Positions 1-39,834 of a DNA stretch of 39,834 nucleotides are shown piece after piece; positions within the stretch are counted from its first letter, which is position 1, and every line of letters starts with the position of its first letter. Made by a program: the position numbers and the translations under genes. The stretch covers positions 1 through 39,834 of IMG/VR virus record IMGVR_UViG_3300046513_000226. The stretch is one strand, 5' to 3'. The notes under the pieces are model-generated. The model saw only the letters and a program-made list of their open reading frames with translations. It had not been told where the DNA came from and ran no database searches. This stretch comes from a virus.

Positions 1-87
1 CGCGGAACGGATCCGCCCAATCGGGCCGCGATGGGGCGGGCATCTTGAGGGGAGGCATCGAGGCGGCGCCATGGTCTGCCACTCCAC

Positions 88-342
88 TTAGTCGTCGCGG
101 TTGTAACGAGCGTTGAAGATCGGCTTCGCAAACTCTTCTTCGACGCGCTTAAAATGCCGCTCAATTTCCTCATAGATCAAGCCTTGCTCGTGCGGCCGTT
201 CTGTCAGGGTCTTAAGTACAGATTCAGCGCCAGTATAGAACATCTTCTCCAGTTCCCAGACTTGGGCGCCAGAAAGATGCCTCTCACACGCCTGTGGGTA
301 CACTACATATCTGATCTTATCGTGTAGTATGCTTGACTGCAT
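88..342 (-). CDS. Hypothetical early phage protein (84 aa)
   Basis: Small, charged, mostly helical protein that I do not recognise. It begins at an ATG preceded by GGAG eight bases upstream, which supports this start. No membrane segment or metal motif is visible; the C-terminal half is rich in Glu, Lys and Arg and could form a helix pair. It is the last gene of the leftward operon headed by the methyltransferase gene, but it is separated from its upstream neighbour by about 320 bases without a convincing intact gene, so it may have its own promoter there. Confidence 0.6.
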   Translation of the reverse strand: MQSSILHDKIRYVVYPQACERHLSGAQVWELEKMFYTGAESVLKTLTERPHEQGLIYEEIERHFKRVEEEFAKPIFNARYNRDD

Positions 343-664
343 TTATTGATCTCCAGTTGACGCAACTAGAGCTAGCCATTACCGCCGATACCGTCAAGAG
401 CCCATCAGAAAAAATTTTCTGCGATATATTGCTATTTTGCGAGTTCTTGAATTTCCCACGGTGGGAAAAAGAAAAAATGTCAACATTTCTGTCATTCGGT
501 AGAATAAGAATTCGATTGGTGAATGCTTGCATTTCCTTGGGCGATGGCGTGCATGAATCCCTTGTTCCGCAAGGTTTCAAAAGGAAATCCAAGGATTCAC
601 CCATCGATATTTGTACGGCCGGTGGGGTCTTTAATTTCCTTGGCGTTTGACACCACAAACGCGG
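343..664. other. Low-GC gap with dyads and a possible broken ORF
   Basis: No intact convincing gene. The AT content is clearly above that of the flanking genes. A perfect dyad TTTCCCAC-G-GTGGGAAA lies at 452-468, upstream of the 88-342 gene, and could be an operator. On the minus strand an ATG at 668 overlaps the stop of the upstream gene (ATGA) and opens 23 codons ending at a TGA at 597-599. The same frame then continues for 34 codons to 492. Imperfect inverted repeats built on TTTCCTTGG and CCAAGGAAA-like words occur at about 530-640. Confidence 0.4.
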
Positions 665-1054
665 TCATTCCGGTTCTTCCTCTGGATCCGGAAAGTTGTA
701 GTGCTTCCAGGCTTGAATATCGGCGAGGATGTCCACCGGGCACTTCGGGTCATATGCTTCGCTACTGATATCGACGCCATCCGGCCAATAGACCACGGCG
801 CCGCGCGGCGGATATTCGAGCCATGAGGTGCCCGCATGCCACGCGACGGTTTGCCAGTGCAGGGGATATCGAACGCCGCCATATATAGACGGTTCCGACT
901 TCCCGATCCGCATGAAGTCTTCGGCCGAATAGCGGTAGTATTTGACGAGGACGTCGCGGGCTCGCTTCGTCCAGGTTACATATTGACGGCGGGACCGGAA
1001 CACCTTCGGCAACTCGAAATCAGGTGTGACCGGGTTGGAGCGGAATAGCTTCAC
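665..1054 (-). CDS. Hypothetical early phage protein (129 aa)
   Basis: Protein of unknown function rich in aromatic residues (Tyr and Trp) with an acidic C-terminal tail ending in PDPEEEPE. I place the start at the GTG at 1054 because it overlaps the TGA of the upstream gene as GTGA, the coupling arrangement used throughout this operon; an in-frame ATG at 1093 would overlap the upstream gene by about 40 bases. No catalytic motif is apparent. It is co-transcribed with the leftward early operon. Confidence 0.65.
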   Translation of the reverse strand: MKLFRSNPVTPDFELPKVFRSRRQYVTWTKRARDVLVKYYRYSAEDFMRIGKSEPSIYGGVRYPLHWQTVAWHAGTSWLEYPPRGAVVYWPDGVDISSEAYDPKCPVDILADIQAWKHYNFPDPEEEPE

Positions 1055-1263
1055 GCGACACCGCCCTTCGCTTCGAGGTAGCGGATCTCCCATGTCGGGT
1101 GCATGTGGCTGGTGAAGGTGTCACCATCGAACCGGACATTGATCCGGCCGTTTGTGGCTGATGTGATGACGCCTTGCCTCGCGGTCCTCCCGCCGGTGTA
1201 CTCGATACGGCCGCCGCGCTTCGCTGGCACCCCGTAGTATTTGCGGACGTAAGCCATGCTCAT
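1051..1263 (-). CDS. Conserved small phage protein, SH3/KOW-like (70 aa)
   Basis: The pattern YVRKYYGVPAKRGG near the N-terminus, then G-rich beta-strand sequence and VRFDGD...HPTWEIRYL, resembles a small protein that I recall as recurrent in phages of proteobacteria, with a likely SH3-like beta barrel. The function is unknown; a nucleic-acid-binding role is a guess. The ATG at 1263 overlaps the upstream stop (ATGA), and an ATG at 1257 is the alternative. The C-terminus AKGGVA is generated by the recurring gene-junction sequence of this operon. Confidence 0.7.
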   Translation of the reverse strand: MSMAYVRKYYGVPAKRGGRIEYTGGRTARQGVITSATNGRINVRFDGDTFTSHMHPTWEIRYLEAKGGVA

Positions 1264-1484
1264 GCGGCGACCACCTTTCCGGCGGGCATCGCGTAACCAT
1301 GCTTCCTAAGCACCGCCTCAAGCGTGGTGATGGTGCCCGGCATGTCGCCGCGTGCGTCATAGGCGGAAACAACGGCATCGGCGGCTTTCAGAACTTCGGT
1401 TGCCGGTGAGGCCGCTAAACCATCCTCGAAGCCTTTTCGGTACGCGGCGAGGCGGCGGCGCTTGGTATCGCCCGGCGTGCTCAT
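1260..1484 (-). CDS. Hypothetical early phage protein (74 aa)
   Basis: Small helical protein, basic at the N-terminus (TKRRRLAAYRKGFEDGLAA) and followed by an Ala-rich helix pair. I do not recognise a family. The start codon overlaps the stop of the preceding gene, and its own stop overlaps the next start, so it is firmly embedded in the coupled operon. Residues TEVLKAADAVVSAYDARGD resemble short helical phage proteins but no activity can be inferred. Confidence 0.6.
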   Translation of the reverse strand: MSTPGDTKRRRLAAYRKGFEDGLAASPATEVLKAADAVVSAYDARGDMPGTITTLEAVLRKHGYAMPAGKVVAA

Positions 1485-1726
1485 GCGCCACCGCCGTTCT
1501 TCTCAAGCTCGGCGATAAGAGCGTCGGCGTGGGCTACGGCGTCACGAGCCAAGGCGGCGCGGTCGTCAGACCTTCCGTTGTAAACGGCGTTACCGGCGAG
1601 AAGTCCGGCCATGGCCTTGGTGGCGATGTAGGCGCGAAGCGTCATGCCATCTTGCGACGGGCTCCATTCGGTGCCGTTGGCGTTCTCGAAGTAGGGGCGA
1701 GGAAAAGCGGGGCCGCCGGTCTTCAT
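1481..1726 (-). CDS. Conserved phage protein of the TGGPAFP type (81 aa)
   Basis: Begins MKTGGPAFPRPY and contains GMTLRAYIATKAMAGLLAG followed by a helical Ala-rich region. This combination is familiar from many small early-region phage proteins of unknown function that start with TGGPAFP and carry a GMTLRDY-like box. No catalytic residues are obvious. ATGA overlap with the upstream gene supports the start. The C-terminal GGGA comes from the junction motif shared by several genes here. Confidence 0.7.
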   Translation of the reverse strand: MKTGGPAFPRPYFENANGTEWSPSQDGMTLRAYIATKAMAGLLAGNAVYNGRSDDRAALARDAVAHADALIAELEKNGGGA

Positions 1727-2022
1727 GCGTCACCGCCCTTCGGGATGAAAACGCGGATATCGTACGTTGTGCCGTCCATCATCCGATCAAAGGCGACCTT
1801 CCGGTACTCGGTGAAATCCACCTCACGTGATGCCGTGTATTTCACGGCGCCGCTTGCCTCATCTTCGCGAATGACGATGCCAGCCGCGACCAGTTCGTCC
1901 AGGGCGGCTTGCATCTCTGGCGACGGGACGCTCTTCACCATCTGGTAACGGAGCGAGGCGCCCGGTGAGAAGCCAAAGGTTGAACCGGCGACAATCGTCG
2001 CGATTTCAGAAAGGCAGCTCAT
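1723..2022 (-). CDS. Hypothetical early phage protein (99 aa)
   Basis: Unknown protein. Residues 34-60 (SPEMQAALDELVAAGIVIREDE) look like a helix followed by the wing of a winged-helix fold, which would suggest DNA binding, but the match is by eye only. It ends in PKGGDA, encoded by the 14-base coupling motif that also supplies the ribosome binding site for the next gene. Start and stop overlap both neighbours by four bases. Confidence 0.6.
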   Translation of the reverse strand: MSCLSEIATIVAGSTFGFSPGASLRYQMVKSVPSPEMQAALDELVAAGIVIREDEASGAVKYTASREVDFTEYRKVAFDRMMDGTTYDIRVFIPKGGDA

Positions 2023-2273
2023 GCGTCACCGCCTTGCGAGGCGGCGAGGATGTCAGCCGCATAGAGACGGTGCGGCCCGAAGGTGGACTCCGCATGCACC
2101 ATAGGGGCATCCGTGGCGTGCCCGGTGACCCGCGCATAAAGCCCGGCACGCGTGTTGATCCGAACCGTGGAGCCCACCGGCAAGGTTTCGACCAGGATGC
2201 GCCGAAGGGCACGGGCCGCCTTATCGAATTGCTGTGATTTGAGCGCTAGCCGCTCCAATTGATCTCTCGTCAT
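2019..2273 (-). CDS. Hypothetical early phage protein, beta-barrel-like (84 aa)
   Basis: The N-terminal half is helical (MTRDQLERLALKSQQF). The second half (PVGSTVRINTRAGLYARVTGHATD) looks like a small SH3-type barrel, followed by HRLYAADILAA. I chose the ATG at 2273 because AGAGGTG lies just upstream; longer in-frame extensions up to 2561 overlap the methyltransferase gene and have poor composition. A TTTGCAAA word lies in the short gap at 2288-2295. Function unknown. Confidence 0.6.
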   Translation of the reverse strand: MTRDQLERLALKSQQFDKAARALRRILVETLPVGSTVRINTRAGLYARVTGHATDAPMVHAESTFGPHRLYAADILAASQGGDA

Positions 2274-2310
2274 TTCGACACCTCTTATTTGCAAAACGTC
2301 AACGATGCTC

Positions 2311-2940
2311 TCAAGCGAGAGCGACCGCGCTTTCGGCATCACCGCCCCATTGCGCCGCCATTGCCTCAGCGATACCGGAGAAGAACCGGGAACGTTCGCG
2401 CCAACGATCCGGGCCGGGCGACATCCGGTGGACTCGTTGTTCCCGGCCATCAACGATGTTGGTGGGGACCAATCGAGCCAAGTTCTTGAGCCAAAAACAC
2501 GTGCGCTTCGTCTCGCCGTGGCCGAACTGCCATGGTTGAACCGATTGCGCGGGCTCCGCATAGTTCGAAATGAGCGCCTTGGCGTGGCGATGCATTACCG
2601 GGTTTTCAACGCAGATCCGCTCAATCGGCGCATTCCAGAACGCGGAGAACAAAGCGGCGCCTTCCCGCAATTCTTCTTGCATTTGCTCCGCCGTCTTTCC
2701 AGGCGGCGGCACCGAAAGCCACCTCACGCCCGAATTGCAAAGCCGGGTGCAAGGCGGATGGGCTACCATGAGCAAGTCCCATCCATCACCTAAGTAGTCT
2801 CTGGCATCACCCACGATGTGCTTGTTGCTACCGTCCTCGGCTCGCAACAGATCGCACGACCACGCGTCGTGACCACGAGCCGCGAACGCTCTTCGAACCG
2901 TTCCCGAAAACTCGCATGCTACAAGAACCCTCAATTGCAT
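2311..2940 (-). CDS. Small DNA cytosine-C5 methyltransferase-like protein
   Basis: A 209-residue protein with hallmarks of cytosine-C5 methyltransferases. There is an N-terminal AdoMet-binding strand-loop (VLVACEFSGTVRRAF, residues 5-20), an acidic end of strand two (WSCDL), the catalytic Pro-Cys loop (AHPPCTRLC, Cys64) and a VENP box (residues 111-114) equivalent to ENV. It lacks a normal-sized target recognition domain and is far shorter than Dcm-type enzymes, so specificity is unclear. It probably modifies phage DNA against host restriction. The start is uncertain: ATG at 2940 follows GAGG; ATG at 2964 is possible; one at 2988 lies inside the operator. It heads the leftward operon. Confidence 0.7.
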   Translation of the reverse strand: MQLRVLVACEFSGTVRRAFAARGHDAWSCDLLRAEDGSNKHIVGDARDYLGDGWDLLMVAHPPCTRLCNSGVRWLSVPPPGKTAEQMQEELREGAALFSAFWNAPIERICVENPVMHRHAKALISNYAEPAQSVQPWQFGHGETKRTCFWLKNLARLVPTNIVDGREQRVHRMSPGPDRWRERSRFFSGIAEAMAAQWGGDAESAVALA

Positions 2941-2972
2941 CGCATCGACCTCGCGTGTTGTCATTTTGCAAA

Positions 2973-3001
2973 CATATGCATCATGCATACCGCGTTGTCA
3001 A
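2973..3001 (-). promoter_or_regulatory. Leftward early promoter with palindromic operator
   Basis: On the minus strand a TTGACA -35 box (3001-2996) is 17 bases from CATATG (2978-2973). The spacer and -10 carry the perfect 15-bp dyad TATGCATCATGCATA (2975-2989). A TTTTGCAAAC word abuts it at 2964-2973. An operator inside a promoter spacer is the classic position for a repressor. It should drive the methyltransferase operon. Confidence 0.65.
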
Positions 3002-3029
3002 TTCGCAAACGCGGCCCGCGCGCTCCGGG

Positions 3030-3330
3030 CCAATACATCGGGAAAATACACGAAAACATACAACGAAAAATACACGCTAAGGCGCTGAATTCATTGCAAA
3101 TGTATGTTTCTATGCGATTTCGGGCGAAAACACATATCGATACACATAGGCATACAGGCATGCGCATGCATGCATAGGCACACACACATACACGTATCTT
3201 TCTTTTCTTTTTTCTATAGAAACATATATATATAATATAATCAGTGATTTAGATTGTATTTTTGGTTGTATTTTTTTGAGAAGCAAAAAATACATCGCTG
3301 AAAAAAATACAGCATTGCGGTTTTGCAAAC
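3030..3330. repeat. AT-rich repeat block, candidate origin/control region
   Basis: Non-coding and far more AT-rich than the rest. Six copies of A(4-7)TACA occur: 3043-3050, 3066-3074, 3285-3294 and 3301-3311 on the plus strand, and 3255-3263 and 3267-3277 on the minus strand. The inner copies form a hairpin (TGTATTTTTT/AAAAAATACA). Between the two groups lie an alternating purine-pyrimidine run (about 3150-3196, GCATGC and CACACACATACACG words), a pyrimidine tract (3198-3217) and an ATATATATATAATATAAT stretch (3222-3239). This combination of iterons, unwinding-prone AT tract and structured DNA resembles a replication origin; it also holds the control region for the gene at 3385. Confidence 0.5.
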
Positions 3331-3384
3331 GACCCCGCATAATTCCGGGCAATCTGAGTTCGAACCCGTTCCGATAGGTGGAAG

Positions 3385-3687
3385 ATGGAAGCGCTTATTA
3401 CCCGCAACATGACGGTGGCAAATGCCAAAGGCGAAGCCGAGACATTCGAAAAGAGCGATGAACCAATCACGATTGACGATGTCGAAACCTTCCGCCGCCT
3501 CAACCGGGCCGGTGCTGCCATCGTCTTCGTGGAAGAGGCCGGTGCCGATGAACTTGGCGCAACGGATCTGGACAAGATGACGAAGCCTAAGCTTATCGAG
3601 TACGCGAAGGCGGAGAACATCACGGTCGATGAGGCCGCGAAGAAGGATGACATTCTAGCCGCTATCAAGGCCGCTAAGGCCGCCTAA
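3385..3687 (+). CDS. Phage protein with C-terminal HeH/Rho-N-like domain (100 aa)
   Basis: The N-terminal 50 residues form acidic beta-strand sequence (VANAKGEAETFEKSDEPITIDDVETFRRL). The C-terminal 36 residues (LDKMTKPKLIEYAKAENITVDEAAKKDDILAAIKAA) are a clear helix-extended-loop-helix / Rho-N-type motif, a small fold found in several phage head and terminator-binding proteins. It may be a gpFI-like head-completion factor, since it is coupled (TAATG) to a minor tail protein, but that is inference. GGTGGAAG lies just before the ATG. Confidence 0.6.
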   Translation: MEALITRNMTVANAKGEAETFEKSDEPITIDDVETFRRLNRAGAAIVFVEEAGADELGATDLDKMTKPKLIEYAKAENITVDEAAKKDDILAAIKAAKAA

Positions 3688-4289
3688 TGGCTGGCGACAT
3701 CATCGTCAAAGCGAAGTGGGATCTTCGCGAGACAAAGGCTCTGATGCGAAAGCTATCAGGGCCTAAATTGCATCAGGCCATGAGTGTGGCAGTCAATGAC
3801 ACCGCCCGCCAGGTGGAACGCAAGGCGGAGCAACTAACCGCCAAAACCCTATCTATCCCGGCGAAACGTGCAAAGCTCGGCATCTGGATTCGCCCATACT
3901 CTCAACCGTCCACGCTTACCGCTGTTATCCGGGGTTCCGGCTCCGTTATCCCTCTCAAGGCTTTCGGTGCCAAGGAAGAGGGCGATGGCGTCACCGCGAG
4001 GATATGGGGGAATACTGTCCATCATCCCGGCGCCTTCATCTTTGGTGGTCCTGAAACAGATCATACCCGCCCACTAGGTATGGGGGGCCACGTCTTCCAC
4101 CGGCTCGGCAAACAACGCTTGCCAATCGAGAAGAGCAGGGGGGCCGCTATCTCCGAAGCCATGGCGAACGAAGCGGTGTCCAGCGCCAACGAAACCTATG
4201 GCGCCGAACGCTTGCAAGCCAACGTGCTCCGCCAGCTTGATCGTTACACCCGGTCCCGTACCGGCTCCGCGACCTCACGGAAGCGCTAG
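3687..4289 (+). CDS. Minor tail protein Z-like (tail completion)
   Basis: 200 residues that fit the prophage minor tail protein Z (GPZ) pattern. An N-terminal helical part (AMSVAVNDTARQVERKAEQLTAKTLSIP) is followed by a central beta region with IPLKAFGAKE, PGAFIFGG and HVFHRLGKQRLPIEKSRG, and then a basic C-terminus. The family acts at tail completion or the head-tail joint. The start overlaps the stop of the 3385 gene (TAATG). In related phages this gene lies inside the structural operon; here it sits alone upstream, between two leftward early blocks. Confidence 0.7.
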   Translation: MAGDIIVKAKWDLRETKALMRKLSGPKLHQAMSVAVNDTARQVERKAEQLTAKTLSIPAKRAKLGIWIRPYSQPSTLTAVIRGSGSVIPLKAFGAKEEGDGVTARIWGNTVHHPGAFIFGGPETDHTRPLGMGGHVFHRLGKQRLPIEKSRGAAISEAMANEAVSSANETYGAERLQANVLRQLDRYTRSRTGSATSRKR

Positions 4290-4501
4290 ACACGTCACCC
4301 GTTCAAGCCTATCTTGATCCTTTCGTGCCACCGTTGGCTAAATCATTGAGATCATTCATCTTTTAGAATTCACGGGTCCTTCCTACCGGGTGCCAGGATG
4401 CGGGGAACGCGGCCGCGCAAGCTTTCGCTAGCGATAGAGCAAATTCATATGGTTATGATCCTTGCATAATGCTTACCTATTTGGCTAAGTATCGAGACGC
4501 G
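4290..4501. other. Intergenic gap between convergent units
   Basis: About 210 bases with no convincing gene in any frame. It contains TTGCATAATGCTTACC-like promoter words near 4463 and the palindrome GCGGCCGC at about 4410, but no clear terminator for the rightward 3385-4289 unit. I cannot assign a function; an untranslated small RNA is possible but not supported. Confidence 0.3.
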
Positions 4502-4524
4502 AAAAACCCGGCACATCGGCCGGG
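4502..4524 (-). terminator. Intrinsic terminator of leftward block 6532-4558
   Basis: On the minus strand a perfect 6-bp stem CCCGGC/GCCGGG (4524-4519 with 4512-4507, six-base loop) is followed directly by TTTTT (4506-4502). It lies 34 bases beyond the stop of the last gene of the leftward block. Confidence 0.7.
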
Positions 4525-4557
4525 CTCTAGTGTCGGAAAGTGCTGGCTCGCAAGGGT

Positions 4558-4923
4558 TTAGCCGAACTCCGCCCGTAGTGCTTTGATCGCTTCCGCTTCG
4601 GCCTTGTCATCCCATCGGCGAAAGAAAGCGGTTACGGCACGTGTACGGAGCCCGGTGGCGATGTCTCGAAGCGTATGGCCTTCGCGTATCGTCCACCCGC
4701 TGGACGCGTTTCGGCGGAAGGCGACGTGAAGGATGCCACATATCTCGATAGCCCGCCGGTTCTGGCCATGGTGCTCCCACGCCTTGAGCGGATCCACGCG
4801 GCGCGGGAATTCCTCGCCGCACGCATAGCATAGCTTCACCGCCGAGTGCATGTAGGCGTAGCAGGAAGGGCAGCATTTGACCGGTGTCTGATGGTCCAGG
4901 CGGGCGCGGTTGATGATAGTCAT
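4558..4923 (-). CDS. Zinc-ribbon early phage protein (121 aa)
   Basis: Contains a four-cysteine zinc-ribbon signature near the N-terminus: CCPSC (residues 17-21) and CYAC about 15 residues later, followed by EEFPRRVDPLKAWEHHG. The C-terminal half is helical and basic (RTRAVTAFFRRWDD). Likely a nucleic-acid-binding accessory protein; the family is not recognised. I use the ATG at 4923, which overlaps the upstream stop (ATGA). It is the last gene before the terminator. Confidence 0.65.
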   Translation of the reverse strand: MTIINRARLDHQTPVKCCPSCYAYMHSAVKLCYACGEEFPRRVDPLKAWEHHGQNRRAIEICGILHVAFRRNASSGWTIREGHTLRDIATGLRTRAVTAFFRRWDDKAEAEAIKALRAEFG

Positions 4924-5285
4924 GCGTCGCCCCGCATGATGGAGTCTGCCTTGGCGGCGTCCCCATGGTCGCCGCACAACAGAAGATAGTCGGCGCACCG
5001 CTTGCGCTCGGCGAGGATGGCGAGAGCGATAGCCACATGACCGTCGCCGCCAATCATGTCATAGCAGCATTTCATGGCCGCCGTCTGGACATCGGGCGGG
5101 ATGTCAACGAGCGGAGATTCCGGCACCTCTTGAATGTTAATATCGCCGGGGTCGCATGACTCCATAATCGCAACGGCTTGCGCTTCGGGGTAGCGCCCCG
5201 CCTCAGCTATATTTGCGGTATAGCCTTGTTCGTTCGGCCGGTAGAAATAGCCGCGTTTGCGGATAAGGAAGAGCTTGCCCGTCAC
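4920..5285 (-). CDS. Hypothetical early phage protein (121 aa)
   Basis: Begins at a GTG (5285) overlapping the upstream TGA as GTGA. The N-terminal section GKLFLIRKRGYFYRPNEQGYTANIAEAGRYPEAQAV has the look of small phage proteins with a short beta sheet ('YRPN..GYT...EAG.Y...EA'). The C-terminal half is helical with several Cys residues. It ends MRGDA, encoded by a degenerate copy of the operon's junction motif. No activity can be assigned. Confidence 0.65.
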   Translation of the reverse strand: MTGKLFLIRKRGYFYRPNEQGYTANIAEAGRYPEAQAVAIMESCDPGDINIQEVPESPLVDIPPDVQTAAMKCCYDMIGGDGHVAIALAILAERKRCADYLLLCGDHGDAAKADSIMRGDA

Positions 5286-5533
5286 GCGTCACCGCCTTCC
5301 GGGAAGAGCATGGCTTGCCACTCGCCGCGAGCGTGGGCGTGCTCTGGCTTCTCCATTTCAAAGGCGATGTAGCCCCATTGTGTCGGGTGCGGCTTCATGT
5401 GCTCAGCGATGGCCACCAGCACGGCCGCTTGCTCTTCGCTGGACATCGCGGCGAAGACCATGCCGAAGGTGTCCGGGTCGGCTTCGATAAACACCGGCGC
5501 GTTGGCTCTGATATCAACCTTGATCTTACTCAT
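5282..5533 (-). CDS. Hypothetical early phage protein (83 aa)
   Basis: Small acidic protein, mostly helical, with residues MSSEEQAAVLVAIAEHMKPHPTQWGYIAFEMEKP that resemble short conserved phage proteins of unknown function. The ATG at 5533 lies within the last codons of the upstream membrane-protein gene (8-base overlap), so translation is probably coupled. It ends FPEGGDA through a good copy of the 14-base junction motif. A longer in-frame start at 5665 would overlap the neighbour fully and is unlikely. Confidence 0.65.
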   Translation of the reverse strand: MSKIKVDIRANAPVFIEADPDTFGMVFAAMSSEEQAAVLVAIAEHMKPHPTQWGYIAFEMEKPEHAHARGEWQAMLFPEGGDA

Positions 5534-5720
5534 CGGCGGAATCCTTTGGGCCGATGGTCCGGTAAACATCGGCGGCCACCATGGCGGGCCACAACATGCA
5601 CGCCACGGCAAACGCGCCGCTTCCCGCTGGCGGCAACGGCTTGTTGTGGTTCTTCGAGTAGGCAACCACGATGCCGATGCCGATAGCGAAATAGATGATG
5701 AAGGCGAGTGCGTTCCTCAT
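5526..5720 (-). CDS. Small membrane protein, two predicted TM segments (64 aa)
   Basis: Residues 4-20 (ALAFIIYFAIGIGIVVA) form a clear membrane helix. A second weaker hydrophobic segment (AFAVACMLWPAMVAADVY) follows a short loop containing KNHNKPLPP. The function is unknown; small early membrane proteins of temperate phages can act in superinfection exclusion or host takeover, but nothing here decides this. ATGA overlap with the upstream gene supports the start. Confidence 0.6.
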   Translation of the reverse strand: MRNALAFIIYFAIGIGIVVAYSKNHNKPLPPAGSGAFAVACMLWPAMVAADVYRTIGPKDSADE

Positions 5721-6532
5721 GCTTCCCCGCCTTCCGAAACCTTGGCCACGAAGTACCGGGTCGGGACATCACCACGGCCGCGCTCGCACTCGATAGCGTA
5801 GCCAACGGCGCCGAGTTGCTTGCGAAGGGTTCCGGCGATGTAGCCGCGCAAGGTGTGGCGCTGCCATCCGGTGGCAGTTTCAAGCTCGGCTTGTGTGGCG
5901 CCGTCATCCCGCCGCATAAGATCAAGCACGATTTTTTTCTTACTGATCTTTTTGGCTTCAACCTTGTTGCCACGGGTGTCCCGCGTCCCGGCATTCTTCT
6001 CGCCTTCGATGCGCTGGCGGCGAAGGGCGCGCCGGGCATCGATCTCTTCGCGGGTCGATACCACCGGCGGCGGAAGTTCGGCGGCGAGCTTGGCTAGCTC
6101 CGGGCGGCTCGCGATGGTGGCGGCATCGAACACGAGTGGTTCCGCCACGGACTCAAGGTCGCCGGTGGTCAACGGCTCCACAGTATCGAACGCGGCTTTC
6201 AGGCCGGACGCATCATTGACGGGCTCGCCGGTTTCATCGTCCACCCATACGCAATGCTTGGCCACCTCTTCGGTTAGAACTGCCGCCGCTTCTTCTTCGT
6301 TGGCGACCTCGCCGGTGTCCAAGCCATGAATGACGGCAATGGCGCCGTAGCTATCGAACACCATCACGCGGAAGCTATCGCAAACCTCGCCAATGATGCG
6401 GATCGCCGGATACCATTCGCGGGCGCCGTCTTCGATTTCGACCGGCTCGATAACCTCGATATGATCCGGATGCTTCGCGGCGATGCCACGGGCGAAGCGC
6501 TTGGCGTTGCTCTTCACGTTAAAGGATTTCAT
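5717..6532 (-). CDS. DUF3489-containing early protein (271 aa)
   Basis: First gene of the second leftward block. The N-terminal about 80 residues are a mixed alpha/beta region (MKSFNVKSNAKRFARGIAAK...), the middle is acidic and low in complexity, and the C-terminus (about residues 195-265: KKKIVLDLMRRDDGATQAELETATGWQRHTLRGY...) is a DUF3489-type winged helix-turn-helix. That suggests a DNA-binding, possibly regulatory role. I chose the ATG at 6532; an extension to 6745 would cover the divergent promoter region and terS. Its promoter region carries an operator shared with terS. Confidence 0.7.
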   Translation of the reverse strand: MKSFNVKSNAKRFARGIAAKHPDHIEVIEPVEIEDGAREWYPAIRIIGEVCDSFRVMVFDSYGAIAVIHGLDTGEVANEEEAAAVLTEEVAKHCVWVDDETGEPVNDASGLKAAFDTVEPLTTGDLESVAEPLVFDAATIASRPELAKLAAELPPPVVSTREEIDARRALRRQRIEGEKNAGTRDTRGNKVEAKKISKKKIVLDLMRRDDGATQAELETATGWQRHTLRGYIAGTLRKQLGAVGYAIECERGRGDVPTRYFVAKVSEGGEA

Positions 6533-6567
6533 TCGAACCGACTCCGTTGCGGTTTGTTGAGTTTGTA

Positions 6568-6609
6568 TTTTGCAAACGCTGGTATAATGCAAACTATGCA
6601 TGATGTATA
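6568..6609 (+). promoter_or_regulatory. Divergent promoter/operator region terS vs 6532 gene
   Basis: A TATAAT box (6583-6588) faces terS, with the 15-bp operator TATGCATGATGTATA (6595-6609, one mismatch from the perfect dyad) around the expected start point. TTTTGCAAAC lies at 6568-6577. Leftward, TATACA (-35-like, within the operator) and TATACC are 17 bases apart. A repressor bound here could silence both packaging/late genes and the second early block. Confidence 0.55.
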
Positions 6610-6625
6610 GAGCAAAGATCAAACG

Positions 6626-7204
6626 ATGACGAAACGCAAACTTATAGGCGCTTCGGCCGCTGACTTCGCGGAGTCCGTGGGCGTGTCCTATGAGGCCGTC
6701 ATGAAGCGCGTAAAGGCTGGCAAGTTCTCGGCCGAAGCGATCCACGAAGATGGAAGCTTTGATGAAGAGCTAGCCCGCGTCGATTGGTTCGCGAACACGA
6801 ACCCGAACCGCATCCAGGTTAGGCCGGGCGACCTTCCTAAGCCTCGGCGCAAGAGCCCGGCGGACCACGGCAAGCAAGCCGAAGAGAAACGCGGTGAATA
6901 CATCATCAAGCTTGAGCGCGCCGAAATCGCCCTTGAGAAAGAGCGCCTTGAACTGGCGAACTTGAAGCGAACGCACATGCCCGCCGATGAGGCGAGGCGC
7001 GCGGTTAGAACGATGATGCGCATGCATCGCGACCACATGCTGAATTTCGCGAACCGCCACGGTCCCGCCATCGCTGCAGAACTCGGCGTGCCCGCCGGTC
7101 AGCTTGTTGGTTTGCTTGAGGCGCGAATCCGTGACGCGCTCAATGATGCCGCCGACCAGCCGTTGCCATTCGAGGAACCGCCGGAACTGGACGGGGCCGC
7201 ATGA
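6626..7204 (+). CDS. Terminase small subunit (lambda Nu1-like)
   Basis: 192 residues. The N-terminal helix-turn-helix (ASAADFAESVGVSYEAVMKRVKAG, residues 9-32) should bind the packaging site. It is followed by a Pro/Arg-rich linker and a coiled-coil-forming helix (KLERAEIALEKERLELANLKRTHMPADEARR), then a C-terminal domain that contacts the large subunit. This matches Nu1/gp1-type small terminases in order and length. It is directly followed by terL with a 4-base overlap (ATGA). A cos or pac site would be expected nearby but I cannot identify it. Confidence 0.85.
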   Translation: MTKRKLIGASAADFAESVGVSYEAVMKRVKAGKFSAEAIHEDGSFDEELARVDWFANTNPNRIQVRPGDLPKPRRKSPADHGKQAEEKRGEYIIKLERAEIALEKERLELANLKRTHMPADEARRAVRTMMRMHRDHMLNFANRHGPAIAAELGVPAGQLVGLLEARIRDALNDAADQPLPFEEPPELDGAA

Positions 7205-9210
7205 ACGCGCGGGTCGATATCAACGCCGTAGACTGGCACGAATGGTTATGCCGGGAAGGGTTCGATGCTTACCGGCCGGACCCGCCTTATACGGTGTCAG
7301 AATGGGCGGATAAGAACCGCTATTTGTCTTCGGTGTCATCCGCCGAGCCCGGCCGCTGGCGCACTAGCCGGACGCCGTACCTTCGCGAAATCATGGATTG
7401 CCTTTCCGCGTACTCGCCCGTGGAAGTCGTCAACGTCATGAAGGGCGTGCAAATCGGCATGTCCGAAGCCGGGTTCAACTTCGTTGGCTACACCATCCAC
7501 CATTCGCCGGGTCCGATGATGTACGTGATGCCCACCATCGACATGGCGAAGAAGTTTTCCAAAACTCGCATTGATCCGATGGTGGCGGCGAGCCCGGCCC
7601 TTTCCGAAAAGATCAAACCGGCGCGAAGCCGTGACAGTGACAACACCGTTTTTCAAAAGGCTTTTGATGGCGGCGTGCTGGTGCTCACCGGCGCAAATTC
7701 GGGCTCCGGTCTTCGCGGCCTTCCGGTGCGTTGCTTGGTGCTGGACGAAGTGGACGGCTATCCGGCGAGCGCGGACGAAGACGGCGACCCCGTAACGCTT
7801 GCAACCGACCGAACGTCCACGTTTCAGCGCCGAAAAATCTTCAAGCTCTCAACGCCGACGCTCAAGGAAACCAGCCGCATCGGTCCCGCGTTCCGTGAGG
7901 GCGACCAACGATATTACAACGTCAAGTGTGACGCGTGCGGTAAACTACAGCCGATAACGTGGGATAAGATCAAGTGGGAACCCGGCAAGCCGGAAACCGC
8001 CGCCTTCGAATGCGATGGCTTCGATGAAGAGACCGGCGAGGTGTGTGGCCACCGTCATCCGGAGCACCGCAAAGGATTCCTGCTATCCGAAGCCAATGGT
8101 GCCCGGTGGGTTCCCACCGCCGAGCCGACTCGGCCGAACGTCCGGAGCTATCATCTAAGCGCGCTTTATTCGCCTTGGTACACATGGGCGGAGTGTGCGC
8201 AACGCTTCCTTGATGTCAAAGACGACCCCGCCAAGCTGCAGCCGTTCATTAACAACGTGCTCGGCCAGGAATGGGAAGACCTCGGCGGCGATAAGGTGGA
8301 CCCGGATTCCCTTCTCGCGAAGCGTGAAGCTTACGAAGTGGATCCGCTTCCGGAGAAAGTGGCGCTTCTCACGTGTGGTGTTGACGTACAGCCAGACCGC
8401 CTTGAACTCGAAATCGTAGGGTGGGGCCGGGATGAAGAGTCGTGGTCCATTGCCTATCACACCTTGGCGGGCGACCCCTCCGAACTTGAGGTTTGGGATC
8501 AACTGGACGATTTGCTTAGCGAGCGCTTCGCGCATCCGGCGAAATCCGAAGGGCTCCGGGTCTCGGCGACGTGCATCGATACCGGCGGCGCGAACACGCA
8601 AGACGCCTACCGCTTCATCAGGCCGCGCGAGGGCCGCCGCATTTGGGGCATCAAGGGTTATGCGGGGAAGCGTCCGGTATGGCCGAAGCGTCCGACCCGG
8701 AACAACAAGGGCAAAATCAACCTTTACGCCATCGGCGTTGATGCCGCGAAGGAAGTCATCACGGCGCGCCTCACCAAGACGGGGCCAGGCGTGAGCGGCG
8801 CCGGTGCGTGCCATTTCAACATGGACCGCGACAAAGAATATTTTGAGCAGATGACGGCGGAACGGAAGGTGACCCGTTACGTGAAGGGCTTCAAAATCAT
8901 TGAGTGGCACAAACCGGAGAAGGATCGAAACGAGGCGTTCGACTGCCGCGTTTACGCGTATTCGGCTTTGCAGGGTTTGATTATCGGCGGGATCAATTTG
9001 AACAAGCGAGCGAAGGCGATGGCCGAAGACTTCGCGGCGAAGAGGGGCGAAGACATGACGGAACCGAAAGAGGCGGCGGCACCAGCACCGACGGAAGCCG
9101 AGCAAGAGGCGCCTGCGCAAGAAGCGGAAATGACTCCACGTGAGCGCGGTGCGATAACGAAAAAGAAACGGAAGCGCGGGCGCGTCATCGCTAGCCCGTT
9201 CATGGGTTGA
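7201..9210 (+). CDS. Terminase large subunit (GpA family)
   Basis: 669-residue packaging ATPase-nuclease of the lambda GpA family. The N-terminal ATPase has a non-canonical Walker A region (MKGVQIGMSE, residues 80-89, the place of KSARVG in lambda) and a strong Walker B (CLVLDEVDGYP, Asp182-Glu183). A CxxC...CGHRH zinc-binding insert (about residues 244-283) follows. The C-terminal nuclease begins with CGVDVQPDRLELEIVGWG and continues with CIDTGGANTQDAY, supplying metal-binding aspartates. The tail is Ala/Glu-rich and ends in a basic patch (KKKRKRGR) likely to touch DNA or the portal. Confidence 0.93.
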   Translation: MNARVDINAVDWHEWLCREGFDAYRPDPPYTVSEWADKNRYLSSVSSAEPGRWRTSRTPYLREIMDCLSAYSPVEVVNVMKGVQIGMSEAGFNFVGYTIHHSPGPMMYVMPTIDMAKKFSKTRIDPMVAASPALSEKIKPARSRDSDNTVFQKAFDGGVLVLTGANSGSGLRGLPVRCLVLDEVDGYPASADEDGDPVTLATDRTSTFQRRKIFKLSTPTLKETSRIGPAFREGDQRYYNVKCDACGKLQPITWDKIKWEPGKPETAAFECDGFDEETGEVCGHRHPEHRKGFLLSEANGARWVPTAEPTRPNVRSYHLSALYSPWYTWAECAQRFLDVKDDPAKLQPFINNVLGQEWEDLGGDKVDPDSLLAKREAYEVDPLPEKVALLTCGVDVQPDRLELEIVGWGRDEESWSIAYHTLAGDPSELEVWDQLDDLLSERFAHPAKSEGLRVSATCIDTGGANTQDAYRFIRPREGRRIWGIKGYAGKRPVWPKRPTRNNKGKINLYAIGVDAAKEVITARLTKTGPGVSGAGACHFNMDRDKEYFEQMTAERKVTRYVKGFKIIEWHKPEKDRNEAFDCRVYAYSALQGLIIGGINLNKRAKAMAEDFAAKRGEDMTEPKEAAAPAPTEAEQEAPAQEAEMTPRERGAITKKKRKRGRVIASPFMG

Positions 9211-9214
9211 TGCA

Positions 9215-9448
9215 ATGGCAGAACTGACACCGCAAGAACTCGCCGAGCTAAAGGCATCGAAGGCGCGGCTATTGAAGGCCATGCGTTCCGGAGCCCGCGA
9301 CGTCCAGCATGATGGCAAGCGCGTTTCTTACCGTTCGATTGAAGAAATGCAAATAGCGCTAGACGGCATCAACGCCGAGCTTGACGAAGCCGAAACCGGT
9401 AAGCGTCGGAAGCGCGTGATTTATGTGGGTGCGGGGCGAGGTTACTAA
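9215..9448 (+). CDS. Head-tail joining protein gpW-like
   Basis: 77 residues with the gpW layout: two helices (ELAELKASKARLLKAMRSG and SIEEMQIALDGINAELDEA) flanking a short beta hairpin (RDVQHDGKRVSYRS), ending in a basic tail. gpW fills the portal neck after DNA packaging in lambda. Its place between terL and portal is exactly that of lambda W. The stop overlaps the portal start (TAATG). Confidence 0.85.
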   Translation: MAELTPQELAELKASKARLLKAMRSGARDVQHDGKRVSYRSIEEMQIALDGINAELDEAETGKRRKRVIYVGAGRGY

Positions 9449-10968
9449 TGGGTGTTCTTTCCAAGCTCGCGAATGCTTTCCGCGTCGGCGTCAGTACCAA
9501 TCCATCCTTTGAGGCGGCGGGTCGGGGTCGTCGCCTTCGTGGCTTCAATCCTCCCAAGCGCCACGTAAACGCGGCCATTCGCGCGGCGGGCGACACTCTT
9601 CTCGCTCGTGCCCGGTGGCTCTATGAGAATGACGGATTCGCCGGTAACGCCGTGGATGAATGGGCCTCGGCATCCGTGGGCGATGGTGTCAAGCCGCGCC
9701 CAAGGATCAAGAACCGCAAGAAAAAAGAAGAGTTACTTGATCTCTTTTGGCGATGGACCGAAGAGGCGGACGCCGACGAAATGTCGGACTACTACGGCTT
9801 GCAGGAAAAGGCGGCCCGCGAAGTCTTCCTTGCCGGTGAAGTCTTCTTCCGGATCCGGGCACGCCGTCCCGGCGATATGTGGACGGTGCCATTTCAACTG
9901 CAGTTGCTTCCGGCCGAAATGCTGGACTTGGCCTATGATGGCGCCACGGCTTCGGGGAATTACATCCGCGCCGGTATCGAGTTTGACGCCATCGGCCGCC
10001 GTGTCGCCTATCATTTCTGGCGTTGGCATCCATATGACGACGTGCCCATCGGCACCACCGGCCTTCGCGAGCGGGTCCGGGTTCCTGCCGCCGAAGTTAT
10101 CCACGTCATCGAAGGCCGCCAGGCGGGGCAGATACGCGGCGTCCCGCGTGTGGCTCGTGTGCTGGTCAAAATCTTCAAGGTTGAGAGCTACGATGACGCC
10201 GAGCTTGAGCGCAAAGGCACCGCCGCGCTTTTCGCTGGCTTCATCAAAGGGCGCGGCGAAGTCCCACTTGACATCGATGATGATGACGACGAAGCGGACG
10301 AAACGCCGATTGCTCCGATGGAGCCGGGCGCGCTTATCGACATCGGCGATGATAAGGATGTTACATTCTCGGCACCGGTGGACGTGGGCGGTTCTTATGA
10401 GCCGTTCCAGTACCGGAACATTCTCAAGATTTCGGCGGGCCTCGGCGTTCCATACGCCTATGTGTCCGGCGACATGACCAAGGGGAACTTCTCGAATGTC
10501 CGCACGGACATCGTGCGGTTCCGCCGCCGCGTCGGCCAATGGACTAACAACACGCTGATTTATCAGATGTGCCGCGTGGTGTGGAAAGAGTTTGTCGAGC
10601 GCGCCTATATGGCCGGGCTCGTGAAGCTTCCGGGCTATGACAAGGATCCGACTCCGTATTGGGCCGCCGAGCACCTTCCGCCGCGCCACGAATGGATTGA
10701 CCCGGCCAAGGATGTCGCCGCCGAGAAGGAAGCGATTAAGGCCGGGCTGATGAGCCGGACGCAAGCCGTGGCCGCTCGTGGCTATGACCGCGAAGAGCTT
10801 GACGCCGAGATTGCGGAAGAGCGCGAGGCCGCGAAGGCTAAGGGCCTCAAGTTCGATGTTGACGAACCGCCCGCGCCCGCCGCTCCGCCGATGGGCAACG
10901 GCGGCCCGCCGCCGGTGGACCCGAACGAAGAAGCCGATAACGCCGACGAGGTAGTAGAAAATGCGTGA
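9448..10968 (+). CDS. Portal protein, lambda gpB family
   Basis: 506 residues, normal for the lambda-family portal that forms the dodecameric DNA entry ring and nucleates capsid assembly. Recognisable segments include the N-terminal stem with ARWLYENDGFAGNAVDEWASASVGDG, the wing region ending QLLPAEMLDL, and the crown-side GVPYAYVSGDMTKGNFSNVRTDIVRFRRRVGQWTN, a typical family signature. The Pro/Ala-rich C-terminus is variable. It overlaps the next gene by 8 bases. Confidence 0.93.
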   Translation: MGVLSKLANAFRVGVSTNPSFEAAGRGRRLRGFNPPKRHVNAAIRAAGDTLLARARWLYENDGFAGNAVDEWASASVGDGVKPRPRIKNRKKKEELLDLFWRWTEEADADEMSDYYGLQEKAAREVFLAGEVFFRIRARRPGDMWTVPFQLQLLPAEMLDLAYDGATASGNYIRAGIEFDAIGRRVAYHFWRWHPYDDVPIGTTGLRERVRVPAAEVIHVIEGRQAGQIRGVPRVARVLVKIFKVESYDDAELERKGTAALFAGFIKGRGEVPLDIDDDDDEADETPIAPMEPGALIDIGDDKDVTFSAPVDVGGSYEPFQYRNILKISAGLGVPYAYVSGDMTKGNFSNVRTDIVRFRRRVGQWTNNTLIYQMCRVVWKEFVERAYMAGLVKLPGYDKDPTPYWAAEHLPPRHEWIDPAKDVAAEKEAIKAGLMSRTQAVAARGYDREELDAEIAEEREAAKAKGLKFDVDEPPAPAAPPMGNGGPPPVDPNEEADNADEVVENA

Positions 10969-12364
10969 CCTTCCACATCTGGCGTCATTGATTTTCAATC
11001 GCCCGCTTCTGGTGCGTGCCGATGTTGGCCGCCAAATCATTGACGCCATAGGGCCGCGCATTCTCACCGGCGAGGCCATGAGCCGCGCCGATGTGGTCGC
11101 CGAGATGTCCCGGCCAACGGTTGAGATGCGCGCACCAGGCGGCGCCCGCCGTTTCACCGGTGGCGGCTACATCGACCGGGATGGCATCGCCGTTCTTCCC
11201 ATCATCGGGTCGCTTATCCGCCGTGGCTCTTGGCTCGATGCGGAGTGCGGCCTTATGAGCTACGGCTTGATTCGTGATGCCGCCTCGGAAATCCTTACCG
11301 ACTCCTCGGTTCGCGGCCTCATGCTCGAAATTGACTCGAGCGGCGGCGAGGCTAATGGGTGCTTTGATTGCGCCGATTTCATCCGCTCCGCATCGGCGGC
11401 AACCGGCAAGCCGGTATGGGCGCACGCCAACGAAATTATGTGTTCCGCCGCCTATGCCATCGGTTCCAGCGCCGAACAGATTTGGGTCGCCCGGACCTCG
11501 GAAGTCGGTTCCATTGGCGTGCTCGGCGCACATGTTGACGTGTCCGAAGCGGACAAGATGAACGGCGTACATGTCACCTACATCTTCGCCGGTGACTATA
11601 AGACGGACGGGAATTCCCACGAACCTCTTGGCGAAGGACCGCGCGCCCGGATGCAAGCGGACGTGGACGCGCTCTATGATATGTTCTTGGAACTGGCTTC
11701 GCAGAATCGTGGAATGACCGCCGAAGAAATGCGCGCTACAAACGCGGACATATACCGTGGAAGCCTCGCGGTGGACGCCGGTTTAGCTGACGAAGTTGGC
11801 ACACTGGACGAAGCACTAGAAGCTTTTGCGGAACACGTTGACGAAATGCAAACGTCGGGCGGAAGTGCTCGATTGAGCGGATCCAAAGCAAGGGTTGCAT
11901 TGATGATTAAGAAGGCCGGGAAGACGGTAGCGAGCGCGGACACCAGCGCCGAGAACGTCGAAAACAAGGACGCCACCATCGTTGATGTTTCGCAAACGGA
12001 AGACGAAGGCGCTGAAACCGCCGAGAACGATGCGGCCGACGCTCCCGCCGAAGATGCAACGACCACGGCTTCCGCCGCGCCGTTGACCACGAAAGCGGAA
12101 ACCGAGCGTTGCGCCGGGCTTCTTGCCGTTGCCAACCAAGCTTCGCGCCTCGGCGTCTCTTTCGATGCCATGGCGGCAATCACAAAGGGCATGAGCGTGG
12201 CCGATGCCCGCGAAAAGGTAATGAACGCAGCCGCCGATGGTGACGCGCCGGATACTTCGCCCATCGCGGCGCCGAAGCGGAACGCCGCCGCGCCGGATGG
12301 CAAGAAGACAATTAGCGCGGAAGCCAAAAAGTCCGCGTGGAAGAAGGCAATCAAGGGCCGCTAA
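10961..12364 (+). CDS. Capsid maturation protease (S49/gpC family) with fused scaffold
   Basis: 467 residues. Residues about 75-300 are an S49 (SppA/ClpP-fold) serine protease with nucleophile Ser162 in MCSAAYAIGSSAEQ and the general-base Lys214 in FAGDYKTDG, the layout of lambda gpC. The C-terminal third (from Met315) is Ala/Glu/Asp-rich, low in complexity, and ends in a basic helix; it corresponds to the Nu3 scaffold, which in lambda is made both fused to C and from an internal start. It processes the procapsid. Confidence 0.9.
   Translation: MRDLPHLASLIFNRPLLVRADVGRQIIDAIGPRILTGEAMSRADVVAEMSRPTVEMRAPGGARRFTGGGYIDRDGIAVLPIIGSLIRRGSWLDAECGLMSYGLIRDAASEILTDSSVRGLMLEIDSSGGEANGCFDCADFIRSASAATGKPVWAHANEIMCSAAYAIGSSAEQIWVARTSEVGSIGVLGAHVDVSEADKMNGVHVTYIFAGDYKTDGNSHEPLGEGPRARMQADVDALYDMFLELASQNRGMTAEEMRATNADIYRGSLAVDAGLADEVGTLDEALEAFAEHVDEMQTSGGSARLSGSKARVALMIKKAGKTVASADTSAENVENKDATIVDVSQTEDEGAETAENDAADAPAEDATTTASAAPLTTKAETERCAGLLAVANQASRLGVSFDAMAAITKGMSVADAREKVMNAAADGDAPDTSPIAAPKRNAAAPDGKKTISAEAKKSAWKKAIKGR
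11903..12364 (+). CDS. Nested scaffold protein (Nu3-like), internal start
   Basis: An in-frame ATG within the protease gene begins MIKKAGKTVASADTSAEN and would give a 153-residue acidic protein ending in a Lys/Ala-rich helix (EAKKSAWKKAIKGR). AAGGG lies eight bases before this ATG. Size, composition and position match the lambda C/Nu3 arrangement, in which the scaffold is translated from inside the protease gene. The separate product is inferred, not shown. Confidence 0.5.
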   Translation: MIKKAGKTVASADTSAENVENKDATIVDVSQTEDEGAETAENDAADAPAEDATTTASAAPLTTKAETERCAGLLAVANQASRLGVSFDAMAAITKGMSVADAREKVMNAAADGDAPDTSPIAAPKRNAAAPDGKKTISAEAKKSAWKKAIKGR

Positions 12365-12387
12365 TCGGCAACTAGGAGTCAACGGTA

Positions 12388-12768
12388 ATGACGGTTCTTA
12401 CAGACAACGGCAAGCGCGAAGGCGGTTACATCATCAGCGAATCCGCCGGGGCAACCGGTGGCGCTCGCTCCCGCGACAAGGGCACCTTGCTCGCTGGCGT
12501 GGTTGGCGTTTCTGGCATGGTGGTCGGCCTTGTTACGGCAAGCGGCAAGTATGACGCTCTGGACACTGCGGCCGCTGATGGCTCGCAGAACGCGGCGGCA
12601 ATCCTCTTCACATCGGTGGACGCATCCGGCGGCGATAAGAAGGCCGTCTTTCACGTCCGCGAATGTGAAGTGAACGACGCCGAACTCATTTGGCCCGCCG
12701 GTATTTCCGGGGCGAACAAAACGGCGGCCATTACAGCACTCAAGGCTAAAGGAATCATCGTCCGCTAA
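12388..12768 (+). CDS. Head decoration protein (lambda gpD-like)
   Basis: 126 residues, close to gpD, the trimeric stabiliser on the capsid surface. The sequence shows an N-terminal flexible arm, then a beta-rich core with GTLLAGVVG...MVVGLVTASGKYDALDTAAADGSQNAAAIL and a closing VRECEVNDAELIWPAG...ALKAKGIIVR, the usual ending of this family. It lies between protease and major capsid, the canonical place. Confidence 0.88.
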   Translation: MTVLTDNGKREGGYIISESAGATGGARSRDKGTLLAGVVGVSGMVVGLVTASGKYDALDTAAADGSQNAAAILFTSVDASGGDKKAVFHVRECEVNDAELIWPAGISGANKTAAITALKAKGIIVR

Positions 12769-12800
12769 CTGGCGGCGTTGTTGAACGGGGACCCTCTCAA

Positions 12801-13895
12801 ATGCATATGGATATTTTCAACGACGACGCCTTCTCCGCCACGTCCATGACGGCGGCGCTTGAAGACTTCGATTTCAAGCCGAACTTCGTTGGCTCGCTCA
12901 ACCTCTTCGAAGATGTGCCGATTGCGACCACCTCGATTTCCGTTGAGCGGCGCGGTAATACGCTGGCTCTCATTCCTACCTCGCTTCGCGGAGAGGCAAT
13001 CGCCGAAGGCAAGCGTGACGGCCGGAATATCCGCAACTTCGAAACCGTCCGCATTGCCAAGGGCCACACCATGTCGGCCTCGGAAATCCAGAATATCCGG
13101 GCCTTCGGCCAGGAGTCGGACGTTGAAACCATGATTGCCTATGTTGGCCGCTACGCTAACAAGCTGGTTGGCGATGTTGAAATGACATGGGAAAACATGA
13201 AGCTCGGCGCCGTCATGGGTAAGGTGCTGGACGCTGACGGTTCGGTATTGTGGGATTGGTTCTCCGAGTGGGGCATTGCCGCACCGGCGGAAATCGACTT
13301 CGCTCTGGATACCGATACGACCGATATCGAAGCGAAGTGCCGCGAAGTTATCGAGGTGATGAAGCGCGCTTCCAAGGGCGCTTGGAATATGAGCACCTAC
13401 GTGGTCGGCCTTTGCGGTAAGAGCTTCTTCAACAAGCTCACCGCACACAAAACCATCAAAACGACTTACCTGAATACGCAGCAAGCCCAAATGCTCAACC
13501 GAGCCATGGGCCTCGCCACCGGTTCCGGTTTCCGTTCGGGCTCTATCGCTACCTTCGATTACGGCGGCATCACCTTCATCCGTTATCAGGAAGCGGACGC
13601 GTTCAACTTCGCTTCGGACGAAGCCACGCTTGCCGCCGCCGGTAAGGACGGTATGGGCGTACAGTCCAAGCGCTGCAAGTTCTTCCCGGTCAACGCACCA
13701 GGTGTTTTCCAGCAGGCATTTGCACCCGGCGAGTCGTGGGAATGGGCCAACACGCTCGGCCGCCCGCTTTATTCGCTCATGCTCCGCGATAAGGACCGTG
13801 ATTTTTGGGTTCGCCCGGAAGTCTACTCCTATCCGATCTTCCTCTGCACCCGCCCGGAAATGCTTCTCCGTGCCAAGGAGGCCGCCGGGGCGTAA
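12801..13895 (+). CDS. Major capsid protein (lambda gpE family)
   Basis: 364 residues, slightly longer than lambda gpE (about 340). Typical features are the N-terminal IFNDDAFSATSMTAALEDFDFKPNFVG, a beta-rich E-loop-like segment with ISVERRGNTLALIPTSLRGE, and a C-terminal P-domain ending with RPEVYSYPIFLCTRPEMLLRA. The family adopts the HK97 fold and is the shell subunit. A second in-frame ATG at 12807 is an alternative start. Confidence 0.92.
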   Translation: MHMDIFNDDAFSATSMTAALEDFDFKPNFVGSLNLFEDVPIATTSISVERRGNTLALIPTSLRGEAIAEGKRDGRNIRNFETVRIAKGHTMSASEIQNIRAFGQESDVETMIAYVGRYANKLVGDVEMTWENMKLGAVMGKVLDADGSVLWDWFSEWGIAAPAEIDFALDTDTTDIEAKCREVIEVMKRASKGAWNMSTYVVGLCGKSFFNKLTAHKTIKTTYLNTQQAQMLNRAMGLATGSGFRSGSIATFDYGGITFIRYQEADAFNFASDEATLAAAGKDGMGVQSKRCKFFPVNAPGVFQQAFAPGESWEWANTLGRPLYSLMLRDKDRDFWVRPEVYSYPIFLCTRPEMLLRAKEAAGA

Positions 13896-13912
13896 GCCCG
13901 GCGGTTCCGCCT

Positions 13913-14257
13913 ATGGATTGGGATTCGCTTCTGGACGATATGACTTCCGTTGTCGCGGGGACGTTTCCGAAGCGAATCACCTATCACCGGCTTGAAACCG
14001 GAACGGACCACGACACCACGCCGAGCGGCGCACCGCTCACCGGCGTTTACGATATCCAGACCGTAGAAACCCGCGACAACGGCGCGACACTCACCGTTAA
14101 CAATCGCCAAATCGTTCTTGATATCCGAAATGCCGACCTCGGCTTCAAGCCCGCCACGAAAGACGGCGTCGAGGTGGAAGGCGAAGGTAGCTTTACCGTG
14201 CTCGCGCTCTTTCCGTCTTCTTCGGGGATGACAAAGCTTCAATTGCGCAAAGGCTAA
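13913..14257 (+). CDS. Head-tail connector, gpFII-like
   Basis: 114 residues in the position of lambda FII, directly after the major capsid gene. The N-terminal helix (MDWDSLLDDMTSVVAGTFPK) is followed by a beta-barrel-type sequence (GVYDIQTVETRDNGATLTVNNRQIVLDIRNADLG) and closing strands. FII-type proteins complete the neck and provide the tail attachment surface. The assignment rests on fold-like pattern and context rather than strong identity. I use the ATG at 13913 because an earlier start would overlap the capsid gene. Confidence 0.65.
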   Translation: MDWDSLLDDMTSVVAGTFPKRITYHRLETGTDHDTTPSGAPLTGVYDIQTVETRDNGATLTVNNRQIVLDIRNADLGFKPATKDGVEVEGEGSFTVLALFPSSSGMTKLQLRKG

Positions 14258-14262
14258 TTCCC

Positions 14263-14808
14263 ATGGCGAACCCGCGTAAGCTCATCACGGCTGCCGTTGC
14301 CTACTACCTGAAATCACCAGTTTCCACGGATCCGCCCACCTTCCGCACCGATGCGAAGGCCCGCGTTTTCGATTCCGATTCGACGCCGCCGGACGTTTCC
14401 GAAGACATCGCCGAAATCAACGTGGTTTTTGCCCGCGAAAGCATTGACGCCACGACGCAGCACCAGAACGGGCCGCGCCGCCGGGTGATGCAAATGAATG
14501 TGGAATGCTACAGCACCACCAGCAAAGACGCGGCGGACGACCTAGCAATGCAGGTTGAAGACGCGATGCGGGACAATCCCACGCTTGGCAATGCGGTGGA
14601 ATGGCTCAAGCTTACAGATGTTGATCTATACGTCGCGGAGCGTGACGCCTTCGCGCTGTACGGCGCCGTGATGCAATGGGAAGTCGCGTATTGGACCCAC
14701 GTCCAGCCGGACGAAAACGGCCGCCCTTCCACCGTGCTTCTCGGCTTTGACCCGGAAACCGGGCCAGGCAATGAGCCCGATTATTCCGCCATCATCGGGG
14801 GTGAGTGA
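14263..14808 (+). CDS. Probable tail terminator/completion protein (gpU-type)
   Basis: 181 residues. The central alpha/beta section (INVVFARESIDATTQHQNGPRRRVMQMNVECYSTTSKDAADDLAMQVEDAM) and the later W..L.DVDLYV...DAFALYGAVMQWEVAY resemble tail terminator or completion proteins that cap the tail tube beneath the neck. Position between connector and baseplate V supports this. The stop overlaps the next start (TGATG). It could instead be an uncharacterised neck protein. Confidence 0.55.
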   Translation: MANPRKLITAAVAYYLKSPVSTDPPTFRTDAKARVFDSDSTPPDVSEDIAEINVVFARESIDATTQHQNGPRRRVMQMNVECYSTTSKDAADDLAMQVEDAMRDNPTLGNAVEWLKLTDVDLYVAERDAFALYGAVMQWEVAYWTHVQPDENGRPSTVLLGFDPETGPGNEPDYSAIIGGE

Positions 14809-15377
14809 TGGCGGATCGTCACGACGCCGATATCACGGACCTGAAACGGCGGGTTTCTAATTCCGTCATCGTGGGCACCGTCTCACAGGTTGACCACGAA
14901 AAGGGCCGCTACCGCGTGAAGGCGGGCGATTTGGAGTCCGACTGGATTCCCATGACGCAACCGCGAGCCGGGAAGACTAGCCACTATTCCAGCTTGGAAG
15001 AGGGCGAACAAGTCTTGATGGGCTCGCCTTCCGGTGACCTCTCGCAAGCCGTCATCATTGGCGCCATCGCGACTCAAGACACGCAAGCGGCGGACAAGGG
15101 GAATGTTCACCGGATCAAGTATCCGGATGGAACCACCATTGAATATGACCATGAGGCGAAGCGCTACAAGCTGGACGTGGCCGAAGGCGGTTCCTTCGAG
15201 CTTAGTCTAGGCGGCGGCGCCTCAATCGTGGCTACAGGAAGCGGCCTAGACCTAATTGCGCCGGGCCGGGTAACGATCAAATCCTCCGAGCTATTCCACA
15301 ACGCGAAGAACGTGGGCGACACCCACGAACACACGGATGTTCTCAAGGGCGGCGATATCACCGGCCCGCCGGTTTAA
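14808..15377 (+). CDS. V: Baseplate spike protein, P2 gpV-like
   Basis: 189 residues, as expected for the P2/Mu gpV central spike. An N-terminal OB-fold (VIVGTVSQVDHEKGRYRVKAGDLESDWIPMTQPRAG...) is followed by a triple-stranded beta-helix made of short strands (NVHRIKYPDGTTIEYDHEAKRYKLDVAEGG..., GASIVATGSGLDLIAPGRVTIKSS). The end carries a GDTHEHTDVLKGGDITGPP motif; such His-rich tips bind metal in gpV. The trimer punctures the outer membrane. The ATG at 14808 overlaps the previous stop. Confidence 0.9.
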   Translation: MADRHDADITDLKRRVSNSVIVGTVSQVDHEKGRYRVKAGDLESDWIPMTQPRAGKTSHYSSLEEGEQVLMGSPSGDLSQAVIIGAIATQDTQAADKGNVHRIKYPDGTTIEYDHEAKRYKLDVAEGGSFELSLGGGASIVATGSGLDLIAPGRVTIKSSELFHNAKNVGDTHEHTDVLKGGDITGPPV

Positions 15378-15387
15378 GGGGCAAGGG

Positions 15388-15726
15388 ATGCGCGGCACGG
15401 ACAAAACCACCGGTAAGCCACTAGAGGGCAAAGACCACCTTCGCCAGTCCATAACGGACATTCTCAATACACGTATTGGCACGCGGGTGATGCGCCGCGA
15501 CTACGGGTCGGACCTGCCGAACCTCATTGATAACCCTATCAATGACGCCTTCGCCGTTGATCTCTATGTGGCCTTGGCGGAAGCGCTGGACAAATGGGAG
15601 CCGCGTTTGAAGTTGCGGGAAGCTTCAATGACGGTCCAGGCGCCGGGCGTTATAGAGTTCTCATTGACCGGCGATTACTTGCCGGACGGGAAAACGATAA
15701 CGCTAGACGGAATTGTCGTGAAATGA
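15388..15726 (+). CDS. W: Baseplate wedge protein, gpW/gp25-like
   Basis: 112 residues. It contains the gp25-like signature DHLRQSITDILNTRIGTRVMRRDYGSDLPNLIDNPIND followed by YVALAEALDKWEPRLKLREASM, typical of P2 W and T4 gp25 wedge proteins that start sheath polymerisation. GGGGCAAGGG precedes the ATG at 15388; an in-frame ATG at 15337 would overlap gene V. The stop overlaps the J start by ATGA. Confidence 0.9.
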   Translation: MRGTDKTTGKPLEGKDHLRQSITDILNTRIGTRVMRRDYGSDLPNLIDNPINDAFAVDLYVALAEALDKWEPRLKLREASMTVQAPGVIEFSLTGDYLPDGKTITLDGIVVK

Positions 15727-16676
15727 GCGAAGCGCCCGCCGAATACTTCCGACTTGTAGACCTCACCGGAATCCCGGTTCCCGATTTCGTGGAAACGCTG
15801 GACTTCGAGGCCATCCGCCAAAACGCGATTGACTACCTTGTTTCGTTAGACACGGCTTACACTGCGCTTCTCGAAAGCGACCCGGCGATCAAGATTATTG
15901 AGGCGTTTGCCTACCGCGAATTGATCTTGCGGCAACGCATCAATGACGCCGCGCTAGGAACCACCATCACCGAAGCGAAGGGCAACGACCTCGGCGTCAT
16001 CGGCGCCTTGTTCAACGTCACGAAGCTTGAAGGCGAGACGGAGTCCGCGTACCGCCGCCGTGTCCAGCTTGGCTTATACAATTCGGCCGTGGCCGGGCCT
16101 CGGCAGTCCTACGAGCTTCACGCGCTTTCGGCTGATGCCGCCGTTATTGATGTTGGTGTGACCTCGCCGGATGCCGGTGACGTCGCGGTTACTGTCATGG
16201 CGTATATGGACGTAGTGGCCACCTCGGCTTCCGAGCTTGATAAGCTTGTCGGCACGGCTCTCTTCGCGCAACCGGCGGATATCTCGATTGCCCGTATCCT
16301 TGCGGACTCCTCTTCCACGGTGCTCAAGAAGGTTCGTGCCGCGCTCACCGGTGACGCGGTGCGGCCGCTCACGGACTCCGTGGTGGTCCAGCCGCCCACG
16401 GTCAAACCCTTTGCCATTGACGCCCGGCTAGTAATCTATCCAGGTCCGGACGCCAACGCGGTTCGAACGTCCGCGCTCGCTTCCTTGGCGGTATATCTGC
16501 AGTCCATCCGAAAGGTGGGCTACGACGCCACGCTCGCGGGCATCATCGCCGCGCTCAAGGTGGGCGGCGTGCAAAACGTCATCATGAATTCGCCCGCCGC
16601 CGATGTGGTGGCTTCGAACTATGACTTGCCGGTTTGCACGGCGGTGAATGTGGCGGTGGACCGTGTCGATATTTGA
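15723..16676 (+). CDS. J: Baseplate assembly protein J
   Basis: 317 residues of the P2 gpJ/Mu gp47 family, which forms the outer baseplate wedge. The N-terminus has the usual DFVETLDFEAIRQNAIDYL and LESDPAIKIIEAFAYRELILRQRINDAA segment; the centre has GAL(F)NVTKLEGETESAYRRRVQL, a strong family marker, and the C-terminus carries alternating helix/strand repeats. The ATG at 15723 overlaps the W stop. Confidence 0.9.
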   Translation: MSEAPAEYFRLVDLTGIPVPDFVETLDFEAIRQNAIDYLVSLDTAYTALLESDPAIKIIEAFAYRELILRQRINDAALGTTITEAKGNDLGVIGALFNVTKLEGETESAYRRRVQLGLYNSAVAGPRQSYELHALSADAAVIDVGVTSPDAGDVAVTVMAYMDVVATSASELDKLVGTALFAQPADISIARILADSSSTVLKKVRAALTGDAVRPLTDSVVVQPPTVKPFAIDARLVIYPGPDANAVRTSALASLAVYLQSIRKVGYDATLAGIIAALKVGGVQNVIMNSPAADVVASNYDLPVCTAVNVAVDRVDI

Positions 16677-17931
16677 AACCATCCTTCCGAGCCACGCCAC
16701 AAAGCTAGAGCGTGACATTGAACGGGCCACAGCCTTCCCAGCTCTTCCCATTGAATGGCTGGCGTCCATGGTGGATCCGAAGCGCATTGATGCGCGCTTG
16801 CTTCCATGGCTCGCGTTCCGTCTTTCGACCGACATCTGGTCGGACGATTGGAGCGAGGAAAAGAAGCGTTCCGTGCTCGCTCAACAGTTCGATTTGCACC
16901 GGCTCAAGGGCACGAAGGAAGGGATTTCCCGCATGCTCGAAGTGGTGGATGCCCACTTGTTGGATGCGATAGCGTATCCGCAACGGGCCTTCGCTTCCGG
17001 CGGCATCACGAAAGAACAGCGCAACGCGTGGCTTGCGCGGATGCCACAGATTCGAATCTACTTCGCCAGCTATCCAGGCAAGGCCGGTGCATCCGCGTTC
17101 GTCGGCGCCGATGGTCGCCGCCGTGGCGCCTTCGCTGGACACGCCTTCGCTCGCTTCGATGAGGCGGAAGCCATCTACGGCCGCAAGGCAGTGTTGCGCT
17201 ATGCGGACGGCCGCGAAATCGCACTTCGCCGGTCCACGCTCGAAACCGCCACGGAAACCCGCGCAAGCGTTGACATCGACCGGCTTCACCTTCCCGGCGC
17301 ATCCGGTCCCGCGCTCTTCGTGGGCCGCTTCATCGGGCATGGGTTCCTAACCAAGAAGAACCCGCAACCGGAAATCATCACCTATCGGCTCGACCGGACC
17401 TATGACGCGGAAACTTCCCGGCTCCACCTCGATACCGTGGCGCCAGGTTTGGAACCGATCGACATCCGTTATGAGCGGTATGCGGACAGGCTGAAACGTG
17501 GACCTTCCGCCTTTGTTGGTGACTTCGCCGGGCATCGCTTCGTTACGCGGGATGATGCCGCGAACCACATCTATGACCGCGTTTATTTGCACGATCCTTC
17601 CGTGGATGCGCCGTGGACGAAATCGCATTCGTTCGCGAACCACACCCGGCTTGGTATCGCGAAATTTCGCGCCGAGCTACAGGTCGAAGCGATATCGAAG
17701 GGCTCGCCGCGTGCCGCTTATGCGGGCGTCACCTATTGCGGGCGTGGCTTCGCAACAAGAGAGAATCCAACCAAAACCAAACTGGCATATGCTGCGGTTC
17801 GACGAAGCAAAGCGGCGCGCGACCGGGTGAAAGTGGAAACTCAAACCACACGCACAATCACCTTCGGCGACGGATTCAAGTTCGGTGACGGCATAAAATT
17901 CGGCTCGAAAGTACGCAATAGATTGCGTTGA
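16663..17931 (+). CDS. I: Tail protein I with repeated C-terminal extension
   Basis: 422 residues. The N-terminal 140 residues are P2 gpI-like (IFETILPSHATKLERDIERA, LLPWLAFRLSTDIWSDDWSEEKKRSVL, HRLKGTKEGISRMLEVV). The rest, about twice the normal gpI length, carries four spaced copies of an FVG.F.GH.F.TR-type motif (about residues 145-165, 217-231, 282-297 and 351-368). I prefer the GTG at 16663, which gives the expected N-terminus and a 14-base overlap with J; an ATG at 16648 is possible. It sits next to the fibre genes, so the repeats may be a fibre-docking arm. Confidence 0.75.
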   Translation: MSIFETILPSHATKLERDIERATAFPALPIEWLASMVDPKRIDARLLPWLAFRLSTDIWSDDWSEEKKRSVLAQQFDLHRLKGTKEGISRMLEVVDAHLLDAIAYPQRAFASGGITKEQRNAWLARMPQIRIYFASYPGKAGASAFVGADGRRRGAFAGHAFARFDEAEAIYGRKAVLRYADGREIALRRSTLETATETRASVDIDRLHLPGASGPALFVGRFIGHGFLTKKNPQPEIITYRLDRTYDAETSRLHLDTVAPGLEPIDIRYERYADRLKRGPSAFVGDFAGHRFVTRDDAANHIYDRVYLHDPSVDAPWTKSHSFANHTRLGIAKFRAELQVEAISKGSPRAAYAGVTYCGRGFATRENPTKTKLAYAAVRRSKAARDRVKVETQTTRTITFGDGFKFGDGIKFGSKVRNRLR

Positions 17932-17942
17932 AGAGGAAGACC

Positions 17943-20210
17943 ATGGGCGAGCGCCTTGTTATTATTTCGCAGGATCAAGAACTAACCAATGATGACCTCA
18001 CGAACATCGGCAAGTTCTCTCAATCCTCGCTTGACCATGTCGTAAATGACGGCATCGAATCCGGCCGAAAGTTTACCGGCTTCGCAGCGCTTCAGACCGG
18101 CCCGGCGCAAGTTACCGTTGGCGCGGGCCGCCTCTATCAGAACGGCGAAGTGTATTTCCGCGACGACGCCGGTGGCGTTGTTCTGGACCTTCTTTCCATT
18201 CTTCCGGCGGTGACTGAGAAGATTGTTACCATCGCGGTTTGGGGCCAAACCGTTGACACCGCGACGGAGCCGCGCACCTTCCTTGTGGACGTTGACACCG
18301 AACAGACCGAAGCGCGCGCCGTGGCGACGGAAACCCGCCGGTTCGCCAACGTCAACGCCGTGAATGGGGTAGAATCCGCAGACCCGGTTGCCGCCGCTCT
18401 GGACTCCAACGTTATCGCCGTGGCTTACGTCCGGCTTAACACCGCTGGCGTTGTGTCCATCACAGCCGCCGATGATAACCGGCTCGAGTCCGTCCGCACC
18501 GTATCGAACCGAACCAAAGACCTCGAAGGCTGGCGCGTTCGTGCCGGTGCATCCATTGACGTTCTCGGCACCACCGTGGCCGGTATTCAGCAGACTTTGA
18601 AGAGCATGGCGCCTTCTTCGCTGGTGTTCGAAATCGCCCGCGATACCGCCAGGCTCAAAGAGCTTTCCGAGCTTCCGGAAACCTACACGTCATATGACGC
18701 CGACCGCTACCTCAACACGGACAAGTCGGACACCGGCAACGTCAACTATCTGGCGTTGGTTGAAGAGGGCGTGAAGTTCCCACCGGCGGCACAAGCCTAT
18801 TCCATCGTTGGCCTTCTGAATCCAATTGATCCTCTGGTGGCAAAGCAGAACGAAATTGTTTTGCCAAAGTACACGGAAGTGCAGCGCGACAAGCTCATTG
18901 GCAGGGACGCCGAGCTTTCCATTTCGCAATATCAGTACCAGACGGTGCAGACCGTCCAGCGCGAAGTCGCGCGAACCCGCGTCCGCTACGGCGCGTCGAT
19001 GACGGTTTGCACCAACTCGGCTTGGTGGCGTTCCGGTTACTACGATCCGGTTACTGGCATCTTCCACCGCAATGGCGAAAATTGGATCGTAGATCCGGCA
19101 ACGCGCGCGGCGGTTAGCCAGAAACATGGGGCCATCCGCCTCACGCAATACTTCGTGGACACCTACACCGAAACGTATTGGGAAGCGATCACGAACACAG
19201 AAGCGGTTTCCGGTTCATTCGTGGCCGAAACCTTCCTCAACACGGAACCCGGCTATGTTACTGCCGTGGGCCTCTACTTCACCCGTAAGGCCGCCGCCGG
19301 TGATATCAAGCTTCTGATCGTTGAAACGGACGCCACGGGCGCGCCGGTGTTCAACAAGGCCGTTGCTCGCGTCACCTTCCCGGCCGCTAACATAGCCCTT
19401 TATCCGGAAGTCACGAAGATTCCGGTTCCGCCTACCTATCTCGAAAAGGGCAAGCGGTACGCCATCGTTCCGGCTTCCGGCGGCAATCACTTCTTGGCCA
19501 CGGTTGACGGTAACAAGAACACGCAAGGCACGCTGTTTTATTCGACAGACGGCGCATGGGCACAAGGCGACCTCACCAAAGATCTCGCCTATACGCTCTA
19601 CTATGCCAAGTTCAACGCGCCGCGTGTCGAAGTCCAGTTGAACCCGCTTACTCTTGTCGGCGGTATCGCTAACATCGACCTCAACTTCGATAGCCTCACG
19701 CCGGACGGAACGGAAATTTCTTTCCAGATCCAGATTGATGGCGCTTGGCGAACCGTCAACGGCGAAAATCCCGACTTGTTCATCGGCTTGCCGCCGCTGG
19801 TGCAGTTCCGCGCCGTGCTTCTCGGCACCACGGACGTTATGCCAGGATTCGGAGTGGGCGCCCGCTCTCAGACGATGACGTCGCGCCCGCGCGCCGATTT
19901 CAAGCACATTTCCAAGGCCCGCACGCTTCCTGCACCGTGCACCACGATTGAAGTGACTTTGCGCCTCGAATATTGGGACGCCGCCCACCACACCAACGTG
20001 TGCAAGCTTCTCACCGGCGGCACCTTCGCCACGGTGGAAACGGCGGACTCCACAGTCACGGAAACCACGCCAGACCCGGCGGCAATTATCCGCCGCTACA
20101 CGTTCAACGTACCGGCTACCAGCCAGTACAAAATCCAGATCGAAGGCACCACAAATAACGTGCTGGTGCCTTATCACGTGTCCGAACGCTACGACCTCGC
20201 GTTCTCATAA
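17943..20210 (+). CDS. Large tail/baseplate or fibre-network protein (755 aa)
   Basis: Third largest gene of the structural block. The N-terminus (MGERLVIISQDQELTNDDLTNIGKF...) recalls phage tail proteins of myoviruses whose baseplate lacks a P2 H protein. Much of the rest is beta-rich with QTGPAQVTVGAGRLYQNGEVYF, suggesting a virion surface part. A Tyr-rich central section and repeated EVTLRLEYWD/NVPATSQYKIQIEG strands end the protein. GAAGAGGAAGACC precedes the ATG at 17943. The exact role is not known; a receptor-binding or baseplate-arm role is inferred from its place between I and the fibre. Confidence 0.65.
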   Translation: MGERLVIISQDQELTNDDLTNIGKFSQSSLDHVVNDGIESGRKFTGFAALQTGPAQVTVGAGRLYQNGEVYFRDDAGGVVLDLLSILPAVTEKIVTIAVWGQTVDTATEPRTFLVDVDTEQTEARAVATETRRFANVNAVNGVESADPVAAALDSNVIAVAYVRLNTAGVVSITAADDNRLESVRTVSNRTKDLEGWRVRAGASIDVLGTTVAGIQQTLKSMAPSSLVFEIARDTARLKELSELPETYTSYDADRYLNTDKSDTGNVNYLALVEEGVKFPPAAQAYSIVGLLNPIDPLVAKQNEIVLPKYTEVQRDKLIGRDAELSISQYQYQTVQTVQREVARTRVRYGASMTVCTNSAWWRSGYYDPVTGIFHRNGENWIVDPATRAAVSQKHGAIRLTQYFVDTYTETYWEAITNTEAVSGSFVAETFLNTEPGYVTAVGLYFTRKAAAGDIKLLIVETDATGAPVFNKAVARVTFPAANIALYPEVTKIPVPPTYLEKGKRYAIVPASGGNHFLATVDGNKNTQGTLFYSTDGAWAQGDLTKDLAYTLYYAKFNAPRVEVQLNPLTLVGGIANIDLNFDSLTPDGTEISFQIQIDGAWRTVNGENPDLFIGLPPLVQFRAVLLGTTDVMPGFGVGARSQTMTSRPRADFKHISKARTLPAPCTTIEVTLRLEYWDAAHHTNVCKLLTGGTFATVETADSTVTETTPDPAAIIRRYTFNVPATSQYKIQIEGTTNNVLVPYHVSERYDLAFS

Positions 20211-20224
20211 GGCGGAAGAAGACG

Positions 20225-20392
20225 ATGGCAAAGACTTACGAAGACGAAGCGCTTTATGACGTGTTGCTTGCGCGGCCCATTATGGTGGGCCGCTCTTGGA
20301 TCATTCCGAGCGCCGAGCGCATCCAGCTTAAGGGCAAGGTCGTGGCCGCACACCAGGCGGACATTATCGAGGCTACGAAAGTAGCTTCGTAA
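20225..20392 (+). CDS. Small tail-region protein (55 aa)
   Basis: Starts MAKTYEDEALYDVLLARPIMVGRSWIIPSA and ends with HQADIIEATKVAS. GGCGGAAGAAG lies just upstream of the ATG, and the gene fits exactly between its neighbours with 14-base spacings on both sides, so it is very likely real despite its size. One central hydrophobic patch but no clear membrane helix. It may be an adaptor between the 755-residue protein and the fibre; the function is unknown. Confidence 0.65.
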   Translation: MAKTYEDEALYDVLLARPIMVGRSWIIPSAERIQLKGKVVAAHQADIIEATKVAS

Positions 20393-20405
20393 GGGGAATC
20401 CGCCG

Positions 20406-21722
20406 ATGGCGCAAAAGACGCTAGAAGAAACCTACCACGCGACCCGCACCACCGACTTCAATGAAGGGTTTTGGAATAAGTTCCTTGGCGAACTCGGCGC
20501 CCGGTTCCGCGCGCTCGAAACGATCAAGATTGATTGGGAAGTGGTTTCGCAAGAGGGCATCCAAGTCGCCTTGGACCGCATCAATGAGGTTCTAGGACCG
20601 GCGGCGGAGCGCGTGCAAAATATCGCCTCGCTCGGCTTCCTTTCGGTGGAATCGCATTCGGAACGCACGCTTGAAGTCGGCCTTGTCAACTTCGTGGCGG
20701 TGCAGGGCGACCAGCTTGATCTATTCGTGCCCACGCCATTCGTGGCGGTGACGCGCGTTGCCAATCCGCTGGACTACGCGCTGGGGCAGGTGACGTTCTT
20801 TGACCGGGAAACCGGATCAATGGATATCCAGATTTCCTATTTCGACGGCGATCCGGGACCGCATAGCGATTGGGTAATATCGGCGGTCGCCGGGCAAGCC
20901 ATTGCTCAAAACTCGCTTCTAAATCAGACCTTGGCGGCGCGCGATATCGCAGTCGGCGCCCGCCAGGATGTGGAAGCGGACCGCGAAGAGGTAGCCGAGA
21001 ATACGGCGTCGGTCTTCGAACTATATGGCGACTTCCGGGACGCTATGGCGCCATCGGGACCGGTTGCGCCAGCAGACCCGAAGCCACGGCAACTCTGGTT
21101 TGATGGTGCCGTTTTACGGGTTTGGAACGGGGCGGCTTTCACGCCCGTGGCAGTTGCCGCGAGCGACTACTACTTGAAGAGCGAAGTGGACAACGCGCTA
21201 GCGACAAAGCTGGCGGCCGCCACATATACTGCGGCGGATGTGCTGGCGAAGATCAAGACCGTCGACGGCGCGGGCTCCGGTCTTGACGCTGACACGCTCG
21301 ACGGCATTAGCAGCGCGGGGTTCATGGCGGCCGGAAGCAGGGCCAAACCTTTGCGCTCGGACGGAACCGCCATTGACGTCGTTTGGACCGGCCAAGGCCC
21401 GCTTACTTATGTTCTGAGCAGTAATGATGGCGTGCTCTTCTATCCAGTGGCGTCTTCGTATTTCTATAAGACGACTGACATCGTAACCGGCGATATCGCA
21501 ACATTCCCGATTGGGACTTATCTACTCGTCATCACGAGCACAAATCCAGGCATTGGTCGCGGTGGCGGCTATAACCTTGCCACGAACAACAACATTCAGG
21601 GCGGCTACTCGCTTAACACGACTGCCGGTGCTGTCACCGGTCTAGCGGGTGCGTGGGTTTCTCGCGGCTCTGTCGTCGGCGCGAGCAACAACTATTATTA
21701 CCTCATGCAAAGGTATGGCTAA
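20406..21722 (+). CDS. Tail fibre protein
   Basis: 438 residues. An N-terminal attachment domain is followed by a likely coiled-coil section (LAARDIAVGARQDVEADREEVAENTASVFELYGDF). Then comes the tail-fibre hallmark ASDYYLKSEVDNALATKLAAATYTA...IKTVDGAGSGLDADTLDG and a Gly/Asn/Tyr-rich tip (IGRGGGYNLATNNNIQGGYSLNTTAG) ending YYYLMQRYG. This should be the receptor-binding fibre that sets host range. AAGGGGAA precedes the ATG. The next gene may be its assembly factor. Confidence 0.75.
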   Translation: MAQKTLEETYHATRTTDFNEGFWNKFLGELGARFRALETIKIDWEVVSQEGIQVALDRINEVLGPAAERVQNIASLGFLSVESHSERTLEVGLVNFVAVQGDQLDLFVPTPFVAVTRVANPLDYALGQVTFFDRETGSMDIQISYFDGDPGPHSDWVISAVAGQAIAQNSLLNQTLAARDIAVGARQDVEADREEVAENTASVFELYGDFRDAMAPSGPVAPADPKPRQLWFDGAVLRVWNGAAFTPVAVAASDYYLKSEVDNALATKLAAATYTAADVLAKIKTVDGAGSGLDADTLDGISSAGFMAAGSRAKPLRSDGTAIDVVWTGQGPLTYVLSSNDGVLFYPVASSYFYKTTDIVTGDIATFPIGTYLLVITSTNPGIGRGGGYNLATNNNIQGGYSLNTTAGAVTGLAGAWVSRGSVVGASNNYYYLMQRYG

Positions 21723-21723
21723 C

Positions 21724-22236
21724 ATGGAGCTATTGAACGTAACTTCTGCGGAAGCCACGGCTGATCCTGACGTTATCATTGCCCAAATCGTCGCCGACGT
21801 TGGCCTCGGCATCGGCCCGGAACCGTTGTCCTTTACGGTACGGAAAAGCGATCCTTTCGGGCTCGGTCCTGCCGTTCGCGAATGGCTGGCGGCAAACCCG
21901 GATTTCCCGGTTGCGCCATATGTTGCGCCTCCGCCGGAACAGGAGCCGGTGCCGGAAGAAATCAGCGACCGGCAGTTTTTCCAGCAATTGGCAATCGCGG
22001 GCCTCATCACGCAAGATGAGGCTCTAGCCGCCGTAATGACGGGGGCGCTTCCGGCCGCAATGCTGACGTTTGTCGCCTCGCTCCCGGCCGACCAGCAATT
22101 CGCAGCGCGAATGGCACTTTGTGGCGCCACCGTGTTTAAGCGATCGCACCCGCTCACCGCCGCGTTTGCTTCGGCCGAAGGCATGACGCCAGAACAGATC
22201 GATGCTCTTTGGCGCGCGGCGGCGGCTCTAGTCTGA
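21724..22236 (+). CDS. Fibre-linked hypothetical protein (170 aa)
   Basis: Unknown protein directly after the fibre gene. A Pro/Glu-rich linker (YVAPPPEQEPVPEE) separates an N-terminal domain from a helical C-terminal half (ISDRQFFQQLAIAGLITQDEALAAVMTGALP ... FASAEGMTPEQIDALWRAAA). The helical part is similar in style to small proteins encoded behind fibres in rhizobial and rhodobacterial phages, so a fibre-assembly or virion role is possible. ATG at 21724 has AAAGG about 10 bases upstream; 21715 is an alternative. Confidence 0.5.
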   Translation: MELLNVTSAEATADPDVIIAQIVADVGLGIGPEPLSFTVRKSDPFGLGPAVREWLAANPDFPVAPYVAPPPEQEPVPEEISDRQFFQQLAIAGLITQDEALAAVMTGALPAAMLTFVASLPADQQFAARMALCGATVFKRSHPLTAAFASAEGMTPEQIDALWRAAAALV

Positions 22237-22323
22237 CAAGAGGCGCTTTCCCTTATCCGTGATATGCGAATTGCAAACCACCGTTTATAAAATGTCAATT
22301 ACTTCGGTTTTGGAGAGTCTGAC
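22237..22323. promoter_or_regulatory. Gap before the sheath gene with possible promoter
   Basis: The longest gap inside the structural block (87 bases), AT-richer than its surroundings. It contains ATTGCAAAC (22270-22278) and TATAAA (22284-22289) but no well-spaced -35 box. A secondary late promoter for sheath, tube and downstream genes is plausible. TTTTGGAGAG immediately before the sheath ATG supplies the ribosome binding site. Confidence 0.35.
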
Positions 22324-23745
22324 ATGGCGGCGGCGCAATTCCTTCACGGTGTGGAAGTTATCGAGATTGACGATGGGCCGCGCCCGGTTCGCGTGGTCCG
22401 CTCTTCTGTAATCGGTATCGTTGGCACCGCGCCGAATGCCGACCCTATACTGTTTCCTCTGAATAAGCCGGTTCTTGTTGCGGGTTCGCGCGGCAAGGTT
22501 TCCTATCTGGACACCTCCGCCGGAAAAACCGGTTTGGGCACTTTGCCGAACGCTGTTGACCTCATCCTTGACCAGATCGGCGCCGTGATGGTGATTGTTC
22601 GTGTCGAGGAAGGCGAGGACGAAGCCGAAACCCTTGCCAACGTTCTCGGCGGATACGAAGACGGCCAGCCGATGGGCGTCCATGTCCTTACCGGCGCGAA
22701 GTCCGTGGTAGGGCAACAGCCGCGAATTCTCATCGCGCCAGGCTTTACGGGTGACCGCCCGCAAGGCGTTGTCGGCCATGGTGTCATCACTCAGGGCAAC
22801 GGCGGCACCGATGGCACGTTTGCACTAGCCTTCGTTGGCGAGAATGATGGCGCCGCCGCCGAGGGCACCTTTACGGTTGCCGCTGGTAAGCTTACCGCCA
22901 TCACCATCACGAAGGGCGGCCGCTATTCGGTGGCTCCCACGTTCTCTTTCGCTGCATCGGCCGGGCTCAACGGCGCCGCCGCAACGGCCACGCTCGGCAC
23001 GTCCACGAACGCCGTGGTTGCTGAGCTTATAGGCATCGCGGAACGCCTTCGCGCCGTGGTTATTGCCGATGGCCCGAACACCACGAACGAAGCCGCCTTG
23101 CAGTATGCTGAAGACTTCGGTTCCCGCCGTGTCTACGTGGTTGATCCGGGCGTCAAGGTGGCCCGTGGTGCCAACGTTGTGGTTGAGCCGGCATCGTCCG
23201 CTGTGGCCGGTCTTCTCGCGAAGATTGACAACGACCGTGGCTTCTGGTGGTCGCCTTCTAACCAGACTATCAACGGCATCGTTGGTATCGCGCGGCCCAT
23301 CGACTTCACGCTCGGCGATGCGAATTCCGCCGCCAACCTTCTCAACGAAGGCAAGGTGGCCACCATCGTTTATGAAGATGGCTACCGCCTTTGGGGCAAC
23401 CGCACGCTTTCGAGCGACGAAAAATTCGCGTTCCTCAACGTGGTTCGCATCAATGACATCGTGGCGGACTCGATCCTCGCCGCTCACCTTTGGGCGGTCG
23501 ACCGTGGCATCACCAAGACTTACTTCGATGATGTAGCGGAGTCCGTGAATGCCTTCCTTCGCTCGCTCAAGGCGCAAGGCGCGATTTCCGGCGGCATCTG
23601 CTATGCGGACGCTGATTTGAACTCTGCCGCTTCCATCCAGGAAGGCAAGGCTTGGTTCAACGTGGATATTTCGGCCGTCTATCCCGCCGAACACATCATT
23701 TTCCGCATGCGCCTTACCGGCGATTACCTTGAGGATCTTGTCTAA
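22324..23745 (+). CDS. FI: Contractile tail sheath protein (P2 gpFI-like)
   Basis: 473 residues; forms the outer contractile tube. The N-terminus (FLHGVEVIEIDDGPRPVRVVRSSVIGIVGTAPNAD) and C-terminus (NVDISAVYPAEHIIFRMRLTGDYLEDL) are classical P2 sheath sequence, as is EDFGSRRVYVVDPGV in the middle. It is about 75 residues longer than P2 FI. The excess matches an inserted Gly/Ala-rich beta segment at about residues 150-226 (GTFALAFVGENDGAAAEGTFTV...GGRYSVAPTFSF). The stop overlaps the tube gene start (TAATG). Confidence 0.92.
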   Translation: MAAAQFLHGVEVIEIDDGPRPVRVVRSSVIGIVGTAPNADPILFPLNKPVLVAGSRGKVSYLDTSAGKTGLGTLPNAVDLILDQIGAVMVIVRVEEGEDEAETLANVLGGYEDGQPMGVHVLTGAKSVVGQQPRILIAPGFTGDRPQGVVGHGVITQGNGGTDGTFALAFVGENDGAAAEGTFTVAAGKLTAITITKGGRYSVAPTFSFAASAGLNGAAATATLGTSTNAVVAELIGIAERLRAVVIADGPNTTNEAALQYAEDFGSRRVYVVDPGVKVARGANVVVEPASSAVAGLLAKIDNDRGFWWSPSNQTINGIVGIARPIDFTLGDANSAANLLNEGKVATIVYEDGYRLWGNRTLSSDEKFAFLNVVRINDIVADSILAAHLWAVDRGITKTYFDDVAESVNAFLRSLKAQGAISGGICYADADLNSAASIQEGKAWFNVDISAVYPAEHIIFRMRLTGDYLEDLV

Positions 23746-24248
23746 TGGCTTCCCTTCTCCCTCGCCAGGTAAAGGCGTTCAACTCCTATATCAATGGCAA
23801 CAGCTACGCCGGGCGAGCCGATACGGTCACTCTTCCCGCGCTCGCGCTCACCACCGAAGACCACCGCGCCGGTGGCATGGATGCGCCGATCAAGTTGGAA
23901 TTGGGCATGGAAGCTATGACGGCATCCATCGTTCTTTCCGATTATGCGCCGGAAATCATCGGGCTCATCGGTGTCGCGGAAACGCCGCTTGTCTTCCGTG
24001 GCGCCGTCCAGTCTCAGGGCAAGAATGCGGAGCCGGTCGTTATCAACATGCGCGGCATGCTTTCCCAAGCCGAATTTTCGGAATGGGCGCCGGGTACGAA
24101 GTCTACGAAGACTCTGACCTTCGAGCTTTCCTATTTCCGGTTCCGGCAGAACGACGTCGAACTCGCCGAAATCGACATCATCAACATGGTGCGGACCATC
24201 GGCGGCGTGGATCAACTCGCCTCGCTCCGCAACGCAATCGGCCTCTAA
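23745..24248 (+). CDS. FII: Major tail tube protein (P2 gpFII-like)
   Basis: 167 residues, typical for the inner tail tube of P2-type phages. The N-terminus LPRQVKAFNSYINGNSYAGRADTVTLPAL and the segment GGMDAPIKLELGMEAMTASIVLSDYAPEI match the family; MVRTIGGVDQLASLRNAIG at the C-terminus is a strong marker. It polymerises inside the sheath under control of the tape measure protein. Confidence 0.92.
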   Translation: MASLLPRQVKAFNSYINGNSYAGRADTVTLPALALTTEDHRAGGMDAPIKLELGMEAMTASIVLSDYAPEIIGLIGVAETPLVFRGAVQSQGKNAEPVVINMRGMLSQAEFSEWAPGTKSTKTLTFELSYFRFRQNDVELAEIDIINMVRTIGGVDQLASLRNAIGL

Positions 24249-24258
24249 TCGGTGACAC

Positions 24259-24525
24259 ATGACGGACATTACCAAACTCACCAAGTACACGCTTCTTGAG
24301 CCTATTTCCTTCGAGGGCCGCGAAATCTCGGAATTGCAGTTCCGCCGCATGAAGGGGAAGGACATCCGCAAAGTCGAAGCGATGTCCGACCGCATCGAGC
24401 AAACCGCCTTTCTCATCGGCGAGCTTTCCGGCAACGCGCCCGCGATCTTTGATGAGTTGGATGCCGCCGATATCGATGGGCTCTCCAAGGTTATCGAGGG
24501 TTTTATGAAGCGGAAGGCGCGATAG
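24259..24525 (+). CDS. E: Tail assembly chaperone E
   Basis: 88 residues of the P2 E type: KLTKYTLLEPISFEGREISELQFRRMKGKDIRKVEAMSDRIEQTAFLIGELSG..., a short beta strand pair followed by helices. It acts with its frameshifted form to keep the tape measure soluble during tail assembly. It lies directly before the tape measure gene. A GGGTTTT heptamer near its 3' end allows a longer product. Confidence 0.88.
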   Translation: MTDITKLTKYTLLEPISFEGREISELQFRRMKGKDIRKVEAMSDRIEQTAFLIGELSGNAPAIFDELDAADIDGLSKVIEGFMKRKAR

Positions 24526-24671
24526 GGCTATCCGACCTCGAAGTCATGATTGGCGATATCGCGGTCGTGCTTCCGGGCTTTCTGCCATACGACCAAGCGT
24601 ATGCGCTGGACATAATCGAGCTTCGCCGCTGGTGGGAACACGCGAAGGCAAGGGCGCCTAAAAAGGGTTGA
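24259..24671 (+). CDS. E': Frameshift product E+E' (programmed -1)
   Basis: Near the end of E, at 24498-24504, the sequence G GGT TTT (in the E frame) is a perfect X XXY YYZ slippery heptamer. A -1 slip leads into an open frame with no start codon of its own (YEAEGAIGLSDLEVMIGDIAV...LDIIELRRWWEHAKARAPKKG) that ends at 24671, four bases before the tape measure ATG. The result is 137 residues. The DIIELRRWWEHA ending matches the WxxxA helix typical of E'/GpE proteins. Both forms are needed in P2-like phages. Confidence 0.8.
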
Positions 24672-24675
24672 TGTC

Positions 24676-26514
24676 ATGGCGGCCAATGCCGAAGCCACAG
24701 TAACACTAAGTCTTATCGACCGAATAACCGGCCCGATTAAGCGGATTTCGGCGCGCCTCGGCTCTCTTTCCAAGCGCATCGGCCTTGATAAAATTGGAAA
24801 GTCCATCGGCAATCTCGGCGCCAGGTTCAAGGGGCTTGGTGACGGCATCGCCCGGACTTCCGGCCGCCTCGCCGCCTTCCTTGGCGTTCTCGGCGCCGGT
24901 GGCGCCGGTGTCATCGCGTCCGCCTACGGCATCGCCGCCGCCGCGTCCGAACTCGGCTCCGAAATCCATGACACTTCCGTCAAACTCGGTCTAGGCGTCG
25001 AAACGCTTCAAGAATATCGGTATGCGGCTTCCATGTCCGGGGTTGAGGTGGCAACCTTCGACAAGGGCGTGGAAAAGCTCGGCGTCAACGCCGTGGAAGC
25101 CGCCAAGGGCAATAAGCAGCTTTCCGCCGCGTTCCGTTCGCTCGGCGTCCGCGTCAAGGACTCGAGTGGCAAGATGCGGTCGACTGAAGATATCTTGGAT
25201 TCCACATTCGCCGCGCTCTCAAAGATCAAGGACCCGCTCAAGCGAAACCAGCTTGCCTTTAAGGTGTTCGGCAAGTCCGGCGTGGACCTAACCAAGATCC
25301 TCGCCGATGGCGCGGACGGTCTTAAGGACTTGCGCGAGGAAGCCCGGCGGTCGGGCTCCATCATGGGCAAGTCGGCCACCGATGCCGCCGATGATTTCGG
25401 CGATAGCTTGGACAATCTCACCGCCCGCATGAACGGTTTGAAAACGTTTATTGGCGTCCAGCTTCTTCCGGTGTTCACGGAAGCCATAAAGGGCATTACG
25501 CAATGGTATGACGCCAACTCGAAATTGATCCACCAAAAACTTGGCGATTGGGCTAAGAGCTTGGTGGGCGTCATCCGCGACCTATTCGACCCGACCTCGC
25601 AAATCCGCCAGCAGTTCGCCGGGTTCGCCGAGAAGGTGGGCGCCGTCTATGACAAGATAAAGCCGCTTGTGGACCTCATTGGCGGGCCGCTCAACGCGGC
25701 CTTGGCCTTGGTGGGCCTTTGGGCACTGGCGCCAGCCATCACGGCGGTGTCGCTTCTCGGCTTCGCGTTCGGCGGTCTAGCCAAGGCTATCGCAGGGGTG
25801 GGCCTTGATCTTCTCACCAAGCTTACCGGCGGCATCGCCGACTTCGCGAGCGCCGGACTCGGCAAGACTATTGAAGCCGCCGGTGGCAAGGCCGGGAACC
25901 TTTGGGGCAAAGCCTTCGGCGTTGCGGCCCGTATCGCCATCATCGCGGGCATCGCGGCCATCGCTATGGAAGTGCTCGAAAAGTACGACCCGAAGGGCAA
26001 TCTAGGCGGCCTCACGAAGCCGGTGGATGACTACTTGCGCGACAAGCTCGGCTTGCCCGCGAAGGATACCGGTATCACGCCCGCCGAGCTTTGGCAGGGC
26101 GGCAAGAACTGGTGGAATGGCGGAAGCAAGCCGGACGACAAGAAGCCCGGCGCCGCCGCTCCGGAGCGCGAAAAGCTTTCGCCGGTTGCCCGCGACCTCG
26201 GCTTCGGTCAAAGCCCGGTCTTCGGTGATATGGCGCGCGATATCGCGACCACCTCGGTCGGCGCCCGCGCCACCACGGACACCGCGCCAGGCAAGGCCAA
26301 GGATGACGCCGGGGCGGGCTCGGTTGTGATTCCTGATAGCGTCATTGTGCATGAGCCGAAGCAAACCACCGTGAGCGCGCCTTTTAGCGTGGGTGGCATC
26401 ACCGTGAACGTCCAAGGCATGACGCCAGCGGAAGCGCAAGCCATCGTTACCGGCGCGCTTCGGAAGGCGGCGGCGGACCACTCCGCAAATATCAACTCGG
26501 CTCTTTCGGATTGA
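24676..26514 (+). CDS. T: Tail tape measure protein
   Basis: 612 residues that set tail length and help inject DNA. Long amphipathic N-terminal helices (ITGPIKRISARLGSLSKRIG), Gly/Ala-rich hydrophobic stretches at about 75-100 (LAAFLGVLGAGGAGVIASAYGIAAAA) and 335-375, and LGLGVETLQEYRYAASMSGVEVATFDKGVEKLG are typical of P2/Mu-like tape measures. The length is on the short side, implying a short tail (roughly 1.5 Angstrom per residue gives about 90 nm). It is followed by U, X and D in the P2 order. Confidence 0.9.
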   Translation: MAANAEATVTLSLIDRITGPIKRISARLGSLSKRIGLDKIGKSIGNLGARFKGLGDGIARTSGRLAAFLGVLGAGGAGVIASAYGIAAAASELGSEIHDTSVKLGLGVETLQEYRYAASMSGVEVATFDKGVEKLGVNAVEAAKGNKQLSAAFRSLGVRVKDSSGKMRSTEDILDSTFAALSKIKDPLKRNQLAFKVFGKSGVDLTKILADGADGLKDLREEARRSGSIMGKSATDAADDFGDSLDNLTARMNGLKTFIGVQLLPVFTEAIKGITQWYDANSKLIHQKLGDWAKSLVGVIRDLFDPTSQIRQQFAGFAEKVGAVYDKIKPLVDLIGGPLNAALALVGLWALAPAITAVSLLGFAFGGLAKAIAGVGLDLLTKLTGGIADFASAGLGKTIEAAGGKAGNLWGKAFGVAARIAIIAGIAAIAMEVLEKYDPKGNLGGLTKPVDDYLRDKLGLPAKDTGITPAELWQGGKNWWNGGSKPDDKKPGAAAPEREKLSPVARDLGFGQSPVFGDMARDIATTSVGARATTDTAPGKAKDDAGAGSVVIPDSVIVHEPKQTTVSAPFSVGGITVNVQGMTPAEAQAIVTGALRKAAADHSANINSALSD

Positions 26515-26524
26515 GGTAGGGGCG

Positions 26525-26926
26525 ATGTCACAAGTCATGATGGCGCTTGGCGCCTACCGCTTCAAAATCGATACGGCGGCCTATCAGCAATTGCAGCAAA
26601 CCACCGAATACCGGTGGGAATCGCAAGAGCGCATCGGTCGCCATCCCGCTATGCAATTCATCGGGGCCGGGCATACCACAATCAAGCTCGATGGCATCAT
26701 TTACCCGCATTTCAAGAGCGCCGGGATCAATCAGATTGAGGCGATGCGGGCGCAAGCCGGGCTTGGTATCCCACTTACACTGGTGTCGGGCTACGGCAAG
26801 ATTTTCGGGCTTTTCGTCATCATGAGCGTTGACGAAACGCAAACGTACCACATCGCGAACGGTGCGCCTCGGAAGCAAGAATTTTCCATAGAACTCAAGA
26901 GCTACGGCGCGGATGGGGTGGCGTGA
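26525..26926 (+). CDS. U: Tail protein U (P2 gpU)
   Basis: 133 residues, matching GpU: MMALGAYRFKIDTAAYQQLQQTTEYRWESQERIGRHPAMQFIGAGHTTIKLDGIIYP is a diagnostic N-terminal half, and VSGYGKIFGLFVIMSVDETQTYH follows. It is needed for tail assembly in P2-type phages, probably in the baseplate hub or tail tip. The stop overlaps the X start by TGATG. Confidence 0.92.
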   Translation: MSQVMMALGAYRFKIDTAAYQQLQQTTEYRWESQERIGRHPAMQFIGAGHTTIKLDGIIYPHFKSAGINQIEAMRAQAGLGIPLTLVSGYGKIFGLFVIMSVDETQTYHIANGAPRKQEFSIELKSYGADGVA

Positions 26927-27144
26927 TGCCGGATACCTATATCGCCAAAGACGGCGACATGCTCGATTACATTTGTTGGAAATACTACAGCGCCGAGCAA
27001 TTGCCGAAAGCGGTTGAACGCGTGCTTGCCGCGAACCGTGGACTTGCTGGCGTAGGCGTCAAGCTCAAGGCCGGAACCGCCATTCTCTTGCCCGATGTTC
27101 CAAAGCCCGCCGTCGCTCCTATCCTCCGGATTTGGGGCAACTGA
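26926..27144 (+). CDS. X: Tail protein X (LysM-like)
   Basis: 72 residues: DTYIAKDGDMLDYICWKYYSAEQLPKAVERVLAANRGLAGVGVKLKAGTAILLPD is the gpX pattern, a LysM-like fold that likely binds peptidoglycan or acts as a clamp in the baseplate. ATG at 26926 overlaps the U stop; its own stop overlaps the D start (TGATG), so U, X and D are translationally coupled. Confidence 0.92.
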   Translation: MPDTYIAKDGDMLDYICWKYYSAEQLPKAVERVLAANRGLAGVGVKLKAGTAILLPDVPKPAVAPILRIWGN

Positions 27145-28376
27145 TGAAGCCGTTTGTGCAAATTCTGGCTTCCGGCGATGACCTCGCCGCCGGACTCGGC
27201 GACCGCCTTCTATCCGTGGAAGTCCACGATGAGGCCGAAGAGAAGAGCGACCGCGTTTCCATCACCATTGATGACCGGGCGCGCTACGGCGATTCCGGCG
27301 TGGTGGCTATGCCAGGCATCGGCATGACGGTGGAAATCGTCATGGGCTACGAGCAAGGCGCCGCCGCCAGCATGGGCACCTTCTTGATTGACGACCTCGC
27401 GGTGTCTTCTCCGCCGCGTCAACTGGTGGTTACCGGCCGGTCGGCGAACATGACGAAGAGCTACCGGACACCTCGCACGCAATCGTATCACCAGAAAACG
27501 GTCGGCGAAATTATGGAAGAAATAGCCGGGCGGAACGGCTATTCGGCCAAGGTGGACGCCGAGCTATCCGGGATTGTGGTCCGGCATATTGACCAGCACA
27601 ACGAAAGCGACATGGCGTTCGCCACCCGGCTCGCGGGCATGCATGACGCCGTGGCGAAGCCGGTGGCCGGGAAGCTGGCGGTTGCGAAGCGTGGCACCGG
27701 CAAGAGCGTGACCGGGGCCGCGTTGCCCGTTGTGACACTCACCGAAGCCATGTGTGCATCATGGGATTTTAAGTATTCGGCGCGCGATGAGGCGGGCGAG
27801 GCGTCCGGCTTGGATGCCGATAACTACGGCGGCGATGAAAGTGCGGTTTCCGTCAAGCCCGATAACGCGGACTCTATCATCACCACTTCCGATGATTCCG
27901 GATCCGGCGGCGGCGTCCGGGCGGTGTGGACCGATATCCGAACCGGTGAAAAGAAAGTGGTTCTAGGCGGGCAAGCTCCCTACCACGACCTTCGTTTCAG
28001 CTACCACAATGAAGCCGAAGCGGTGGCGGCGGTTTCCGAGAAGCTGAACGCCTCGAAGCGGGGCAAGGCTTCGTTCTCATGCGATATCGGTGGCCGTGTC
28101 GATGTCCAGGCGGAAGCGAAGCTAATTCTTTCCAGCTTCCGGCCGTACATCCCGACTCTCTGGCGCATCAAGTCATGTGAGCACCGCTTTGATGCAAGCG
28201 GTTTCGTGACCTCGATAGACGCCGAGCTTTTCGCGGAAAAGCAAGATGACGTGCCCGGCAAGGTGAAGGGCACCAAGCCGACGGATGACGACAAGATTGA
28301 TAAGGACGCGCCCGCCGAGTCCGTCAAGCCGGGCAAGTCCGCCGACGATTTCATCATAAACGTTCCATCGGAGTAG
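27144..28376 (+). CDS. D: Baseplate hub protein D (P2 gpD-like)
   Basis: 410 residues of the P2 gpD family, the hub that connects spike and tube (gp27-like). The N-terminal beta barrel (VSITIDDRARYGDSGVVAMPGIGMTVEIVMGYEQGA) and TVGEIMEEIAGRNGYSAKVDAELSGIVVRHIDQHNESDMAFATRLAGMHDAVAKPVAGKLAV are typical. The Asp/Lys-rich C-terminal tail is variable. The true start is the ATG at 27144. Confidence 0.9.
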   Translation: MKPFVQILASGDDLAAGLGDRLLSVEVHDEAEEKSDRVSITIDDRARYGDSGVVAMPGIGMTVEIVMGYEQGAAASMGTFLIDDLAVSSPPRQLVVTGRSANMTKSYRTPRTQSYHQKTVGEIMEEIAGRNGYSAKVDAELSGIVVRHIDQHNESDMAFATRLAGMHDAVAKPVAGKLAVAKRGTGKSVTGAALPVVTLTEAMCASWDFKYSARDEAGEASGLDADNYGGDESAVSVKPDNADSIITTSDDSGSGGGVRAVWTDIRTGEKKVVLGGQAPYHDLRFSYHNEAEAVAAVSEKLNASKRGKASFSCDIGGRVDVQAEAKLILSSFRPYIPTLWRIKSCEHRFDASGFVTSIDAELFAEKQDDVPGKVKGTKPTDDDKIDKDAPAESVKPGKSADDFIINVPSE

Positions 28377-28381
28377 CAAAC

Positions 28382-29572
28382 GTGTCTCACATCATTGACG
28401 AACTCATGAGCGGCGGAGTGAAGCGCCGAAGCGCGGACGGCCTCAAGGCCGTTGCGGCGAACCTGAAATGCGAGCTTGCCACCGTGCAAGCCATCGTGGA
28501 AGTGGAGTCCAATGGCTCCGGTATCGATGGCGGCGGAAAGGTGAAAGTGCTTTTTGAAAAGCACAAGTTCTATAAACACCTCACCGACCCGAAGAAGCGC
28601 GCCGCCGCCGTCAAGGCTCGATTGGCCCGGAAGGTTTGGATAAGCCCGAACCAACAGGGGTATGACGACCAGCCCAATAACGCGGCGTCTCTTGATCTTC
28701 TCACCCGCGCCATCGCGATTGATGAAACCGCCGCCTTGAAGTCGGCGAGCTACGGCCTTGGCCAAGTCATGGGCGAGAATTACGGGCTTTGCGGATGGCC
28801 ATCGGTACAAGCCTTCGTGCTGGACATGTGCGAGTCCGAAGATAAGCAGGTCGACGCAATGATGGGCTTCCTCGTGGGGAACGGCTTGGCCGATGAGCTC
28901 CGGGCGAAGGACTTTGACGCGGTGGCCCGTGTCTACAACGGCAATGGCCAGGTGAAGGCGTATGGTGCAAAGCTCCGCACCGCCTACCAGAAACACGCCG
29001 GGAAACCCGCCGCAATCGAAGACGTGGTGCGGCTAACCGGTTTGCGCATCGGGTCCGGCGGATACCGGGTGGAAGCTCTACAGAAGCGGCTTACCGAAGT
29101 CGGTTTTCCGGTCAAGACCGATTCCGATTTCGGCACTACCACCCGCCGCGCCGTCATGGCGTTCCAAGCGGAAAAGGGTTTGACGGTTGACGGCGTTGTC
29201 GGCGCTGAAACGCAAGCCGCACTAGACGTTGCGGAGTCGTCCGTTCCGGAAGCCAGGCAGAACGCCACAGTGCAGGATTTGCGCGAACAGGGTTCCACCA
29301 TCGTCAAGAGCGCTGATAAGCAACAGGCGGTCGGCCTTCTAGGCACCGTTACAGGCGGCGCCGTGGCGGTCTACAAGTCCGGCGCGCTTGATGATATCCG
29401 GGGCACCGCTGACGCGCTCACGCCTTTCATTGACCCGCTCAATTCGCTTATCGGCCTCGCCGCGCAATATTGGTGGCTCGCGGCCATTGCTGGCGGCGCC
29501 GCCGTATTCGTATGGGCTCGCCGTGCCAAACTGGCGAGGCTCAATGACTACCGCACCGGGCGCGCCGTCTAA
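28382..29572 (+). CDS. Endolysin: N-acetylmuramidase with PG-binding domain
   Basis: 396 residues in three parts. Residues 1-200 are an N-acetylmuramidase (DUF3380/GlyM type) with the acidic catalytic motif AIVEVESNGSG (Glu40/Glu42), LFEKHKFYKHL and YGLGQVMGENYGLCGW. Residues about 215-285 are a peptidoglycan-binding domain (YRVEALQKRLTEVGF...DGVVGAETQAAL). Near the C-terminus a membrane helix (YWWLAAIAGGAAVFVWARR, about 364-382) anchors it. A C-terminal rather than N-terminal anchor is unusual and suggests a tail-anchored lysin. It begins with GTG and starts the lysis cluster. Confidence 0.85.
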   Translation: MSHIIDELMSGGVKRRSADGLKAVAANLKCELATVQAIVEVESNGSGIDGGGKVKVLFEKHKFYKHLTDPKKRAAAVKARLARKVWISPNQQGYDDQPNNAASLDLLTRAIAIDETAALKSASYGLGQVMGENYGLCGWPSVQAFVLDMCESEDKQVDAMMGFLVGNGLADELRAKDFDAVARVYNGNGQVKAYGAKLRTAYQKHAGKPAAIEDVVRLTGLRIGSGGYRVEALQKRLTEVGFPVKTDSDFGTTTRRAVMAFQAEKGLTVDGVVGAETQAALDVAESSVPEARQNATVQDLREQGSTIVKSADKQQAVGLLGTVTGGAVAVYKSGALDDIRGTADALTPFIDPLNSLIGLAAQYWWLAAIAGGAAVFVWARRAKLARLNDYRTGRAV

Positions 29573-29916
29573 TGCTGGATGCGCTCACCTCACCAGCGGG
29601 CAAGATCCTCGGCGGCGCCATTGCCGCCGTGGTCTTCACCATCGCAGTTTACACCGCCGGGTATCGAGCCCACGTCACGGCGTCCAAAGAAGCCCAATAC
29701 CGGGCGGAGCGTGATGCCGCTTTCCGCGACCTCTTAATCTCTCAGCAAGCCACAAAAGCGGCCGAAGACTTGGCGGACGCCGCCGAGATAGATACCGCCG
29801 AAGCAAGGAAACGAGCCGATGAATACGCGAAGAAATTGGGTAAGGGCGACGGCGCTGATCTTACTGCCGATGACATTAAGCAGTTGCAGCACATCCGGGG
29901 CGGCAAGCGGCGTTAA
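29572..29916 (+). CDS. Rz: Inner-membrane spanin (Rz-like)
   Basis: 114 residues. An N-terminal membrane helix (ILGGAIAAVVFTIAVYTAGY, residues 11-31) is followed by a charged, coiled-coil-prone periplasmic region (KEAQYRAERDAAFRDLLISQQATKAAEDLADAAEIDTAEARKRADEYAKKLG). With the outer-membrane partner encoded in the +1 frame inside its 3' end, it should fuse the inner and outer membranes at lysis. The start overlaps the endolysin stop (TAATG). Confidence 0.8.
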   Translation: MLDALTSPAGKILGGAIAAVVFTIAVYTAGYRAHVTASKEAQYRAERDAAFRDLLISQQATKAAEDLADAAEIDTAEARKRADEYAKKLGKGDGADLTADDIKQLQHIRGGKRR

Positions 29917-30097
29917 CCTTCCGGAGTGGTCTAGTCGTTTCCGGCCGGTAAACTCGCCGACTCCCGAATCCGGGATTAACGCCAAGGCGGCTCTAGGTGT
30001 ATGCCTAGTCGACGTGGATACCGCGAACGCAACCATCAGTAATTCGCGGACTTGGTACGAAGCCATTCAGCGGGACTATATGACGAAGCGGAAATGA
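29819..30097 (+). CDS. Rz1: Outer-membrane spanin lipoprotein (Rz1-like)
   Basis: 92 residues starting inside the Rz gene in the +1 frame. The N-terminus MNTRRNWVRATALILLPMTLSSC is a lipoprotein signal with lipobox LSSC and lipid-accepting Cys23. The mature part is Pro/Ser-rich at first (LPEWSSRFRPVNSPTPES), as in known Rz1 proteins, then alpha-helical. This overlapping architecture is the hallmark of two-component spanins. About one third overlaps Rz, and the rest extends beyond it. Confidence 0.8.
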   Translation: MNTRRNWVRATALILLPMTLSSCSTSGAASGVNLPEWSSRFRPVNSPTPESGINAKAALGVCLVDVDTANATISNSRTWYEAIQRDYMTKRK

Positions 30098-30098
30098 G

Positions 30099-30314
30099 AT
30101 GGAAATAACGGAAGCCACATCTAAGCTGATCGAACTCTACGGGCTTCCGGGCATTGTTATTGCAGTGCTGCTTTTTGCCGTCCGTACCCTTTTTACCAAG
30201 TACACGGAATCGATTGAGGCGAGGGCAGATGACGGGGCTAAAATCGCCGTGGCGATGGAGCGTAGCACGCGGGCAATTGACGCTCTAAGCGAACTAATAA
30301 AGGATCGCAGATGA
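30099..30314 (+). CDS. Small one-TM protein, possible holin (71 aa)
   Basis: One membrane helix near the N-terminus (YGLPGIVIAVLLFAVRTLF, about residues 14-32) followed by a charged, helical cytoplasmic tail. Position in the lysis cluster and the single-TM plan fit a class III-type holin or antiholin, but no holin family is recognised and no typical dual-start motif is seen. Adjacent genes overlap or almost touch. Confidence 0.5.
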   Translation: MEITEATSKLIELYGLPGIVIAVLLFAVRTLFTKYTESIEARADDGAKIAVAMERSTRAIDALSELIKDRR

Positions 30315-30499
30315 AGCGCTTTTGGATGATGTTCTTTTCAACACACTCCGAGCGCGGCGCGGAAACGACCCGCCGGATTGATGAAGCGCTGGCGCGCAAC
30401 GAGCGGGCGAGCAACATGCTTCTATCGGCCGTGAAAGAATTCCTTGAGGAAAAGGATCAGCGCGCGGTCATGTTGCGGGTCCATACGCGAAAACGCTAA
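30311..30499 (+). CDS. Small helical protein at end of lysis operon (62 aa)
   Basis: Begins MKRFWMMFFSTHSE, a short hydrophobic patch, then a charged helix (TTRRIDEALARNERASNMLLSAVKEFLEEKDQRA) ending in basic residues. It overlaps the preceding gene by ATGA, so it may form a pair with it, for example as a holin regulator. Function unknown. A terminator follows 15 bases after the stop. Confidence 0.45.
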   Translation: MKRFWMMFFSTHSERGAETTRRIDEALARNERASNMLLSAVKEFLEEKDQRAVMLRVHTRKR

Positions 30500-30513
30500 A
30501 TGTCCGAATGCTA

Positions 30514-30535
30514 AAACCCGGTCTAGGCCGGGTTT
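30514..30535. terminator. Bidirectional terminator of lysis operon
   Basis: A perfect 8-bp stem AAACCCGG/CCGGGTTT with a 6-base loop (TCTAGG) follows the last rightward gene, with T-rich sequence downstream on the plus strand and TTTT on the minus strand. It separates the rightward late operon from the convergent leftward gene at 30540. A near-identical hairpin lies at 31459-31477. Confidence 0.75.
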
Positions 30536-30539
30536 CTCT

Positions 30540-30725
30540 TTAGGCGTTACCGACCGCTTTGTTGTAGCGGTCCAGCCAGTATTGCGCCTTTTGAAAGCAG
30601 CGTTCCGCCTTGGCCTTCTCGCCCTTTTCCTCGGCTTCGTTGCCGTTGGCTAGCCAGTAATTGGCGTGGTGCTCATAGGTGGCGGGCTTGTTGTCCTTAA
30701 TGGTTAGAAATGCGGCCGTTCTCAT
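30540..30725 (-). CDS. Small helical protein co-transcribed with TA module (61 aa)
   Basis: Ribosome binding site GGTGGAG precedes the ATG. The C-terminal two thirds are a long charged helix (ANGNEAEEKGEKAKAERCFQKAQYWLDRYNKA) with spacing like a TPR helix pair. Only 9 bases after the antitoxin gene, it is the third member of the toxin-antitoxin transcript. Function unknown; it may be an antitoxin helper or an unrelated passenger. Confidence 0.55.
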   Translation of the reverse strand: MRTAAFLTIKDNKPATYEHHANYWLANGNEAEEKGEKAKAERCFQKAQYWLDRYNKAVGNA

Positions 30726-30734
30726 GGCTCCACC

Positions 30735-31106
30735 TCAAGCCAGGTCGTCAACCGAGATCGTGAGCGCGGCCGCAATCTTTTTGATCGTCTCGAAGCTTCC
30801 GTCGCGCTCTCCGCTCTCAATTTGGGAAAGGAAGCTTGCGCTTATCCCGGCTTTCTCGGCAAGCTGACGGGCGCTCATCGCCCGAAACTCGCGCCAAACC
30901 TTGATTTTGCTTTCGCCGTCAATGATCCGGTTCGCGAACTCGGCGGGCATAAGCTCTTCGTCCCCGGCGGCTAGACGGGCATTGAACTCGCGCACCGCTT
31001 CGGCGTCGGCGCGGTCTTCGAGCGCTTCAATAAGGCGCTGGTATTCGGCTTCCGGAATGACCGCCAGCCTATCACCGGCGGCGGTAGTGATGAATTGAGT
31101 ATGCAT
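30735..31106 (-). CDS. Antitoxin, XRE-type HTH with N-terminal dimerisation part
   Basis: 123 residues. The N-terminal segment (MHTQFITTAAGDRLAVIPEAEYQRLIEALEDRADAEAVRE) resembles the Phd/YefM-type antitoxin start. The C-terminal half is a complete XRE helix-turn-helix (MSARQLAEKAGISASFLSQIESGERDGSFETIKKIAAALTISVDDLA). It should neutralise the neighbouring RelE-like toxin and repress their promoter. ATG at 31106 has AGGAGG nine bases upstream; longer starts overlap the toxin gene. The order toxin before antitoxin is that of HigBA-type systems. Confidence 0.75.
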   Translation of the reverse strand: MHTQFITTAAGDRLAVIPEAEYQRLIEALEDRADAEAVREFNARLAAGDEELMPAEFANRIIDGESKIKVWREFRAMSARQLAEKAGISASFLSQIESGERDGSFETIKKIAAALTISVDDLA

Positions 31107-31119
31107 TTGGTGTTGCCTC

Positions 31120-31374
31120 CTAGTCATATGCATTACCTCGCGGCGCGACCTTGATGATTGAGATTACTTCGCCGGTTTCGGAAAAGACAACCCGCCAGTC
31201 GCCAACGCGGAGCCGAGAAACACCGGTCATTCCCTTGAGGGCCTTAACGTTGTTCGCGAGGCTTGCCGGGTCGGCGGCGTATTGTTCGATCTTCGAGCGG
31301 ATAAGCTTTGCCGTATTGGCTGGCATCCGGGCGAGGGTCTTAAGTGCGTCACGGCTGTAAGCAATCTTTTTCAT
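31120..31374 (-). CDS. RelE/ParE-superfamily toxin
   Basis: 84 residues with the RelE fold pattern: KKIAYSRDALKTLARMPANTAKLIRSKIEQYAADP, then NVKALKGMTGVSRLRVGDWRVVFSETGEVISIIKVAPRGNAY. The RLRVGDWRVVF strand and the ending KVAPRGNAY are typical of this family. It is predicted to cleave mRNA on ribosomes and to stabilise lysogeny or plasmid-like maintenance. It is transcribed first, with the antitoxin behind it. Confidence 0.8.
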   Translation of the reverse strand: MKKIAYSRDALKTLARMPANTAKLIRSKIEQYAADPASLANNVKALKGMTGVSRLRVGDWRVVFSETGEVISIIKVAPRGNAYD

Positions 31375-31378
31375 GAAG

Positions 31379-31393
31379 ATAAGTTAGCTTATA
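31379..31393 (-). promoter_or_regulatory. Promoter/operator of the TA module
   Basis: An inverted repeat ATAAG-TTAG-CTTAT lies at 31379-31392 and overlaps a minus-strand TATAAG -10 box (31393-31388), just ahead of the toxin start. This is the expected site for autorepression by the antitoxin-toxin complex. Confidence 0.5.
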
Positions 31394-31454
31394 GCGAACG
31401 CATTTGCAAGCGGAAATTTGCAGAAAGCAAACAGTGCCGATTGCTTTGAGCAAA

Positions 31455-31478
31455 CAAAAAACCGGTCTAGGCCGGGTT
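31455..31478 (-). terminator. Terminator of the HTH regulator gene
   Basis: Minus strand: AACCCGGCCTAGACCGGTT hairpin followed by TTTTTTG (31460-31455). The stem overlaps the stop of the HTH gene. Sequence almost identical to the hairpin at 30514-30535, so the TA module is bracketed by two related terminators. Confidence 0.75.
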
Positions 31479-31736
31479 ATCAGCTTTAGCTCGGTTCTTG
31501 ATCTTCTCTGGCACCTTCTCAGGAAGGCGGGCGCGGGCCGCTTCGGAAAGCATGAGATACATTCGAAGGAAATTTACCGCGTAAAACGGCGGGTCCACGG
31601 CGTCCGATCGATCCGAGCACCACCGGTTTACGGTGATGTCATAAACACCTAGAAGCCGGGCAAGTTTGACTTGCTGCAATCCCGCCCGTTCCATGAGCAA
31701 CTTGAATTCGCGTTGGTTGTTTGCATCGACCGGCAT
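31467..31736 (-). CDS. HTH transcriptional regulator (Cro/repressor candidate, 89 aa)
   Basis: The core EFKLLMERAGLQQVKLARLLGVYDITVNRWCSD is a Cro/XRE-type helix-turn-helix, followed by a helix and a basic tail. No LexA/CI-type peptidase domain is present. The ATG at 31736 has AAAAGGAA upstream. Its promoter holds one of the four 15-bp operators (31760-31774), so it probably regulates itself and may be the repressor or Cro for all four. In-frame ATGs at 31766/31769 lie inside that operator and are unlikely. Confidence 0.7.
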   Translation of the reverse strand: MPVDANNQREFKLLMERAGLQQVKLARLLGVYDITVNRWCSDRSDAVDPPFYAVNFLRMYLMLSEAARARLPEKVPEKIKNRAKADNPA

Positions 31737-31757
31737 CGGGGTGTTCCTTTTCCGGTC

Positions 31758-31786
31758 GATATACATCATGCATAGTAGGCGGACAA
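31758..31786 (-). promoter_or_regulatory. Promoter/operator of the HTH regulator
   Basis: Minus strand TTGTCC (31786-31781) and TATATC (31763-31758) are 17 bases apart. The dyad TATACATCATGCATA at 31760-31774 (one mismatch from perfect) lies in the spacer, as at the methyltransferase promoter. Confidence 0.6.
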
Positions 31787-31806
31787 TCTTCGCAAAAGGG
31801 AATCCG

Positions 31807-32967
31807 TTACCTGATAGCCACCACCTTGCCGCCGCCGGTCATAATATCGTGGACCGCCGAAGCTGTGGCGTTCGCCGCCTTTTGCGCCGGTGCCGTCATC
31901 AGGTGGGCGTAAATCTTGGTGGTTTCCGTGCTGGCGTGGGCGAGAAGGCCGCCGACTTGGTCCAGTGATACCGAGCCGGACGAAAGACCAGCGGACGCGA
32001 AGAAGCGGCGAAGGTCGTGGCGCCAAAGCGACTCCGTAATACCGGCGGATTCCATCAAGCGCTTCCACGGCTTATGAACGTTGACCATGTGCTTACCTTT
32101 CCGGCGGCCGACCACGATATGCGGGTTACCAGCGATGCGCGGGATTTCCTTAAGCTTCTCACGCGCCAGGTCCGAAAGGGTTAGTACCTTTTCCCCCGTC
32201 TTAGAGTCCGGAAGGTGGAGTCCGTCTTCCTGTACCCAATCCCACCGCGCGGCCAAAATTTCGGTGAGGCGGGCGCCAGTGAACAAGAGAAGATAGACAA
32301 GACCGGTGAAGTGGGGGTCGGTCTTTTGCATCTTCTCAATGGCGATGAGAAGGCGCGCGGCCTCATCGGCGCGGGGGTATCTTTTCCGCTTCTTCTCTTT
32401 GTTGCGCTCGATATCGACCGGGTTCGAATTCTTCGGCCGCCACTTCCATTTTTCCGCGAGTTCCATGCCTTTGGAGAGGATGTCGCAAGCTCGGTTCGCT
32501 CGCGTCTTCTTCCCTTGCTTGGTGATGTGGTCATGCATGCGCGTCACGTCTTCTTCCGTGATGTCCGCGACCGCCGTATCTTTCTTGAGGAAGGGCACGA
32601 TATGGACCCGGTAAAGGGACTCCACGTCGCGGGCCTGAGAAGGCTTGTTCTTCACCAAGGCGTGCTTCTCGTAATGATCCTTCGCGAGCATTTCGATAGT
32701 GGGTCGGTCGCCGAGCTTCATCAATTCGCCCGCCGGATCCTCGCCCTTCGCCACGCGGGCCAGCAATTCTTTAGCCCGCTCGCGGGCGGCGGTGAGCGTT
32801 AGAAATTGCTCATCGGCCAACTTCATGTTGCGTTGCTTGCCCGCCTTGGTGCGATAATAAAGATACCAAGTGGACTTTGTGGCCCCGTAGCGGAGACGTA
32901 GGCCGGGGGTCTTCGGGTCGTTCCATTGTGTTCCGGCCGGGCCGGTCTTCGAAAACTTATCGCTCAT
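31807..32967 (-). CDS. int: Tyrosine recombinase (phage integrase)
   Basis: 386 residues. The N-terminal DUF4102-like arm-binding part (GLRLRYGATKSTWYLYYRTKAGKQRNMKLA) and core-binding domain are followed by a catalytic domain with Arg233 (TGARLTEILAARWD), Lys256, His317-Arg320 (WRHDLRR), His344 (LLAHASTETT) and nucleophile Tyr353 (KIYAHL). It should insert phage DNA into a tRNA-Phe gene, whose 3' half lies 0.5 kb away at 33484. The start overlaps the stop of the secreted-protein gene (ATGA), so both are expressed from the operator-bearing promoter at 33294. Confidence 0.93.
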   Translation of the reverse strand: MSDKFSKTGPAGTQWNDPKTPGLRLRYGATKSTWYLYYRTKAGKQRNMKLADEQFLTLTAARERAKELLARVAKGEDPAGELMKLGDRPTIEMLAKDHYEKHALVKNKPSQARDVESLYRVHIVPFLKKDTAVADITEEDVTRMHDHITKQGKKTRANRACDILSKGMELAEKWKWRPKNSNPVDIERNKEKKRKRYPRADEAARLLIAIEKMQKTDPHFTGLVYLLLFTGARLTEILAARWDWVQEDGLHLPDSKTGEKVLTLSDLAREKLKEIPRIAGNPHIVVGRRKGKHMVNVHKPWKRLMESAGITESLWRHDLRRFFASAGLSSGSVSLDQVGGLLAHASTETTKIYAHLMTAPAQKAANATASAVHDIMTGGGKVVAIR

Positions 32968-33248
32968 TCTTCGGGCTCAACAAGAACGTTGCTATTAGGG
33001 GCGAGGGTGACCCGGTAGTAAACCCGGTTCGTCATCCCGGCGCCTTCGACCCGGCATGCAACACGGAGCACGTCACCATAGGCATCGGCGCCGTTGCTAT
33101 TGATCGTTCGGATGGTGGGGCAGTTGTAGCCGTGGCGTTCAATCGATAACTGCAAAAGCTCTTTGGACTTCTCGGAAAAGCCGCCTTCCTCGGCGAGCGC
33201 CGGAAGGCCCACGGCCACGCCGAGCGCGACCAGAATTGCCGTTTTCAT
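32964..33248 (-). CDS. Small exported protein upstream of integrase (94 aa)
   Basis: A classical signal peptide MKTAILVALGVAVGLPALA is followed by a mature part starting EEGGFSEKSKELL with two cysteines (in YNCPT and VACRV) that could form a disulfide in the periplasm. The AGGAAG ribosome binding site precedes the ATG at 33248. It is the first gene of the integrase transcript. Function unknown; a small exported protein coupled to integrase could be a lysogenic-conversion or superinfection-exclusion factor, by inference only. Confidence 0.6.
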   Translation of the reverse strand: MKTAILVALGVAVGLPALAEEGGFSEKSKELLQLSIERHGYNCPTIRTINSNGADAYGDVLRVACRVEGAGMTNRVYYRVTLAPNSNVLVEPEE

Positions 33249-33293
33249 CAAAATGGTTCTTCCTGTTTTGGGCCATAGCCTAAGACCTCACGC

Positions 33294-33321
33294 ATTATAT
33301 GGCTATGCATCATGCATACAG
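33294..33321 (-). promoter_or_regulatory. Integrase-operon promoter with operator
   Basis: Minus strand CTGTAT (33321-33316) and TATAAT (33299-33294), 16 bases apart, with the perfect 15-bp dyad TATGCATCATGCATA (33304-33318) lying across the -35 and spacer. It should drive the exported-protein gene and int. Confidence 0.65.
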
Positions 33322-33357
33322 GGGTAGGGGCTCTAAATCAATGTCGTGCAATGGCGG

Positions 33358-33379
33358 CTTGGTAGCACATTGGTAGCAG
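33358..33379 (+). repeat. attP arm-type repeat, left copy
   Basis: A 22-base sequence containing two TTGGTAGCA units separated by CA. It is identical to 33594-33615 on the other side of the tRNA-derived core. Paired direct repeats flanking a core are typical integrase arm-binding sites. Confidence 0.6.
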
Positions 33380-33483
33380 ATTATTAACATGAGGTGACAA
33401 AAGCTAACAAGCAATAAAAACCTAAGTTATTGAAATTGCAACGCGTTGACATCTGTCAACATGATCTGACATAGGCGGTGTGA

Positions 33484-33531
33484 GGATTGAAAATCCGCGT
33501 GTCGCTGGTTCGATTCCGGCTCTGGGCACCA
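33484..33531 (+). other. attP core: 3' half of tRNA-Phe (GAA)
   Basis: GGATTGAAAATCC (anticodon GAA in its loop), CTGGTTCGATTCCGG (T arm) and an acceptor end TCTGGGCACCA form the 3' half of a tRNA-Phe. There is no matching 5' half: upstream of the anticodon arm the sequence loses tRNA pairing (GAGGA opposite TCCGC has a mismatch). Phages that integrate at tRNA genes carry this 3' half so that the host gene is restored. It is therefore the likely attP crossover region, not a functional tRNA. Confidence 0.75.
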
Positions 33532-33593
33532 CCTTGATTTTCCTAAATAATTAACGATTTTTTGGCTCACCGAAAACCGCCCGTTTTGGCTCC

Positions 33594-33615
33594 CTTGGTA
33601 GCACATTGGTAGCAG
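33594..33615 (+). repeat. attP arm-type repeat, right copy
   Basis: Second copy of the 22-base direct repeat with two TTGGTAGCA units. A further TGGTAGCA follows at 33625-33632. Together with 33358-33379 it flanks the core by about 60-140 bases. Confidence 0.6.
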
Positions 33616-33639
33616 CGCTAAACGTGGTAGCAAGGGCCG

Positions 33640-33669
33640 AAAAAAGAATGGCCCGCACGATGGCGGGCC
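33640..33669 (-). terminator. Terminator of the rightmost leftward operon
   Basis: Minus strand stem GGCCCGC/GCGGGCC (33669-33650) with a six-base loop, followed by ATTCTTTTTTCGG. It lies about 60 bases after the DUF4031 stop and isolates the early operon from attP. Confidence 0.75.
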
Positions 33670-33727
33670 GGTCTAGCAATCTCGATAGCGGTTCACATCC
33701 TCGCCGCGCTCACGCTCCATCCGGAGC

Positions 33728-34165
33728 CTATACGGCGAAGCGGGATAACGGTGTTGGAAGTGACCCGGCTTCGGCTTCGGCGCTAAAACCGGTTGTCCCC
33801 ACATCCACGGTTTCGGCCACCTCTTCCCGGCGCACCGTTCCCACATCCGCCACCGGGTCCAGGCGTTCAAGGTTTGCTTCATTCGGCGCGCTTGCTTCCT
33901 TTGAGGGTTCGGCTTCATGGGCGGCGCATTCCTTGGCTTTGGCCAGAAGCCCCCGGCGGGTGGATTCGACAGCGCCGAGCGCGATGGCCCGGCGTCGTGT
34001 TGCTTTGCAGATGTCATAATGAGGGGCGCCCGGCTTATCCTGAAACCACCGGCGGATGCCTAGCGCTTCCGCCACAGTGTGAAGCTCCACCAGGCTATCG
34101 GCCGCCATGTGGCACGTGACCATGCGGCCGACTTTGTAGCGTGGCGGATCCACGTAAACGGTCAT
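33728..34165 (-). CDS. DUF4031 protein with extended C-terminus (145 aa)
   Basis: The N-terminal 70 residues (MTVYVDPPRYKVGRMVTCHMAADSLVELHTVAEALGIRRWFQDKPGAPHYDICKATRRRAIALGAVES) are a clear DUF4031 domain, a small family of unknown role common in phages. The following Ala/Glu-rich tail is low in complexity and not part of the usual family length. I chose the ATG at 34165, which overlaps the previous stop (ATGA). It is the last intact gene of the operon headed by the sliding clamp unit. Confidence 0.75.
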   Translation of the reverse strand: MTVYVDPPRYKVGRMVTCHMAADSLVELHTVAEALGIRRWFQDKPGAPHYDICKATRRRAIALGAVESTRRGLLAKAKECAAHEAEPSKEASAPNEANLERLDPVADVGTVRREEVAETVDVGTTGFSAEAEAGSLPTPLSRFAV

Positions 34166-34326
34166 GGTGCCTTCTTCTCGCCGTTTATCCGCAAGAGGGC
34201 AACCACCGCCATGGCAAGGGCTACGCCGCCGGAATCGACCGGTGTTGAAAGCCCTACGCAATGCGCGGCGGCGTTTGTGCAGATGACGGCGAAAACGAAA
34301 TCAAAAGCGGTCTTAATATATGTCAT
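34162..34326 (-). CDS. Small membrane protein (54 aa)
   Basis: Starts MTYIKTAFDFVFAVICTNAAAH and ends RINGEKKAP. Two hydrophobic segments (residues about 6-20 and 33-45) suggest a hairpin membrane protein. Its start overlaps the DUF1643 stop and its stop overlaps the DUF4031 start, both as ATGA, so the reading frame is embedded in the operon and very likely translated. Function unknown. Confidence 0.6.
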   Translation of the reverse strand: MTYIKTAFDFVFAVICTNAAAHCVGLSTPVDSGGVALAMAVVALLRINGEKKAP

Positions 34327-34826
34327 GGCGCAAAATACGCCTTCGGTTGCCTCGCGGCCGCGATGTAAAGCGGGTGGCCGGGATGCCCGTCCGCCGTCAC
34401 CTTGAGCGCCGCCAAGTTGGCTTCATCGTACCGCCGGGTAAAGGCGCGGCCACGGTCACGGAAGGCGCCGTGGGTTCCCCATGCGCAGATGATGGTTTCA
34501 GCGCTCCGGACGATGGCGGCGAGGTGGTTGTCGTTGTCCGGGCCGATGGGGTCCCGATGGGAATAGAGCGCTTCCGGCTTGGTGGTCCGCAAGGCGAAGA
34601 GGTTGCCCACGATGAGGCCGCCGAAGCCCCACGCCTTTGCGAAGCCGATACACCGGCGGATAGTGGGGTCGTCTTGCTCCGCGTCCGCCGTGGACGGGTT
34701 GAGCATGATAAAGGCGACAAGCGGCTCGCCTACATCCCAATGCCTTTCGAGGCGGTAGCGGTAGGCGCCGCAAGCGGACACCACGGCGGTGGAAGATGGT
34801 TTGTTACCGAAAAGATCAAGCGTCAT
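34323..34826 (-). CDS. DUF1643 family protein
   Basis: 167 residues. The segment YRYRLERHWDVGEPLVAFIMLNPSTADAEQDDPTIRRCIGFAKAWGFGGLIVGNLFALRTTKP is the DUF1643 signature, found in phages and bacteria with unknown activity. The N-terminus MTLDLFGN resembles the bacterial sliding-clamp-binding motif QL(S/D)LF, interesting because a clamp gene lies two genes upstream. C-terminal GHPLYIAAARQPKAY is also typical. Coupled by ATGA to both neighbours. Confidence 0.85.
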   Translation of the reverse strand: MTLDLFGNKPSSTAVVSACGAYRYRLERHWDVGEPLVAFIMLNPSTADAEQDDPTIRRCIGFAKAWGFGGLIVGNLFALRTTKPEALYSHRDPIGPDNDNHLAAIVRSAETIICAWGTHGAFRDRGRAFTRRYDEANLAALKVTADGHPGHPLYIAAARQPKAYFAP

Positions 34827-35095
34827 GCCCGAACCTCGATAGCGTAGACCTCAACCGGAGCCGGGCCGAAGTGTGGGTGGGTGATGGTTTTCCGAGTGAA
34901 CCCGCGCCATGGCAATTCCATGGTTCGCTCCGGGTCGCCGCGCTTTGGATAGCCCTTCGTCAAGACGATGCCGTCGAACTGTTGGCCTTCAAGCCGCTTC
35001 GTCCAGTAGGGGGAAACTAGCCGGAATTCTTCGGGCTTAGTCCCGGCGCGGATGGCGTCAAAATATTCTTCCTTCAAGGCAAGGTACAATTTCAT
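34823..35095 (-). CDS. ASCH/PUA-like domain protein (90 aa)
   Basis: MKLYLALKEEYFDAIRAGTKPEEFRLVSPYWTKRL followed by FDGIVLTKGYPKRGDPERTMELPWRGFTRKTITHPHFGP is the pattern of small ASCH-domain proteins (PUA-like beta barrel). The K..E.R sequence after the first helix (KPEEFR) is characteristic. The family is thought to bind RNA or modified nucleotides. It follows the clamp gene by 9 bases. Confidence 0.75.
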   Translation of the reverse strand: MKLYLALKEEYFDAIRAGTKPEEFRLVSPYWTKRLEGQQFDGIVLTKGYPKRGDPERTMELPWRGFTRKTITHPHFGPAPVEVYAIEVRA

Positions 35096-35104
35096 CGCTT
35101 CACC

Positions 35105-36322
35105 TCAAATCCGCATTGGCATGAGAACGGCCAATTCACCTTCCGGCGAGTTCTTGGCTCGCATCAGGAAAGGCGAGCTTGGGGAGTCAATCCTCATTTC
35201 CAGCCAGTCCGAGCCGAACGCCTTGGCCATGGTGGCGAGGTATTTGGCATTGAAGCCGAACGGTTCGAACTTACCACCGACCTCGGCGCGAGCCTCGCCG
35301 GTCATTCGGCCTTCGCTAAACTTGGTCCCGCTGGATAGCTCAACGGCTTCGCCATCCCGTGGCGAAATCTGTAGGGCGTGGCCGTCCGACATGCCTTTGA
35401 GCATGGAAGCGAACCGGCGGACATCACCGGCATGGATTGCGGCCGTGACGGTATCCGGCGAACCCTTCGGCACCACCCGGCGCCAGTCCGGGAAGTTCCC
35501 GTCGATGAGCTTGGTCGTAATCGTCCAGTCGTCGGAAGAGAAACTAGCAAGCTGGTTATACCACCCGGCGGATCTTTGAGCATATCCGGCGAGCGGGTTG
35601 TTTGTCGCCTCTCTATAATCGCCGTGGAAACGCGCGATGCATTGAGCGGTGCCGATGATACCGGCGATGGCGTCAATCGCTTCGTTGGGCACGATAGGCC
35701 GCATGGCCCACGCTTCGAGCGAGCCCGGCGCCAACTTCGTTTCACGGGTTCCGAGCTTATGGCCATCGGTGGCGATGGCGCGAAGTGTGTCCGTGTCGAG
35801 TTCGAAGCAAACGCCATTGAGGTAATAGCGGGTTTCCTCCGTAGACACGAAGGGCGCGGTGAGGGCTAGAAGGTGGGCAAGAACGCCTTCGGGCATAGGG
35901 AAGCCACGGGCGAAGACGGTGGGCGTTTGGAGCTTCGGCGCGTCCGCCGGGTCCAAGGGGTAAAGCGCGGCGTTGTAGCGTCCGCATTTGATCGTAACGG
36001 CGGCGGCATCCCGCGCCTTCTCGAAGCTAATGGTTTCGCCGTCCGCATTGGATACGAAGGCCAAGAGCGTCTTTAATGGCAACGCCACGGCTCCCATTCC
36101 TTCGGCGGCAAGTGTGGCTTCCAGGCTCAAGTCGATGCCGTACCACGCCACCTTCATCCGGGCGCCGAGCCCGTCAAACGCAAGCACTACATAGTTCAAG
36201 ATTGGGGTGGTATTGCTTTTCTCGGCGTGCTTGGCGAGAAGCTTAAGGCGGGCCGTGAAGGCGCGGGCATCAACGGAGCCGCTGATTTCGCCCGGTCTAG
36301 AGTCGTTAGGCGTCTTTCCCAT
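35105..36322 (-). CDS. DNA polymerase III beta sliding clamp homologue
   Basis: 405 residues, somewhat longer than DnaN (about 370). Family landmarks are in order: SVDARAFTARLKLLAKHAEKSNTTPILNYVVL at the start, TRYYLNGVCFELDTDTLRAIATDGHKLGTRE in the middle domain, LIDGNFPDWRRVVPKGSP at the domain 2-3 joint, and the C-terminal FGFNAKYLATMAKAFGSDW...SSPFLMRAKNSPEGELAVLMPMRI. It should form a ring that tethers polymerase to DNA. No phage DNA polymerase is visible, so it presumably works with host DNA polymerase III or another clamp client. It lies one base after the 36324 gene behind a LexA-type promoter. Confidence 0.88.
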   Translation of the reverse strand: MGKTPNDSRPGEISGSVDARAFTARLKLLAKHAEKSNTTPILNYVVLAFDGLGARMKVAWYGIDLSLEATLAAEGMGAVALPLKTLLAFVSNADGETISFEKARDAAAVTIKCGRYNAALYPLDPADAPKLQTPTVFARGFPMPEGVLAHLLALTAPFVSTEETRYYLNGVCFELDTDTLRAIATDGHKLGTRETKLAPGSLEAWAMRPIVPNEAIDAIAGIIGTAQCIARFHGDYREATNNPLAGYAQRSAGWYNQLASFSSDDWTITTKLIDGNFPDWRRVVPKGSPDTVTAAIHAGDVRRFASMLKGMSDGHALQISPRDGEAVELSSGTKFSEGRMTGEARAEVGGKFEPFGFNAKYLATMAKAFGSDWLEMRIDSPSSPFLMRAKNSPEGELAVLMPMRI

Positions 36323-36323
36323 T

Positions 36324-36530
36324 TCAGTTGCTCCACGTGTCCAGGTATTCGCCGGTAGGGCTGATGAAGTCGGCGGCGCGGGCATCACGCCAGCGGGTTT
36401 CGAAGCCGCCACCTTCGGCCGGGCGCTCCTCTTCGATGGTGACGATGAGCTTTCCGCGCCAGCTAATGCGGTGGCCGGTTTCACCGGTGAACTTCCAACC
36501 ACCGGAGACATGAGACTTGAACAAACGCAT
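36324..36530 (-). CDS. Small protein leading the clamp operon (68 aa)
   Basis: Sequence MRLFKSHVSGGWKFTGETGHRISWRGKLIVTIEEERPAEGGGFETRWRDARAADF... looks like a single small beta sheet ('RISWRGKLIVTIEEE...ETRWRDA'). GAAGGAAGG precedes the ATG at 36530. Nothing can be said about function. It is the first gene behind the LexA-type box, and the clamp start follows its stop by one base. Confidence 0.6.
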   Translation of the reverse strand: MRLFKSHVSGGWKFTGETGHRISWRGKLIVTIEEERPAEGGGFETRWRDARAADFISPTGEYLDTWSN

Positions 36531-36805
36531 GCGATACCTTCCTTCGATGCCATAGGAATACGTTCCTACAACATCCTTATACGACTGTTGAGGTGTGGGG
36601 ACGAACCGAGAACAAATTTTTTTCGGGAACGTTGCTCGAACGTTTAACGGGTGAATACGATCAAAGATTGCATTTTGTCCATGTGACACATTGCAGAACT
36701 TTGAACGAAGTAAGTGACAACTAATTAAGTGTGTCGCTTTTGTCATAGATGGTTTCCTTTGCGACTTGAGATCGGTGGGCGGCATTCCCATTCAGCCGGG
36801 GCCTA
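36531..36805 (-). promoter_or_regulatory. Control region of the clamp operon
   Basis: A 275-base gene-free stretch with low GC. On the minus strand it holds the direct repeat GTTC-N7-GTTC (plus coordinates 36627-36641), the inverted repeat TAGGAA-TACG-TTCCTA (36552-36567), and several GTGACA/TGTCAC words (36680-36750). TATAAG (about 36581-36576) may be a -10 box. I cannot fix the -35. Confidence 0.45.
36627..36641 (-). promoter_or_regulatory. LexA-type box (GTTC-N7-GTTC)
   Basis: Minus strand GTTCGAGCAACGTTC is an exact direct repeat GTTC-N7-GTTC, the known LexA-binding form in alphaproteobacteria. It lies about 100 bases before the first gene of the clamp operon, so host SOS induction could switch this operon on. 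Confidence 0.55.
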
Positions 36806-37507
36806 TCAAGCTGGCGCCTCGCGTTTCTTCGACCGAATTCCGGCGGAAAGTGCTTCTTGCCAAGCGGTGTCGCGGTCTATGATGTCCGTGACGGCATCAA
36901 ACTCGCGTTGCATTTGGTCCAACGTCATGCCCGCCAGGTCGGCGGCAAACTCGCGTATAGCGCTAGCGTCGGCAAGTTCTTGCGGGTTGATGCACGGCGC
37001 GTCTTTCCCGCCTTCGAACACGTATTCTTTCCAATGCGTCCAGCACCAACGGCCGTCGCGGTGTTTCAGGAAGCCCCAACGGCGCCCAATTCCACCGCGC
37101 CACACGATTGTGATTATCTTCCTATTGGTGCTGACGAAGTGACCGGTGACGCCACTAGGCCACTTATGTGAATCCCATCGGCCAAGAACGCGGTGGCAAT
37201 GCTCCGCCGGGCGATAGGTGAGGCGGAAGGCACGGACGATTTGGCGAGTTATCGAGAAGCCGCCAAGGCCGTCCGGTGTGGCCACTTCTTCCACGTATGG
37301 CGTGAGCGGGAACGTCCAGAAATCCCACGGGTGGTCGTGGCAGTCCGGATCCGCATCGCCACGGTGGAAGATGTGGAATCGGAGACGGCCAAGCCATGCG
37401 CGTGTCATGTAAGGGGTGTCGTGATGGCCTTCGGCGCCATAGATGGTGTGGAAGCCGAAGAGGCCGGTGGCAGATTTATGCGGCTTGTTCTTTGCTGGTG
37501 CCGTCAT
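36806..37507 (-). CDS. Cupin-like conserved phage protein (233 aa)
   Basis: The stretch RLRFHIFHRGDADPDCHDHPWDFWTFPLTPYVEEV (residues 41-75) followed by YRPAEHCHRVLGRWD (99-113) has the histidine spacing of a cupin metal site (HDH...E...H). It occurs, from memory, in many phages as an uncharacterised protein. Many Trp and His residues and a C-terminal helical domain (AIREFAADLAGMTLDQMQREFDAV) complete it. Whether it is an oxygenase or a binding protein is unknown. ATGA overlap with the upstream gene. Confidence 0.65.
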   Translation of the reverse strand: MTAPAKNKPHKSATGLFGFHTIYGAEGHHDTPYMTRAWLGRLRFHIFHRGDADPDCHDHPWDFWTFPLTPYVEEVATPDGLGGFSITRQIVRAFRLTYRPAEHCHRVLGRWDSHKWPSGVTGHFVSTNRKIITIVWRGGIGRRWGFLKHRDGRWCWTHWKEYVFEGGKDAPCINPQELADASAIREFAADLAGMTLDQMQREFDAVTDIIDRDTAWQEALSAGIRSKKREAPA

Positions 37508-37983
37508 GCGGCTACTTCCTTCTTTGGCTGGTTACGCCGCATCACCACCCGAAACCCGAAGGACTCGACGAGGCTGACAAAACGGCTAAGTGTGGGGTCG
37601 CGGTGGCGCTTGAGCCACGAATAGAAAGAGTTCGATGCCACCGAAGTGGTGGCCCGCAATTCCTTCGTGGAAAGCTTTTCGTCACGGCGGGCTTGGTCGA
37701 TTGCCGCCATGGCTATGCTTATGTTGTGCAGACTGTAGACGGGATGCGGCGGCGTGGTGCCGACCATCACGATTTCGAAGCCAAGGGTTTGGGCCACGGC
37801 CACAAGGTTCGCCAGTTGCGGCGAGCGTCCAGCGCTCCGCCAGGCATAGAAGGAGTTCACGGAAACACCGGACTTCTCTTCCATGTCGCCGAGTTCCATG
37901 CCGAGCAAAACGCGCTCTTTGGAAAGGGCGTTCATTGCGGTGCGCTGGTCGGCAAGATCATATTCGCCTTCGTTGAGTGTCAT
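37504..37983 (-). CDS. Double helix-turn-helix regulator (159 aa)
   Basis: Contains two similar HTH units in tandem. Repeat 1 (about 22-73): LLGMELGDMEEKSGVSVNSFYAWRSAGRSPQLANLVAVAQTLGFEIVM. Repeat 2 (about 99-149): DEKLSTKELRATTSVASNSFYSWLKRHRDPTLSRFVSLVESFGFRVVM. Each has an XRE-type fold with the shared SFY.W recognition section and a GF(E/R)(I/V)VM end. A single chain with two HTH domains could bind a two-site operator. Phage regulator or replication factor. I chose ATG 37983; upstream starts overlap the HNH gene. Confidence 0.7.
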   Translation of the reverse strand: MTLNEGEYDLADQRTAMNALSKERVLLGMELGDMEEKSGVSVNSFYAWRSAGRSPQLANLVAVAQTLGFEIVMVGTTPPHPVYSLHNISIAMAAIDQARRDEKLSTKELRATTSVASNSFYSWLKRHRDPTLSRFVSLVESFGFRVVMRRNQPKKEVAA

Positions 37984-38486
37984 GCCGCGCGCTCCATCCG
38001 CATCCGGTCGCGCAACCTGATTTTTTCCGGCGCCGACAAGTTTCCTGCGATTTGATTGCATTCGTGGTGGGCCAAGAACCTGTTGGCGAGGTGGTCCGGG
38101 CCGCCGTGGGCAATACAAACTAGGTGCTCTGTGGTCGCCTCATAGGCTGGCGGAACTGGCGTTCCGGGCGGCGCCACGACCTCGCCGCAAAAGAAGCATT
38201 CGGAGCCGTCACGCTTCACAAGGGCGCCGTATAGCTGGCGGAGTTTCGAGTTTGAGCGCTTGCGGCGGGTCGCTGCGAGCGCAATGGAACCGTTGGCGTT
38301 GTAGACGCGGACGATTTCGAGAAGTGCAACGGGCCACCTTTGGGCGCCGTTGCGGTTCTTGTGCACGATGTGCGTTCCCGTGCTGGTGCGGACCCGTAGC
38401 ACCTCCCATTCGGAAGTCGGTTCCAACACCTCGGCACCGTTTTCGGTAAGCCACACCGCGAAGTGATCAAGGTCGCGGACGGTCAT
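37980..38486 (-). CDS. HNH endonuclease-like protein
   Basis: 168 residues. The C-terminal part has an HNH nuclease with a zinc knuckle: CFFC (residues 97-100), TEHLVCIAHGG (Glu120-His121), NRFLAHHECNQIAG (Asn135, His140/141, Cys143). The N-terminal 60 residues form a small separate alpha/beta domain. It may nick DNA during replication, recombination or packaging. In many phages HNH proteins assist terminase, but this one lies with the Topo VI-A-like gene rather than near terL. Confidence 0.8.
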   Translation of the reverse strand: MTVRDLDHFAVWLTENGAEVLEPTSEWEVLRVRTSTGTHIVHKNRNGAQRWPVALLEIVRVYNANGSIALAATRRKRSNSKLRQLYGALVKRDGSECFFCGEVVAPPGTPVPPAYEATTEHLVCIAHGGPDHLANRFLAHHECNQIAGNLSAPEKIRLRDRMRMERAA

Positions 38487-38698
38487 ACGATTAGCCCGAT
38501 GTCTTTGGCGACCTCGCGGGACATCGTGAATTCGTAGACCGTGGCGGCATCGCAGATGGGCGAGAAGCCAACGGGCTCGAAGTCAACATTGGCCAACGGG
38601 ATAATGACCGGGCGGGCGGGAAGGCCGTGGGAAACCACGACCGCCCTTTCGTGCGCCTCAAGGATAGGGGCGCGGATGGTGACGAAAGGCAGGACCAT
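38483..38698 (-). CDS. Hypothetical protein linked to Topo VI-A-like gene (71 aa)
   Basis: Small protein with mainly beta-strand character (MVLPFVTIRAPILEAHERAVVVSHGLPARPVIIPLANVDFEPVGFSPI...), no recognised family. Its ATG overlaps the stop of the Topo VI-A-like gene (TAATG) and its own stop overlaps the HNH start, so it is tightly coupled to both. It could be an accessory subunit of either. Confidence 0.55.
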   Translation of the reverse strand: MVLPFVTIRAPILEAHERAVVVSHGLPARPVIIPLANVDFEPVGFSPICDAATVYEFTMSREVAKDIGLIV

Positions 38699-39648
38699 TA
38701 TTCCATACCTCTCGCGAACGCGACCACGTCATCGAACTGAGAAGGATCAAGTCTCAAGATGCCTTCAAGGTCGGGCCAATTGTCCGACGTCCGTTGAAGA
38801 AGCTCTTTCCGTTCCTCTTCTTCGGTCTTGGCCGAATTCCATGCGTCACGATCAAGGTTTTCCGTAATGGCGGCTTCGATGAGCGCGTCGATAACGGTAG
38901 GTTCAAGCGCGTCCAGTTCCCACGAGGACTCGCCGAATTCTTCGATGTATCCGGCGGCACGGGAGTCCGTTTCCTTCGCCGGGTTCGGCGGCGGGTCGTA
39001 TTGCTCGATTTGGTCCATGTTGAGCGCCAGGCGCTTAACGGTCACGCCGTACCGGGCGAACATGGCGAGCCGGTCCCGGTTATCTCGCGTCATGTCCATG
39101 CCAGAAGGGTCGTGGTCGCCAAGGTGAAGCACGATTGGTCGGATGCCTTGCGCTATCAGGCGCGCGAACCGCTTCCCGGCGCTGTATTGTTCCGATTGGG
39201 AAGAGTAGCCACGGCATGCGAAGTAATCGACCCGCCACCGCGTGCACACCGGTTGAACCACGCCGACCAGTGCGTCTTTCTCAATCCAGACTTCGGGCCG
39301 GAATGATTGGGTTTTCTCCCACAAGTCTTCTCGGTAGCTGTGAAGCGCGGAGTTGATGACATCGGAAGGTGTTTCCCAAGTCGGAACGCCGCGAAGATTG
39401 CGGGTCCGGTCTTCGATGGAATCCCAATCGATTTGACCAGCGAGGCGGGCGTCGTTGATGACGGAGCCAAGGCGCTTATATTCGCTTTGTTTATTCGGAA
39501 TCAGGTCGCGCGAAACGAACTGATAGTAGAGTTGGCGCAAGGTGAGCTTGAACCCTTGGCGCTGGTAGGCGGAAATAATCGCGTTCGCTTGTTCGATGAT
39601 CTTTACCGAAGACCGATTGAACCGCTTGGTAATAAACTTTTCCCTCAT
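38698..39648 (-). CDS. Spo11/Topo VI-A-like protein (Mini-A-like)
   Basis: 316 residues carrying, in order, the two domains of topoisomerase VI subunit A/Spo11. Residues about 33-90 look like the winged-helix 5Y-CAP domain with FKLTLRQLYYQFVSR, where Tyr41/Tyr42 sit at the place of the catalytic tyrosine (RDIYY in Spo11). A Toprim domain follows with EVWIEKDALVGVVQ (Glu123, the VEKDA box), DYFACRGYSSQSE (GYP/S box) and LHLGDHDPSGMDM (Asp178, Asp180). It may cut or nick DNA with a 5' covalent link. No B subunit with a GHKL ATPase is seen, as in stand-alone phage and mobile-element relatives. Confidence 0.8.
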   Translation of the reverse strand: MREKFITKRFNRSSVKIIEQANAIISAYQRQGFKLTLRQLYYQFVSRDLIPNKQSEYKRLGSVINDARLAGQIDWDSIEDRTRNLRGVPTWETPSDVINSALHSYREDLWEKTQSFRPEVWIEKDALVGVVQPVCTRWRVDYFACRGYSSQSEQYSAGKRFARLIAQGIRPIVLHLGDHDPSGMDMTRDNRDRLAMFARYGVTVKRLALNMDQIEQYDPPPNPAKETDSRAAGYIEEFGESSWELDALEPTVIDALIEAAITENLDRDAWNSAKTEEEERKELLQRTSDNWPDLEGILRLDPSQFDDVVAFARGME

Positions 39649-39677
39649 GTCGATTGATCCGAAATAGGAGCGGGGAA

Positions 39678-39696
39678 GAGGCGCGCGGCGCGCCTC
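39678..39696. repeat. Perfect GC-rich dyad between AlpA-like and Topo VI-A-like genes
   Basis: GAGGCGCGC-G-GCGCGCCTC is a 9-bp perfect inverted repeat with a one-base centre, in a 50-base gap. There is no T-tract, so it is a protein-binding site or attenuating hairpin rather than a clear terminator. Confidence 0.4.
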
Positions 39697-39700
39697 CGAG

Positions 39701-39834
39701 TTATGCGGTGGGGCGGGTTTGCGAACGCACGTTGCCTTCTTCGAAAGCCTTCAAATCGGTTTCCCGATAGACGACGCGGCCGCCTAGCTTGACGTAAGAA
39801 GGGCCTTTGCCTTGGCAGCGCCAACGCGCGAGGG
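39701..39834 (-). CDS. AlpA/MerR-type HTH protein, 5' end cut by window
   Basis: The last 43 codons of a small DNA-binding protein: LARWRCQGKGPSYVKLGGRVVYRETDLKAFEEGNVRSQTRPTA. The RW..G.GP.YVKLG.RV.YR..DL..F pattern is the second half of an excisionase/AlpA-type helix-turn-helix. The first helix pair is outside the window. This class includes phage excisionases (Xis) and late regulators; a Xis role is possible given the integrase. On a circular molecule its 5' part would lie at 1-60 on the minus strand. Confidence 0.75.
   Translation of the reverse strand, partial: LARWRCQGKGPSYVKLGGRVVYRETDLKAFEEGNVRSQTRPTA

Follow-up and report, generated by a model that had tools for sequence, protein, structure and literature searches.

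Does a stand-alone protein related to the A subunit of topoisomerase VI (Topo VI) serve a temperate phage as a topoisomerase, as a nuclease, or as a maker of programmed DNA breaks? This question is raised by the window analyzed here, i.e., the whole stretch of 39,834 nucleotides of IMG/VR virus record IMGVR_UViG_3300046513_000226. Near its right end, it harbors an open reading frame (ORF) on the reverse strand that starts with ATG, encodes 316 amino acids, and contains no internal stop codons (Table 1). A preliminary description made from the DNA letters had taken the product for a Spo11/Topo VI-A-like protein in a temperate phage. Comparison with PHROGs assigned residues 1–297 to phrog_6247, annotated as "DNA topoisomerase"; searches against Pfam and NCBIfam revealed no model above the cut-off. 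By tblastn, the protein shared 43.1% identity over 94% coverage with Mini-A of Pseudomonas phage NP1, the phage chosen to illustrate this family in PMC7614492. In addition, an archaeal plasmid gene annotated as Topo Mini-A revealed 28% identity over 83%. By these matches, the protein is identified as Mini-A, one of the stand-alone proteins of the Topo VI-A/Spo11 type that viruses and plasmids carry, in line with the preliminary description, and the integrase gene of the window fits the temperate lifestyle proposed there. The family is already published, reportedly by Takahashi et al. in 2020, and the gene of the window is a further member.

Searches with tblastn found Mini-A in at least 74 phage records, in 68 of which a single place accounted for 80% or more of the query. 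Further matches came from 67 contigs of IMG/VR and from more than 200 bacterial and archaeal genome stretches. The nearest relatives were genome matches in Neorhizobium (83%), Ensifer (77%), and Brucella tritici and Mesorhizobium (75%). Since rhizobial genomes hold the closest relatives, the phage probably infects a bacterium of the Hyphomicrobiales. A comparison with four relatives gave dN values of 0.13–0.19, with dS above 1 or saturated, and a decayed gene was rejected based on a dN/dS of about 0.1. Two contigs from metagenome-assembled genomes labeled Methanimicrococcus and Nanoarchaeota (L153 and L117) also carried a Mini-A 46–56% identical to the phage protein, which reflects either cross-domain viruses or binning errors.

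Table 1. Features of the window (39,834 nucleotides) discussed in the text, with the evidence for each.
Feature	Position	Strand	Evidence
HTH_17 (AlpA/excisionase-like) gene, 3' end, cut by the contig end	39701..39834	-	57.5% to the HTH_17 protein of contig L002
Mini-A gene, 316 aa	38698..39648	-	translation; phrog_6247, E 9.6e-114; AlphaFold2 model, pLDDT 92.5; Toprim domain vs 1D3Y
R38-Q-L-Y-Y42 box	39523..39537	-	R38 and Y42 invariant (152/152); profile alignment onto the TLREIYY box of Topo VI-A
I-E123-K, Toprim glutamate, equivalent of M. mazei E202	39277..39285	-	conservation and alignment
G-D178-H-D180-P-S-G, Toprim DxD, equivalents of M. mazei D254/D256	39100..39120	-	conservation and alignment
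W243-E244-L-D-A247, invariant motif	38908..38922	-	conservation; shared E-x-x-A motif
71-aa ORF, one-base overlap with the Mini-A stop, kept in most relatives	38483..38698	-	
HNH endonuclease-like gene	37980..38486	-	PF01844, 21.5 bits (cut-off 21.4); phrog_7785, E 7.9e-17
Double-HTH gene, start uncertain	37504..38118	-	PF01381 and PHROG regulator matches, both halves
DnaN-like sliding clamp	35105..36553	-	PF02767, E 5.5e-14; phrog_947, E 3.1e-46
Integrase, temperate lifestyle	31807..32967	-	phrog_1, E 4.8e-46

All Topo VI-A landmarks listed in the preliminary description were recovered from the ORF, namely R38-Q-L-Y-Y42, I-E123-K-D-A, G147-Y-S-S, and G-D178-H-D180-P-S-G. Across 152–153 homologs, R38, Y42, G147, S150, D178, H179, D180, P181, S182, G183, K225, D228, R230, W243, E244, and D246 were invariant, E123 and K124 displayed a single gap each, and G177 and Y148 varied once each. 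Because of this conservation, the landmarks are, judged from the alignment, not chance matches. Both Tyr41 and Tyr42 had been put forward as catalytic candidates; Tyr41 was replaced by F or H in 8 of the 152 homologs, so that only Tyr42, present in every one of them, stands as the presumed 5'-tyrosyl nucleophile. The working residues of Methanosarcina mazei Top6A are Y106, R102, E202, D254, D256, and E342 (PMC13040014), and the same residues were found in Topo VI-A sequence L159 at positions 97, 93, 193, 245, 247, and 333, i.e., with a constant offset of 9. The Mini-A counterparts of the first five are Y42, R38, E123, D178, and D180, while E244 is likely the counterpart of the clasp residue E342, based on the E-x-x-A motif and the structure-aligned range. 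Top6A further possesses an N-terminal latch (residues 44–67), which is required for supercoil relaxation (PMC13040014). The 41 residues ahead of the Mini-A tyrosine are too few for such a segment.

The AlphaFold2 model displayed an N-terminal winged-helix-like domain (about residues 10–80) followed by a Toprim domain (about residues 115–264). Foldseek ranked Topo VI-A (1D3Y) at the top (E 5.6e-5) with a whole-chain TM of just 0.35, a low value that is probably due to the two domains being turned relative to each other. Structure alignment (VIA-align) of the Toprim domain resulted in a Z of 11.0 with 1D3Y (2.9 Å, 139 residues), 10.4 and 10.3 with MksG/JetD, and 8.6–8.8 with Spo11 (8URQ, 8URU). 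As Z differences within 1 were counted as ties, Topo VI-A and MksG/JetD cannot be told apart by the Toprim fold alone; it is the tyrosine box that distinguishes them. The winged-helix domain on its own retrieved generic winged helices and no Topo VI-A in the fold search. At the profile level, 146 Mini-A sequences aligned LTLRQLYYQ with STLREIYYI of archaeal Topo VI-A at a modest E of 0.022, compared with an E of 0.34 for Topo VI-B as negative control. The Pfam model TP6A_N, searched at E<=1 and thus below the family cut-off, had the Mini-A coordinates as its sole match in three of seven genomes, and PDB sequence searches (phmmer/profile) with the single protein and with a 49-sequence profile gave no Topo VI-A match. 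The preliminary description had named an unrelated Toprim family or a non-conserved tyrosine as grounds against its reading; neither was found, with Topo VI-A being the best fold match and Tyr42 invariant. An unrelated Toprim protein was rejected based on fold and tyrosine box, and an OLD/Gabija nuclease was rejected since no ABC ATPase domain was found.

Compared with known systems, Mini-A of NP1 is similar in its catalytic residues, in its stand-alone nature, and in its location in a DNA-metabolism region. NP1 differs in being a 58.6-kb phage in which Mini-A adjoins a Sak4-like protein, whereas the phage of the window carries an integrase gene and its relatives possess YqaJ and RecT genes upstream. 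The archaeal Topo VI A subunit (1D3Y, 2Q2E, 9O0G) is matched in the Toprim fold (Z 9.5–11) and in the Tyr, Arg-4, Glu, and DxD residues; in contrast to it, Mini-A has neither a B subunit nor the latch segment, and no overall sequence similarity was detected in the PDB searches (phmmer/profile). Spo11 shares the Toprim fold and the 5'-tyrosyl break proposed here for Mini-A, but is eukaryotic and depends on a different company of partners, TOP6BL or Rec102/104 and many others.

Since the preliminary description had stated that there is no B subunit, the GHKL ATPase domain (HATPase_c, PF02518) was searched for. It was detected in none of 48 Mini-A phage records, many of which are fragments and which do not include the window, while all 14 control genomes were positive, and the 316-aa protein of the window itself revealed no GHKL domain either. 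These results bear on the reading of Mini-A as a true type IIB topoisomerase, which would act on phage DNA by relaxation or decatenation, either together with an ATPase subunit from the host or, in the case of relaxation, independently of ATP. PHROGs and many records do label Mini-A as DNA topoisomerase, and one Topo VIII relaxed DNA without ATP (PMC7614492). Moreover, the invariant R38 and E244 match the R102–E342 clasp of Topo VI that restrains cleavage (PMC13040014), as expected of a resealing enzyme. Nevertheless, with the GHKL gene missing from all 48 records, the tyrosine located at position 42 instead of 106 as in M. mazei and hence no latch segment, and gyrase already owned by the bacterial hosts, we regard a topoisomerase as unlikely.

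The gene was previously described as heading a leftward operon with HNH and double-HTH genes in a phage without visible replication genes. Both neighbors are indeed present, but the operon need not begin with Mini-A: an HTH_17 gene located upstream is cut by the end of the contig, and five rhizobial relatives carry YqaJ exonuclease, RecT, and HTH_17 genes at this place. The order YqaJ, RecT, HTH_17, and Mini-A was found in loci from Neorhizobium, Ensifer, Brucella tritici, and Mesorhizobium and in contig L002 (PF12728 E 1.2e-9 for the HTH_17 protein of L002). Downstream, most of these loci harbor the 71-aa ORF and the double-HTH gene, while the HNH gene is absent from some; it had no match in relatives L003, L004, L076, and L078. 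The claim on replication genes did not hold either, as the window itself encodes a DnaN-like clamp, the true start of which probably lies further in, and the relatives encode a primase-helicase, a DEAD helicase, YqaJ, and RecT. From 3.7 kb up to Mini-A, the window is collinear with a 60.6-kb relative (G001), which, together with G002, extends beyond it in an arm encoding a 947-aa primase-helicase (Toprim by Pfam, helicase part by reading of the sequence), a VRR-NUC-like gene (likewise named by reading), the DEAD helicase, and a methyltransferase, none of which occurs in the window. Thus, both the seeming lack of replication genes and the seeming head of the operon result from the cut at position 39834.

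Further genes of this region are worth mentioning. The clamp is kept in most rhizobial relatives; in L075, its gene is located further away and on the opposite strand. Positions 34323–34826 (DUF1643) and 33728–34261 (DUF4031) hold conserved genes of the same phage operon, and positions 36806–37507 revealed a match to phrog_4786, "cysteine dioxygenase" (E 1.2e-36), inside this DNA-metabolism operon.

The operon also bears on a use of Mini-A as a nuclease in other contexts, namely for breakage of host or rival DNA, for processing of concatemers for packaging, or for counter-defence. Its Toprim domain also resembles MksG (Z 10.4) and JetD (Z 10.3), which are anti-plasmid nucleases; this resemblance and the HNH gene two genes downstream would agree with such a role. 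However, the 5Y-CAP-like domain of MksG lacks the tyrosine (PMC10123090), while all Mini-A homologs keep it. The MksG/JetD proteins of Wadjet operate with an SMC complex, and a scan of ten genes of the window, Mini-A and its neighbors, identified no SMC-like family (SMC-type MksBEF/JetABC). As the operon is furthermore one of DNA metabolism and distant from the terminase, we consider a nuclease of this kind very unlikely.

In other known phages, Mini-A was likewise found next to genes of DNA metabolism, such as those for DNA polymerase, ligase, ThyX, Sak4, a Cas4-type exonuclease, and reductases, with the exception of Curtobacterium phage Commonplace. Clustering of the ORFs around Mini-A showed that, apart from Mini-A itself and overlapping antisense ORFs, the commonest neighbor family occurred in only 13 of 61 groups, so that Mini-A appears to have no fixed partner. 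The same follows from five recombination families, each of which was found in a minority of the 48 records (RecT in 5, YqaJ in 2, ERF in 1, AAA_24 in 11 over the cut-off, and PDDEXK_1 in 8), with more than half of the records lacking any above-cut-off match to these five. Close arrangements were ERF/YqaJ beside Mini-A in L206, a PDDEXK-AAA_24 fusion in L201, AAA_24 (Sak4-type) within 260 bp of Mini-A in NP1 and three other records, and PDDEXK_1 at a distance of 30 bp in one record. Among the 20 records that carried such a recombination gene (G036 was omitted as a near-copy of G032), it was located within 1.5 kb of Mini-A in eight, compared with 1.7 expected under random placement (P 1.5e-4), a null that ignores clustering of early genes. 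Because of this, and since DNA polymerase A was also located within 3 kb of Mini-A in five of the eight records compared, these distances point to membership in a module, not to a specific pairing.

A different setting was found in Paenibacillus durus. Its plasmid NZ_CP009289.1 (L192), a circular element of 15,151 bp, codes for many small membrane proteins along with a Zot-type ATPase, a make-up suggestive of a filamentous phage, and carries a Mini-A gene at 5115–6008 whose product is 51.5% identical to that of the window. The sister plasmid pPpR313 (L193) shares about 14 genes with it (Zot 70%) and harbors, between the Zot module and a DUF3967 gene, a gene for a 434-aa "replication initiation protein" (46% to the Rep of Bacillus siamensis). 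Further plasmids of Bacillales carry relatives of this Rep, and a plasmid of 1.8 kb revealed a weak match. In P. durus, Mini-A occupies the interval in which pPpR313 carries this Rep gene, and no homolog of the Reps tested was found in P. durus. Other members of the plasmid group possess Rep_1 or Rep_trans initiators; thus, Rep seems to be an exchangeable part of the group, and the P. durus element points to Mini-A as a possible substitute for a replication initiator. The structural genes of this element were sought in the other Mini-A loci and not found there, and the replacement is therefore a case of one element.

The preliminary description had proposed that Mini-A may initiate or process replication by a programmed strand break. 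As a replication initiator, Mini-A would cut at the origin of the phage, and the resulting 3' end would serve as primer. The argument from missing replication genes fell with the genes named above, while the recombination-gene neighbors in several lineages and the P. durus Rep slot lend the idea of initiation independent, indirect support. An 8.8-kb archaeal plasmid in which Mini-A is the sole named enzyme would also agree with an initiator. On the other hand, initiation in the phage of the window may lie elsewhere, as its relatives encode a primase-helicase and a helicase. Besides, just after Mini-A, the P. durus element revealed a DnaA box (6639) as well as three copies of GGATACA spaced 21 bp apart (6853, 6874, 6895), so that an unrecognized theta-type initiator is possible. 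Altogether, a role as the origin-cutting initiator of the phage seems improbable to us.

Two observations on plasmids were made besides. In the archaeal plasmid P-7H_11 (LC711082.1, L191), with Mini-A at 5801–6721, an exact tandem duplication of 127 bp (6651–6904) begins within the 3' end of the gene. More distant Mini-A proteins (25–30% identity) were encoded by many plasmids of Streptomyces and Kitasatospora, including linear ones (L189, L190, L253, L254), and L253 and L254 carried a helicase-associated gene close to Mini-A. On these plasmids, Mini-A tended to be located toward the ends: the mean relative distance to the nearer end was 0.17 versus 0.25 for 34 plasmids (KS P 0.0016, uncorrected for relatedness and topology), so a telomere-related role on these plasmids is worth a look.

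The literature searched contains no biochemical or genetic result for any Mini-A, and the function is given as unknown in PMC8084294. Mouse SPO11 breaks DNA without partners by dimerizing (PMC11922746), and A-type subunits can thus cut alone. We infer that Mini-A is a Tyr42-linked break-maker that serves the recombination and replication module of the phage, a reading that we prefer with moderate confidence. Mini-A would act as a homodimer with a hybrid active site, to which one subunit would contribute Tyr42 from its winged-helix domain and its partner the metal site (E123/D178/D180) of the Toprim domain. It would cut the DNA and remain attached to the 5' ends and, without an ATPase subunit, would not perform ATP-driven strand passage. 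The break would then feed the module of YqaJ exonuclease, RecT annealing protein, clamp, and primase-helicase, and might provide the ends or the primer for recombination-dependent copying.

A wider reading, possible though doubtful, would make Mini-A a replication and recombination initiator of mobile elements in general. As a Spo11-type dimer it would cut the origin and be able to replace Rep, and in tailed phages it would supply the break for the phage exonuclease and annealing protein. Spo11 breaks DNA to start meiotic recombination, and it has its A-subunit module in common with Mini-A; if the wider reading is true, recombination started by Spo11 would have a counterpart in the viruses of prokaryotes. 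The phages with exonuclease and annealing protein and the 15-kb replicon with Mini-A in its Rep slot offer small, tractable settings for asking whether Spo11-type breaks start viral recombination or replication.
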